Positions 1-44,591 of a stretch of DNA of 44,591 nucleotides are shown here, one piece after another. A program made the translations under genes and the position numbers. Numbering within the stretch: the first letter of the stretch is position 1; every line of letters begins with the position of its first letter. Location: NCBI GenBank assembly GCA_003166865.1, contig PMUP01000046.1, positions 582 to 45,172 of the forward strand, written 5' to 3'. Source of the stretch: Bryobacterales bacterium. GTDB lineage: Bacteria; Acidobacteriota; Terriglobia; Bryobacterales; Bryobacteraceae. Under the pieces are notes generated by a model that saw only the letters and a program-made list of their open reading frames with translations, had not been told where the DNA came from and made no database searches.

Positions 1-580
1 CCTTTGTGACCGCGAACACGCCGATGGCTGGCAAAAGCGCCGCGATTCCCAGACGGAAGTTGAGCGACAGGACAAACACGGCCACGCCCGTCATCAGAAA
101 CAGGCTGCTGAGAAACTGCATCAGGGCCTGAGCGACGAACTGATTCAGCTTATCGGTGTCATTGTTGACGCGCGAGATCAGGTCGCCGGTCTTGTTTTCG
201 GTGAAGAACGCCAGGGGCAGATCCTGCAGTTTCCGGAAGAGCTCATTGCGCACGCTAAACAGCACGCGCCGCCCCACGCCGCCCATGGTTAGGATTTGCG
301 TATAGCTGGCGATGATGCCCATCACGTAAACGGCCAGCAATAAGATCGAGGCGAGCAGCAGGCCGTGGCCGTCTTTCGGCCGAACGTAGGTATCCACCGC
401 TCGGCCGATGATGATGGGGCCCGCCAGTGTCGCGCAGGAACTCACCAGCATCGCGGCCATCGCGATCGCAATATAGCCGCGCTCGGGTCGAATCAACGGC
501 GCGAAGCGCTTGATCCCGGCGCGCAGGGACCGCTTCGCGCCAAATGCCTTGGTGGTTTCAAGCTTGTACTTCATAGACAT
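1..580 (-). CDS. ABC exporter half-transporter, membrane domain (3' part outside window)
   Basis: About 193 codons of a permease-ATPase half-transporter; the ATPase half lies beyond the left edge. The ATG at 580 gives MSMKYKLETTKAF; a second ATG at 574 is also possible. Hydrophobic segments follow near residues 35-60 and 75-95, and then the typical intracellular-loop stretch 'FTENKTGDLISRVNNDTDKL' of the type I exporter fold (ABC_membrane). The gene overlaps the end of the upstream half-transporter by 23 bp, so the two are very probably co-translated and form a heterodimer. Because the partner has a degenerate ATP site, this subunit should carry the catalytic Walker B glutamate; that part is not in the window. 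The exported substrate is unknown; lipid or multidrug export is the usual role of this class. Confidence 0.85.
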   Translation of the reverse strand, partial: MSMKYKLETTKAFGAKRSLRAGIKRFAPLIRPERGYIAIAMAAMLVSSCATLAGPIIIGRAVDTYVRPKDGHGLLLASILLLAVYVMGIIASYTQILTMGGVGRRVLFSVRNELFRKLQDLPLAFFTENKTGDLISRVNNDTDKLNQFVAQALMQFLSSLFLMTGVAVFVLSLNFRLGIAALLPAIGVFAVTK

Positions 581-2309
581 TGGTGCTCCGCTGCGAATCG
601 TAGATCTGCACGTATTCCGGCGAAGTCTCCATGAGCTTCGCGTGGGTTCCGGTGGCAAGCAACTCGCCTTCCATCAAAAGGAGGATCTGGTCGTAGTCTT
701 CAACCGAGGCGATCTTTTGCGTCACAGAGATCAGAGTAATGCCCGGATATTGTTCGTGGATGTTCCGCAGAATCGCGCGCTCGGTCCTGGTGTCCACACG
801 CGCGGTGAAGTCGTCGAGCAACAGCACTTTCGGATTCAGCGCCAGGGCGCGCGCCAGCATCACACGTTGCTTCTGGCCGCCGGAAAGTGTGCTTCCGCGC
901 TCCGACACCACCGTGTCCAGACCTTGCGGCAGGGTCCCGATAAAGTCATGCAGTTCCGCGGCTGCAATCGCCTTATCCAGGTCCTGGTCCGCGATGCTCG
1001 AGCTGAAGGCGATGTTCTCCCGAAGCGTCATGTTAAACACGATGCTGTCTTGAAACACAAAGCCTACCTGACGGTGAAGCGCTTCTTTGTCATAGGATTC
1101 GAGCGGCTCGCCATCATACGTGACGGTTCCCTCGGTCGGCTCCAGCAGCCCGATAAGCACGTATAGCAACTGCGTCTTCCCTGCGGCCGTGGGACCTATG
1201 ACAGCGGTTTTCGTGCCGCTCTTAGCCGAGAAAGAAACGTTCTTGAGGGCCTTCTTGTCGACGAAGGCGAGCGAAACGTTATCCACGGCGAGGTCGCCCT
1301 GGAGAGTTGGCGAGAGCGGGCCGGATTTCTTGGTCTCCGGCGCCATCAGAACCGCGCTCAAGCGCATGTAGGATGCGCCGGCCTGCGCCATCACGTTGCT
1401 CATGAAGCCCAGCAGGATGATGGGAAAGATGAGCAACGCCAGATAACTGTTGAACGCCGTGAAATCCCCGAGCGTCATGCTCGCCAGCATCACGAAGCGG
1501 CCGCCGAGCAGAAGAATGATGATGGTGGCTAGATTGACGGCCAGGGTGATGGCCGGGATCATGGCCGACATGATACGAAGGATCGCGAGGCCGATATCGC
1601 GGGACTCGATGTTGGCGGCAGTGAACTTTTCCGCCTCGAAGCGCTGCGAATTGAGGATGCGGACGAGCGTGGCTCCCAGGATGCTCTCATTAATGACACG
1701 GTTCAGCCAGTCGATGGCTTCCTGACCACGTTTGAACAGAACCCGGACTTTCCGCAGCGCGAAGAAAAAGGTTCCGCCCACCACGGGCACCACGCCCAGG
1801 ACGCTCAGGCCCAAGCGCCAGTTGATGGTGAGCAGCATCACGCTCGCGCCAACGATCAGGAAAAGCGAGGCAATGATCGTGGCCACCGCCTGGGAAACGA
1901 AGAGCTTGACGCCGTCGACGTCCGAGGTGAGATTCGTCAGGAGTTTGGCGGGCGTGAGCTTCTCGATGCTGCTATAGGACTGGGTGGCGATCTTAGCGGC
2001 CAATCGGGTGCGCAGGTCTCGCGCCACGCGCTCGGAGGCGTAGGTCTGCATGATGTTCTGCAGATAGTTCAAAGCGAACACCAGGAACGAGATGACGAAG
2101 AATTCGAGGACTACCGTGGAAAGCACAAAGGTCCGCTGCGTGTAGGCGTCGATGGCGTGCGAGATGAGTTTGGGCACTACCAGGGCAAGCCCGTTCCCGA
2201 AAATCGTCATCACGACAAGTGTGGCCACCAAGCCCCGGTATGGCTGGAGCAGGGCGAAAAGTCCTCCTCCTGGAGGCCTTCTTTGTGCACGGGAACCGTT
2301 TGGACTCAT
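558..2309 (-). CDS. ABC exporter half-transporter with degenerate ATP site (TM287-like)
   Basis: A full-length fused permease-ATPase of 583 aa. Six transmembrane segments occupy roughly residues 20-310 and the nucleotide-binding domain residues 340-575. Walker A is GPTAAGKT (about residue 370), the signature LSGGQKQR (about 473) and Walker B VLLLDD (about 495). The catalytic glutamate after Walker B is an aspartate, and the switch-loop histidine is replaced by glutamine in 'VTQKIASV'. This pair of changes is known from the degenerate-site subunit of heterodimeric exporters such as TM287/288. The signature motif is intact, so this subunit should complete the competent site of its partner encoded just downstream. 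Only 15 bp separate the start from a phage terminase remnant upstream, and no strong Shine-Dalgarno sequence is visible before the ATG at 2309. Confidence 0.92.
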   Translation of the reverse strand: MSPNGSRAQRRPPGGGLFALLQPYRGLVATLVVMTIFGNGLALVVPKLISHAIDAYTQRTFVLSTVVLEFFVISFLVFALNYLQNIMQTYASERVARDLRTRLAAKIATQSYSSIEKLTPAKLLTNLTSDVDGVKLFVSQAVATIIASLFLIVGASVMLLTINWRLGLSVLGVVPVVGGTFFFALRKVRVLFKRGQEAIDWLNRVINESILGATLVRILNSQRFEAEKFTAANIESRDIGLAILRIMSAMIPAITLAVNLATIIILLLGGRFVMLASMTLGDFTAFNSYLALLIFPIILLGFMSNVMAQAGASYMRLSAVLMAPETKKSGPLSPTLQGDLAVDNVSLAFVDKKALKNVSFSAKSGTKTAVIGPTAAGKTQLLYVLIGLLEPTEGTVTYDGEPLESYDKEALHRQVGFVFQDSIVFNMTLRENIAFSSSIADQDLDKAIAAAELHDFIGTLPQGLDTVVSERGSTLSGGQKQRVMLARALALNPKVLLLDDFTARVDTRTERAILRNIHEQYPGITLISVTQKIASVEDYDQILLLMEGELLATGTHAKLMETSPEYVQIYDSQRSTNVYEVQA

Positions 2310-2324
2310 AAAAGTTTGGTCAAC

Positions 2325-2684
2325 CTACAAGGAACGGATTTCTGCGGGAATACCAATAGCCTGAAACAAACCCCCGACACTGTCAAGGTTGGGCGAGTTC
2401 ACCCGGTCCCGTACCGGCGGGTTGGACGAGCCATTATGGAACACAGCGCGGTAGCGATCGCGATAGCCGGCAAGGAACTCGCGCACCAACTGCCAGTCTG
2501 TGCGCGATGCCGAGGACCTGTGGGCGTCGCCGGTGGAGTCGCCATACACGTCCACTTGTACAGGCGCATGGGAGCGACGAAACCACGGCTCAGCCCGTTT
2601 GAGGAACTCTTCGCACGCCGCCCCGGTGTTGGAATCGGGAAGCACGATTTCATCGAGGACATTCACCCACTCGCCGTAAACGGC
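2325..2684 (-). pseudogene. Phage terminase large subunit, C-terminal nuclease fragment
   Basis: The open frame begins right after a stop codon near 2687, so any start (for example the GTG at 2666) is internal to a former gene. The translation contains VYGEWVNVLDEIVLPDSNT, then VDVYGDSTGD, SASRTDWQLVREF and SSNPPVRDRVN. Their order is typical of the RNase H-like nuclease part of phage-related terminases (COG5362 type). The N-terminal ATPase domain is absent and no other phage genes follow, so this is a prophage relic. Identification rests on motif recall and is probable rather than certain. It sits 15 bp upstream of the ABC exporter gene and may have displaced its original promoter. Confidence 0.6.
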
Positions 2685-2797
2685 TTAGTGCAAAACCGTG
2701 GTTGGGAGGTTCGCTCATGAGGAGATGCTAGCCTCGAAGGTATTAGGGTCCAATCTAAGCTACGGGTGGCGCCTTCGGGAACCAAAAGGTGTAAGGC

Positions 2798-4285
2798 ATG
2801 AAAAGTGCACCGGCTTTGGTCTGGTTTCGGCAGGATCTGCGTCTATCGGACAATCCCGCCTTGGCCGCAGCAGTCGAGCGGGGCAGTTCGCTGATTCCGG
2901 TGTTTATCTGGGCGCCGGAGGAGGAAGGCTCTTGGCGGGCAGGGGCGGCCTCCGAATGGTGGCTGGGCCGGTCGCTTGCCGCGCTCAATGCGGAACTCGA
3001 AAAGCGTGGCTCGCGTTTGATCATTCGGCGTGGTCCAACCGGTAGAGCATTGAATGATCTGTTGGCGGAATCAGGCGCATCGGCTCTGTTCTGGAATCGC
3101 CGTTACGAGCCAGCGGGCGTCGCCCGAGACCGCGAGCTGAAGTCGAAGCTTCGAGAGAGCGGGATAACCGTTGAGAGCTTCAATGGCAATTTGCTGTTTG
3201 AACCCTGGATGATTCGAAATGCCAAAGGACAGCCATTCCGCGTTTTCACCGCATTCCGGCGCGCCTGTCTCAACAATTCCTTAGCGCCTCCTTCGAAGGA
3301 CCCGCCAAGAAAGCTTCCCTCACCTGAAAGCTGGCCACAGTCGTTAGAGGTTGCAGAACTCGGGTTAGAGCCAGCTATCGATTGGGCACGGGGGCTTCGT
3401 GAGACTTGGCAACCTGGCGAATCGGGCGCGAGGAGCCAACTGAAGCGCTTTCAGAATGAAGCCATTCAAGAATATCGGCTCGGACGGGATAAGCCTGGCA
3501 TTGCTGGCACATCCCGGCTCTCCCCGCACCTGCACTTCGGTGAGATTAATCCCGGTCAGGTTTGGCGCGCTGTCCTCGGGATCATGAACGGCGACGCGAT
3601 CGGCCACGCGGCCTGCGAGGCCTATCTCAGGCAAATTGGCTGGCGCGAATTTGCTCACCACCTCCTTTTCCATCATCCCGAATCCCCAGTGCAGGCGCTT
3701 CGACCTGAGTTTGCGGCGTTCCCTTGGAAGACCGATCCCGCGACTCTAAGAGCATGGACGCGAGGCAAGACGGGCTACCCGCTCGTCGATGCGGGAATGC
3801 GTGAGTTGTGGCAAACCGGCTGGATGCACAACCGGGTCAGAATGGTAGTGGCCTCGTTTCTCGTCAAAGACTTGTTGATTGACTGGCGGGAAGGTGCGGC
3901 TTGGTTCTGGGACACATTGGTAGATGCGGACCTGGCCAATAACACCCTAGGCTGGCAATGGGTCGCGGGCTGCGGCGCTGACGCGAGTCCCTATTTTCGA
4001 ATCTTTAATCCGGTCATCCAGGGAGAGAAGTTCGATCCCGCAGGCGGTTACGTCCGCCGCTGGGTTCCTGAGCTGGCAGGGCTGCCTGACGAATGGTTGC
4101 ACAAGCCCTGGAAGGCGCCGGAATCAATACTTGGCGAGGCTGGCGTAGACCTCGGAAGAACATATCCACTTCCAATCGTCGATCATGACGAGGCCAGAGA
4201 ACGCGCATTGGCAGCTCTGAAGAGCATGCAACGAAGTTGGAATTCGTTGCGTCGAGGACTGTCAGGTTCGATGAGCTCCGAATAA
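2798..4285 (+). CDS. phrB: Deoxyribodipyrimidine photolyase
   Basis: Flavoenzyme of 495 aa that splits UV-induced cyclobutane pyrimidine dimers with blue light. The N-terminal alpha/beta antenna domain starts with LVWFRQDLRLSDNPAL (residues 7-22). The C-terminal helical FAD domain holds 'QIGWREFAHHLLFHHP', 'GKTGYPLVDAGMRELW', 'WMHNRVRMVVASFLVKDL' and 'DADLANNTLGWQWVAG', followed by 'DASPYFRIFNPV'. These are the hallmark stretches of class I CPD photolyases, including the tryptophans used for flavin photoreduction. The length matches the family. AAGG stands about 10 bases upstream of the ATG. Cryptochrome-like members share these motifs, but the close match to bacterial CPD photolyases makes repair the likely role. 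It appears monocistronic. Confidence 0.95.
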   Translation: MKSAPALVWFRQDLRLSDNPALAAAVERGSSLIPVFIWAPEEEGSWRAGAASEWWLGRSLAALNAELEKRGSRLIIRRGPTGRALNDLLAESGASALFWNRRYEPAGVARDRELKSKLRESGITVESFNGNLLFEPWMIRNAKGQPFRVFTAFRRACLNNSLAPPSKDPPRKLPSPESWPQSLEVAELGLEPAIDWARGLRETWQPGESGARSQLKRFQNEAIQEYRLGRDKPGIAGTSRLSPHLHFGEINPGQVWRAVLGIMNGDAIGHAACEAYLRQIGWREFAHHLLFHHPESPVQALRPEFAAFPWKTDPATLRAWTRGKTGYPLVDAGMRELWQTGWMHNRVRMVVASFLVKDLLIDWREGAAWFWDTLVDADLANNTLGWQWVAGCGADASPYFRIFNPVIQGEKFDPAGGYVRRWVPELAGLPDEWLHKPWKAPESILGEAGVDLGRTYPLPIVDHDEARERALAALKSMQRSWNSLRRGLSGSMSSE

Positions 4286-4330
4286 CCATTGGAGCGAGCT
4301 TTGACGCACGACTGTGGGGCCTTGGTCGGT

Positions 4331-4534
4331 CTACTTATTCAAAACCCGATTCGCTTTGGCGTCGATCTTCTTTTTGTCAGATGCGCTCAGCTTGCCTTGA
4401 TGCTCCATTTGGGAGGCGCGTGCCTTTGCGTTGCGGGCGTGACTGGCATCCGGCATGGGATACTTTCGTTCCTTTGGAAGCCCAAATTCCGATTTTGGTT
4501 CGGCTTTCTTCTTCGCTGTTGTAAGTTTTGCCAT
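4331..4534 (-). CDS. Small basic conserved hypothetical protein
   Basis: A 67-aa lysine- and alanine-rich soluble protein starting MAKLTTAKKKAEPKS. The frame is open further upstream, but the ATG at 4534 is chosen because AGGAGA lies about 8 bases before it and the residues before it look non-coding. The central stretch FGLPKERKYPMPDASHARNA and the end 'KKKIDAKANRVLNK' resemble small proteins of unknown function seen in many soil bacteria; this is recalled, not searched. No signal peptide or membrane segment is seen. It converges with the photolyase gene (45 bp apart). Function unknown; the charge pattern would suit nucleic-acid binding, but that is only a guess. Confidence 0.7.
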   Translation of the reverse strand: MAKLTTAKKKAEPKSEFGLPKERKYPMPDASHARNAKARASQMEHQGKLSASDKKKIDAKANRVLNK

Positions 4535-4763
4535 AGTATCTCTCCTACGCCAACTTGCGAGCACGTCTGGCTCCACTTCAAAGGGGAGCCCTATAATGAA
4601 TTGCCGGCGATCAGTTCCGGACCGCTGGCGTCGGCTGCGAGCTTTATAAGGTAGAGGGCGGCGGGCATGGCATCCGGGCATGGCAATCGTCCCGGCTGAG
4701 CGATTACAAACCATTCATGGTTCGGTGGCTCCAGCAGGTTCTTGCGCGGGACTAAGGAACCGA

Positions 4764-5123
4764 TCACCACGCATCGGGGTCAGGGGCCCGGGTTGGGATG
4801 CGTGGGAGCATCTCTTCCCGGGTGGCTGCGTTGTAGGCAAACCACGCTTCGATCATGGAACTCTGCATCACATCGGCCTTCTGCACTCGGTCATAGGTGT
4901 CCGAGTTGGAGTGGTGGGTACGGGTACCGTACTCCAACCCATCCTGCTGGAAACCAATGCCGTTCAGGCCAATCCACGAAAAGGCGGACGAGTCCGTCCC
5001 ACCAGGGCTCGCGGTGGGTCTGAACTGATCCCCGCCAGAAACAGCAACGATATGCTGGTCCTTGATGGGCTCAATCCAGGACTTGAAGATGGCCGCCATC
5101 TGCGGACTACCCCCTGCCGACAC
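4764..5123 (-). pseudogene. M28-family metallopeptidase, C-terminal fragment
   Basis: The last ~120 residues of a secreted zinc aminopeptidase/carboxypeptidase of the M28 family. The conserved C-terminal block is visible as GGTDSSAFSWIG (a metal-ligand region), then 'LEYGTRTHHSNSDTYDRVQ' with the His-His pair, and a terminal helix 'NAATREEMLPR'. A stop codon lies a few codons upstream of the GTG at 5123. The signal peptide, the protease-associated region and the first metal ligands are missing, so the protein cannot be active. The truncation point is just upstream of the recombinase cassette, so insertion of that cassette may have destroyed the gene; the other half is not present downstream. 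Confidence 0.75.
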
Positions 5124-5423
5124 TCCGCGGAAGCGGCCGGAGTCTTATAAACGCACTATCTCACCATTCAATCGACCACAGGGACAGGGAATGGGGTGTT
5201 ACCCAGACACGAGCACTGGGTCCCCAGCGAGTCGGGATTTCTGTCCGTCTGGGGAGAGTTTTTACCCCCTCTATATATAAGGAAGCCGATGGGTAAATAG
5301 CCGGCCTGTTTCGGCGGGTTTTGAAGGGGTTCCCGCGAGTGTCGGTGCGATCCTAAGCGCTTTGTTCCGTGTGGTTTAAAGCCACGCGTTAGGGCCGCGC
5401 GCGCTGCCTCAGAACATCGTCTC
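5124..5423. other. Intergenic, left flank of the recombinase cassette
   Basis: No convincing coding frame. The stretch holds the AT-rich run 'ctctatatataagg' near 5269 in an otherwise GC-rich region, which could serve a promoter for the cassette. The left boundary of the cassette must lie here or at the M28 truncation, but no flanking direct repeat could be recognised by eye. Confidence 0.4.
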
Positions 5424-5750
5424 ATGGACAGGAATAAACGGCCTGAAGGTACACGCAAAGTACATCAAAGTACACCCAAAGTACCACCAAGTGCGGCGAA
5501 AGTACCGCAAATGCAACATTTACGGGCAACCGGGCAATTGGACTCGTTCTCCACAGTACCGCTGCCTTTCGAGATCCTGGCCTGGCCTAATTCAGAATGC
5601 GAAAAGGCCGTCCTGAGCGACTTGCATTCCGGGCCCCGGGGAGCGTCCATGGAACTGTGGTTTAGAGCCGCAGAAAGAATAGCCAAAACATGGACATGGC
5701 CTTGGTTCAGACGATGGAGGAGTTGCGCCGTCTTCCGGTCCCGGCGTTGA
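5424..5750 (+). CDS. Hypothetical cassette protein with KV-P heptad repeats
   Basis: A 108-aa frame starting MDRNKRPEGTRKV. Its N-terminal third contains three copies of a 7-residue unit (TRKVHQS, TPKVPPS, AAKVPQM) that coincide with the phased DNA repeat described separately. The middle, from about residue 45 ('PLPFEILAWPNSECEKAV' and 'MELWFRAAERIAKTW'), looks like a genuine globular sequence. The last ~20 codons overlap the DUF2924 gene, and the tail there looks like an out-of-frame reading. There is no clear Shine-Dalgarno sequence before the ATG. It is not a family I can name; its position at the head of the DUF2924-recombinase cassette suggests an accessory role. It may not be translated if the repeats are a DNA site only. 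Confidence 0.45.
   Translation: MDRNKRPEGTRKVHQSTPKVPPSAAKVPQMQHLRATGQLDSFSTVPLPFEILAWPNSECEKAVLSDLHSGPRGASMELWFRAAERIAKTWTWPWFRRWRSCAVFRSRR
5446..5515 (+). repeat. Seven heptamers (AAAGTAC) phased at 10.5 bp
   Basis: Direct repeats of AAAGTAC start at 5457, 5467, 5478 and 5499, with degenerate copies AAGGTAC at 5446, CAAGTGC at 5488 and AAATGCA at 5509. The intervals run 11, 10, 11, 10, 11, 10, which is exactly one helical turn each, so all units face the same side of the DNA. This is the geometry of a cooperative protein-binding array, such as a recombinase accessory site, iteron-like site or operator. It lies about 180 bp upstream of the DUF2924 gene. Confidence 0.75.
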
Positions 5751-6190
5751 AGAGAAAGTATCAGGAGGTTTTCGGTGAAGAGACCAAGTCGTCTCACAAA
5801 CAATATCTGTTCCGGCGTATCGCTTGGCAACTGCAGGCGCAAATGGAGGGCGGGCTGAGCGAACGTGCCGTTGACCGAGCCGTCCAGATCGCCGATGACT
5901 CAGACTTACGCAGTAGCGGGCCGAAAGGATTCTGGAGCTGGCCGCAACAGGCCCAGAAGATACAACCCCGGCCGCATTCTGGAACTCACCGGGATGGACG
6001 GCTGCCGAAACCGGGCACGCGGCTGACCCGACGCCACAAGGGACGCGACATAGTAGTCCAGGTGCTCGAGGAAGGCTTCGAGTATCAGTCGCGACATTAC
6101 GGTTCGCTGAGCGCCATCGCTCTGGTAGCAACTGGAACCCGCTGGAACGGCCTGTTGTTCTTCGGACTCACGGAGCGCCGTCGTGGGTGA
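5690..6190 (+). CDS. DUF2924 domain protein
   Basis: A 166-aa soluble protein whose C-terminal part, with LPKPGTRLTRRHKGRDIVV and 'VATGTRWNGLLFFGL', is characteristic of DUF2924. The N-terminal helical segment ('FGEETKSSHKQYLFRRIAWQLQ') is the other conserved block. DUF2924 genes are commonly found directly upstream of serine recombinases; no biochemical function is established as far as I know. Here the gene overlaps the recombinase start by 8 bp (GTGGGTGA), which implies translational coupling and a joint role in excision, integration or its control. The start could be the ATG at 5690 or the one at 5714 (MEELRRLPV); neither has a strong Shine-Dalgarno sequence. Confidence 0.85.
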   Translation: MDMALVQTMEELRRLPVPALKRKYQEVFGEETKSSHKQYLFRRIAWQLQAQMEGGLSERAVDRAVQIADDSDLRSSGPKGFWSWPQQAQKIQPRPHSGTHRDGRLPKPGTRLTRRHKGRDIVVQVLEEGFEYQSRHYGSLSAIALVATGTRWNGLLFFGLTERRRG

Positions 6191-7850
6191 ACATCAGCTC
6201 GAAGCGCCACGGCGCGTGCGTTGCGCCATCTATACTCGCAAGTCGACCGAGGAAGGTTTAGAACAGGCCTTCAATTCGCTCGATGCGCAGCGCGAGGCAG
6301 CCGTTGCCTACATCCAGAGCCAGAAGCACGTGGGGTGGACTTTGGTCGAGACGCGCTTTGATGACGGTGGTTTCAGCGGCGGCAACATGGAGCGTCCCGC
6401 GTTGCAGCAACTGCTGGAACAGATCGAAGCCCGCCAGGTGGATTGCGTACTGGTTTACAAGGTCGACTGGCTGAGCCGCTCGCTCCTGGATTTCGCCCGA
6501 TTGATGGACCGCTTCGATCAGCGCTCGGTCAGTTTCGTATCGGTGACCCAGCAGTTCAACACCACGACGTCACTCGGACGGCTGACGCTCAACATTCTTT
6601 TGTCCTTCGCGCAGTTTGAAAGAGAAATTATCAGCGAGCGCACGCGCGACAAGATGGGTGCCGCGCGGCGGAAAGGCAAATGGGTGGGAGGCACGCCCTT
6701 GTTGGGGTACGACGTCGCTCCGGCAGGCGGAAGTCTGGTAGTCAACCCAAGTGAAGCCCGCCGCGTTTGTGAGATCTTCGAACTTTACCGTAGCCATCGC
6801 TCGCTGGCTGAAGTGGTCGCCGAGCTATCCCAACGCGGCTGGATCACCAAGTCATGGAAGTCGCGAAGTAACGTCCGCCACACGGGACACCCGTTCACGA
6901 AGGCTTCTTTACGGATGCTGCTCTCCAACGCCACATACTGCGGCAAGGTGAACTATCGCGACGTGGTTTACCAAGGCGAGCACAAAGCCGTCATCGAACC
7001 GGCGCTTTGGGACGACATCAATAAGGACTTCTCCAACCGCCCCAAAGCACCCGAGTCTCCCAACATTCCGGTTCCGCAGAATGCCGCGCTGTCCGGTTTG
7101 CTGATTTGCAAACAATGCGGGCATCCGATGATTGCGACCTATTCGACTCGGAGCCAGCGACGCTACCGTTATTACGTATGCCAGACCGCGCGCGAGAAGG
7201 GCTGGAAGTTCTGCCAGACCAAGTCGGTCTCGGCAGACCTGCTGGAAGCCTCGATCGCGATCCAGCTTCGCTCCCAGCTAAGCGCCGCCCAAACACGCCA
7301 AGTTTTCAAGGTTTCAGACTCCCAATGGCAAGCCCTAGTCCGGGCGGATGCGGATGTTATTCCAGGAGTTATTCAGAGCTTGATCGAGCGCATTGACTAC
7401 GACGGGCCGACTGGTGCGGTGGCAGTGACCCTGCGTGCTCCTGTGAACTTCCCCATCGAAGGTCACCCGGTGGCGTTCGAATACAAGATTCCACGAAGGC
7501 GCGGACGCGCGCTCCCGGCCTTCCGGCTCCGCCCCGCAAGCGAAACACTCACGCGGCCGCCGCGCCTGGCGCGCCTGCTGGCGCTTGCCCACAAGCTCGA
7601 TGGCGTGGTTCGTACCGGCCAAGTAAAAGACTATGCCGAACTGGCGCGCTTGGCACATATTTCTTCGGCCCGCGTCGGCCAGATTGTCGTTCTCGGGCTG
7701 CTCGCACCCGCCATTCAGGAACACATCTTGTTTCTGCCAGCCGAGCAGGCCGGGCTTCTTGGTGAGCGCGAGTTGCGCCAGATTGCACGCGAACCCCGCT
7801 GGGACCTCCAACGCGCCCGCTTCGACGAATTGCTGGCTGCCCGCGACTGA
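6183..7850 (+). CDS. Large serine recombinase (resolvase/invertase superfamily)
   Basis: A 555-aa site-specific recombinase that cuts and rejoins DNA through a serine nucleophile. The resolvase domain (about residues 12-155) opens with AIYTRKSTEEGLEQAFNSL; Ser21 in YTRKS is the expected catalytic serine, and 'LSFAQFEREIISERTRDK' marks the end of the domain. A Recombinase domain follows at about 165-285. A zinc ribbon at about 310-345 carries two CxxC-type cysteine pairs (CKQCG, then CQTAREKGWKFCQ). The C-terminal ~190 residues, with 'LIERIDYDGPTGAV', are typical of the group found with DUF2924. The GTG start overlaps the DUF2924 stop. The gene appears intact, and two decayed relatives of its C-terminal part lie at 14.3 and 18.0 kb. 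Confidence 0.95.
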   Translation: MGEHQLEAPRRVRCAIYTRKSTEEGLEQAFNSLDAQREAAVAYIQSQKHVGWTLVETRFDDGGFSGGNMERPALQQLLEQIEARQVDCVLVYKVDWLSRSLLDFARLMDRFDQRSVSFVSVTQQFNTTTSLGRLTLNILLSFAQFEREIISERTRDKMGAARRKGKWVGGTPLLGYDVAPAGGSLVVNPSEARRVCEIFELYRSHRSLAEVVAELSQRGWITKSWKSRSNVRHTGHPFTKASLRMLLSNATYCGKVNYRDVVYQGEHKAVIEPALWDDINKDFSNRPKAPESPNIPVPQNAALSGLLICKQCGHPMIATYSTRSQRRYRYYVCQTAREKGWKFCQTKSVSADLLEASIAIQLRSQLSAAQTRQVFKVSDSQWQALVRADADVIPGVIQSLIERIDYDGPTGAVAVTLRAPVNFPIEGHPVAFEYKIPRRRGRALPAFRLRPASETLTRPPRLARLLALAHKLDGVVRTGQVKDYAELARLAHISSARVGQIVVLGLLAPAIQEHILFLPAEQAGLLGERELRQIAREPRWDLQRARFDELLAARD

Positions 7851-7975
7851 TTTGCAAGGCATCGCCGTTTCTTCACGGAGGTCTCGAAACCCGGCCAGTA
7901 TTGCCTTGCAATGTAGAGGAACGTTGAGTGATGAATGTCATGACCGCGGCAGCTTGCCGCCAAAGGAAAACACAC

Positions 7976-8305
7976 ATGACACCCACGAACAAATCCGCTG
8001 CCGCCCCACCGGCGATGGCCAACACCCACCCAGCTCGCGCCCCTAAGCGCACACCGGCGGACACGCCAGCCCGCCCGACCAAGAAGGCCGCTACACCCGA
8101 GCGTGGGACCAAGACGGCCAAGGTCCTTGCCCTTCTGAAGCGCCCTGGCGGCGCTTCACTTGACCAACTGCGCAAAGCCACCGGGTGGCAGGCTCACTCG
8201 GTTCGTGGCTTCTTGAGCGGCACGCTCAAAAAGAAGATGGGCTTGCGCATCGCGTCCAACAAACTAGAGGGCGGCCAGCGCACCTATCGCATCATCTCCA
8301 AGTAA
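7976..8305 (+). CDS. DUF3489 domain protein
   Basis: A 109-aa basic protein. The ATG at 7976 is preferred over an in-frame ATG at 7928 because AAGGAA stands about 7 bases before it. The first ~45 residues are a low-complexity Thr/Ala/Pro/Lys tail. The rest, 'TKTAKVLALLKRPGGAS', 'LDQLRKATGWQAHSVRGFLSG' split by no gap, then KKKMGLRIAS and the end 'GGQRTYRIISK', has the DUF3489 pattern, which looks like a small winged-helix DNA-binding fold. DUF3489 proteins recur next to DUF2924 and serine recombinases, so it probably acts with them as a DNA-binding accessory or regulator; this is inference. It ends just before a hairpin terminator. Confidence 0.85.
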   Translation: MTPTNKSAAAPPAMANTHPARAPKRTPADTPARPTKKAATPERGTKTAKVLALLKRPGGASLDQLRKATGWQAHSVRGFLSGTLKKKMGLRIASNKLEGGQRTYRIISK

Positions 8306-8313
8306 TTCCGCTC

Positions 8314-8356
8314 ACGCCGCCGTGACTTCTCCTAAGCTCGGCGGCGTTCCTCTCTT
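8314..8356 (+). terminator. Putative hairpin terminator after DUF3489
   Basis: Perfect 8-bp arms ACGCCGCC (8314-8321) and GGCGGCGT (8340-8347) around an 18-base loop, followed by a pyrimidine-rich run ending in TCTTT. The position 9 bp after the DUF3489 stop fits transcription termination. The T tract is weak. Confidence 0.55.
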
Positions 8357-8600
8357 TAACAGCCTCGCTCACCGCTGTGGCCAGCGTTCGCGTGAAGTCA
8401 GCTCGGATGAGTCTTTCCGTTGTGGAGGCGATACCAGGCGACTAAGGACTGACGCGGACAACGCTGACCATAACACCGAACCGGTGTGTGTTCTAGCAGC
8501 CCACCCAGCAAACCTTCCACTCGCCTAACCGAGAGCCCAGCGTCACCGCGCACCAAGCTCACTTGCTTTCTCCCGGCTAAATCAGCCTACTCTGTCCCAC
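8357..8600. other. Non-coding stretch in the cassette
   Basis: No credible gene, hairpin or repeat was recognised between the putative terminator and the small gene at 8601. Confidence 0.4.
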
Positions 8601-8861
8601 ATGCCCAGACCGCGCTCCGAGCGAACACGCCATGCGTTCAAAACTGGATTCCGGCCCGGCCGCAGCGGCGCTTGCGAAGCCCGCTTGTTTCAATTCACCG
8701 GCCCTGCGGATGGTGCAGGCGAACCGCCCGTGAAACGCGTGGCCGCCTGCGATCTACACGAAGCCATCGCCTACATGCGCAAATGGCATCCCGGCCTCGA
8801 CATCCTGAGCGTCGAGCTAGTCGCCCTTATCGAAATGGTGTCCGGCTCCCCGTTAAACTAG
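8601..8861 (+). CDS. Small cassette protein of unknown function
   Basis: An 86-aa frame starting MPRPRSERTRHAFKTG. The N-terminal half is basic; the C-terminal half 'EAIAYMRKWHPGLDILSVEL' followed by 'IEMVSGSPLN' resembles short proteins I associate with serine-recombinase cassettes. That is recollection, not a search. No Shine-Dalgarno sequence is obvious. It lies downstream of DUF3489, in the same orientation, as the last gene before the tRNA-like remnant at 9.0 kb, so it probably belongs to the mobile cassette. The function cannot be deduced. Confidence 0.55.
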   Translation: MPRPRSERTRHAFKTGFRPGRSGACEARLFQFTGPADGAGEPPVKRVAACDLHEAIAYMRKWHPGLDILSVELVALIEMVSGSPLN

Positions 8862-9006
8862 ATCGATCCTCGCTCGGATACCTTGGAGCTCGTACGTACT
8901 GAGAGTACCCTTAGCTAGACCACTAAACTTGATTTCATCGTGTACAATTTAACAGCCGAACACTGGAATACCGCCAAAATCGGCTTCCCCATCCGAAGAA
9001 AGCAGG

Positions 9007-9056
9007 CTGGGTTGTTAACCGAAGGGTTGTAGGTTCGAGTCCCGCACGAGGAGCCA
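9007..9056 (+). pseudogene. tRNA-Asn-like 3' half (remnant)
   Basis: The sequence reads through an anticodon-loop-like TTGTTAA (GTT would be Asn), a T arm GTAGG-TTCGAGT-CCCGC and an acceptor strand ending ACGAGGAG with CCA at 9054-9056. There is no D arm or 5' acceptor strand upstream, and the anticodon and T stems have mismatches, so it is not a working tRNA. Such 3' halves are typical footprints of integration into a tRNA gene. An inverted second copy lies at 18.43 kb. Confidence 0.6.
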
Positions 9057-9061
9057 AATTT

Positions 9062-9280
9062 TTCAAATACTTCCAGCCGGTCAGTCCGCCCGAAAACGCC
9101 ACTCGCTGGCAGAGTGTGGGGGCTTTTGTGGGGATGCTGTTTCATCACGGAGCGCAACGTTGCGCCGGGGCTGCCTACCGCTGGTTTCAGGATGACCGCT
9201 ACTACGACCTGATCGTAATTCTGGACGACGCCAGCAGCGAGATCTATTGCGCGCAACTGGTGAACGAGGAGTCGACCTGA
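9062..9280 (+). pseudogene. DDE transposase fragment (ISNCY/IS1202-like)
   Basis: In the frame ending with TGA at 9278-9280 the translation includes AFVGMLFHHG, then YRWFQDDRYYDLIVILDDAS and 'SEIYCAQLVNEEST'. This resembles the first catalytic segment of DDE transposases in the ISNCY/IS1202 group, with the aspartates of ILDDA. The start, the remaining catalytic residues and the C-terminus are missing, so the element is dead. It begins immediately after the tRNA-like remnant. The downstream 115 bases to the next gene were not assignable. Confidence 0.55.
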
Positions 9281-9397
9281 TAGAGTTTCGCACCACGAAA
9301 GACGTTCTCAATCCGAACGCTGTAGATTGCCGGATAGCGTAGCTGGCGTAAATGCTCACGCTGCAGTTGTCCAGTGAGCGAGTCCAGCAGGCCAAAA

Positions 9398-9772
9398 TTA
9401 TTGGCGAGTCACATGCGCCGACACCGCGACCCACGCCCCGTCGCGTTTCGCCCACACGTCCGTGTAGCGGCCCGCGCCTGCGCGCCCGTCGCGCGCCGTG
9501 AAGGTCGTCCGCGCGTGAATGATCGCGAAATCTCCCATCAGCCGGACATTTACGTCGTGGCCCTCAAGATTCGAAATATAAGCCGGTTGCGACGTGCGCT
9601 CCAGGAAACACGCGCGGTCGATCAGCGATCCGTCGGGAAGGGAACACAGAAAATCGTCCGCAAGAATCTCGCTGAAGCGCTGGACATCTGAGTTCTCCAC
9701 CGACCGTAGGTAATCTCGGTTGAGTTCGAGCAGCGTATCGAGATTCGAAGCCAGAGCAGTTTTTGCTTGCAT
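9398..9772 (-). CDS. NTF2-like (SnoaL/DUF4440-type) protein
   Basis: A 124-aa cytosolic protein with the cone-shaped NTF2 fold pattern: an N-terminal helix pair ('LLELNRDYLRSVENSDVQRF'), the loop 'ILADDFLCSLPDGSL', and C-terminal strands 'VRLMGDFAIIHARTTF' and 'RYTDVWAKRDGAWVAVSAH'. The last block is typical of DUF4440/SnoaL-like proteins, which act as small ketosteroid-isomerase-like enzymes or ligand binders. A GGAGG sequence stands about 5 bases before the ATG at 9772. It stands alone among decayed sequences, so it was probably carried in with, or left from, an accessory block. Substrate unknown. Confidence 0.8.
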   Translation of the reverse strand: MQAKTALASNLDTLLELNRDYLRSVENSDVQRFSEILADDFLCSLPDGSLIDRACFLERTSQPAYISNLEGHDVNVRLMGDFAIIHARTTFTARDGRAGAGRYTDVWAKRDGAWVAVSAHVTRQ

Positions 9773-9931
9773 GATGCCTCCAGGTGGCCTCAGTATATCC
9801 GCAAGCGAAGTCCGGTGTGGATGGTTTACGGCGTCTCCGGCGCACGGTCGTTGATGGATTTCCGAGTGACGCGCATTTTCGTATTGCTCACTTCAAGATT
9901 GCTTTCTTTCCCGTCCTGGCTGGCTAGGCTT

Positions 9932-10042
9932 CTACGTCCCGAAGAGCCCTGAACCGCGCGTGAAGTGTTTTTCCGGCGTCCACTCCTCAAACTCAAGCTG
10001 CCCCACCAGAACCGGCTTCCGCCACAATGTCGAATGCGGCAT
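9932..10042 (-). pseudogene. Possible ATP-dependent DNA ligase C-terminal fragment
   Basis: A 36-codon frame ends at 9932 and contains 'LWRKPVLVGQLEFEEWTPE' before its final residues. The pattern 'W.+P.LV...EF.EWT' resembles the end of the oligonucleotide-binding domain of LigD-type ATP-dependent ligases. No other part of a ligase is nearby. The match is short and was made by eye, so it is tentative. Confidence 0.3.
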
Positions 10043-10081
10043 AGCAGCCACTGGCAATCTTGTACACTCTTGTTCTGGAAT

Positions 10082-10132
10082 AGGTGGTTTTTGAATGGAT
10101 CACACTGGATCAGCTTGATATTTCAACCACCT
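10082..10132. repeat. Inverted repeat upstream of the kinase gene
   Basis: Arms AGGTGGTT (10082-10089) and AACCACCT (10125-10132) are perfect inverses 35 bases apart, with partial extension into TTTGAA/TTTCAA. They lie about 215 bp before the kinase start in an otherwise empty stretch (10043-10346). They could be an operator or a relic hairpin. Confidence 0.4.
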
Positions 10133-10346
10133 TCGGATCCACCCTCAGATCGGCAACCTGCTCCGGCGGTGTTCCAGCTCCAATGACCGTCCCTGAAATA
10201 GAAGACTGAAAACATGCGACCGGGTGCTCGAGCAGCGACACTCAGCGTTGCAGGCGCCGCCTGGTCGAGTTCCATCAACTGCGCAATAATCAATCATTGG
10301 AGCCAATCCAGCAGCTCCTCATGCTGCCCACAGTCGACAGTGAACA

Positions 10347-12983
10347 ATGAGACCCAGCACTACGGAACTGTTCCATCAAGTAGCCAATCTAAGCCAGGAA
10401 GCCCGCGACCGCTATTTCGTCGAGCTCGGCGTTGACGAACGAACCAGAAAGGAAGTGGAGGAACGGTTGGCTCAGGAGTCTGCAACCACGAAGATCTTAG
10501 CCGAAGAGATTGTTGCGAATCACTCCGAACGGGTGGAGCTGAACGGTCTTCACTGCGGTCCCTATCGATTAGGAAACCTCCTAGGACGTGGCGGCATGGG
10601 AAGTGTCTATGTGGCCGAACGTGCGGACGGCGAGGTCAAACAGCGCGTAGCCGTGAAATTGCTGCGACCGGGAGCGGACCCACCCCAATTCCGTCAATGG
10701 TTCTTGTCAGAGCGGCAGATTCTGGCAAGTCTATCTCATCCCAACATTGCCCGTTTATTGGATGCAGGTCATCGAGAGGATGGGCAGCCGTACTTGGTCA
10801 TGGAATATGTCGGGGGAAAAACCATCGACGTCTACTGCGCCGGACTCAGCGTAAGGCATAAGATTGCATTGTTCCTGAAGGTATGCGCCGCAGTCAGCTA
10901 TTTGCATCGCAATCTAGTGGTGCATCGCGATCTTAAGCCCTCGAATATCCTTGTCACGGAAGAACGTGAACCGAAATTACTGGACTTTGGCATTGCCAAA
11001 ATTCTCGACTCAGCCGGCGACGTAACCGTAACCAACGTGCGCATGCTCACGCCGGAATACGCGAGTCCGGAGCAAGCCGGGGGCGAACGCATGACAACGG
11101 CAACCGACATCTACTCGCTCGGAGCCGTGCTCTACAAACTGTTGACCGGCGCGTCGCCCTACCAGTCCACGGGCAAATCGCCGGCAAGTTCAACTTCCCC
11201 CAGAAAGATTAGTCCTCCCTCCAAGCTCGCGCCCGATTTGAAAGGTGATCTGGAAGCAATCCTCTTGAAGGCTTTGCGGGAAGAGCCTCAGGAGCGATAC
11301 GCCTCCGTGGAACAGCTTTCTGGTGATCTGGAGAACTACCTCGCATCCCGGCCCATTCGTGCGCGTACCGGAGATGTCTGGTATCGAATTCGCAAATTCT
11401 TGCGCCGATATTGGCTTCCCGCTCTGGCGGCGATTCTTACAATTGGCAGTCTTACTGTGGGATTGGCAGTTGCCAATCATGAACGCGCGATCGCCGAACG
11501 CCGCTTCACCGACGTACGACAGCTGGCCAACAAATTGTTTGATATCGACGACCGCGTCTCCAAATTGCCAGGGAGCACGGAAACGCGCAGACTGATTGTG
11601 GAAACATCGCTCGAATACTTGCGGCGAATCACCGCAGACGTCCGCATGGCCCCAGCGCTGGCGTTGGAAGTGGGCACGGCCTATCTGCGAGTGGCGCGCG
11701 TGCAGCGTTCAGATACGGCTCTCGGTCAAACACAACTCGCCGAAGGGAACGATAAGAAAGCGCTGGCGCTGATCGATTTTGTTCTGGCGTCAGAACCATC
11801 CAATCGAATAGCACTGCTTCGCGCGGCCGAAATCTCGCAAGAACAGATGCAGATCGCCTCCCAAAGAGACCAGGATGAGGCACTTCAGTTCGCCCGCAAG
11901 ACAGATCAGAGACTGCAGGCGTATCTGAAAACGGCAAGCCTGGAACATCCGTTGGATCGGGCCGAGGCAGAGGGTGTAATTCTGGTTCTTTTGAACGTCG
12001 CCAACATATATGGATTCGCCGAACAGTTTAACGATTCAATCGCTACCTCGCGCCGCGCGATCGACCTGGCGCGCACCGCGAACTGGCCTGCCTACATTGG
12101 GGCGGCGGAATTGAATCTGGCAATTGTTTATCAAGAACAGGGCCGGCTGGACGAGGCCCTGCAGGCGATTCAAGAGGCGACGCTGATATTGGAGCCCGCT
12201 ACTGGAGAAAAGAGCGTGGGCAAGCCCTTGGCATATGTCAGCGCGCTGATCCATGCGGGATCGATTCTCGGTGAGGACGGTGGGATCAGTCTCAATCGGC
12301 CCGACGAGGCGCTAACGTACCTGGAGCATGCCCGCCAGACCGCCGACGATCTTGCACAACACGATCCGAATCAATTCGGGAGCCGCGAAAGAGTCTTCTC
12401 CGCCAATGTCATGATGTCGGGTATTCTGAGCCGCAGCGATCCCAGCCGTGCTTTGGAACTGTGCGACGAGGCGCTTAGACGGTTGGCCGAAATCAAGGAG
12501 CATCCGATAGCGCGTCTGCATGAGGCGGAGACGCTGGCAGGATCGACCTACGCCCTGCGACGGCTCGGCCGAGGCGCGGAGGCTCACCGCAGATTGGATA
12601 TCGCCTTCGACAAATTGCGCAAATTGGGCGCTTATCCCTCAGACACGATCAAGCCTGGGACGGAAGTAGACAAGGCGCTCAGCGCGCTGGCGGATTACGA
12701 AGCGGAGAATAACAACTTCCAGCGATCCATTGCCGTGTATGAGGAGCTCTTACGGAAGGGTGCGGCAGCCGGGGCCAAACCTCGAACGAGTCTGGCGGAC
12801 GCGCTGCAAGAGTCGCGTGTCTTCGCAGCTCTTGGCGCTCTTTACCCACAAGTCCATCAAACGGACTCCAAGTCCGCCATCGAATCGCGCCGCCTGGAAC
12901 TGTGGAGGTACTGGGACAGCCAACTTCCAGGTAATAGCTTCGTGCGCCGTCAACTCGAAGCGGCGAACAGAAGTGTTCCATGA
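10347..12983 (+). CDS. Hanks-type Ser/Thr protein kinase with C-terminal repeat domain
   Basis: An 878-aa PknB-like kinase. The kinase domain spans about residues 72-335: glycine loop LGRGGMGSV (79-87), ATP-binding Lys104 in VAVKLL, catalytic HRDLKPSN (193-200), LLDFGIAK (211-218) and the activation-segment end 'TPEYASPEQAG'. All catalytic residues are present. A transmembrane helix lies at about 355-376. It is followed by ~500 residues of helical, TPR-like repeats (for example 'AELNLAIVYQEQGRLDEAL') that would lie outside the membrane, or fold back if the topology differs. In acidobacteria such kinases often follow an ECF sigma factor gene; none is seen here. The ATG at 10347 has only a weak upstream ribosome site. 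Its targets are unknown. Confidence 0.92.
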   Translation: MRPSTTELFHQVANLSQEARDRYFVELGVDERTRKEVEERLAQESATTKILAEEIVANHSERVELNGLHCGPYRLGNLLGRGGMGSVYVAERADGEVKQRVAVKLLRPGADPPQFRQWFLSERQILASLSHPNIARLLDAGHREDGQPYLVMEYVGGKTIDVYCAGLSVRHKIALFLKVCAAVSYLHRNLVVHRDLKPSNILVTEEREPKLLDFGIAKILDSAGDVTVTNVRMLTPEYASPEQAGGERMTTATDIYSLGAVLYKLLTGASPYQSTGKSPASSTSPRKISPPSKLAPDLKGDLEAILLKALREEPQERYASVEQLSGDLENYLASRPIRARTGDVWYRIRKFLRRYWLPALAAILTIGSLTVGLAVANHERAIAERRFTDVRQLANKLFDIDDRVSKLPGSTETRRLIVETSLEYLRRITADVRMAPALALEVGTAYLRVARVQRSDTALGQTQLAEGNDKKALALIDFVLASEPSNRIALLRAAEISQEQMQIASQRDQDEALQFARKTDQRLQAYLKTASLEHPLDRAEAEGVILVLLNVANIYGFAEQFNDSIATSRRAIDLARTANWPAYIGAAELNLAIVYQEQGRLDEALQAIQEATLILEPATGEKSVGKPLAYVSALIHAGSILGEDGGISLNRPDEALTYLEHARQTADDLAQHDPNQFGSRERVFSANVMMSGILSRSDPSRALELCDEALRRLAEIKEHPIARLHEAETLAGSTYALRRLGRGAEAHRRLDIAFDKLRKLGAYPSDTIKPGTEVDKALSALADYEAENNNFQRSIAVYEELLRKGAAAGAKPRTSLADALQESRVFAALGALYPQVHQTDSKSAIESRRLELWRYWDSQLPGNSFVRRQLEAANRSVP

Positions 12984-13180
12984 AGCCTGAATCTATAACA
13001 CTCCACGCATCTTCGCGGCCGTTAAGACCTCACCCCAGCGCCGGGCACGCGCCTCCGGCAGATTTGCGAAGAGACACTCAGGAGTCTGCAAGGCACGAAG
13101 GCCGATTCCGGATCGCCTACCCGCCCCAGCTCACAGTGACCCGGAAGTGCGTACAGCGCCATTCCTATTAGGAGGACAAC

Positions 13181-14251
13181 ATGAGAACGATTACGGGCAC
13201 TTTCTGTTCACTGGCGTTGATTGCGGCGCTTGCGATGCTGGCTGGCGGTCAACAAGGCAAGTCCGGAGGCGCAAAAAAAACCTCGGCGGCAGCCAATACG
13301 GTGGTGCAGCGTGACAAGTCGCTGGTTTTCACAGAAGCGATTCCTCTCAACAACGCCAAGGGACGGTTCGACCACTTTGCCATGGGGGGAGGCCGACTAT
13401 TTGTTGCCGCGTTGGGAAGCAACGCCGTCGAGGTGATCAATATTGGCGGGCGAATTCTCGCCCACACCATCACCGGCGTGTCCGACCCACAGGGTATAGC
13501 CTTCTCTCCAGAGACGAACAAGATCTTTGTGGCCAGCGGCCGCGGCAAGGTCTACGTCTATGATGGAAGGTCCTATGACCAGATCGCCACAGTGGATTTC
13601 GCAGGGGGCGCGGACAACATGCGTTATGATGCGGCGACCAAACGCGTCTACGTCGGCTGCGGTGACGACGAGAACACCGGCGCGATAGCGATGATCGACG
13701 CCACCACGAACCAGCGCCTGGATGAAGAGTACAAGTTGGGCGCCGAGCCAGAGTCATTCCAGCTGGAGAGATCAGGGCCGAACATCTACGTTAACGTTCC
13801 GGACTCGAAAGAGATAGCGGTGGTTAATCGCGTCACCAAACAGGTCACGCACTGGCCCTTGAAGGGCGTGGAAGGCAACTTCCCGATGGCGCTGGACGAG
13901 GCCGACCATCGTCTGTTTGTTGGCGTGCATGTGCCGCCTCGTCTGGCGGTGATTGATACGAACTCAGGCCGGCTAGTCACCACGCTGCCGAGCGTCCAGG
14001 ACAGTGACGATCTGTACTTCGACGCTGACCGCAAGCGCATCTACATGCCCGGCGGAGAGGGCTTCATTTACGCGTTCCAAATGACGGACCCCGCTCACTA
14101 TCGGCTACTGGACAAGATCCCGACCGCGATCGGCGCGAAAACGGCTGGGTATTACGGGAAACAGGGCAAGGGCTTCGACCGCTTCTATCTGGCGGTTCCG
14201 GCTCGCGGCAGCGAGAGCGCCGAGGTCAGGATTTACACAGTTCAGGACTGA
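13181..14251 (+). CDS. Secreted YVTN-type beta-propeller protein
   Basis: A 356-aa protein with an N-terminal signal peptide (MRTITGTFCSLALIAALAML, cleavage near residue 23). It is followed by repeated ~40-residue units with patterns such as 'LFVAALGSNAVEVINI', 'GIAFSPETNKIFVASG', 'NMRYDAATKRVYVGCGDD' and 'LFVGVHVPPRLAVIDTNSGR'. These are the strands of a YVTN/NHL-like seven-bladed propeller exported to the periplasm or cell surface. TAGGAGGACAAC gives an excellent Shine-Dalgarno sequence before the ATG. No enzyme motif is seen; such proteins usually bind partners or ligands. The gene lies 197 bp after the kinase in the same direction and is probably a separate unit. Confidence 0.85.
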   Translation: MRTITGTFCSLALIAALAMLAGGQQGKSGGAKKTSAAANTVVQRDKSLVFTEAIPLNNAKGRFDHFAMGGGRLFVAALGSNAVEVINIGGRILAHTITGVSDPQGIAFSPETNKIFVASGRGKVYVYDGRSYDQIATVDFAGGADNMRYDAATKRVYVGCGDDENTGAIAMIDATTNQRLDEEYKLGAEPESFQLERSGPNIYVNVPDSKEIAVVNRVTKQVTHWPLKGVEGNFPMALDEADHRLFVGVHVPPRLAVIDTNSGRLVTTLPSVQDSDDLYFDADRKRIYMPGGEGFIYAFQMTDPAHYRLLDKIPTAIGAKTAGYYGKQGKGFDRFYLAVPARGSESAEVRIYTVQD

Positions 14252-14309
14252 GTTTGATTTTTTTCGAATACGAGGATCACGCCGACGCTGAAATGATCCA
14301 TGTGTCCGT

Positions 14310-14483
14310 TCACATTTGGAGGCCGGATGCGGGTCTTGCGCCTCCGCGCCTGCTTGGAATCCTGTATTCGAAGGCCAAAGCATGACGGTTGATGGGCGAG
14401 TTCTCAGGAGTTCGCAGCGTCACGGCCACCGTTCCGCTCGGCCCGTCGTAATCAATCCGCTCGATCAAGGCCTGAATGAAGTG
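14310..14483 (-). pseudogene. Serine recombinase remnant (C-terminal piece)
   Basis: The minus-strand translation FIQALIERIDYDGPSGTVAV continues to 'LAFEYRIPSRRGGARP'. It matches residues ~400-445 of the intact recombinase at 6183-7850 ('VIQSLIERIDYDGPTGAVAV', 'VAFEYKIPRRRGRALP'), and the DNA itself is also clearly similar. Only this short piece remains, flanked by unrelated sequence. It shows that another copy of the same recombinase group once lay here. Confidence 0.8.
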
Positions 14484-15071
14484 CTGCACGACTACTTCGC
14501 GGGGGCAACCACGACAACGATGGCCCGGTACCATCAGTCCGCTGATGATGTGCCTAACGGCCTCAGCGTCCCACACTGGTCATGGGACGGACTCCAGGTC
14601 TAAACCTCCGCGGCCGACCCTGGCGCGGGCAGGACTGATCGGTGCACAGGAACGACCCACCCCGCTGGACGCGTTTCCCGGGGGGCCCCCGTCCGCCAAC
14701 CAGACACTCGACAACCAGAAATGAACTGAACCGGATGCCCAGGTCTTCAGGCGGTTGGCGGCGGCAAATGAGAGCTCACGCGCTGGAGCCCAGCCCCGTG
14801 GGAAAGGGCTTCTCCTCGGCATAGTCTCTCTGCCCGACTACGCGTTCCGCAAGTCAGGCGCAAATGCTCGATATCGTTCCGTAACTTGAACGGCGTGCCT
14901 GGCACTGCTTCAGCGATCACGGAGGGGCTTCTGCGTCTCGATCGCCCACTTCCGGATGCGCCATTTATCCGTCCGGAACTGGAGGAGACTCAACGCGAGG
15001 TAACGCGGTCATTCCCGGCCAGTCTGGTCTGCAAAATGGCTCCCGTCACCGGCCTCCTGAATTCATAGCTG
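14484..15071. other. Decayed intergenic sequence
   Basis: No supported gene. A 60-codon plus-strand frame at 14886-15068 has some protein-like composition but no recognisable family, start signal or context. The stretch lies between a recombinase relic and the DinB-like gene and is probably degraded mobile DNA. Confidence 0.4.
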
Positions 15072-15617
15072 CTAGCGCGATCCATGCCCGCCGCACTGCA
15101 TCACTCCCATATACGCACTCCATGGGCCCACCGCCTCGCGATACTGATGGGCCATGATCCGCGAGAGCTGGTGGATGTGGGTCAGGTCGTGCGCGGGCCA
15201 ACTGGCGAGCAGTTGACGGAGTGTCACGGGACCAAGCGCCGGATGGAGGCCAGGGCGGGATAGGTCGCCTGGCTGGAGATTGAGCGCCTGAAGATCGCGA
15301 ATGTTCGCGGCGCGCACTTGTGCAAACTCATCCGTCAACTCCGGGAGCGATTTGCCCGCGATTTCCCTCACGTGCCCCTTCATATCAAACGGCTCAAAGG
15401 GGCGGAGGTCGGCATGCTCCAGGATCAGCCTCACGCGAGGCATCCAGTCGGTCTTCTCACCGTGAATCAGGTGGCCGACGACATCAATGGCCGTCCAGGT
15501 GGCACCCCCTTCGTTCCGGCGGGTCCAACTGTCGGGCAGGTCACGCAGGAGCGCGTTGAGCACGGCAGGAGTGCGGGAAAGCACGGAGATCGTTTCAAAG
15601 AGGTTATGGTCAGGCAT
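15072..15617 (-). CDS. DinB-like (DinB_2) protein
   Basis: A 181-aa soluble four-helix-bundle protein. The frame extends upstream, but the translation before the ATG at 15617 looks like junk, while MPDHNLFETISVLSRTPAVL starts a proper DinB pattern. Later blocks are 'TWTAIDVVGHLIHGEKTDWM', 'LPELTDEFAQVRAANIRDL' and 'LLASWPAHDLTHIHQLSR'. The histidines in 'GHLIHGE' and in 'HDLTHIHQ' are the usual metal ligands. DinB-like proteins are thiol-dependent transferases or hydrolases with metal cofactors, mostly of unknown substrate. No good Shine-Dalgarno sequence is seen. It is isolated among fragments, so its transcription source is unclear. Confidence 0.82.
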   Translation of the reverse strand: MPDHNLFETISVLSRTPAVLNALLRDLPDSWTRRNEGGATWTAIDVVGHLIHGEKTDWMPRVRLILEHADLRPFEPFDMKGHVREIAGKSLPELTDEFAQVRAANIRDLQALNLQPGDLSRPGLHPALGPVTLRQLLASWPAHDLTHIHQLSRIMAHQYREAVGPWSAYMGVMQCGGHGSR

Positions 15618-15984
15618 GGTGATTGGCGCGATGCGCTCACGACTTTGATTCCGCCGGGCTAGCGGCGGATGCACTTTCGGGGTAATTGGGCGGCAGCACC
15701 ATGGAGCGGGACTACACTTACGTCCTGGAGGAGAAGGAAATTGAGCTGCTTCAGGATGCCAAGCCCGGACAGCCGGGCGGTCCCGCTTAATGTGGCACGT
15801 CGCGCCTAACGCGACGCAGCGTTTACCAACCACGAGGATGTAAGCCCATACGGGCTGGATGGGCTGATTAAGCCGTTTGAGCTTACCCATGTGAGGTGAG
15901 CCGTTTCTCATCAATCTGGTCGAGTGCGCGAAGGAGGACTGGTCGTTCGGCAACGGCATCGCTTCATATGCGCCGTGAGGCTGG
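15618..15984. other. Mobile-element debris
   Basis: No intact gene. Two short plus-strand runs look like former coding sequence: a 29-codon frame at 15702-15791 (MERDYTYVLEEKEIELLQ) and a piece at ~15811-15897 with 'YGLDGLIKPFELTHVR'. Neither could be named. A run 'DWSFGNGIASYAP' just before 15980 may belong to the N-terminus of the integrase relic that follows. Confidence 0.35.
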
Positions 15985-16665
15985 CTCCAATGCCGGCTGA
16001 ACGCGATCGCGGAGGCGCACAAGGCGGCGGGCTTGGACTCGCCCACCACGGCCGGCTTTGGTGCGCAATACGCTCAAGGGCATTCGGCGCGCGCTTGGGA
16101 CCGCATCGGCGCCCAAAGCAGCCACGCTCACCGATGACATTCGCGCGATGGTAGACGCGGCGGACGCGGGCTTGATCGGCGCCCGTGATCGCGCAGTGAT
16201 CCTGCTGGGGTTTGCAGGGGCATTCCGCCGGTCAGAACTAATCGGGCTGGATATCGAGGATTGCGCCTTCGGCAAAGACGGCTTGACGGTCACCCTACAG
16301 CGTAGCAAGATCGATCAGGACGGCGCAGGCCGCAAGATCGGCGTACCGAATGGATCGAATCCCGGTCCGCACTATTCAGGCCTGGATCGAGCTGGCCGCA
16401 CGATCGAGCGGCGCACTATTCAGGTCGATCAACAGGCACGGGCAGGCACAGGCGGGCCGATTGAGCGGTATCGGCCGGCCTGGACGCTACGGCGTACGCG
16501 GGCCATTCGCTGCGGGCGGGTCATGCGACCAGCGCGGCGATAGCGGGCGCCTCTGAACGGTCGATCATGAAGCAGACTGGGCATCGGAGCGTGCAGATGG
16601 TGGCGGCGGTACATTCGGGATGGGAATTTGTTTCGGGAAACAGCGCAGGGAAGCTCGGCTTGTAG
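15985..16665 (+). pseudogene. Tyrosine recombinase/phage integrase, multiply frameshifted
   Basis: Pieces of one integrase are spread over several frames: 'RLNAIAEAHKAAGLDSPTTA', then 'VRNTLKGIRRALGTASAPKA' and 'ILLGFAGAFRRSELIGLDIE' with the first catalytic arginine, then 'VRTIQAWIELAARSSGALFR', and last 'YAGHSLRAGHATSAA' and 'SIMKQTGHRSVQMVAA'. The H-x-L-R and GH motifs of the catalytic core are seen, but the nucleophile region (normally a Tyr after 'VRR') reads VAAVHSGW, so the tyrosine is lost. At least three frame changes (near 16055, 16340 and 16490) make it non-functional. Confidence 0.85.
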
Positions 16666-16749
16666 GTATCGTACTGCACTCGGGGCCCCCAACGTCGCCT
16701 GTAGGCCGAGAACAACTGCTTGAGATTGGTACTGTGGCAGAATGACGGC

Positions 16750-17079
16750 ATGTCGAACCAGTCAAAAATTCGAGTCTTCAGCCCGCCCCAGATGCCCAAG
16801 CCCGTCGGATACTCGCACGTGGCGGAGGTCACGAGTGGGAAGATCGTTTATATTTCGGGTCAGGTGGCCATGGATGTGTCGGGAAACGTGGTGGGCAAGA
16901 ACGATTATCCGGCGCAGATCGAACAGATATTCCGGAACCTCGACACCGCGCTCCAGGCAGCGGGCGGAAGCTTCCGCAACGTCGTGAAGCTCAACTACTA
17001 TATCGTTGAGACCGTGGAGCGCTCCGAGTTCTTCGCTTATCGCGCGGTGCGGGGAAATCCATCTCTACTTATTTTGTGA
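16750..17079 (+). pseudogene. RidA-family protein, 3'-truncated
   Basis: Starts MSNQSKIRVFSPPQMPKPVG and continues with 'VYISGQVAMDVSGNVVG' and 'NLDTALQAAGGSFRNVVKLN', the standard RidA (YjgF/YER057c) core. RidA proteins hydrolyse reactive enamine/imine intermediates. The usual end, with the conserved Arg/Glu substrate-binding segment after 'YRAVR', is missing: homology stops at 'FFAYRAVRG' and six unrelated residues lead to the stop. The break lies within 20 bp of the 3' end of the converging gene at 17065, so a deletion or insertion joined the two. It may be an inactive relic. The ATG at 16750 is preferred over one at 16720, which lies in unrelated sequence. Confidence 0.8.
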
Positions 17080-17898
17080 GGGCAGGTGCTGGACGTCCCT
17101 TTCGTTTTCCAGGCAAATATAGTCCAACAGTTCGGTGTCCGGCGCGATGATCTGCGTAACCTTGATGCTCCACGGCTTGGTGTAGGCCTTCGAATCGTCG
17201 ATCGTTAGCTCGATCTCCAGTGTCCCGTAGTTCAAACGCCGGAATTTTTCCGTGACCTTTGCGGCATCTGTGAGAGGGCTGCCTCCGGTATCGAGCCACA
17301 GCCCATCGCGGAATCCGATGGTCCGCACAACGAGCGTGTCGCCTTCCCATTTCGCAGACGAGTAGCCGTTCCAGGACGGGTTCGGATCCACGGGCAGTGG
17401 CCGCTCATCGGTAAAGATCTGGCGGTAGCTGGCGTTATGTTCGTTCAGGATCACCAGTAGGCCTGGAACCTGAATCATCTTGCGGAACAAAGGAAACACT
17501 TCCAGCCGCACCATGCCCGGCGGAAAGCAACGGCTCAAGGGGTCGTCGGGACGGCCAGCCGCCCTGGTCTTTCTCACCACGTCGGCAGCCCAGGGCTGAT
17601 AGGGCAAACCGCCTTTAATAGACTGGCCGAAGTTGAAAAACTCAGGCGGGACTGAGACCTCGGTCGCGCAAAACACATTCGGGCCAGTGACGGTGCCGTT
17701 TACCGCGTTGGCAACCGGGCAAGCCAAGCCCCAGATTCCGGAGAGATCCGGTTTGCCATCGGCAGTGCGGGGCACAGGCGCGGTGAGGTTCGGCTTGCCA
17801 TCTTGCAGGCGAGGAATCCCCGGAGTGGGGTAATTCAGCCACTGCGCTGACAGAGGTGAGCAAATCAAGTAAATGGTGATCCCAACGCCGATGTGCAT
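17065..17898 (-). CDS. Secreted acidobacterial protein, 'DGKPDLSGIW' family
   Basis: A 277-aa protein with a short N-terminal hydrophobic segment (residues 3-18) that acts as a signal peptide. It continues 'YPTPGIPRLQDGKPNLTAP' and 'TADGKPDLSGIWG', the hallmark of a family hugely expanded in acidobacteria. Further conserved blocks are 'GYSSAKWEGDTLVVRTIGF', 'LTDAAKVTEKFRRLNYGTLE' and 'IELTIDDSKAYTKPW'. No enzymatic function is established. A homologous C-terminal region occurs in the chimeric gene at 33.7 kb. The gene's 3' end overlaps the truncated RidA frame by 15 bp. No good ribosome site is visible upstream of the ATG at 17898. Confidence 0.78.
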   Translation of the reverse strand: MHIGVGITIYLICSPLSAQWLNYPTPGIPRLQDGKPNLTAPVPRTADGKPDLSGIWGLACPVANAVNGTVTGPNVFCATEVSVPPEFFNFGQSIKGGLPYQPWAADVVRKTRAAGRPDDPLSRCFPPGMVRLEVFPLFRKMIQVPGLLVILNEHNASYRQIFTDERPLPVDPNPSWNGYSSAKWEGDTLVVRTIGFRDGLWLDTGGSPLTDAAKVTEKFRRLNYGTLEIELTIDDSKAYTKPWSIKVTQIIAPDTELLDYICLENERDVQHLPSQNK

Positions 17899-17986
17899 TG
17901 GACTCGATTCTACTCGTTTCTAAAGATACATTTAGTGGCCCAACTTCGCACCAGCAATTCGATGGCCGACTGGCGTGGAAAACCGA

Positions 17987-18131
17987 AACGCCTTTAAGGT
18001 TTCAGATTCCCAGTGGCAGGCCTTGGTAGTGGCAGACGCCTAAATCACTCCGGGAATCGTTCAAGCGTTGATTGAACAGATTCACTACGACGGACCGAGT
18101 GGCGCGGTAGCCATAAAACTGCGCGCCTTAA
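17987..18131 (+). pseudogene. Serine recombinase remnant, second copy
   Basis: Translation NAFKVSDSQWQALVVADA, a stop codon, then ITPGIVQALIEQIHYDGPSG and 'AVAIKLRA'. It parallels residues ~375-420 of the intact recombinase ('VFKVSDSQWQALVRADADV', 'IPGVIQSLIERIDYDGPTG'). The in-frame TAA at about 18041 and the loss of both flanks show it is dead. It is in the same orientation as the intact copy and opposite to the piece at 14.3 kb. Confidence 0.8.
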
Positions 18132-18428
18132 CCAGCGCCCGTTGGGGCGATTGAAGCTCAACCTCGCCCGGTCCCTCAGATCGGGCGCAGAATGGGATTA
18201 GCCCCCTATCTGGACCATTGCCGCGAGTACGCCAAGAAGAAGTAATTGGCTTGTTTGCTTTTCTACGGCATCGCGATAGAGTCGGCCTAGAAACGCCGGT
18301 GATTACTTAACGGTCGGTCCCGGGGGGGCCATGTTCAGAAGCGCTATTATCGTTGCCGGTGGGACGAGGCGTGGTACAAGATTTGTGCAGCGGCACGAGA
18401 TACCCCTATAACTTATTGAAGATAAATT

Positions 18429-18470
18429 TGGCTCCTCGTGTAGGACTCGAAACCACGATCCTAGGTGAAC
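18429..18470 (-). pseudogene. tRNA-Asn-like 3' end, second copy (inverted)
   Basis: On the minus strand the sequence GTGGTTTCGAGTCCTACACG leads into AGGAGCCA and then AAATTT. The last 17 bases (18424-18440) are identical to 9045-9061 in the opposite orientation, including six bases beyond the CCA. A CTGTT-like loop occurs further upstream, but the 5' half of a tRNA is missing. This is a second integration footprint or a rearranged copy of the first. Confidence 0.55.
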
Positions 18471-18608
18471 AGTGGAGGCCCGCTTTAACAGTGGATTGAA
18501 GTGGCGATGCAGGTAAACACAAAAGGAAGCTGTTGAATTTCGAGTGGACGGCTTCTTCACTCCGCCAATCACCACTTGGGCTTCGCCGAAGTCTGCGTGC
18601 GCGTCGCC

Positions 18609-18693
18609 TATAGACATCGCTGCGTGTGTCGAGTTCAAGAGGGTCGGCGAGGACCTGCTCGGGACTCATGTAGGCGAGCGTGCCGATCAGTTG
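18609..18693 (-). pseudogene. Ser/Thr protein kinase fragment (activation segment)
   Basis: The minus strand encodes LIGTLAYMSPEQVLADPLEL followed by DTRSDVY. This is the end of the activation loop (APE-type motif MSPEQ) and helix F (D-x-Y) of a PknB-type kinase. Both flanks are unrelated, so this is about 28 residues of a lost kinase. It is not derived from the kinase at 10.3 kb, which reads 'MLTPEYASPEQAGGERMT' at this place. Confidence 0.75.
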
Positions 18694-18756
18694 TACAATG
18701 ACTCAGTACCGGAAGCGAAAATGGGGATCCCCGGCTTTCGCGTTTAGGAGCTCAAG

Positions 18757-19278
18757 ATGAGGACGTTAGCGAAAACTGTAGGCGCAATCCTGGTCTGTTT
18801 GGTTTTGGTGTTGGTGGTGCTGCGTTTCACCGGCTTTAACCCTATTGGCAATACACCCGGTCCCGGCAATTATCCTGGGTTATGGCTTAGTGGAACGGTT
18901 GTAAATACCCCGGTCACCGACTGGTCGTTCGTGGCCCAATACAAGACAGACAAACTGCAGACGCGAACCTGGTACATCATCCCTCATTCGGTGACAACAG
19001 CCTTCATCCTTCATAACGGTCAGCTGTACATAACGTCGATGTTCGGCAAGGGAGTGCCCTTTCCGGAAGGCAAGAGTTGGGTCAAGAATGTGATGCGGGA
19101 TCCGCATGTCCGCCTGAAGTTCGGCGACAATTTATATGATTGTACTTTGTCCCCTGTCACCGATCCGGACGAAAGAGCGGCCGTGCTCGCACCGAGAGCA
19201 AAACAGAACCCTCAACTTTTGGCTTCAAACTCGGCCAATGGTCCAGTGCTGCACCTATTTCACGTGCTGCCTGAGTGA
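18757..19278 (+). CDS. Membrane-anchored protein, possible split-barrel (PNPOx/Ddn-like) domain, copy 1
   Basis: A 173-aa protein with one N-terminal transmembrane helix (residues ~5-24) and the rest probably outside the cytoplasm. After it come 'YPGLWLSGTVVNTPVTDWSF' and 'TRTWYIIPHSVTTAFILHNG', then 'SWVKNVMRDPHVRLKFGDNL' and 'DPDERAAVLAP'. The W-x-x-N-x-x-x-D-P-x-V-R stretch and the DERA segment parallel those of split-barrel flavin/F420 reductases such as mycobacterial Ddn ('MWYLNLKANPKVQVQI', 'DEERAEY'). Fold and cofactor are inference. AGGAG stands 6 bases before the ATG. A paralogue follows after 38 bp in the same direction. The F420 genes lie 5 kb downstream. Confidence 0.75.
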   Translation: MRTLAKTVGAILVCLVLVLVVLRFTGFNPIGNTPGPGNYPGLWLSGTVVNTPVTDWSFVAQYKTDKLQTRTWYIIPHSVTTAFILHNGQLYITSMFGKGVPFPEGKSWVKNVMRDPHVRLKFGDNLYDCTLSPVTDPDERAAVLAPRAKQNPQLLASNSANGPVLHLFHVLPE

Positions 19279-19316
19279 GAACGTGTTTGAGATAGATTAG
19301 TCTTTAGGAGCCCCGT

Positions 19317-19817
19317 ATGAGAAAACTGGTAAAGATTGTTGGGTCAATAGTAATTGGCTTGCTCGCGGTTCTGCTGTTAATGAGCGTCACTGGTTTCGAA
19401 CCTAAGGACTGCCCACCAACTGATAGATCTTTGTCGTGCAAACTGCCGGGGCTTTGGATAAAGGGCGAGCCCGTCACTACCCCAGTTACCGACTGGTCGT
19501 TCACGGACAAGATTCCACAGATCAAGATTCAGACCCAGACCCCGTTTCTGCTGCCTCACTCGGTGATTATTTGGTGCGCCGTATATAACGGCAATTTGTA
19601 TGTCACCTCCTATCGCGGCAGACAGTGGGTCGAAAATATAATCCGTGATCCCCACGTGCGCCTGAAGATAGCGGACCAAGTGTTTGATCGTACCTTGTCA
19701 ATTGTCGACGATCCGGTTCAAAAAGCAGGTGTGCTCCAGGCTAAGGGAAGAAAATATCCCCAATGGAAGGTACCATCGGTCTCGGCAGCCACTGTCTTTC
19801 GCGTGAACCCTGCGTGA
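19317..19817 (+). CDS. Membrane-anchored protein, possible split-barrel (PNPOx/Ddn-like) domain, copy 2
   Basis: A 166-aa tandem paralogue of the preceding gene. It shares the N-terminal membrane anchor (residues ~5-24), 'LPGLWIKGEPVTTPVTDWSF', the 'LPHSVIIW' and 'NGNLYVTSYRG' segments, and 'QWVENIIRDPHVRLKIADQV'. The copies differ mainly in the loop before the W-x-x-N block, which is shorter here, and in the C-terminal end. TTAGGAG lies close upstream of the ATG, matching the ribosome site of copy 1, so the whole gene with its leader was probably duplicated. Co-transcription is likely. A membrane-bound reductase or binding role is possible but unproven. Confidence 0.75.
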   Translation: MRKLVKIVGSIVIGLLAVLLLMSVTGFEPKDCPPTDRSLSCKLPGLWIKGEPVTTPVTDWSFTDKIPQIKIQTQTPFLLPHSVIIWCAVYNGNLYVTSYRGRQWVENIIRDPHVRLKIADQVFDRTLSIVDDPVQKAGVLQAKGRKYPQWKVPSVSAATVFRVNPA

Positions 19818-19903
19818 CGCGGCCCATCCCCGGGGCCGCCTACCTCCACTGAAGAACGATCCGGGCCCTGGCGCCATCGGTCGACCGGCAGGAATAGAAA
19901 GAC

Positions 19904-20818
19904 ATGAGAATAGTCATCACCGCCGCCAACAGCGCCCTCGGCCGAGCCATTTTGCGATGCCGATCCCAACCAGGGGCGCCGGCAGACGAGCTGGTCGCTG
20001 CGGTTCGCTCCGAGCGCGCCGCGAACGAGATTAGGCCGCTGCTGTGCGAGGGGTCGAGCGCGGTCCAAATCTCCTACGATGATCCCGGCAGCCTGGACGC
20101 GGCGTGCCGCGGGGCTTCTGCCATCATCCATCTGGCGGGAATTCTTGTCGAGCGGCCGGGTTCGACGTACGAACAGGCGAATGTTGCGCCGGCCCGCAGC
20201 ATCGTGGAGGCCGCGAAGCGGTGCGCGGCGGAGAAATTCGTTTTAGTCAGCGCCACGGGAGCGGATGAAACGTCTTCCAACGGCTACTATCGAAGCAAGG
20301 GACACGCAGAAGCTTTGGTGCGTGACTCAGGCCTGTGCCATACGATACTGCGGGCTCCGCTCCTGCTGGGGGGCGCAACAGAAGGTGCGGTAGCACTGAA
20401 ACGGAATGCGAGCCGGCGCAGAGCCAGGCTGATTGGCGGTGGCAGAAATTTTCAGCAGCCTCTATATGTGGACGACTTGGCGCGGGCTGCCATTGCTGCC
20501 TCCAAATCTTCCGTCGCGACTAATCGCACGTTGGACCTGGTCGGTCCGGTTTCGTTGCCGGAACGAGAGCTGGTCGTTCGAGCTGCTCGCATGCTAGGTC
20601 ACCAAGTCCGGTTTCTCTCGACCTCAAAGGGATTGCTTTCGTTTGTTCTGGCCATTCGTCAGCGCGTCTCGGGCCCCGGATTTTCGCCAGATGTTGTCGA
20701 CGTCATTACGGCCGACACGCGCCTGGATCCGCAACCTGCCGCGAGTGAATTGGGAATCCGCCTGACCGGTATTGATGAGATGATCGAGAACAGCCTGAGC
20801 CAAGAGCGAACGATATGA
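19904..20818 (+). CDS. Atypical SDR-family NAD(P)-binding protein (NmrA/NDUFA9-like)
   Basis: A 304-aa cytosolic Rossmann-fold protein of the extended/atypical short-chain dehydrogenase class. It shows the N-terminal strand MRIVITAANSALG, 'ASAIIHLAGILVERPGSTYE', 'VEAAKRCAAEKFVLVSATGA' and 'NGYYRSKGHAEALVRDSGL' (with the YxxxK pair), then 'QPLYVDDLARAAIAA'. The usual T-G-x-x-G-x-x-G dinucleotide motif is altered to 'TAANSALG', so cofactor binding may differ from the norm. The pattern fits NmrA-like and complex-I NDUFA9-like members, which often have no proven reaction. Its stop overlaps the next start in ATGA, so the two genes are translationally coupled. Confidence 0.85.
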   Translation: MRIVITAANSALGRAILRCRSQPGAPADELVAAVRSERAANEIRPLLCEGSSAVQISYDDPGSLDAACRGASAIIHLAGILVERPGSTYEQANVAPARSIVEAAKRCAAEKFVLVSATGADETSSNGYYRSKGHAEALVRDSGLCHTILRAPLLLGGATEGAVALKRNASRRRARLIGGGRNFQQPLYVDDLARAAIAASKSSVATNRTLDLVGPVSLPERELVVRAARMLGHQVRFLSTSKGLLSFVLAIRQRVSGPGFSPDVVDVITADTRLDPQPAASELGIRLTGIDEMIENSLSQERTI

Positions 20819-21783
20819 ACGAGACCACCGCCACTCCCCCCGCCACGGGCGTAAAAAAAGCCAAGCTCTGGCAGCGGCTCTTGCCGTTGCTGATCACGGT
20901 AGCCTGCTTCGCCTTCCTCTACAATCGCCTCAACCATGCAGCCGCGGCTGAAGGCACCCGGCTGCTCCCCTACCTGGCAAAAAGCTTTGAGCATGTGAAC
21001 TGGTATTACTGGCTGGCTCTCATGATTCCATACTGCTTCTTTTATCTGATCTTCGACAGCCTGGTGGTATGGAAGGTGATCAACTGGTTCAACGCCAAGA
21101 TAGCCTATACCGATATCTTGCCCATTCGCGCCAGCGCGTACATTCTCTCGCTGGTGAACGAGCAGGTCAGTAAAGGAGCCATCGCGCTCTATCTGAATCG
21201 TCGCGACGGAGTGCCGGTCTGGGAGGTTGGATCCAGCATGCTCCTGATCATGTTCTGCGAGATTTACAGCCTGATTTTGTGGGCCACCGTGGGCGTGCTG
21301 TTGCGGTGGGGTAGTTTCCCGGCAGCCTTCCATATCATTCCCGGGATTGCCCTGGGCGTAGCTGTGTTCTTCGTATTTTTCCAGTTGTTCTTCAGCGGAA
21401 AAATCGGCCCTGGGATCTCCCTGCGGGACCGCCCGATCTTCCGGGCGTTCCGGCTCGCCAAAGTGTGGAACTACGCGGTGGTGATCGCGTTGCGCGCGCC
21501 GCCGGTACTGGCTGGCGTGGTGGTATATACACTGGCCTTGAGGCTGTTTGGAGGCTCGGTAGGCTTTGGGGAAATGCTGGGCTACTTGCCAGTGATATTC
21601 TTTGGCGCGGCAATGCCAGGACCGATGCACTCGGTCGCTATTCTTTTTTGGGTCCTGCTCTTTCCGGATAAGCCGGGTCAAATGACCGCCTTCGGCTTCG
21701 TGATGCACAATTTCTTCATCTTTTTTAACGCCGCTGTGGGCCTGCTATTTCTCAGGCGGGCGGCTCGGGAATTGTTCGGGTAG
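20815..21783 (+). CDS. Polytopic membrane protein, possibly flippase/LPG-synthase-like
   Basis: A 322-aa integral membrane protein with about eight predicted helices, among them residues 22-40 ('LLPLLITVACFAFLYNRL'), 62-84, 140-165, 176-198 and several in the last 120 residues. The arrangement with polar loops ('SAYILSLVNEQVSKGAIAL') recalls the lysylphosphatidylglycerol synthase transmembrane/UPF0104 family, which moves or modifies lipids. The match is by general pattern only and could be wrong. It overlaps the upstream SDR gene by 4 bp and is followed, on the other strand, by a phospholipid-synthesis-type enzyme, so a membrane lipid role for this locus is plausible. Confidence 0.65.
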   Translation: MNETTATPPATGVKKAKLWQRLLPLLITVACFAFLYNRLNHAAAAEGTRLLPYLAKSFEHVNWYYWLALMIPYCFFYLIFDSLVVWKVINWFNAKIAYTDILPIRASAYILSLVNEQVSKGAIALYLNRRDGVPVWEVGSSMLLIMFCEIYSLILWATVGVLLRWGSFPAAFHIIPGIALGVAVFFVFFQLFFSGKIGPGISLRDRPIFRAFRLAKVWNYAVVIALRAPPVLAGVVVYTLALRLFGGSVGFGEMLGYLPVIFFGAAMPGPMHSVAILFWVLLFPDKPGQMTAFGFVMHNFFIFFNAAVGLLFLRRAARELFG

Positions 21784-21900
21784 GCTGATTTGGGGGACCG
21801 CTTGCTAACGCGCCACCAGTCCGGTATTCTTCGAGTCGATGTGCTCCAGTGCACGACTTCCGGTCGTCTCCGGGTGTGCTGCTGGCGCGCGGCTCTGAAA

Positions 21901-21931
21901 GGGCTTCCGAGCCGTGACCGTGAGGGAGCGG
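21901..21931. repeat. Possible dispersed genomic repeat unit
   Basis: The motif CCGAGCCGTGACCGTGAGGG followed by AGCGG resembles a short repeat I recall from intergenic regions of acidobacterial and planctomycete genomes. Its translation 'SRDREGAV' often shows up in spurious frames. Only one copy is seen in this window, in the otherwise empty gap 21784-21957. Confidence 0.4.
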
Positions 21932-21957
21932 TATACGGTGATTTCCGCAACCAGGCA

Positions 21958-22482
21958 CTAGGGCGAAAGCCGCTCGCGGCTCAGCATCAGCCGTTGGAAC
22001 ATCGATACCAGTGTGCTCACCACCAGCAACCAGACCAGGATCGTGAGCAGGGGCTGCAAAAAGATAACTCCCATTCGGATGAGGATATCCATGCAGGCGG
22101 GAACGAAGTAAAGCATACCGTTGTACCGGCCCAGCTTGCTCCCGCGGAGCTTGGTGTGCCGGTGAACCCAGTAGGAATCGATAACGTACTGGGCAAAGGC
22201 CGCCGTGATCAGGACCGGCAAGATCCACGGGAATGCGCCGCGCAGGGCTCCGGCAAACAACCCGGAAGTGACGAATAGAAAATCGGTGGTGTGATCGAAC
22301 GTTCCGCTCCATGCGGTCACCGTACCTCGCCGGCGCGCGATGGGCCCGTCCAGAAAATCGGTGATCAACGCCACCACCCATGCCAGGAGAGCGAAAATGG
22401 CGGAGCGCCGGTCTGCTTGCGCCATGAAAAACGCAAACGGAAATACCAGAAGCAGGCGAACGGCGGTCAGCGCATTAGCCAT
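21958..22482 (-). CDS. CDP-alcohol phosphatidyltransferase family protein
   Basis: A 174-aa integral membrane enzyme with four to five helices (for example 'ALTAVRLLLVFPFAFFMAQA' and 'LLTILVWLLVVSTLVSMF'). It would transfer a phosphatidyl or similar group from a CDP-alcohol to another alcohol in phospholipid synthesis. The motif D-x2-D-G-x2-A-R-x8-G-x3-D-x3-D appears as DFLDGPIARRRGTVTAWSGT then FDHTTD. All four aspartates and the AR pair are present, but the conserved glycine aligns with a serine. The length is near that of PgsA-type synthases. The acceptor (glycerol phosphate, inositol or other) cannot be told. It converges with the membrane-protein gene at 20815. Confidence 0.88.
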   Translation of the reverse strand: MANALTAVRLLLVFPFAFFMAQADRRSAIFALLAWVVALITDFLDGPIARRRGTVTAWSGTFDHTTDFLFVTSGLFAGALRGAFPWILPVLITAAFAQYVIDSYWVHRHTKLRGSKLGRYNGMLYFVPACMDILIRMGVIFLQPLLTILVWLLVVSTLVSMFQRLMLSRERLSP

Positions 22483-22580
22483 CGCTTCCCCCTAGGTTCG
22501 GGTAGTGCCTGAAATCTGCGTTGAGGGTTCAGACGCTAAACCAGCAGCAGACCCGGTCAAAATAACCTTGTAAGCGCGTT

Positions 22581-22907
22581 TCATTCGCGCCTTGGCAGAG
22601 CGCCGTCTCCACAGCGGATCTCCACGGTCTTCCACGGCACGGGCATATCGCAGGCATGCTGCACACCATCTCGACTCAGGTGAGTCTCCAGTTCTTCGGA
22701 TTCATCATCGTTCGGGTCTTTCCACGGCATGCAACATATCCTGTCCGCGCCGCCGCCATGCGCATTGATGAATTCGCGATAATCCTGTCGCGCAACCTGG
22801 ACGTCCACGTCTGCCGCGCAAAAATCGATAGCGGCACGAAATAACCTTGCGCTCGCCAGTTCCAGGGGAGACTTACGTTTCTTTGGCCGTTTAGGCGTTG
22901 GAGTCAC
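22581..22907 (-). CDS. Hypothetical protein
   Basis: A 108-aa soluble frame with a GTG start. A basic N-terminus (MTPTPKRPKKRKSPLELAS) is followed by an acidic region around 'WKDPNDDESEELETHLSRDG' and several cysteines. No family was recognised and no signal or membrane segment is seen. It lies 20 bp downstream of another small minus-strand gene and may share its transcript. Composition is protein-like, but there is no independent support. Confidence 0.4.
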   Translation of the reverse strand: MTPTPKRPKKRKSPLELASARLFRAAIDFCAADVDVQVARQDYREFINAHGGGADRICCMPWKDPNDDESEELETHLSRDGVQHACDMPVPWKTVEIRCGDGALPRRE

Positions 22908-22927
22908 TATGTTTTCGCGAAAAAGTG

Positions 22928-23101
22928 TTATTTAGGGAATGAGCGGCGTGGATCTTCGGCGGGATGCTCCGCCAAATGAGTCCTGTACGCGCTGACTAGT
23001 TTACCGGCCTTAAGATACTCAACCTCGATTTCACCTGGAGTACTATTGTTTCCCATCAGCCGAAGAACGGCGATTATCAGCTGGAGCGTTTCGTCATTCA
23101 T
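22928..23101 (-). CDS. Small hypothetical protein
   Basis: A 57-aa frame starting MNDETLQLIIAVLRLMGNNS, with an amphipathic helix at the N-terminus and a charged C-terminus ('RTHLAEHPAEDPRRSFP'). The ATG at 23101 is preferred over an in-frame start at 23143 because GAAGGGA lies about 6 bases before it. Not recognised. It is one of several very short minus-strand genes in the 22.6-24.0 kb stretch. Confidence 0.5.
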   Translation of the reverse strand: MNDETLQLIIAVLRLMGNNSTPGEIEVEYLKAGKLVSAYRTHLAEHPAEDPRRSFPK

Positions 23102-23206
23102 GAGGTCCCTTCCGACGATGTTGACTAAACTCGCCGACACCATTGCAAGAAATGTGGCCAGGTTGTGCCTTCTTTGGGCAAGTACATACTTGGCAAAATA
23201 CCGATG

Positions 23207-23480
23207 CTAATGTCGCCTGCCGCCGTTTCTTTTGGGCCTTGAACCTCTGGCACCTAGCACTTTCTTGGGACGGCGCGGTGGTGGCGCGATTGTTCGGCTC
23301 GCGGTCCCTTTACCTAGATAATGTACCCAGCCTGCGACCCGCTCGTCCTCCGATAGTGTCGCGTCTAGCGACTTGACCTTCTGGGCAGCGTGAGATTCGC
23401 CGCGTAATTCGGTTATAAAGATTGCCTCATTCCCAGAAAGCAGGATGTGTTTGAAGATCCGAATACCACATGCGTTCGGG
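23207..23480 (-). other. Protein-like reading frame without a clear start
   Basis: On the minus strand a frame ending in TAG at 23207 reads NACGIRIFKHILLSGNEAIF, then 'ITELRGESHAAQKV', 'SEDERVAGWVHYLGKG' and a very basic end ('RRPKKVLGARGSRPKRN'). The composition looks coding, but no ATG, GTG or TTG start is available in frame before the similarity begins. The upstream small gene ends about 13 bases away in another frame. It is either a frameshifted gene or a start I cannot see. Family unknown. Confidence 0.35.
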
Positions 23481-23492
23481 ATCGGCCATGCA

Positions 23493-23651
23493 TCAGGCCT
23501 TCCTGGTTCGCTTTCTTCGCTGCCGCAGTTTTTTCAATCGTTTCTCTTCCTTCAGGTATACTTCCTGGACAGACAGAAACTTTCGTACCGCATTGCCCAT
23601 TCGTTCCGCATCCGTGCTGCCGGGCACTGGGGGCGCCGGGCTTGGCTTCAT
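23493..23651 (-). CDS. Very small basic protein
   Basis: A 52-aa frame: MKPSPAPPVPGSTDAERMGN, then a helix 'VRKFLSVQEVYLKEEKRLKK' ending in a run of Arg/Lys. The DAERM...VRK.LSV pattern followed by a charged helix resembles short proteins I have seen in acidobacterial genomes, but I cannot name the family. The size and layout would fit an antitoxin-like or nucleic-acid-binding peptide; this is a guess. The ribosome site is weak. Confidence 0.5.
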   Translation of the reverse strand: MKPSPAPPVPGSTDAERMGNAVRKFLSVQEVYLKEEKRLKKLRQRRKRTRKA

Positions 23652-23661
23652 CCCGGCACCA

Positions 23662-23919
23662 TCATAACGCCGAAATCGGTTCTGGATCTGGATGATTTAT
23701 CCAACCATAACCAAAGTCAAGGACGTAGCCAGCGGGATCAAGGAACAACGGCTCCCACTCGCAATCGCGAACAGCTTTTGCCGCCTTGTCTTTTGCAAGC
23801 TGGGATCCCAATTCTCCACTCGCGAGCGTGATGACCTTGCCGTTTGCAAGTCCACAGCAAGCACCAAACTTCTTCAGCGGCTTGCTCTCAAGATATACTC
23901 TGACGGTAACGCGCTCCAT
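23662..23919 (-). CDS. Small hypothetical protein
   Basis: An 85-aa frame from the ATG at 23919 (MERVTVRVYLESKPLKKFGA), with a longer alternative start at 23958. It contains 'CCGLANGKVITLASGELGSQ' and an aromatic, Pro-rich end ('LDFGYGWINHPDPEPI'). No signal peptide. It ends 10 bp before the next small minus-strand gene, so co-transcription is likely. Family not recognised. Confidence 0.45.
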   Translation of the reverse strand: MERVTVRVYLESKPLKKFGACCGLANGKVITLASGELGSQLAKDKAAKAVRDCEWEPLFLDPAGYVLDFGYGWINHPDPEPISAL

Positions 23920-23952
23920 GCGACAATCATAGCGCGGATAGGGACAAACACA

Positions 23953-24123
23953 ATGCAAGAAGACGAAGCGAATTCGATCAGAGACCTGTTGCGTTTACAA
24001 CCAATGTCGGTGAAGGCTATCAAGTCCGCGAGTAAGAAAGCTCGCAAGAAGGTCAGACCGGACCGTAAGTTCAACTCACCGCAAAAGACAGGTGGTCGAG
24101 CGAGCAAAAGACGTAGCAGATAA
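23953..24123 (+). CDS. Small, very basic hypothetical protein
   Basis: A 56-aa frame from the ATG at 23953: MQEDEANSIRDLLRLQPMSV followed by a strongly basic Lys/Arg/Ser-rich tail ending GGRASKRRSR. The charge suggests nucleic-acid binding. It diverges from the small minus-strand gene at 23919, leaving only ~33 bp for both promoters. No Shine-Dalgarno sequence is obvious, so the assignment is uncertain. Confidence 0.35.
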   Translation: MQEDEANSIRDLLRLQPMSVKAIKSASKKARKKVRPDRKFNSPQKTGGRASKRRSR

Positions 24124-24153
24124 CTTTTGGCGAAGCGCTACGGTCGGACCTTT

Positions 24154-24369
24154 ATGAAAAACACGCTGCCCTCGGTCATACAAAAGGCCGTGCTGATCGC
24201 ATTCCTTGGCGGGGCATTCGAATTGATCATGGATGTGCTCGGTCACTCCCTAACGGGACCACAAGCGAGAATGCTGCTCGCTGCCGGATTTGGGGCTCTG
24301 GTTGTTTGGGTTCTTGACGACGTCTCACGGACGCTTCAGAGCATCCTAGAAGAATTGCGGAAACGATAG
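24154..24369 (+). CDS. Small predicted membrane protein
   Basis: A 71-aa frame starting MKNTLPSVIQKAVLIAFLGG, with two hydrophobic segments (about residues 8-26 and 35-55, 'MLLAAGFGALVVWVLDDV') and a charged C-terminus. A TTG at 24127 is an alternative start. Not recognised. It lies 30 bp after the small basic gene and about 100 bp before cofG, in the same direction, but nothing ties it to F420 synthesis. Confidence 0.45.
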   Translation: MKNTLPSVIQKAVLIAFLGGAFELIMDVLGHSLTGPQARMLLAAGFGALVVWVLDDVSRTLQSILEELRKR

Positions 24370-24475
24370 ATATCCTGCCGCTTCTGCGCGTTCTGGCGCA
24401 CAGAGCTAGTTCTCAACGCAAATTTCAGACGCTACCTTCCGTTGACGCCCCATAACGCCAAGATACACTAGAGAT

Positions 24476-25657
24476 GTGCCCGAACTAGCGATCCCCTACC
24501 GCGTGGAAACTGCTCTCGAGCGTGGAATCGAGGGACGCGGCCTGGCGCGCGAAGACGCGCTTCGCTTGTTAGAGGAAGGCCCGCTCGAGGCGTTGCTCAC
24601 GACTGCGGCGGCTGTCCGGGATCGTTCTAAGGGCGATTCGGTTAGCTATTCCAGGAAAGTCTTTATTCCGTTGACCCACCTTTGCCGCGACTATTGCGGC
24701 TATTGCACTTTCCGCGCTGACCCGCAAGCCGGCGTGCAACCCTACATGCTGCCGGACGAAGTTCTCGCTGTGGCCGAAGCGGGCCGCAAAGCGGGATGCA
24801 AAGAGGCTTTGTTCAGCCTGGGGGACCAGCCTGAGCGAATCTTCCCGGAGGCCAAGGAGTTTCTGAAGAAGCTGGGCTTTGGCCGCACGCTCGAATACCT
24901 GGCGGCGATGAGCGAGCTGGTTCTCGAGACCACCGGTCTGTTACCGCATTCCAATCCCGGTGTGATGAACGGGGAGGATCTTCGCCGCCTGCGCGAGACC
25001 AACGTTAGCGTGGGGTTGATGCTCGAAAGCGCCAGTCCGCGGCTGCTGCGGGTTGGCGGCGCGCACTGGAAGGCGCCGGATAAAGTGCCGTCTCTGCGCA
25101 TTCGAACCATCGAGAACGCGGGCCAGTTGTCAATGGCTTTCACTACCGGCGTTCTGATCGGAATCGGCGAAACTCCGGAAGAGCGCGTGGACGCGCTGCT
25201 GGCAATTCGTGCTGCCCACGGGAAGTACGGCCATGTCCAAGAAGTAATCGTGCAACCCTTCCGCGCCAAGCCGGATATACGCATGGCCCAGGCGCCGGAG
25301 CCTTCCACCGAGGACCTGGAGCGCACCATCGCGGTGGCCCGATTGATTTTCGGCGGGGAGATGAATATTCAGTCTCCGCCCAATTTGCTGTCCGAAGACT
25401 ACCCCGATTTGCTGCGGGCCGGTATCAACGATTGGGGCGGAATTTCTCCCGTAACCAAGGACTTCATTAATCCAGAGGCCGCTTGGCCGCAAATCTCTTC
25501 ACTGGCGGCCCGCTCAGCCGGCGTGGGATTCATGCTGCGCGAGCGGCTGGCGATTTATCCGGAATTCGGTTCGAGGCCGGAATTCGTGAGCGCCCGCCTG
25601 CAACCGCACCTGCGGAAACTTCAATCCGAAAATGGCTATGCTCGCGAGGGAGTGTGA
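24476..25657 (+). CDS. cofG: 7,8-didemethyl-8-hydroxy-5-deazariboflavin synthase, CofG subunit
   Basis: A 393-aa radical SAM enzyme. With CofH it builds Fo, the deazaflavin chromophore of coenzyme F420, from a tyrosine-derived radical adduct and the diaminouracil precursor. The [4Fe-4S] motif is C-x3-C-x2-C at Cys70, Cys74 and Cys77 (THLCRDYCGYCTFR). Further CofG blocks are 'KEALFSLGDQPE', 'HSNPGVMNGEDLRRLRETN', 'GILIGIGETPEERVD' in variant form, and 'SPPNLLSEDYPDLLRAGIND'. The GTG at 24476 (MPELAIPYRVETAL) is the start; no strong ribosome site is seen. cofH follows after 3 bp, so they form one unit, as opposed to the fused FbiC of actinobacteria. Confidence 0.95.
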   Translation: MPELAIPYRVETALERGIEGRGLAREDALRLLEEGPLEALLTTAAAVRDRSKGDSVSYSRKVFIPLTHLCRDYCGYCTFRADPQAGVQPYMLPDEVLAVAEAGRKAGCKEALFSLGDQPERIFPEAKEFLKKLGFGRTLEYLAAMSELVLETTGLLPHSNPGVMNGEDLRRLRETNVSVGLMLESASPRLLRVGGAHWKAPDKVPSLRIRTIENAGQLSMAFTTGVLIGIGETPEERVDALLAIRAAHGKYGHVQEVIVQPFRAKPDIRMAQAPEPSTEDLERTIAVARLIFGGEMNIQSPPNLLSEDYPDLLRAGINDWGGISPVTKDFINPEAAWPQISSLAARSAGVGFMLRERLAIYPEFGSRPEFVSARLQPHLRKLQSENGYAREGV

Positions 25658-25660
25658 AAC

Positions 25661-26914
25661 ATGCTGAAACCGGCAAGTCTTGAATGGCGGGAGATTCCCT
25701 GGGAGCGGGCCCTTCGAGCCGCACGTCCCGAGGTCTCAGATGCTTTGGAGAAGGCGCTGGCCGGGATCGATCTCGGAATGGAGGAGGGCCTGATCTTGGC
25801 CAAGGCCGAAGGGGACGACCTTTTGGCGCTGGTCAGGGTTGCGGACGAGATTCGACGGCGTGTCGTCGGGGATCGCATCACATACGTGGTGAACAGAAAT
25901 TTGAACTTCACGAACGTGTGCATTGTGGGCTGTGCTTTTTGCGGGTTCGGTCGAGGGGCGGACTCACCGGACGCTTATTTTCACTCGACCGATACCCTGG
26001 TGGCCAAATCGGCCGAAGCAGTGGCACTCGGCGCCACTGAGGTGTGCATCCAAGGCGGCCTCCCAAAAGATCTCGACGGGTATTACTACGTCCAACTTTT
26101 GCGCGCGATCAAGGCCAGCTTGCCCCAGCTTCACGTGCACGCCTACTCTCCCATGGAGATTACCTACGGTGTTGAAAAAACGCGCCTGCCGCTTCGGGAG
26201 TACCTGCTGATGTTGAAAGAAGCGGGCTTGGGTAGTATTCCAGGAACGGCGGCGGAAATTCTCGATGATAGTGTCCGCAAATCTTTGAGTCCCAACAAGC
26301 TCAAAGTGCGGCAGTGGATCGAAGTGGTTCGCACCGCTCATAGCCTCGGCATCCCCACGACATCGACCATGATGTACGGCCATATCGAGCTTCCGGAACA
26401 TTGGGTCAGGCATCTGCTTCTGCTGCGCGAGATTCAGAAGGAGACTCGCGGATTTACCGAGTTCGTTCCCTTGGGATTCATCCATTCCCAAACCAAGCTC
26501 TTTAAGAGGGGAGACGCCCGGCCTGGTCGTTCGGTCCACGAGGATCTGATCGTGCATGCTCTCTCGCGGGTTCTGCTGAATGGCTACATCGGCAACATTC
26601 AAGTCTCTTGGGTCAAGCTTGGGTTTGAAGAATCCCTGGCCTGTCTGGAAGCGGGAGCCAACGATTTCGGCGGCACTTTGATGGAAGAGAGTATCTCCAA
26701 AGCGGCCGGCGCGAATTTCGGCGAGTACGTCTCTCCCGGTGAGTTTCGCGCCCTGATCCGAACGATCGGGCGCATTCCCGCGGAGCGCGCCACGTCCTAT
26801 CAAATTCGCAAAGTCTTCGAACACGCGGACGCAGAGGAGCGCCTGCCAGCCGATCCGATACCAATCTTTGCTCCCGCAGCGAACCACGCGACGATGCCCT
26901 CAATGGGCTATTGA
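25661..26914 (+). CDS. cofH: 5-amino-6-(D-ribitylamino)uracil-L-tyrosine 4-hydroxyphenyl transferase, CofH subunit
   Basis: A 417-aa radical SAM partner of CofG. It attaches the hydroxybenzyl part of tyrosine to 5-amino-6-ribitylaminouracil in Fo synthesis. The cluster motif C-x3-C-x2-C occupies Cys87, Cys91 and Cys94 (NVCIVGCAFCGF). Other family blocks are 'VCIQGGLPKDLDGYYYVQLL', 'HVHAYSPMEITYG', 'GLGSIPGTAAEILDDSVR' and 'GANDFGGTLMEESIS'. MqnC/MqnE-type menaquinone enzymes are relatives, but the direct pairing with cofG and the nearby cofC/D/E make CofH secure. The ATG is 3 bp after the cofG stop. Two hairpins follow the stop. Confidence 0.95.
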   Translation: MLKPASLEWREIPWERALRAARPEVSDALEKALAGIDLGMEEGLILAKAEGDDLLALVRVADEIRRRVVGDRITYVVNRNLNFTNVCIVGCAFCGFGRGADSPDAYFHSTDTLVAKSAEAVALGATEVCIQGGLPKDLDGYYYVQLLRAIKASLPQLHVHAYSPMEITYGVEKTRLPLREYLLMLKEAGLGSIPGTAAEILDDSVRKSLSPNKLKVRQWIEVVRTAHSLGIPTTSTMMYGHIELPEHWVRHLLLLREIQKETRGFTEFVPLGFIHSQTKLFKRGDARPGRSVHEDLIVHALSRVLLNGYIGNIQVSWVKLGFEESLACLEAGANDFGGTLMEESISKAAGANFGEYVSPGEFRALIRTIGRIPAERATSYQIRKVFEHADAEERLPADPIPIFAPAANHATMPSMGY

Positions 26915-26916
26915 CC

Positions 26917-26959
26917 GCGCAGGGGTTCTGCGCAAACTCAAGCCGATCTTGAGATCGGC
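26917..26959. terminator. Two hairpins between cofH and the converging PPOX gene
   Basis: Hairpin 1: GCGCAG (26917-26922), loop GGGTT, CTGCGC (26928-26933). Hairpin 2: GCCGATCT (26942-26949), TG, AGATCGGC (26952-26959); the very short loop would open a pair or two in RNA. They occupy almost the whole 51-bp gap between two converging genes and probably end transcription in both directions. There is no T tract. Confidence 0.6.
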
Positions 26960-26965
26960 ACGGGA

Positions 26966-27361
26966 TCAGCCCATCGAATAGATGTGCTCGGGTTCGATTT
27001 TATAGAGCACGCGCACCTCGCCGGGCCCGCGATGCGCATATTTATCTTGTCCGGTGTACTTCTTGGCGAGCTTGTCGATATGCTCGTCAGCGCCTTTTTC
27101 GGTGATCTCCACCACGCGTCCGCGAATCGAAAGGTGGCGATACGGATTATCGGGATCGAGGATGTCGAGGCCAACGCGCGGGTCACGCCGGATGTTCTTG
27201 TCTTTCACTCGCCCCTTGGCGGAATTGATCAGAATGTTCTTGCCATCGTACTCGAACCAGACAGGCGCTACATGCGGGCTGCCGTCCGGCATCAGAGTGG
27301 CCAATTGAGCAAACGCCTTCTTTTGGGTCAAGTCGATGTAGTTTTCAGGAAGTGCTGCCAC
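26966..27361 (-). CDS. PPOX-class F420-dependent split-barrel protein (Rv1155-like)
   Basis: A 131-aa protein of the pyridoxamine-5'-phosphate-oxidase-like split-barrel fold. Strands include 'KAFAQLATLMPDGSPHVAPV', 'FEYDGKNILINSAKGRVKDK' and 'NIRRDPRVGLDILDPDNPYR', then 'LSIRGRVVEIT' and the end 'EVRVLYKIEPEHIYSMG'. This is the F420-binding subgroup (TIGR03618 type, as in Rv1155) rather than FMN-dependent PdxH. Members bind F420 and some reduce substrates with it. The GTG start has AGGAAGAGGAG upstream. It diverges from npdG with 72 bp between them, so both promoters share that gap, and it sits inside the F420 locus. Confidence 0.88.
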   Translation of the reverse strand: MAALPENYIDLTQKKAFAQLATLMPDGSPHVAPVWFEYDGKNILINSAKGRVKDKNIRRDPRVGLDILDPDNPYRHLSIRGRVVEITEKGADEHIDKLAKKYTGQDKYAHRGPGEVRVLYKIEPEHIYSMG

Positions 27362-27433
27362 GGTGGTCTCCTCTTCCTTTCGAGGTTAGCATCAAGCGCG
27401 AGGTGTGTGGCACGGGTTATTTTAAGAGTACTG

Positions 27434-28084
27434 ATGCAAACAATCGTCGCAGTGGTAGGCGGCACTGGAGCGGAGGGCAGCGGACTGGCGCTTCGTCTTG
27501 CTCAGGCCGGCGCGCGTGTGCGGATTGGGTCGCGCAACTTGGAAAGGGCGCAAGAAACGGCGACGCGGATCGGCGCGGAAACCACCGGCCATACGAACGT
27601 GGATGCAGTTACGGAAGCGGCCATCGTGGTTCTAACAGTTCCGCTATCGGCGCAAGTGGAAACACTCAAATCGATTCGCGGCAGCTTTGCGCCGGGAGCG
27701 ATCCTTGTGGACACGACGGTTCCCCTCGAGATCGCGATCGGCGGCCGTATTGCCCGCACGCTGACCCTGTGGGATGGATCGGCTGCGCAACAAGCGGCTC
27801 GGCTTGTTCCGGGCGTGCCGGTGGTTGCGGCGTTTCATGCGCTGAGCGCGGAGGCACTGGCGAATCTCGATCATCCGCTCGACTCCGATACCTTGATATG
27901 CGGCGACAGCGCGGAAGCGAAAGCGGCTGTTACGCGAGTCGCTGAGATGATCCCCGGCGTGCGCGCCATCGATGCCGGTCCGTTGGACAATGCGCGACTG
28001 CTCGAAAGCGCAGCGGCTCTGCTTATTTCACTGAACTTGCGCCACAAGGTAAAACAATCCGGCATGAGGATCACTGGATTGTGA
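27434..28084 (+). CDS. npdG: NADPH-dependent F420 reductase
   Basis: A 216-aa Rossmann-fold enzyme (Fno/NpdG) that passes hydride between NADPH and F420, giving F420H2 for the oxidoreductases. The dinucleotide-binding motif is VAVVGGTGAEGSGLALRLAQ near the N-terminus, followed by 'RIGSRNLERAQETA' (with the Ser-Arg pair that favours NADPH), 'VVLTVPLSAQVETLKSI', 'LVDTTVPLE' and the end 'LLISLNLRHKVKQSGMRIT'. The frame is open upstream; the ATG at 27434 is chosen because it begins the binding strand. Its stop overlaps the cofD start in GTGA. It heads the npdG-cofD-cofC-cofE operon. Confidence 0.93.
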   Translation: MQTIVAVVGGTGAEGSGLALRLAQAGARVRIGSRNLERAQETATRIGAETTGHTNVDAVTEAAIVVLTVPLSAQVETLKSIRGSFAPGAILVDTTVPLEIAIGGRIARTLTLWDGSAAQQAARLVPGVPVVAAFHALSAEALANLDHPLDSDTLICGDSAEAKAAVTRVAEMIPGVRAIDAGPLDNARLLESAAALLISLNLRHKVKQSGMRITGL

Positions 28085-29037
28085 AGCCAAGTTCCGTAGT
28101 AGCTCTCGCCGGTGGTGTGGGTGCTGCGCGTTTCCTGGATGGATTAACACGAGTGATCGAGCCCGAGCGCATCTTCATCATCGGCAACACCGCCGATGAC
28201 GCTGAGATTCACGGTCTTCACATCTCGCCGGATCTCGATACCGTCACCTATACGCTGGCCGGCTTGTCGAACCCGCAGCACGGTTGGGGCATTCGCGGCG
28301 ACAGCTTCCGATGTCTGGAGGCGCTCGGACGGCTAGGCGCCGACACCTGGTTTCAACTCGGCGATCTGGATCTGGCCACTCACCTGTATCGGACCGAGCG
28401 TCTGCGTCAAGGCGCCAGTCTCGCCGAGGCCACATCCGAGATCACTGCCGCGCTCAAAGTTCGTTCCCGGCTTGTTCCCATGTCGAATGAGCGCGTGCGC
28501 ACGCGCATTTGCACTCCGTCGGGCGAGTTGGAGTTTCAAACCTACTTCGTGAAGCGCCGTGCGCGCGATCGAGTCACTGCCATTCATTTCGAAGGGGCAT
28601 CCGAGGCCGCGCCCGCACCCGGATTGTTAGACGCGATCGCCCAGGCAGAGGCAATTATCCTCTGTCCGTCGAATCCGTTTATCAGCATAGGCCCCATTCT
28701 CGCGATCCCTGGCATCCGCACGGCGTTGCAACGCAAGCGCGACAAGGTGGCCGCTATTTCGCCTATTGTGGGTGGCCGCGCACTGAAAGGTCCCGCCGCA
28801 AAGATGATGAAGAGTATGCAACTTCGATCTTCGGCCGCCGAAGTTGCGAAGCTCTACCTGGATTTCACCAACATCTTTGTCCTCGACGAACTTGATCGCA
28901 AGCAAGCCGCCCAAGTGGAAGCGTTCGGCATGCGGCCAGTGGTCACCAACACCATCATGCGTGGGCTGCGCGAAAGAAAGTCGCTGGCGCGAGTGGTTGC
29001 TCGCGAACTGGGGATCAAACTGGAGACTCGAGCTTGA
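28081..29037 (+). CDS. cofD: 2-phospho-L-lactate (or phosphoenolpyruvate) transferase, CofD/FbiA
   Basis: A 318-aa enzyme that moves the phospholactyl, phosphoenolpyruvyl or related group from the GDP-activated precursor onto Fo, giving F420-0 or its dehydro form. Family landmarks: 'ALAGGVGAARFLDGLTRVI', 'IIGNTADDAEIHGLHISPDL', 'LAGLSNPQHGWGIRGDSF', 'WFQLGDLDLATHLYRTERL' and 'ILCPSNPFISIGPILAIPGI', then 'ISPIVGGRALKGPAAKMM'. The length is normal. It starts with GTG, coupled to npdG by a 4-bp overlap, and ends in TTGA overlapping the TTG start of cofC. Which three-carbon acid is used cannot be told from the sequence by eye. Confidence 0.95.
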   Translation: MKPSSVVALAGGVGAARFLDGLTRVIEPERIFIIGNTADDAEIHGLHISPDLDTVTYTLAGLSNPQHGWGIRGDSFRCLEALGRLGADTWFQLGDLDLATHLYRTERLRQGASLAEATSEITAALKVRSRLVPMSNERVRTRICTPSGELEFQTYFVKRRARDRVTAIHFEGASEAAPAPGLLDAIAQAEAIILCPSNPFISIGPILAIPGIRTALQRKRDKVAAISPIVGGRALKGPAAKMMKSMQLRSSAAEVAKLYLDFTNIFVLDELDRKQAAQVEAFGMRPVVTNTIMRGLRERKSLARVVARELGIKLETRA

Positions 29038-29684
29038 TCTTTGCCATCCTGCCCGTCAAGAGCCCGCAAAACGCCAAGCAGCGCTTGACGGGATTTCTTG
29101 CAATTGAGGATCGAGAAGCGCTGGCTCGCATGCTCTATCGGCAAACGTTGGCCGCGCTCTGCCAGGCCCAGGGTATCGACCGCGTGGTGGTCGCCACCAG
29201 CGACGCTGAAGTCGCCGATCACGCTCGTAGCTCAGGGGCGCTGGTCTTTGAAGAAGACAAACAGGTCAGCCACAGCGTTTCCGCCGACGCGGCCTGTTTG
29301 CGCGCAATGGAAATGGGCGCATCAACGGTTCTGTTGGTCCCCATCGATGTCCCCACCGTGACGCCCGCCGATTTCAGCCGGCTCGCCGCTGCATCGAACG
29401 CCGGACTACGCCCCGGTCTCGTGATTGTTCCGTCCTCCGATGGCACCGGCACCAATGCTTTGGTACGCACGCCTCCCAATTGCATCCAGAGCCGCTTTGG
29501 TCCCGGCAGCTTCCGCGCGCATCTCGATCAGGCGCGCTCCAAGGGCTTGGATGCGGATGTGCTCCGCCTTCCCGGGCTGATGTTTGACATCGACACGCCA
29601 GAAGATGTGGCCGAACTCCTGGCCCGTTCACATGAGTGTCAAGTTTCGTCCTTCCTGCGGGCCGCATGCGCGTCGAAATCGTAG
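29034..29684 (+). CDS. cofC: 2-phospho-L-lactate/PEP guanylyltransferase, CofC/FbiD
   Basis: A 216-aa nucleotidyltransferase that activates the three-carbon phosphoacid with GTP for CofD. The N-terminal signature 'FAILPVKSPQNAKQRLTGFL' resembles the CofC/MobA-like fold, followed by 'RVVVATSDAEVADHARSSGA', 'VLLVPIDVPTVTPADFSRLA' and 'IVPSSDGTGTNALVRTPPN', with the end 'MFDIDTPEDVAELLARS'. It begins with TTG overlapping the cofD stop, and its last ~6 codons overlap the start chosen for cofE. Specificity for 2-phospholactate, PEP or 3-phosphoglycerate varies across known CofC enzymes. Confidence 0.92.
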   Translation: MIFAILPVKSPQNAKQRLTGFLAIEDREALARMLYRQTLAALCQAQGIDRVVVATSDAEVADHARSSGALVFEEDKQVSHSVSADAACLRAMEMGASTVLLVPIDVPTVTPADFSRLAAASNAGLRPGLVIVPSSDGTGTNALVRTPPNCIQSRFGPGSFRAHLDQARSKGLDADVLRLPGLMFDIDTPEDVAELLARSHECQVSSFLRAACASKS

Positions 29685-30397
29685 CCCTCTCTACGCTGCC
29701 CGAAGTGCGGCCGGGCGATGACCTCGCAGCACTGATCCGTCAGGCCGCGGCCACAGAAGGGCAAACCATGGATCGCTGGGTGGTGCTTGCCGTGGCGCAA
29801 AAGATCGCCTCGAAAGCGGAAGGGGCCGTGGTGGATCTGCGCGAGATTCACCCTTCGGCGCTGGCTCGATCCTGGGCGGCCGAATGGAAGAAGGATGCTC
29901 GCTTGATCGAACTGATCCTTTCTCAATCGCGACGCATCGTCAAAATGGATCGCGGTGTAATAATCGCCGAGACGCGGCATGGTCTGGTCTGCGCCAACGC
30001 GGGTGTCGATCAATCGAACGTCGAGGGCGATTTCGCGACCGTTCTGCCCAATGATCCGGATGCCTCGGCGCGCCGTCTGCTCGCCAGCCTGGGGTGCGGT
30101 GCGGTGATCATCACCGATACCTTCGGAAGGCCGTGGAGGGAAGGGCTGGTGGATGTTGCCATTGGCGTCGCGGGTCTCGACCCCTTGGACGATCATCGCG
30201 GACGCACGGACCGTCACGGTCGGAAGCTCGCCAGCACCATCATCGCCGTGGCGGACCAGCTGGCTGCAGCCGCTGGACTCCTGATGCCCAAGCCCGCCGG
30301 ATGTCCGGTCGTGCTAATTCGTGGCTTCGATTGGCAGCCCGCCGAAGGCTCAGCCCGCTCGCTCCTCCGCAAACCTGAGCAAGATCTATTTCGCTAG
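29666..30397 (+). CDS. cofE: Coenzyme F420-0:L-glutamate ligase, CofE
   Basis: A 243-aa ligase that adds the glutamate tail to F420-0 using GTP. The frame is open from 29636, but the ATG at 29666 (MRVEIVALSTLPEVRPGDDL) gives the family start and a 19-bp overlap with cofC. Conserved blocks: 'WVVLAVAQKIASKAEGAVVD', 'VKMDRGVIIAETRHGLVCAN', 'AGVDQSNVEG', 'AVIITDTFGRPWREG' and 'DVAIGVAGLDPLDDHRGRTD'. It stops after the ligase domain and lacks the FMN-binding nitroreductase domain fused in actinobacterial FbiB. Its 3' end overlaps the converging luciferase-like gene by 12 bp. Confidence 0.95.
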   Translation: MRVEIVALSTLPEVRPGDDLAALIRQAAATEGQTMDRWVVLAVAQKIASKAEGAVVDLREIHPSALARSWAAEWKKDARLIELILSQSRRIVKMDRGVIIAETRHGLVCANAGVDQSNVEGDFATVLPNDPDASARRLLASLGCGAVIITDTFGRPWREGLVDVAIGVAGLDPLDDHRGRTDRHGRKLASTIIAVADQLAAAAGLLMPKPAGCPVVLIRGFDWQPAEGSARSLLRKPEQDLFR

Positions 30398-31285
30398 CGC
30401 CCCGGACGCCATTTCTCGCCATTCTCGCCATGGCAACTCTTTCGGATTCGAGGTCAGCACCTGAATACAAACGTGATCCGCGCCAGCCGAGTGATGCTCG
30501 CGAATTCGATTGCGGATCGCGCTCAGATCACCCCACGCAATGATCGCGTCAATGAGCCGATTGCTTCCGCCATCTTTGAAATCGCTTTCGTCAAAGCCGA
30601 GCCGCAGAAGATTGTTGGCGTAGTTCGGCAGCGACAGATAAAAACCAAGGAACGCTCGTCCGACGCCCCGGGCTTTCTGGGGATCGGACTCCAGCACCAC
30701 CGCTTGCTCCGGACATAGATAAGGTTGCGGCCCCAATATCCCGCGCGCCTGTGCCGTATGTTCCGGATTTGTATTGTAGGGATGTGCGCCGTCTGCGAGT
30801 TGACCGGAAAGTTCCAGCATCTTCGGACCCAGCGCCGCGAGAACACGCGCCGGTTTTGTCGGAGGAGGAACGGAGTTGTACGGAGCCTGATCCATGGCTT
30901 CCAAATAAGCGCGCATGGTGGCCACCGGCTTCTCATAACGATGCCCCCGCAACTGTTCCACCAACGGAATGTGGCTCACGCCGAGGCCGAGCAAGAATCG
31001 ATTGGGATACGCCTCGGCGAGCGTCTTCTGCCCGGCTGCCATCGCGACCGCATCGCGCGCGTAGATGTTTGCGATACCGGTGGCGATGACAATTCGCTTC
31101 GTGGCGGACAGCAAGAGGCCCGCGTTGGTGAGGGCTTCACGCCCAACCGCTTCGCCGAACCAGAGAGCGCCGTAACCGAGCTCTTCCAGCTCGTGAGCGG
31201 TCTCCTGCGCTTTTGCGGCGGGTTGATCTTCCAGTTGCCGCGTCCAGATTCCGATAGGACCAAGTTGTATCGATGATTGCGCCAT
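30386..31285 (-). CDS. Luciferase-like F420-dependent oxidoreductase (TIGR03620 type)
   Basis: A 299-aa TIM-barrel enzyme of the bacterial luciferase-like superfamily, F420 branch. The pattern 'GPIGIWTRQLEDQPAAKAQE', 'LGYGALWFGEAVGREALTNA', 'RIVIATGIANIYARDAVAMA' and 'NRFLLGLGVSHIPLVEQLRG' matches TIGR03620-type proteins, with 'LGPKMLELSGQLADGAHPY' later. It would transfer hydride from F420H2 to an unknown substrate. The ATG at 31285 (MAQSSIQLG) is preferred over one at 31330, because it follows the stop of the upstream gene by 4 bp. It is the last gene of a four-gene minus-strand operon. Confidence 0.92.
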   Translation of the reverse strand: MAQSSIQLGPIGIWTRQLEDQPAAKAQETAHELEELGYGALWFGEAVGREALTNAGLLLSATKRIVIATGIANIYARDAVAMAAGQKTLAEAYPNRFLLGLGVSHIPLVEQLRGHRYEKPVATMRAYLEAMDQAPYNSVPPPTKPARVLAALGPKMLELSGQLADGAHPYNTNPEHTAQARGILGPQPYLCPEQAVVLESDPQKARGVGRAFLGFYLSLPNYANNLLRLGFDESDFKDGGSNRLIDAIIAWGDLSAIRNRIREHHSAGADHVCIQVLTSNPKELPWREWREMASGALAK

Positions 31286-31289
31286 GTTT

Positions 31290-31730
31290 TCACTTGATCC
31301 AAGGATAGCGGCCAGTGTCCTTGCCCGCATAGTCCGGGTCCAGATAAATAAAGCAGCGCTGAATCAGCCCGTCGCGAATCTCGAATACATCGCACCATCG
31401 GCCCGCGCCCCAATCCGGGTTGCCGGCGCGCCATGGCCCATCCACATGTTCGCCGTGGCTGGTCCCCTCGCACACGATGGTGTCACCGCCGGAGAATATC
31501 CAGTTCAGACCGGAATAGTGGTGAGTGATTGATTTGAGTGTACTGCCTAGGTCGGCGAACAGCTTCTCGATTTGCTCCCTTCCCTTAGCCACACCCCACT
31601 TCGGGAAGTATACCTGGGCGTCCTGCGCGAACAGATCGAAAATCGACCCGCCGGATGAGGTCACGCCACCGTTGTCCAGCGCCTTGAGATATTCAAGCGC
31701 GACCGACTTACGTTGTTCGTCATTGTACAT
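31290..31730 (-). CDS. NTF2-like (SnoaL-type) protein
   Basis: A 146-aa small cytosolic protein with the NTF2/SnoaL pattern: 'SVALEYLKALDNGG', 'IFDLFAQDAQVYFPKWGVAK', 'GGDTIVCEGTSHGEHVDGPW', 'AGRWCDVFEIRDGLIQRCFI' and a C-terminal 'YLDPDYAGKDTGRYPW'. The last block is typical of this group. It may be an isomerase-like enzyme or a substrate-binding partner. It is embedded between two F420-dependent enzyme genes with 2 and 4 bp gaps, so it probably takes part in the same transformation. No catalytic residue can be assigned with confidence. Confidence 0.85.
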   Translation of the reverse strand: MYNDEQRKSVALEYLKALDNGGVTSSGGSIFDLFAQDAQVYFPKWGVAKGREQIEKLFADLGSTLKSITHHYSGLNWIFSGGDTIVCEGTSHGEHVDGPWRAGNPDWGAGRWCDVFEIRDGLIQRCFIYLDPDYAGKDTGRYPWIK

Positions 31731-31732
31731 AA

Positions 31733-32161
31733 TTAGATTTTGCCCCAGGATGTGATCCGCTCCGGAGTGATTCGGATGATCGGTGCGTCATCAGCGAGCA
31801 TTCCTCGGTCATATTGCGGGTATTTTGCTCTTAACTTGCGAATCGCCCAGGCATGCTCCTTGTGCGCCGACTTCGGAATCAGTTTTGCTTTTCCACGTAT
31901 CAAGATGTACCAGAGCTGTGTCCAGTCCTCGTCGTATTCGTCAATCAAAAGCGCCACGCGGGGTACTGCCCGGATGTTTCGCACACGTGCGAGTCGTTCT
32001 GGCGTAGAACGCTTCGGTTTTTGGTCTACCGCTGTGTAGAAACGTGCGCCGTCATAAGCAAAGCAGATCGGTACGATGTGTGGCCGATTCTTGTCATCCA
32101 AGGTCGCAAGCCTCGCAACCCTGGCCTTCTTTAGTATTTTCTGAACCGCGCCGGAAATCAC
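31733..32161 (-). CDS. PPOX-class F420-dependent protein (Rv0121-like, TIGR03668 type)
   Basis: A 142-aa split-barrel protein: 'ILKKARVARLATLDDKNRPH', 'IVPICFAYDGARFYTAVDQK' and 'RLARVRNIRAVPRVALLIDE', 'WYILIRGKAKLIP', and the C-terminal 'PIIRITPERITSWGK'. This order fits the Rv0121 subgroup of F420-associated PNPOx-like proteins. It is distinct in sequence from the other PPOX protein at 26966. The GTG start overlaps the stop of the upstream luciferase-like gene in GTGA, so translation is coupled. It probably binds F420 and may reduce a small molecule; substrate unknown. Confidence 0.88.
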   Translation of the reverse strand: MISGAVQKILKKARVARLATLDDKNRPHIVPICFAYDGARFYTAVDQKPKRSTPERLARVRNIRAVPRVALLIDEYDEDWTQLWYILIRGKAKLIPKSAHKEHAWAIRKLRAKYPQYDRGMLADDAPIIRITPERITSWGKI

Positions 32162-32994
32162 GCTGCCAATGGCGCGTACTTGTCGAGCACGCCCAGAATT
32201 TCGTCACGAGTCGAGTCAGGAATCGCCAGTAGCGCACGTTCGATACCAAGCTCCCGGTATTCGGCCAGAACCGTCTGGTCGGCCGGCGCCCCGAACACGC
32301 TGATTGACAGCGTCGAGAAATCCCGCCCGGCCGCCGATGCCGCCTGACGCAGCCGCGCCACCGCTTCTTTAGGGTTGAAGCCCGGCCTGGCGATGGGCAA
32401 CCAGCCGTCGCAAAATTCGACGACGCGCTTCAAGGTATGGTCGCTATCGCCGCCGAGAAGTATCGGAGGGTGGGGCCGTTGCGCGGGCTTAGGGTAAAGC
32501 CAGACTGGATCGAAGTTCACCATTTCTCCGTGGAAAGCTGCCTCCTCCTGGGTCCATAGGGCCTTCATAGCCAGAATTCGTTCGCGCATCAACTTGAAGC
32601 GCGTTTCGTAGCGCGCGCCGTGATTCTCCATTTCATCGACATTCCAGCCGCCGCCAATACCGAAAAGGAACCGCCCGTTCGACAACTGATCCAGACTGGC
32701 CACGCACTTCGCCGTCACGATCGGATCGCGCTGCGGGATAAGGCAAATGCCGGTGCCGAGCAAGATTTTCGTTGTTGCAGCAGCAGCAAACGACAGCGCA
32801 ACGAACGGGTCGTGCGTATGAGAATAAGCTTTGGGCAGTTCTCCGCCGCCGGGAAATGGGGTGCGGCGAGACTTTGGAATGTGCGTGTGCTCCGGCAGGA
32901 GCAACGAATCGAAGCCGCGCTCCTCAGCCGCGAGCGCCAGTTCGCGGATGTCGATGCCGTAGTCCGTTGGAAAATAGAAAACACCAACACGCAT
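32158..32994 (-). CDS. Luciferase-like F420-dependent oxidoreductase (TIGR03619 type)
   Basis: A 278-aa TIM-barrel enzyme: 'RVGVFYFPTDYGIDIRELAL', 'AEERGFDSLLLPEHTHIP', 'LLGTGICLIPQRDPIVTAK', 'LSNGRFLFGIGGGWNVDEME' and 'HPPILLGGDSDHTLKRVVEF'. The combination marks the TIGR03619 F420-dependent group. The frame is open to 33618, but the ATG at 32994 has AGGAGAA about 8 bases upstream and starts the first barrel strand. It leads the operon with the PPOX, NTF2-like and second luciferase-like genes. The substrate is unknown. Confidence 0.93.
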   Translation of the reverse strand: MRVGVFYFPTDYGIDIRELALAAEERGFDSLLLPEHTHIPKSRRTPFPGGGELPKAYSHTHDPFVALSFAAAATTKILLGTGICLIPQRDPIVTAKCVASLDQLSNGRFLFGIGGGWNVDEMENHGARYETRFKLMRERILAMKALWTQEEAAFHGEMVNFDPVWLYPKPAQRPHPPILLGGDSDHTLKRVVEFCDGWLPIARPGFNPKEAVARLRQAASAAGRDFSTLSISVFGAPADQTVLAEYRELGIERALLAIPDSTRDEILGVLDKYAPLAA

Positions 32995-33248
32995 TGTGAG
33001 TTCTCCTGTGCACAAACGTTCAGAGCTTAGAAAACGTCTTCTATGAAACTCAAATTGGCGCCGCAATCGACGCCGGCACCGCATGATTGGCGAGCGCCCC
33101 GCAACCCACATGATCGCACGTTGGTTGTTGCAGGAAGGCTGTCGCATCTCTCCCGATATGCTTTGGATCGCGTATGAATCCGGCCGTAATGAGATCGAGG
33201 GAGCGGCCCAATTCTTCGAGAGAGCTGGCTCCGAGGAGTGGAGGCTCG
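32995..33248. other. Upstream region of the F420-enzyme operon
   Basis: This 254-bp stretch must hold the promoter of the minus-strand operon starting at 32994, but no -35/-10 pair could be fixed by eye. An 84-aa plus-strand frame (33083-33337) has a protein-like start, MIGERPATHMIARW, but no ribosome site and no recognised family, and it runs into the DUF6152 relic on the other strand. Confidence 0.3.
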
Positions 33249-33679
33249 CTATTCCCTCTTCTGGCTCGTCGCCGTATCCTGTGGTCCGCCATCGCCCGCG
33301 GATCCTCCGGACACGCTCCAGCCGTCGGGCAATGTGACACGCCGTGCATCGATTAGGTGCGAGCCGTCCTTGGCAAGATAGCCGTCCACCACCAGGGTGT
33401 CTCCCAACTTGATGTCGCCTTTCTTGAACCCGCGCCTGGAAAGAGCGCCGGGTGCGCCAGCTTCGCAGCCCCAGTTGGAGACCTTTCTGCTTTCGTCTTC
33501 CACGTCGAGATAAAAATACGAATGCGGATTGGTCCATTCGATTTTGGTCAGCTTTCCCACGAGTCGCACGGTTTGTGCCCGTCAAATTCGGCGGCGAAGG
33601 AATGATGGGCTTGCACACTCGGCGCGATGGCGACGAGTAGGCCCGCTGCGGCCGCGGCTACGGCAAATCGGCTTTTCAC
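33249..33679 (-). pseudogene. Secreted DUF6152-like protein with one frameshift
   Basis: The GTG at 33679 (with GGGAGAA upstream) begins a signal peptide KSRFAVAAAAAGLLVAIAPS ending 'VQAHHSFAAEFDGHKP'. The frame then breaks at about 33567. One additional G there would join it to 'VRLVGKLTKIEWTNPHSYFY', 'LDVEDESRKVSNWGCEAGAP', 'GALSRRGFKKGDIKLGDT' and the C-terminal 'KDGSHLIDARRVTLPDG'. This is the DUF6152-like secreted family common in acidobacteria. Either the gene is a young pseudogene or there is a one-base sequencing deletion. It precedes the chimeric quinoprotein gene in genome order but lies downstream of it in transcription. Confidence 0.8.
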
Positions 33680-33702
33680 AATGATTCTCCCTTTCGATTG
33701 GA

Positions 33703-35150
33703 TTACTTCACGTCCGGTGGCAAAATAGTCCGAGCAGGATTGGTTTTTGACGGAGGGGGCGGCAGCGGCGCCGGGTTGTCATAGCCGCGCGTTCCATCCG
33801 CGCGAATCGGCCCGGGTCCTGGGCCTAGATGGCCGGAAAATGCGTCGATATTGTTTTCGGAGCAGGCCTCCTCGTGCGTCTGCCGTCCCGGCGAGAGGAC
33901 CCAGCTCCTTTGGAAATGGATCGGCTGTGTGTAGAATTTCGGATCTTCGATCAGCAGCTCCAGGTGAAGGTGGCCGAGATCGGAGCGGGTCCAACGCTCC
34001 ACGACGTGGCGAGTGTCGCTGACTGGATCGGCGTTCTCGTCCGCCCAGGTGTTGTCCGCTTTGAACCCGACAGAGTCGATGACGAACGTATTGCCGTCCC
34101 ACTTTCCGATCTCTTCGCCGAAATAGGTTGGGTCGGGATCTTCGGTGTGTTTGCGGCCGTCCGTTTCGGTGGACGCGCCTCCCGAGGCAACGCCGGAGCG
34201 ATCGATGCCATAGAGCATCCGTTTTTACCGGATGCGGCGGCGATCTGGCGTCCGCCGCTGGATCGAATCAGAGCCGGCGGAGATGTCATGTCCCAATCGT
34301 GGAAATCCTTTTTGACGGGCTGAACGTAGCGCAACAGTTTTCCGGTTTTGGCGTCCAGTGCGATGACAGAGGTGGTGTAAAGATTGTCGCCGGGATGCAG
34401 AGCGATAAGAAAATCTGGCGCCACATTTCCAGTGGAAATCCATAGGACGCCCGCCTCGGGGTCCAGGCTGTAGCTGGTCCAGGTGGCGCCCCCGGTGGGA
34501 GGGTTGCGGTCGCTCACCTTCTTCCAGGTAGCGCGGGCGGGGCCGGAATCGGGCACCACATTAAACGCCAGATTTGATGGCCATCGGCAGCGCTGGAAGG
34601 CGTAGATGCGTCCGGTGACTCCAAAATTATCGCCGCCCGCATTGCCCGCAAAGACCATTCCATTCCAAGCAAGGGGCGCCATCGGAACGGAATCCCCGTT
34701 GGCTGGATCGCCCAGATCCGCTTCCCACGCCGGTTGGCCGGTCGCGGCATCCAAAGCGAAAACATGCGCGCCGCCGCCTCGAAACAACTTGCCGTCGAGG
34801 TAGGCGGCTCCGCGGTTGACACCGAGCCCGCCCTTTGGGCCCGGCCGGCTATATCTCCACCTCAGGGCGCAGTTGGACGCGTCCACGGCGTAGGTAGTGT
34901 CGTAAGTCGTGAAGTAGAGCACTCCCTGCACCATCAGAAGGCCGCTTTGGAAGTTGGTGGTTTCACCCGTGTCATAGGTGCAGGCCGGACGCAGGGTATT
35001 CACGTTGCCAGTGGTGATCTCGCTAAGAGGCGAGAAACGAGTTGCGCCGAGGTCGCCGTTGTAGGAGGGCCATTCGACGGACTGCGAGAACCCCGATTGA
35101 GCCAGGAATCCCAGCGAAACAACAATCAAATACAGTTCTGTTCGATGCAT
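33703..35150 (-). pseudogene. Chimeric gene: quinoprotein N-terminal part joined out of frame to a 'DGKPDLSGIW'-family C-terminal part
   Basis: From the ATG at 35150 (signal peptide MHRTELYLIVVSLGFLAQSG) the frame encodes a PQQ-type propeller: 'VEWPSYNGDLGATRFSPLSE', 'LRWRYSRPGPKGGLGVNRGA', 'FALDAATGQPAWEADLGDP', 'TGGATWTSYSLDPEAGVLW' and 'DFHDWDMTSPP'. Near 34218, after 'AAASGKNG', the frame shifts by one base into MLYGIDRSG. A few codons later, homology changes to 'DPTYFGEEIGKWDGNTFVID', 'DTRHVVERWTRSDLGHLHLE' and 'LLIEDPKFYTQP', which resembles the tail of the gene at 17065-17898. The rest of the quinoprotein is lost. A deletion plus frameshift is the simplest account. Confidence 0.75.
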
Positions 35151-35214
35151 GCGTTCCACAGGATTGATTTTCCGCCAACGCTGGGAGTAAGGCAAGCGAC
35201 TCGTCGGCTCAGGG

Positions 35215-37842
35215 TTATGGCGCTTTCGAAATCGTGATCGAGCCCGCTGACCCGTTCCAATAGTAATTCTGCGACCACGCCGAATTGAACACACCCAGAT
35301 CGACGGAATATGTGCCGGTCGCCAGGTCCGACGGCGAAGCCCAGGTGTAGGAGAAATGCAGCGTCTGACCTGCTGTGAAGTTCTGGCCCTGCCAAAAGGT
35401 GGTCATAACCGCGTTGCCTGATTGATCGAAAACCTGCAGCTCGACAATCGAATTGGAGAGCCCCGCGGTCCCGGTGTCGGTGACCGAGAGGGCTATATTT
35501 GTGGTACCTCCCGCCGCGAACGTCGAAGGAGTGGAAGTCGCGGATGACGTGAAAGTGAGATTCGAGTTTACGGTGATCGTCGCTGCCGAGGAATTCGAAC
35601 TCCACACTTGATCGGTCGAGCTGTACACGCCGATCTCGACGGTGTAAGTGCCCGCTAGGGACGGAACGAGCTTGACCTGGTAGGTTTTGGACTGACCGGA
35701 GGTGAAGTTCTGCCCCGTGAAGTTCTCCTTGAGCGCGGTAGCGCCGGTCGGATCGAGAACCGCGACATGTACAATACCGTTCGTCAACGTGCCGGCAGTG
35801 TCCTTCACGGTGGCGGCGATGGCCGTTGAGACGCCTTGCGTCACAGGATTCGGACTCGCGGTGGCCGAAGAAGTGAACTTCGGCGGGACAATCGGAATCG
35901 CTGCAATTTGGGTTGAGTTGGAGCTGGTCCCGGCGGAGTTGGCGCCCGTAACGACGTAGTAATAGCTTGTCCCGTTTGTGAGGCCGGAATCCTTGAAAAG
36001 CGTCGGCGAACTGCCTACGGCGCCAACTGGCAAGTAGGGACCGCCGCTCGCGATACCGCGCTTCACCGTGTAGCTGGTCGCACCGCTTGTGGCCTTCCAG
36101 GTTAGGGTGACGGTGCCATTGCCCACTGTCGCCGCAAGTCCGGTGGGCGTGCTCGGGGGCGAGAGCACGTTGCCCGCCGGGATTACGAGCAGTGTGATGC
36201 TTTGGGACGGTACGGTGGTAGAGACCGAGTTGTTCGCCACCTTCACGTCAGCCAGATGGGTGATAGATGTTTGGGAGGCCCAATTGATCTGCCAGGCCTG
36301 CGCGGTTCCGGAGTTCGAGAAATTCGCCAGGCTTAGCGTGACGGGGGTGCTTCCCTGCTGCTTATTGATCACCATCACCGTCAATGCGCCGTCGGATTGG
36401 CGTAGCGATGCAAATGCCGACAGATTATCCGGGTTGGCCACGTTCGCCTCCACGCTGGTATCGCCGAAAGTGGAGTCGTTTCCGTCGTAGTTGCGGTAAA
36501 TCTGGCTGGCAAGATAGGTCACGTAGTAGGTTGTCGGATTTGTGTTGGTATTCTCGGCGACCGTCCAACGGGTTGCCAGGTCGAAGCCCTCGCGTCCATA
36601 TATTCCGAGCACGTCAGCCTGCGTGGTGGCTCCATTGAGATTCGGTTCGTCGCCCCAATTGTATTCGGTGCAGCCGATGTCGAGTCCCGGATAATATCGG
36701 CTCACCATGGCCTTCATCGTGGGAATCCAGTTGATCACGCGGCCGTCAATGCCAATATCGCCATACCAGGAAGGATCCAGGAACGTGGGATCCCACAAGA
36801 TGCGTGTTTCCCGATTGCGATAGAGCTGCCCGGTGAGAGAGTCGTCGTTACTGGCCGGAGCACCGTTGTAGCAATGAACCGTTAGCACATCAAGCAGTCG
36901 CGTTCCCGTTTGCTGCTGATACGCATACAGTTGCTGAAGCAGCCAGGGATAGTAATAAGTTTGGCCGTGCGTGTTGTAGTCCGAGTTCGACGCAGTAAAT
37001 CCGTTTGCCTGATCGAATCCGCTGGCATACATCGCCCACCAACTCCACTCCTCAAAGCCAAGGATTTTCGCGGCAGGATCGGCGGACCGGATCGCGCTGG
37101 CGTAGGCCACAATTTTGTTGTACATCTCCTGGTACGTGGAAGGGTTGGGGTGAACGTCGCGTTGAGTTTGATACCACAACGACGGCTCGTTATCGAGGAT
37201 GTAATATTTGATGCCAGTCGACGTTGTGGCCGGGCCATAGGTGGAAACAAAATGCTGCAGCCATCCCTGCTGGATGGCGGTAGTGTTCGCTACGCCCGTA
37301 TCTAGCGGGTTATTGCCCGTGATGTGCTCTCCAGTTGCCGAGCTGACGCCGTTGCCCGCATCGGAATTATAGGGATCGGTCGCTGTTTGCGGCCCATACT
37401 TCTTCACCGAAAAGCCTTCTAGCGTGCTTCGATTTGGTCCAAGCTTCGCCAGATAATCGATCATCGGAATGGTGAACAGGGGCTCGGAGCCATTGTTGGC
37501 GCGCGTGGTTGCGACATAAGCGTTGGCAGATCCCGAGGGTGTGCCGCTGCCGTCGGAGTAAGTCTCGAAATACCAGTCGGCGGCAGCCGAATGAGCATCG
37601 ATCTGCCAATAGTACCGGCTGGTGGCGTCACCTCCCCAGCGGTTGAGCGGGGCATTCAGGGTCGTCATGTCGTGCGCATCCCCGTAGGCGATGCCGTAGA
37701 TATTGGGGTTGATGGCGTGCTGGTTGGCGTTGGCATCCACATTGACGGTTGCGGGTGGATTCTGCGCAAAGCCCTGCACCGCACTGAACAGGACAGCAAC
37801 GAACAATGTGATCGTCGCCAGACTTACTCGGTCGTTCAACAT
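35215..37842 (-). CDS. Secreted modular glycoside hydrolase, GH44-type (endoglucanase/xyloglucanase)
   Basis: An 875-aa exported enzyme. The ATG at 37842 is chosen over an earlier one at 37971 because AGAGGA stands upstream and a signal peptide follows (MLNDRVSLATITLFVAVLFS). The catalytic domain (about residues 28-560) shows 'INPNIYGIAYGDAH', 'NRWGGDATSRYYWQIDAHS', the acid/base motif 'KYYILDNEPSLW' (Glu near 217) and 'DIGCTEYNWGDEPNLNG' (nucleophile Glu near 392). A fibronectin type III domain lies at about 563-650, then two related beta-sandwich domains (~655-755 and ~760-872). It should cut beta-1,4-linked plant polysaccharides such as xyloglucan outside the cell. Confidence 0.9.
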   Translation of the reverse strand: MLNDRVSLATITLFVAVLFSAVQGFAQNPPATVNVDANANQHAINPNIYGIAYGDAHDMTTLNAPLNRWGGDATSRYYWQIDAHSAAADWYFETYSDGSGTPSGSANAYVATTRANNGSEPLFTIPMIDYLAKLGPNRSTLEGFSVKKYGPQTATDPYNSDAGNGVSSATGEHITGNNPLDTGVANTTAIQQGWLQHFVSTYGPATTSTGIKYYILDNEPSLWYQTQRDVHPNPSTYQEMYNKIVAYASAIRSADPAAKILGFEEWSWWAMYASGFDQANGFTASNSDYNTHGQTYYYPWLLQQLYAYQQQTGTRLLDVLTVHCYNGAPASNDDSLTGQLYRNRETRILWDPTFLDPSWYGDIGIDGRVINWIPTMKAMVSRYYPGLDIGCTEYNWGDEPNLNGATTQADVLGIYGREGFDLATRWTVAENTNTNPTTYYVTYLASQIYRNYDGNDSTFGDTSVEANVANPDNLSAFASLRQSDGALTVMVINKQQGSTPVTLSLANFSNSGTAQAWQINWASQTSITHLADVKVANNSVSTTVPSQSITLLVIPAGNVLSPPSTPTGLAATVGNGTVTLTWKATSGATSYTVKRGIASGGPYLPVGAVGSSPTLFKDSGLTNGTSYYYVVTGANSAGTSSNSTQIAAIPIVPPKFTSSATASPNPVTQGVSTAIAATVKDTAGTLTNGIVHVAVLDPTGATALKENFTGQNFTSGQSKTYQVKLVPSLAGTYTVEIGVYSSTDQVWSSNSSAATITVNSNLTFTSSATSTPSTFAAGGTTNIALSVTDTGTAGLSNSIVELQVFDQSGNAVMTTFWQGQNFTAGQTLHFSYTWASPSDLATGTYSVDLGVFNSAWSQNYYWNGSAGSITISKAP

Positions 37843-37946
37843 CAGAAGATTCCTCTCGCTCGGGTTGGATGCGATCGCGAACCGGCAAGAGAACCGGGAA
37901 ACCGCGCAGCATTCTGGTCCGAATCGTGATGATACTGGGTCAATCG

Positions 37947-37979
37947 TAGTTCTAGTACTTTGACTAATCAATAGAACTA
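37947..37979. promoter_or_regulatory. Inverted repeat upstream of the GH44 gene (possible operator)
   Basis: TAGTTCTA (37947-37954) and TAGAACTA (37972-37979) are perfect inverses separated by 17 bases, in an AT-rich patch about 105 bp upstream of the GH44 start. The arm length and spacing suit a dimeric regulator. No binding protein can be named. Confidence 0.5.
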
Positions 37980-38621
37980 ATTACTTAGGATGCTGTCGAG
38001 GTATTTTACCTAAGCAGGCCTGCGGCTCCTTGGTGGTCTACGCAGAATTTCGGTGGCCCATTGATCCGCCATCGGTGGACAGATAGTTTGCGAGAGGTGA
38101 CAGAAAGATCAGCCAATCCCAACCTGCCACGCTATCAGACCCCAAAATTCGAGGCAGGGCTACCCGCAACAGGCTGGCAGCTCGTCAACCGTTTGGAATT
38201 CGCAACCGATACAAGCCTCTACTATAGATTGAGCGGTCCACGTGTAAAACCGGCTAAAAGCGGCAGGTGCTTATTGCCGAGGTTCACGTGGGGCGAAATG
38301 GAGAAAGCTGGAAGACCTCCGGTTACGGTGTTGAGCCCGGCCCATGCCTGCTCGAATACCTGAGCGAAAAACGGTTCGAGCGCAACCGCCGAGTCGTCGG
38401 TGGCATTGATCACCCCTTCGTACTCGATGAGGTCGGAGGCGCATGCTCCCCTCACTCCGTAGTTGGTTCCTGGGAGCGAACGGGGCACGCGGCCGCTCAC
38501 AGACCAAACCACCGTTTAATGAAAACCGAATCCGAAGACGGAACGCCTCTCCAACTGCCGCTCGCGGCTTAGTTCAACGTCCTTTATCATATATCCGGCA
38601 GGGGAGGTGTCAAGGAGGCAG
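37980..38621. other. Region without a supported gene
   Basis: A minus-strand frame at 38222-38512 has protein-like composition ('ASDLIEYEGVINATDDSAV') but no start signal and no recognised family; it may be a gene relic. CCACGTG (38238-38244) and CACGTGG (38285-38291) form a distant inverted pair. Nothing else is seen. Confidence 0.35.
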
Positions 38622-38789
38622 CTAGTCATCCTTCTCGTTCTTGCACTCGAAATAAATCTGGACATGCGGATTGACGAACTGGAAATCCGTGACCGTTCCC
38701 TTGACCTTGACCATCTTCGTGGTATCGAACGCCGCCGTCCCGTGATGGGCAAACACTTGGACCGGCGCGATTGCCAGAGCGCTGATGAA
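38622..38789 (-). pseudogene. DUF6152-like protein fragment
   Basis: The minus strand reads 'FISALAIAPVQVFAHHGTAA', then 'FDTTKMVKVKGTVTDFQFVN' and PHVQIYFECKNEKDD before a stop. This is the end of a signal peptide, the mature N-terminus (AHHG) and the first strands of a DUF6152-like secreted protein, comparable to 'AHHSFAAEFD' and 'WTNPHSYFYLDV' of the gene at 33.2-33.7 kb. Both ends are missing, so it is a relic. Confidence 0.75.
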
Positions 38790-38798
38790 TTACTGGGA

Positions 38799-39170
38799 AG
38801 TCCGCATCCGTTCCGCCGTGCTTCGACGACCGACACGATGGCGGCGATTCTGCGCGACCCGCCGGACCTGAGCGGCGATCTGCCCCAGGGCCTGATGCTG
38901 CTGATCCGCCGGCTGCTCGCGAAGTCGCTGGAGGACCGATATCAGTCGATTGCGGACGTGCGGGCGGACCTGGGCCGGCTGACGGCGAGCGCGCTGGTGC
39001 CGGAGCCGCAAGAAGAGGCGGAAGGCCGTATCCCGCTGATCGGCCGCGACTGTCGAACTGGAAGTCACGCGTCCGTTCGCGAGAACAATCGAAACCCTAC
39101 TGCGCCAGAAGCAGGCCACGCGGATTTCACTGCGGCGGCTGACGGTGGGCGGAGTGGAAAGAATGCTCGC
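38799..39170 (+). pseudogene. Ser/Thr kinase-ATPase fusion, two joined fragments
   Basis: The plus strand first gives HPFRRASTTDTMAAILRDPP, 'GLMLLIRRLLAKSLEDRYQS' and 'EEAEGRIPLIGRD', the C-terminal lobe of a kinase domain and the start of an AAA-type ATPase region. Directly after it, in another frame, comes 'VELEVTRPFARTIETLLRQK' and 'ATRISLRRLTVGGVERML', a more distal part of the same kind of kinase-ATPase protein. About 200 residues between them are gone, including the Walker motifs. It is a deletion remnant flanked by unrelated pieces. Confidence 0.75.
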
Positions 39171-39177
39171 CGATTGG

Positions 39178-39475
39178 GCACGATTCCGATTAGAACCATG
39201 CGGCCGATTTTACACACGGGGCATCGTTTGTCATCTTGCTCTTCAACCTTGCTGCGATTGTCGGGGACAGTGGGTTTAGTCTGTGGGACCGCGCCCAGCA
39301 ATGCGCGGCAGAGCGCCAGTTTCTTTCCCCGCGCTCGATTGGCCAGAAAGCCAAACTGGCGGATGCGCACAAAGCCGCTGGGAAGGACATGCAGCGGGAA
39401 ACGTCGGATGAACTCCGTCGCTTCCAGAATCATGACTTTCGTTTGATTGCCGTCGGCATAATCCTTGTATTCTCA
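39178..39475 (-). pseudogene. IS91-family transposase, C-terminal fragment
   Basis: The minus strand encodes 'EYKDYADGNQTKVMILEATE', 'FIRRFPLHVLPSGFVRIRQF' and 'GFLANRARGKKLALCRALLG', then, after a gap, 'CPVCKIGRMV'. The 'F+RRFLLHVLP.GF.RIRH.G.LA' block is diagnostic of IS91-like Y2 transposases, which move by rolling-circle replication. The HUH and double-tyrosine core is absent and no oriIS or terIS sequence could be recognised. It interrupts a transcriptional regulator gene on the same strand. Confidence 0.8.
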
Positions 39476-39717
39476 CGTTCCTGCTGATCAACGATTGGGA
39501 GCCGACCTTTGAACAAGTTCCAGACCCGCTCCAGCAGTTCTTCTTTCGATACGATTTGCCCGGCCGATTCGACGAGTACTGTGAGTACCGCGATTGGCTT
39601 GGGCATCACTGGTACTCGAGCGCCGTCTCGCCACAGCGCTCCTTGACTGGGAGCGAGTTCAAAGTCGGCGAATCGATATTTGTGCGGCCGGCTTATCTCA
39701 GCGATTTCCGAATTCAT
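39430..39717 (-). pseudogene. Winged-helix (OmpR/CadC-type) regulator, N-terminal fragment
   Basis: The ATG at 39717 opens MNSEIAEISRPHKYRFADFE and continues 'LAPSQGALWRDGARVPVMPK', 'IAVLTVLVESAGQIVSKEEL' and LERVWN. This is the start of a Trans_reg_C DNA-binding domain as found in the CadC-like regulators numerous in acidobacteria, up to the recognition-helix region. After 'LLERVWN' the sequence is unrelated and meets the IS91-like fragment, so the domain and everything after it are truncated. It would not make a functional DNA-binding protein. Confidence 0.8.
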
Positions 39718-39852
39718 GGTAAAACCCGGCTCTCACAAATCTTCAGAACGATTCTAAGGACATTTAGGTCATCGGACTGTATAAAGGGAGACACCCAGTG
39801 AGAGTCTTGGTTCGGTGGCGTTGCGGGAGCTTTGAACCTTCAGGAGGACGGA

Positions 39853-42800
39853 ATGAAATTAAGGCAACTTCTCTCTTCACGGAGTTATAAGATGGCGCCC
39901 ACCCTGACGCTCCTCGGAGCCCTAGCCGGAAGTTGTTCACTACTCGGCGCTCCAGGAGCCGGGTCAGCCAAAGTCCGTGAGAATATCGCAAAGCTGCCTC
40001 TCCGTTTTGAGGAAAATCAGGGACAAACGGATTCCCAGGTGAAATATCTGGCGCACGGCAACGGGTATACATTGTTCCTGACACCCACGGCAATGGCCAT
40101 TCAGTTGAAGGCAGCCGGCGTTCCAAACTTGTCCCCGGCCCTCCAGATGCGCCTGCCTGGTTCAAACGCGAAGGCATCCCTAGAGGCGCGCGACCGGCTC
40201 CCAGGTACAACCAACTACTTCATCGGCAACGATCCGGGCAAGTGGCACAGCAGCGTGCCCGGTTACGCGCAGATCGCCTATCGGGACGTTTACCCAGGCA
40301 TAGATGTGGTCTACCGCGGTTCGCAGCGACAGCTCGAATTTGATTTCATTGTTCGACCAGGCGCCAAACCGGATTCAATCCGTCTGGCGTTCGACGGCGC
40401 GGACAAGCTCAGCGTGGATGGGCAGGGTAACGTGCGCCTGGAAGCTGGTGAAGGACATCTACTTCTGCATAAGCCGGTTCTGTACCAGGAGTCCGCGCAG
40501 GGAAGGATTCCGATCGAAGGCCGATTCGTGCGGTCAGGGAAGACTGAGATTGCGTTTATCGTGGCCAAGTATGACGACAGCAAGCCGCTGGTGGTGGATC
40601 CGGCTTTAGAAATCGCCTACGCGACTTTCTTCGGCGGCTCGGGAGACGAAGCGGCATTTGGCATTGCGGTGGATGGCGGGGGGAACCCTTACATTGCCGG
40701 CACCACCAGCTCGGCCTCTGACTTCCCCACTATGACTGCGGCGCAGGGTACGTATGGCGGGGGGACCAGCGATTACTTTGTGACGAAGTTCAACTCAACC
40801 GGGACGGCCCTTGTTTACTCAACCTACCTGGGAGGCAGTGGAAATGAAACGGCCAACCCGGGAATTATAGGCGGAATCGCAAACTACACTGGAATCCTGG
40901 CGGTTGATCCTTCCGGAAGGGCGTATGTTACCGGGTACACGACATCGGCGAACTTTCCGACCACGACGAATGCGTATAGTCAGACACTAGCCGGCACGGC
41001 TACGCAAGACGCTTTTGTAACAGAAATCAGCGCGAGCGGTTCCAGCCTCCTGTATTCCACTTATCTGGGCGATACCATCGGCGCCAGCTATGCGCTGGGA
41101 ATCGCCGTCGATAATGCCGGGAATGCCTACATTACCGGTTTGACGATATCCAACACTCTGCCGGTGACCTCCAATGCATACTCCACCTCGGGAGTTACCT
41201 TTGGTAATTTCTTCCTCGGTTTTCTAAGTAAGTTCAATACCACTCTGTCCGCGACCGCATCGCTGGCTTACTCCAGTTACATTGGCGGCTCCAATAACGA
41301 AGGTGTGTCGGTCGCCGTGGATAACTCCGGAAACGCTTATGTCGGAGGAGAGCTCTTTGTGGTCTCGGGTTCCGGCGCGGGAACCATTCCGACTGTGAAT
41401 TCCATTCAAAGCTCGAGCGGCGGCGGTCAGGACGGCTTCGTTGAGAAATTCAATACAACCGCGGCGTTTCCGCTAGTCTGGTCCACGTACATTGGCGGAA
41501 GCGGTGTCGATTATGTCCAGAAGGTCGCGCTTGATACAACCGGCGTGTATCTTGCCGGATCGACTAGCTCTACCAATTTCATCACTACAACCGGCGCGTT
41601 TCAGACCGGATACGGCGGGGGCCAGGGAACGGGAGACGGGTTCGTCACCAAGCTCAGCTTGGACGGGCAGACTCGCCTTTACTCCACCTATATTGGCGGC
41701 ACAGGCGCCGATCAAATCTTCGATATGGCGATCGATAGCGTCAGAAATATCTATTTGACTGGCACCACGCAATCGCCGAATTTTCCCCAAATCAACACTC
41801 TTCCTCCCACGGCCTCCCCAGGCTCGCAGTTCGTGCTGGAGCTGAACACGGCCGGGAGTGCTCTGACGTATTCGACTCTCTTACCGAGCGGTCCCCAAAT
41901 ACAATCTCTGACCGCCGACCCTTCGGGAAACGTTTATATTGCCGGGCAAACCTCGACAGCCGCGGGTTTTCCGGCCACGTTCGGCGCTTATCAATCGACG
42001 CTCAAGGGAAGCTCGGATGCATTCCTCGCGAAACTTACGAATGGCGGAGGCGGAGCTCTGGCGATCGGCGCCATAACGCCGACTCGCGGGGGCAGTTCCG
42101 ATTTCATCACGGTCACGGTGCAGGGTTTCGGGATCGTGACCGGCGCCAATATCCAGCTTGTTTCGTCCAGCGGCACGGTCACGGGAATCGGCGCGTCGAC
42201 CGCCTCGGACGGGTCGTCCATCACGGCGTTAGTCAACCTGGTGGGAGCCACGCAGACGGTCTATGACGTTACGATCGTGAATCCAAATGGCGCGACGGCG
42301 ACGCTCCCCATGGGTTTCACGGTCCAGCCGACGGTTCTGAGTTTCCCGAACACGGTGGGTAACGTGAGCACGGTAACGCCTACCATTCTCGGCCCGACCG
42401 GTGTCTTCCTAAGCGGCGCCACGGTGCAATTAACCGGCCCGGCCACCATTATGAGTAGCGGGACCACCGTAAACGCGGATGGATCGGGACTTTCGGTATC
42501 GCTCCCTCTGAACGGGGCGCCGACCGGAATCTACACGCTCACCGTTAACAATCCCAACGGCACGTTCCTGGTCAGCCCCGGCGGACTCACGGTGGCGGGC
42601 GGCGGAAACGCTCAGCTGGCGGCGAACCTGATCGGGCCGGCCTTCTATGGCGCGGGACATACGCAAATCTATCTGTATTCGGCATGCAACGTGGGGACAG
42701 TGGACGCTCTAAATCTGACGATCGATCTTCTGATCTCCCCGAATGTCACCGTCGCCCTGAACGTGGCAGCCACAGTGTCCGGCAGCGCAAGTCTGAACGA

Positions 42801-44591
42801 TTACCAGATCGCATTGGCCAAGCTTTCGGCTGGCGCTTGTTACGTTATCCAGGGCACTGAATCCACCTTGGCAGGTACGCCGGCCCACACGCCAGCCCAT
42901 AATGAAATCCATGTGGATTCCCCTTGCTGCACAAACGGCGGCAGCGACGCCGACGCCGGCGGCGACACAGACATCCGGGAACCAGGCGATCCAAACGATA
43001 AAGTTGGGCCAACCGGTGGCGGAGGCGCCGCTCAATGGATTGCGGGACAAGATGTGGTTCCGTATTACATCTATTTTGAAAATGAGTCCACCGCTTCGGC
43101 GCCTGCTCAGAATGTCACGATAACCGACACTCTCGATCCGGGCCTGAACCCCAACACGATCAGCTTTGGCGTGATCGGTTTCGGCACCCAGGCATTTACT
43201 CCTCCAGGAGGGCTGAACGATTTCAACACCTTGGTTGATCTGCGTCCCACGCAGCCATTCGAAGTGAAGATTTCCGCCCACTACGATGCGCCGTCGAACA
43301 CCATCACATGGCTGTACCAGACCATCGATCCCGATACCGGCGAGACTCCTAACGATCCTTCGTTAGGATTTCTTCCTCCCGATGTCACATCCCCGCAAGG
43401 TCAGGGATACGTATATTTCACCGCGGTCCCATATCCCGGCCAAAGCACGGGAACCGTGATTCAAAACCAGGCGACCATCGTATTCGATTTCAACCAGCCC
43501 ATTTCCACCTCGACGTGGATGAACACCTTGGATGTGAATCCGCCGACGAGCGCGGTGGCCGCGTTGCCGAGTACCGAAAGCTCGGCCTGCTTCACGGTTT
43601 CATGGTCCGGCACCGATGTCGGCTCCGGTATTCAGGGTTACAACATACTTGTGTCCGATAACGGTGGTGCATTCACTCCCTGGCTGGTCGACACTGCGCT
43701 AACTTCGTCATCGTACACGGGCGTGGCCGGGCATACCTATGCGTTCTACAGCGAGGGCATCGACGCGGCGGGTAACGTGGAACAAAAGACAACGGCCGAC
43801 ACCTCCACCACCGTCAATGCGAACGCGACCGGTTGCGGCGGCTCGCCAGGGCTCAGCATCGCAAAAACACACACCGGCAATTTTACGGTCAATCAAAACG
43901 GCAGCTTTTCCATCACCGTGAGCAACAGTGGCACAGCCGCCACTTCTTCCACGATTACGGTCTCCGATATGCTTCCGAGCGGCCTGGGTTTCGTATCCGC
44001 CACCGGCACGGGATGGAGCTGTATGAACAGCAGCGGCGACGTGGTCTGCACCAACACCGCTCCAATCGCGGCGAGTTCGAATGCGGTCATCACGCTGACC
44101 GTCAGCGTGACCACCAGTTTGACGTCGATCCAGAATACGGCGAGCGTCACCGGGGGCGGCGGATCGATTGTCACCGGATCGAGTACGGATACAGTTACGG
44201 TGCTGCAGGGGCCCGGGATTTCGCTGCAGCCCGCGGCGCAAACAGTTTGCTCCGGCGCGACGGCGACGTTCACCGCCTCAGCCACCGGAAGTCCCACGCC
44301 GACGGTTCAATGGCAGGTGAGCACCAACGGTGGGACGACGTTCAGCAACATTACGGGCGCAACGTCTACAACCCTGAGCTTCACCACGTCCGCCGGCCAG
44401 AACGGAAACCAGTATCGCGCGGCGTTTACCAACACCGCTGGATCGTCGAACACCAATCCTGCGCTGCTGACGGTAAACACCGCGGCTGCGATTACATTGA
44501 ACCCGTTAAACCAAACAGTGACCAGCGGGCTAACCGCCACATTCACCGCGGGGGCCAGCGGACAACCAACGCCCACCGTGCAGTGGCAGAT
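39853..44591 (+). CDS. Giant SBBP-repeat cell-surface protein (3' end outside window)
   Basis: One frame stays open from the ATG at 39853 (AGGAGGA upstream) to the window edge, over 1,579 residues. A signal or anchor segment (about residues 14-32) comes first, then a DUF7948-like domain (~40-253, 'KLPLRFEENQGQTDSQVKYL'). SBBP propeller repeats follow (~256-730, with 'GIAVDNAGNAYITG'-type units and 'YSTYLGG'), then IPT/TIG-like Ig folds (~736-916). Next are a D/G-rich stretch ending 'GDPNDKVGP' and an adhesin-like domain (~1066-1230), an FN3-like domain, a DUF11 domain (~1333-1450), and the first of Ig-like repeats with a 91-residue period. It is probably an exported adhesin or matrix protein. 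Confidence 0.9.
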   Translation, partial: MKLRQLLSSRSYKMAPTLTLLGALAGSCSLLGAPGAGSAKVRENIAKLPLRFEENQGQTDSQVKYLAHGNGYTLFLTPTAMAIQLKAAGVPNLSPALQMRLPGSNAKASLEARDRLPGTTNYFIGNDPGKWHSSVPGYAQIAYRDVYPGIDVVYRGSQRQLEFDFIVRPGAKPDSIRLAFDGADKLSVDGQGNVRLEAGEGHLLLHKPVLYQESAQGRIPIEGRFVRSGKTEIAFIVAKYDDSKPLVVDPALEIAYATFFGGSGDEAAFGIAVDGGGNPYIAGTTSSASDFPTMTAAQGTYGGGTSDYFVTKFNSTGTALVYSTYLGGSGNETANPGIIGGIANYTGILAVDPSGRAYVTGYTTSANFPTTTNAYSQTLAGTATQDAFVTEISASGSSLLYSTYLGDTIGASYALGIAVDNAGNAYITGLTISNTLPVTSNAYSTSGVTFGNFFLGFLSKFNTTLSATASLAYSSYIGGSNNEGVSVAVDNSGNAYVGGELFVVSGSGAGTIPTVNSIQSSSGGGQDGFVEKFNTTAAFPLVWSTYIGGSGVDYVQKVALDTTGVYLAGSTSSTNFITTTGAFQTGYGGGQGTGDGFVTKLSLDGQTRLYSTYIGGTGADQIFDMAIDSVRNIYLTGTTQSPNFPQINTLPPTASPGSQFVLELNTAGSALTYSTLLPSGPQIQSLTADPSGNVYIAGQTSTAAGFPATFGAYQSTLKGSSDAFLAKLTNGGGGALAIGAITPTRGGSSDFITVTVQGFGIVTGANIQLVSSSGTVTGIGASTASDGSSITALVNLVGATQTVYDVTIVNPNGATATLPMGFTVQPTVLSFPNTVGNVSTVTPTILGPTGVFLSGATVQLTGPATIMSSGTTVNADGSGLSVSLPLNGAPTGIYTLTVNNPNGTFLVSPGGLTVAGGGNAQLAANLIGPAFYGAGHTQIYLYSACNVGTVDALNLTIDLLISPNVTVALNVAATVSGSASLNDYQIALAKLSAGACYVIQGTESTLAGTPAHTPAHNEIHVDSPCCTNGGSDADAGGDTDIREPGDPNDKVGPTGGGGAAQWIAGQDVVPYYIYFENESTASAPAQNVTITDTLDPGLNPNTISFGVIGFGTQAFTPPGGLNDFNTLVDLRPTQPFEVKISAHYDAPSNTITWLYQTIDPDTGETPNDPSLGFLPPDVTSPQGQGYVYFTAVPYPGQSTGTVIQNQATIVFDFNQPISTSTWMNTLDVNPPTSAVAALPSTESSACFTVSWSGTDVGSGIQGYNILVSDNGGAFTPWLVDTALTSSSYTGVAGHTYAFYSEGIDAAGNVEQKTTADTSTTVNANATGCGGSPGLSIAKTHTGNFTVNQNGSFSITVSNSGTAATSSTITVSDMLPSGLGFVSATGTGWSCMNSSGDVVCTNTAPIAASSNAVITLTVSVTTSLTSIQNTASVTGGGGSIVTGSSTDTVTVLQGPGISLQPAAQTVCSGATATFTASATGSPTPTVQWQVSTNGGTTFSNITGATSTTLSFTTSAGQNGNQYRAAFTNTAGSSNTNPALLTVNTAAAITLNPLNQTVTSGLTATFTAGASGQPTPTVQWQ

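Follow-up and report, generated by a model that had tools for sequence, protein, structure and literature searches.

A lineage-specific, putative protein-binding array in the leader of a DUF2924-recombinase cassette

Introduction

What does a row of similar heptamers, set out at close to one turn of the helix, do in front of a recombinase gene? The question is raised by a stretch of 44,591 nucleotides from a Bryobacterales bacterium (contig PMUP01000046.1), referred to here as the window, in which AAAGTAC-like units precede a phage-like cassette encoding a DUF2924 protein, a large serine recombinase (LSR) and a DUF3489 protein. Helix-phased arrays of direct repeats are a well-known kind of element. 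A preliminary description of this one took its phasing as a sign of selection at the DNA level and proposed a binding site for the recombinase or the DUF protein, or an operator. In this study we have examined whether the array stands out from chance, how it compares with its closest relative, how widely it is shared, and which explanation accounts for it best.

Results

The features discussed below are given in window coordinates, and all of them lie on the forward strand.

5218..5689, + strand: leader common to the window and the viral contig L120, holding the AT-rich motif, the array and the conserved block
5271..5282, + strand: AT-rich motif CTATATATAAGG, in the leader, 163 bp before the array
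5446..5515, + strand: AAAGTAC-like heptamer array, 7 units, conserved at 2260-2329 of L120
5618..5664, + strand: conserved block CTTGMT-N~14-GAGCNYTCATGG...GTTAAC, recurrent upstream of DUF2924
5690..6190, + strand: DUF2924 protein gene (PF11149, E=2.2e-39)
6183..7850, + strand: LSR gene (Resolvase, Recombinase and Zn_ribbon_recom; families PF00239, PF07508 and PF13408), with a C-terminal helical domain that is weakly ParB/Noc-like
7928..8305, + strand: DUF3489 protein gene (PF11994, E=2.1e-27)

The units of the array start at 5446, 5457, 5467, 5478, 5488, 5499 and 5509, that is, at steps of 11, 10, 11, 10, 11 and 10 bp. Units 2, 3, 4 and 6 (5457, 5467, 5478 and 5499) read AAAGTAC exactly (7/7), unit 1 (5446, AAGGTAC) agrees with it at 6/7 positions and unit 5 (5488, CAAGTGC) at 5/7. 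The last unit (5509, AAATGCA) agrees at 3/7 positions only, and its standing as a true member of the array is doubtful; a further degenerate copy, AAACGGC, lies 10 bp before unit 1 and matches at 4/7 positions in the window and at 5/7 in L120. The description of seven units, four of them exact, at alternating steps of 11 and 10 bp is borne out by direct reading of 5400-5700, and Tandem Repeats Finder, run on the stretch that holds the array, called periods of 11 and of 21.

The array as described is real and goes beyond chance. The window contains six copies of AAAGTAC where 1.58 are expected, four of the six being in the array, and a count of at least six was reached in 0/100 shuffles of the window. 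The longest chain of exact heptamers at 10/11-bp steps, with every heptamer considered and one skipped unit allowed, has four members in the window and never had more than two in 200 dinucleotide shuffles. The further claim that such phasing excludes a coding repeat did not hold: alternating steps of 10 and 11 bp add up to 21, which is divisible by three, and the phasing alone therefore did not exclude coding. The seven-residue peptide units that had been noted are present in the frame of ORF 5424-5750.

The array stands at the head of a recombinase cassette. It lies 174 bp before the DUF2924 gene, which stands directly before the LSR gene and overlaps it at 6183-6190, the arrangement by which a DUF2924-LSR cassette is defined here; the DUF3489 gene follows. 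The same DUF2924-LSR pair, in the same order and with overlapping genes, is found in phage WO of Wolbachia (AB036666, gp30-gp31) and in the Acidithiobacillus phage AcaML1 (Gp4-Gp3), whose recombinases are 34% (over 93% of the query) and 44% (over 65% of the query) identical to that of the window, and no exact AAAGTAC occurs in the stretches of 5.4 kb (phage WO) and 4.5 kb (AcaML1) examined. A search of the host genome found a single DUF2924 gene, together with further partial recombinase matches. Nothing resembling a promoter was detected in 5100-5760.

The closest relative found, and the best viral match, is the viral contig L120, whose LSR is 89% identical to that of the window. The homology starts at 5218, with shared DNA at 76% identity over 5218-5527 and at 85% from 5545 onward, and the array and the operon both lie inside this common segment. 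The array of L120, from 2260, has the same position, orientation and 11/10 alternation and aligns ungapped: there are no indels within it, four short ones before it and one of 65 bp after it, L120 being 65 bp longer between the array and the conserved block. Changed sites number 6/49 in the heptamer columns and 6/21 in the array spacers, and the four exact units differ at 1/28 sites. In a set of overlapping contrasts, several of which were tried and whose p values are uncorrected for one another, the heptamers changed less than the leader (46/178 sites in 5218-5254 and 5301-5445; one-sided Fisher p=0.030, or p=0.047 when the AT-rich motif is included) and less than the non-heptamer sites of 5218-5617 without that motif (92/301, p=0.0045), this wider contrast being inflated by the poor alignment of the region after the array; compared with the spacers alone, the difference was not significant (p=0.10). 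Outside the array, 4/229 overlapping contiguous windows of 49 sites are equally well kept.

As the phase of the array was preserved in L120 and its reading frame was not, the comparison of these two sequences, a single pair, favours a constraint on the DNA rather than on the reading frame. The proposal of selection at the DNA level is in this respect upheld in part, with the contrast between heptamers and leader, the kept phase and the lost frame on its side, and with one pair and the spacer result (p=0.10) on the other. The array cassette of L120 is directly preceded (1-1143, 1628-2095, 1900-2043) by another recombinase-like ORF and by a ParB-like gene that is cut off, with an imperfect (87%) direct repeat of 60 bp.

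The distribution of the array was assessed in DUF2924 upstream regions of at most 1,500 bp, some of them much shorter, which came from viral contigs, from genome contigs and from the genomes of relatives. Matches that began beyond residue 30 and upstream stretches shorter than about 60 bp were left out, and 14 of the 178 regions cut were dropped as identical to others in their last 300 bp, leaving 164 distinct regions. The array was called in two of these 164, those of the window and L120, by Tandem Repeats Finder at a score of at least 40, a threshold at which weaker or strongly decayed arrays could be missed. With 162/164 regions showing no such array, cassettes evidently exist without it, and we rejected it as a shared part of DUF2924-LSR cassettes. 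Since only the window and L120 show it, the array is not a general LSR or DUF2924 binding site, and that part of the preliminary interpretation is not supported: the upstream regions of other cassettes largely gave the outcome that had been named in advance as refuting it. Other DUF2924 loci have unrelated tandem repeats, for example of 11 bp (L071) or, further out, of 21 bp (L080). In L121 and L124, whose recombinases are 60% and 66% identical to that of the window, the large-terminase gene ends shortly before DUF2924, and L122 is alike.

A 321-bp stretch over the array had no match in 100 relatives' genomes, and the 501-bp stretch 5200-5700 had no DNA relatives in phage and plasmid collections at E values up to 0.01. 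The 6.67-Mb host genome has no other exact AAAGTAC pair at the array spacing. Three exact units in a row at steps of 10/11 bp were present in 1/396 genomes searched in the phylum, namely the host itself, and a triple with a looser last gap in 2/200 family genomes, the host and G637. The latter, of the same family, carries an intergenic run of AAGTAC/AAAGTAC words at G637:C58:16018-16047 (L249). Loose pairs of AAAGTAC in the host genome, with at most two mismatches and with the array's own pairs counted in, numbered 15 when four bases were left free and 11 when three were, the reversed control giving 15 and 19, respectively; as this is no excess, a host-wide regulator is unlikely, and a host regulon for AAAGTAC was rejected. 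Twenty viral contigs contain three exact AAAGTAC words spaced 10-11 bp apart, in several of them with the array inside ORFs with QST/KV/KY linkers, and the corresponding controls were 12 and 13 for AAAGTAC at 8-9 and 12-13 bp and 18 for the reversed heptamer, CATGAAA, at 10/11 bp. As there is no enrichment over the reversed heptamer (20 vs 18), AAAGTAC arrays were rejected as a special phage motif. A DUF2924-LSR pair was seen in 2/20 of these contigs, within the stretches examined: L210, which is L120 again, and L214, where some 3.5 kb separate the array from the gene. In the literature, AAAGTAC as a word was met only in unrelated papers, and a search for phage iterons returned no paper.

The site that recurs upstream of DUF2924 is the block at 5618-5664, not the heptamer array. 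The block is 94% identical between the window and L120, and a loose form of it, written after inspection of the upstream regions, is present within 150 bp upstream of DUF2924 in 45/163 regions and in 0/157, 0/153, 0/152 and 0/139 of the four 150-bp bins that follow. In the 42 extendable copies, CTTGN is followed by 15 free bp in 39 cases and by 16 in the other three, where 14-20 bp were allowed. The ATG within the block runs straight into a stop codon in several loci and is therefore not a gene start there; an attachment site or a promoter/operator is possible. An attachment site or operator serving these cassettes as a group is better sought in the block. A lone, decayed copy of part of it lies at 1501-1555 of L039 (G000:C27), a contig for which our searches gave no DUF2924 or recombinase match, and this copy could be the scar of a lost element.

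Discussion

To judge from its sequence and distribution, the array probably serves a single small lineage as a local site of protein binding. The explanation that we rank first, at somewhat less than an even chance, is that of a putative, lineage-specific binding array in the leader of the cassette that most likely works as an operator. The array would be a cis-acting DNA element of one small DUF2924-LSR mobile cassette lineage, with seven-base half-sites in a row on one face of the helix, on which a multimerising DNA-binding protein could sit side by side; its binding would most likely control the DUF2924-LSR operon 174 bp downstream. Binding of a protein to the array, the cooperativity of that binding and the regulation of the operon are what we infer in this model. 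OmpR/PhoB-type operators have seven-base half-sites and four-base spacers, and the word of the Pho box differs from AAAGTAC. Such operators, like the array, consist of direct repeats, theirs being set at 11-bp steps. The Pho box consists of two direct 11-bp repeats (PMC3978041), and the array differs from it in its alternating 10/11 steps, its seven units and the lack of any sign of a host regulon. Should it prove to be a binding site, the array would offer a handle on the control of one cassette lineage.

An inert minisatellite comes close behind the operator reading, and we regard it as a possible, if somewhat doubtful, explanation. Slippage in an ancestor shared by the window element and L120 would have multiplied a 21-bp unit with internal similarity, and the copies would not have decayed as yet. 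The period of 21 called by Tandem Repeats Finder is consistent with this, as are the exact triples in viral contigs, which are about as common for the reversed heptamer (18) as for AAAGTAC (20) and which AAAGTAC also forms at steps of 8-9 (12) and 12-13 bp (13); the non-significant contrast between heptamers and spacers and the 162/164 cassettes in which the array was not seen point in the same direction. Against it, the heptamers are better kept than the leader, and the 11/10 alternation has come through without indels in both copies.

A role as a replication origin, or as a centromere-like partition array, of an excised or ancestral phage element is an unlikely alternative, in which the reader, a Rep, ParR-like or similar protein, would be encoded elsewhere. 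The array resembles the iteron arrays of R6K, RK2, P1, F and pSC101 in being made of helix-phased direct repeats, with a composite unit of 21 bp in three copies. The helix-phased direct repeats that mark an iteron origin are found here (period 21, half-period 10/11), and at 21 bp the composite unit agrees with the range of 17-22 bp published for iterons (PMC4980987). Unlike iteron origins, the array is built from 7-bp half-sites instead of one long iteron, its AT-rich stretch is 163 bp away, and a Pfam scan covering six proteins encoded between 4.7 and 8.9 kb showed no initiator (Rep) gene. With tubC and the type II centromeres (parC of R1 and pSK41, read by ParR) the array has in common a series of tandem repeats, each about a helix turn long, that lies upstream of an operon; one form of type II centromere consists of tandem repeats of about 10 bp (PMC5016525). 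Unlike those, the array precedes a recombinase operon, and no Rep, ParR, ParM or TubR/TubZ family was found among the window ORFs scanned, those of the cassette included. In L120 a cut-off ParB-like gene, which belongs to a different type of partition system or is the partner of a methylase, stands upstream of the array just before the leader, and the phage contig L207 has a ParB-like methyltransferase gene as well as a terminase gene. Both ParB-like genes match PHROGs that bear the name ParB-like partition protein; in the cassette of the window none was found.

The AT-rich motif CTATATATAAGG counts in favour of this same alternative, as a similar motif precedes an array in L120 (CTATATAATAAGG) and in L207, where CCCTATATATAAGGGG is followed by GTACTTT words (GTAC at 5029, 5040, 5051 and 5062), so that motif and array are seen together in the window, L120 and L207. 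Against an origin stand the distance of the motif from the array and the extent of their co-occurrence: the motif is near 2/21 viral arrays and 0/46 control arrays, which amounts to one independent case (p=0.30), L207 being alone outside the L120 lineage. Scans for the combined pattern gave L207, L218 and one new contig, L246, and a search with the L207 terminase for relatives returned L207 only. The L120 counterpart lies inside a strong hairpin (z -5.3), which was rejected as a conserved structure, the values for the window and L207 being z +0.4 and z -0.9. Given this single case, a control module of helix-phased array and AT-rich motif across unrelated soil phages, which would couple replication, partition or copy number to recombinase expression, is kept only as a possibility, and a slim one.

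Still less probable than an origin or partition array is a recombination accessory site, bound by the ParB-like C-terminal domain of the LSR or by DUF2924 and steering integration or excision. The array lies near the LSR gene, and the last 130 residues of the LSR (7458-7847) model well (pLDDT 83), with the DNA-binding domains of Noc and Spo0J as best Foldseek matches (best E=0.09, probability 1.00). All E-values in that search were above 0.05, and the profile match to ParB (4umk, E=0.0099) stands among equally weak ribosomal matches. Inverted repeats are a constant feature of the partition sites that ParB reads (PMC5016525), whereas the array consists of direct repeats; moreover, relatives of the LSR domain (128 distinct) and of DUF2924 (135) are found in many loci without the array. 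For these two reasons the ParB-like domain is a weak candidate for the binding protein. The model of DUF2924 was too poor for a structure search (pTM 0.37), no solved structure matched its profile, and the main text of the phage WO paper (PMC9203015) does not name it.

A coding repeat of KVHQSTP-type heptapeptides in a small protein, the 108-residue product of ORF 5424-5750, was rejected and is the least credible account: the ORF is open through the array, as are frames in L120, but its ATG is not kept in L120, the frames beyond the array fall out of step after the 65-bp length difference, codon positions 1, 2 and 3 took four, five and three of the twelve changes in the array, and the product matches no family in Pfam or PHROGs.

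Other traces of mobile elements were noticed. Related recombinase fragments lie at 14338-14477 (- strand) and 17993-18111 (+ strand) of the window and at G000:C107:3647-4027, with 81%, 73% and 91% DNA identity to the intact copy, respectively, and the last of these starts just past a palindrome around two unread bases. The window ORF 2325-2666 (- strand) is 41-49% identical to sequence directly before the DUF2924 cassettes of L121, L122, L124 and L125, its counterparts in L121 and L124 being terminase genes; the window copy is inverted and, by this resemblance, represents the predicted remains of a phage-like element. Further along, 24476-31330 contains coenzyme F420 biosynthesis families (CofH C-terminal, CofD, CofC and F420 ligase), two radical SAM genes and a luciferase-like monooxygenase gene, and another such monooxygenase gene is found at 32158-33618.
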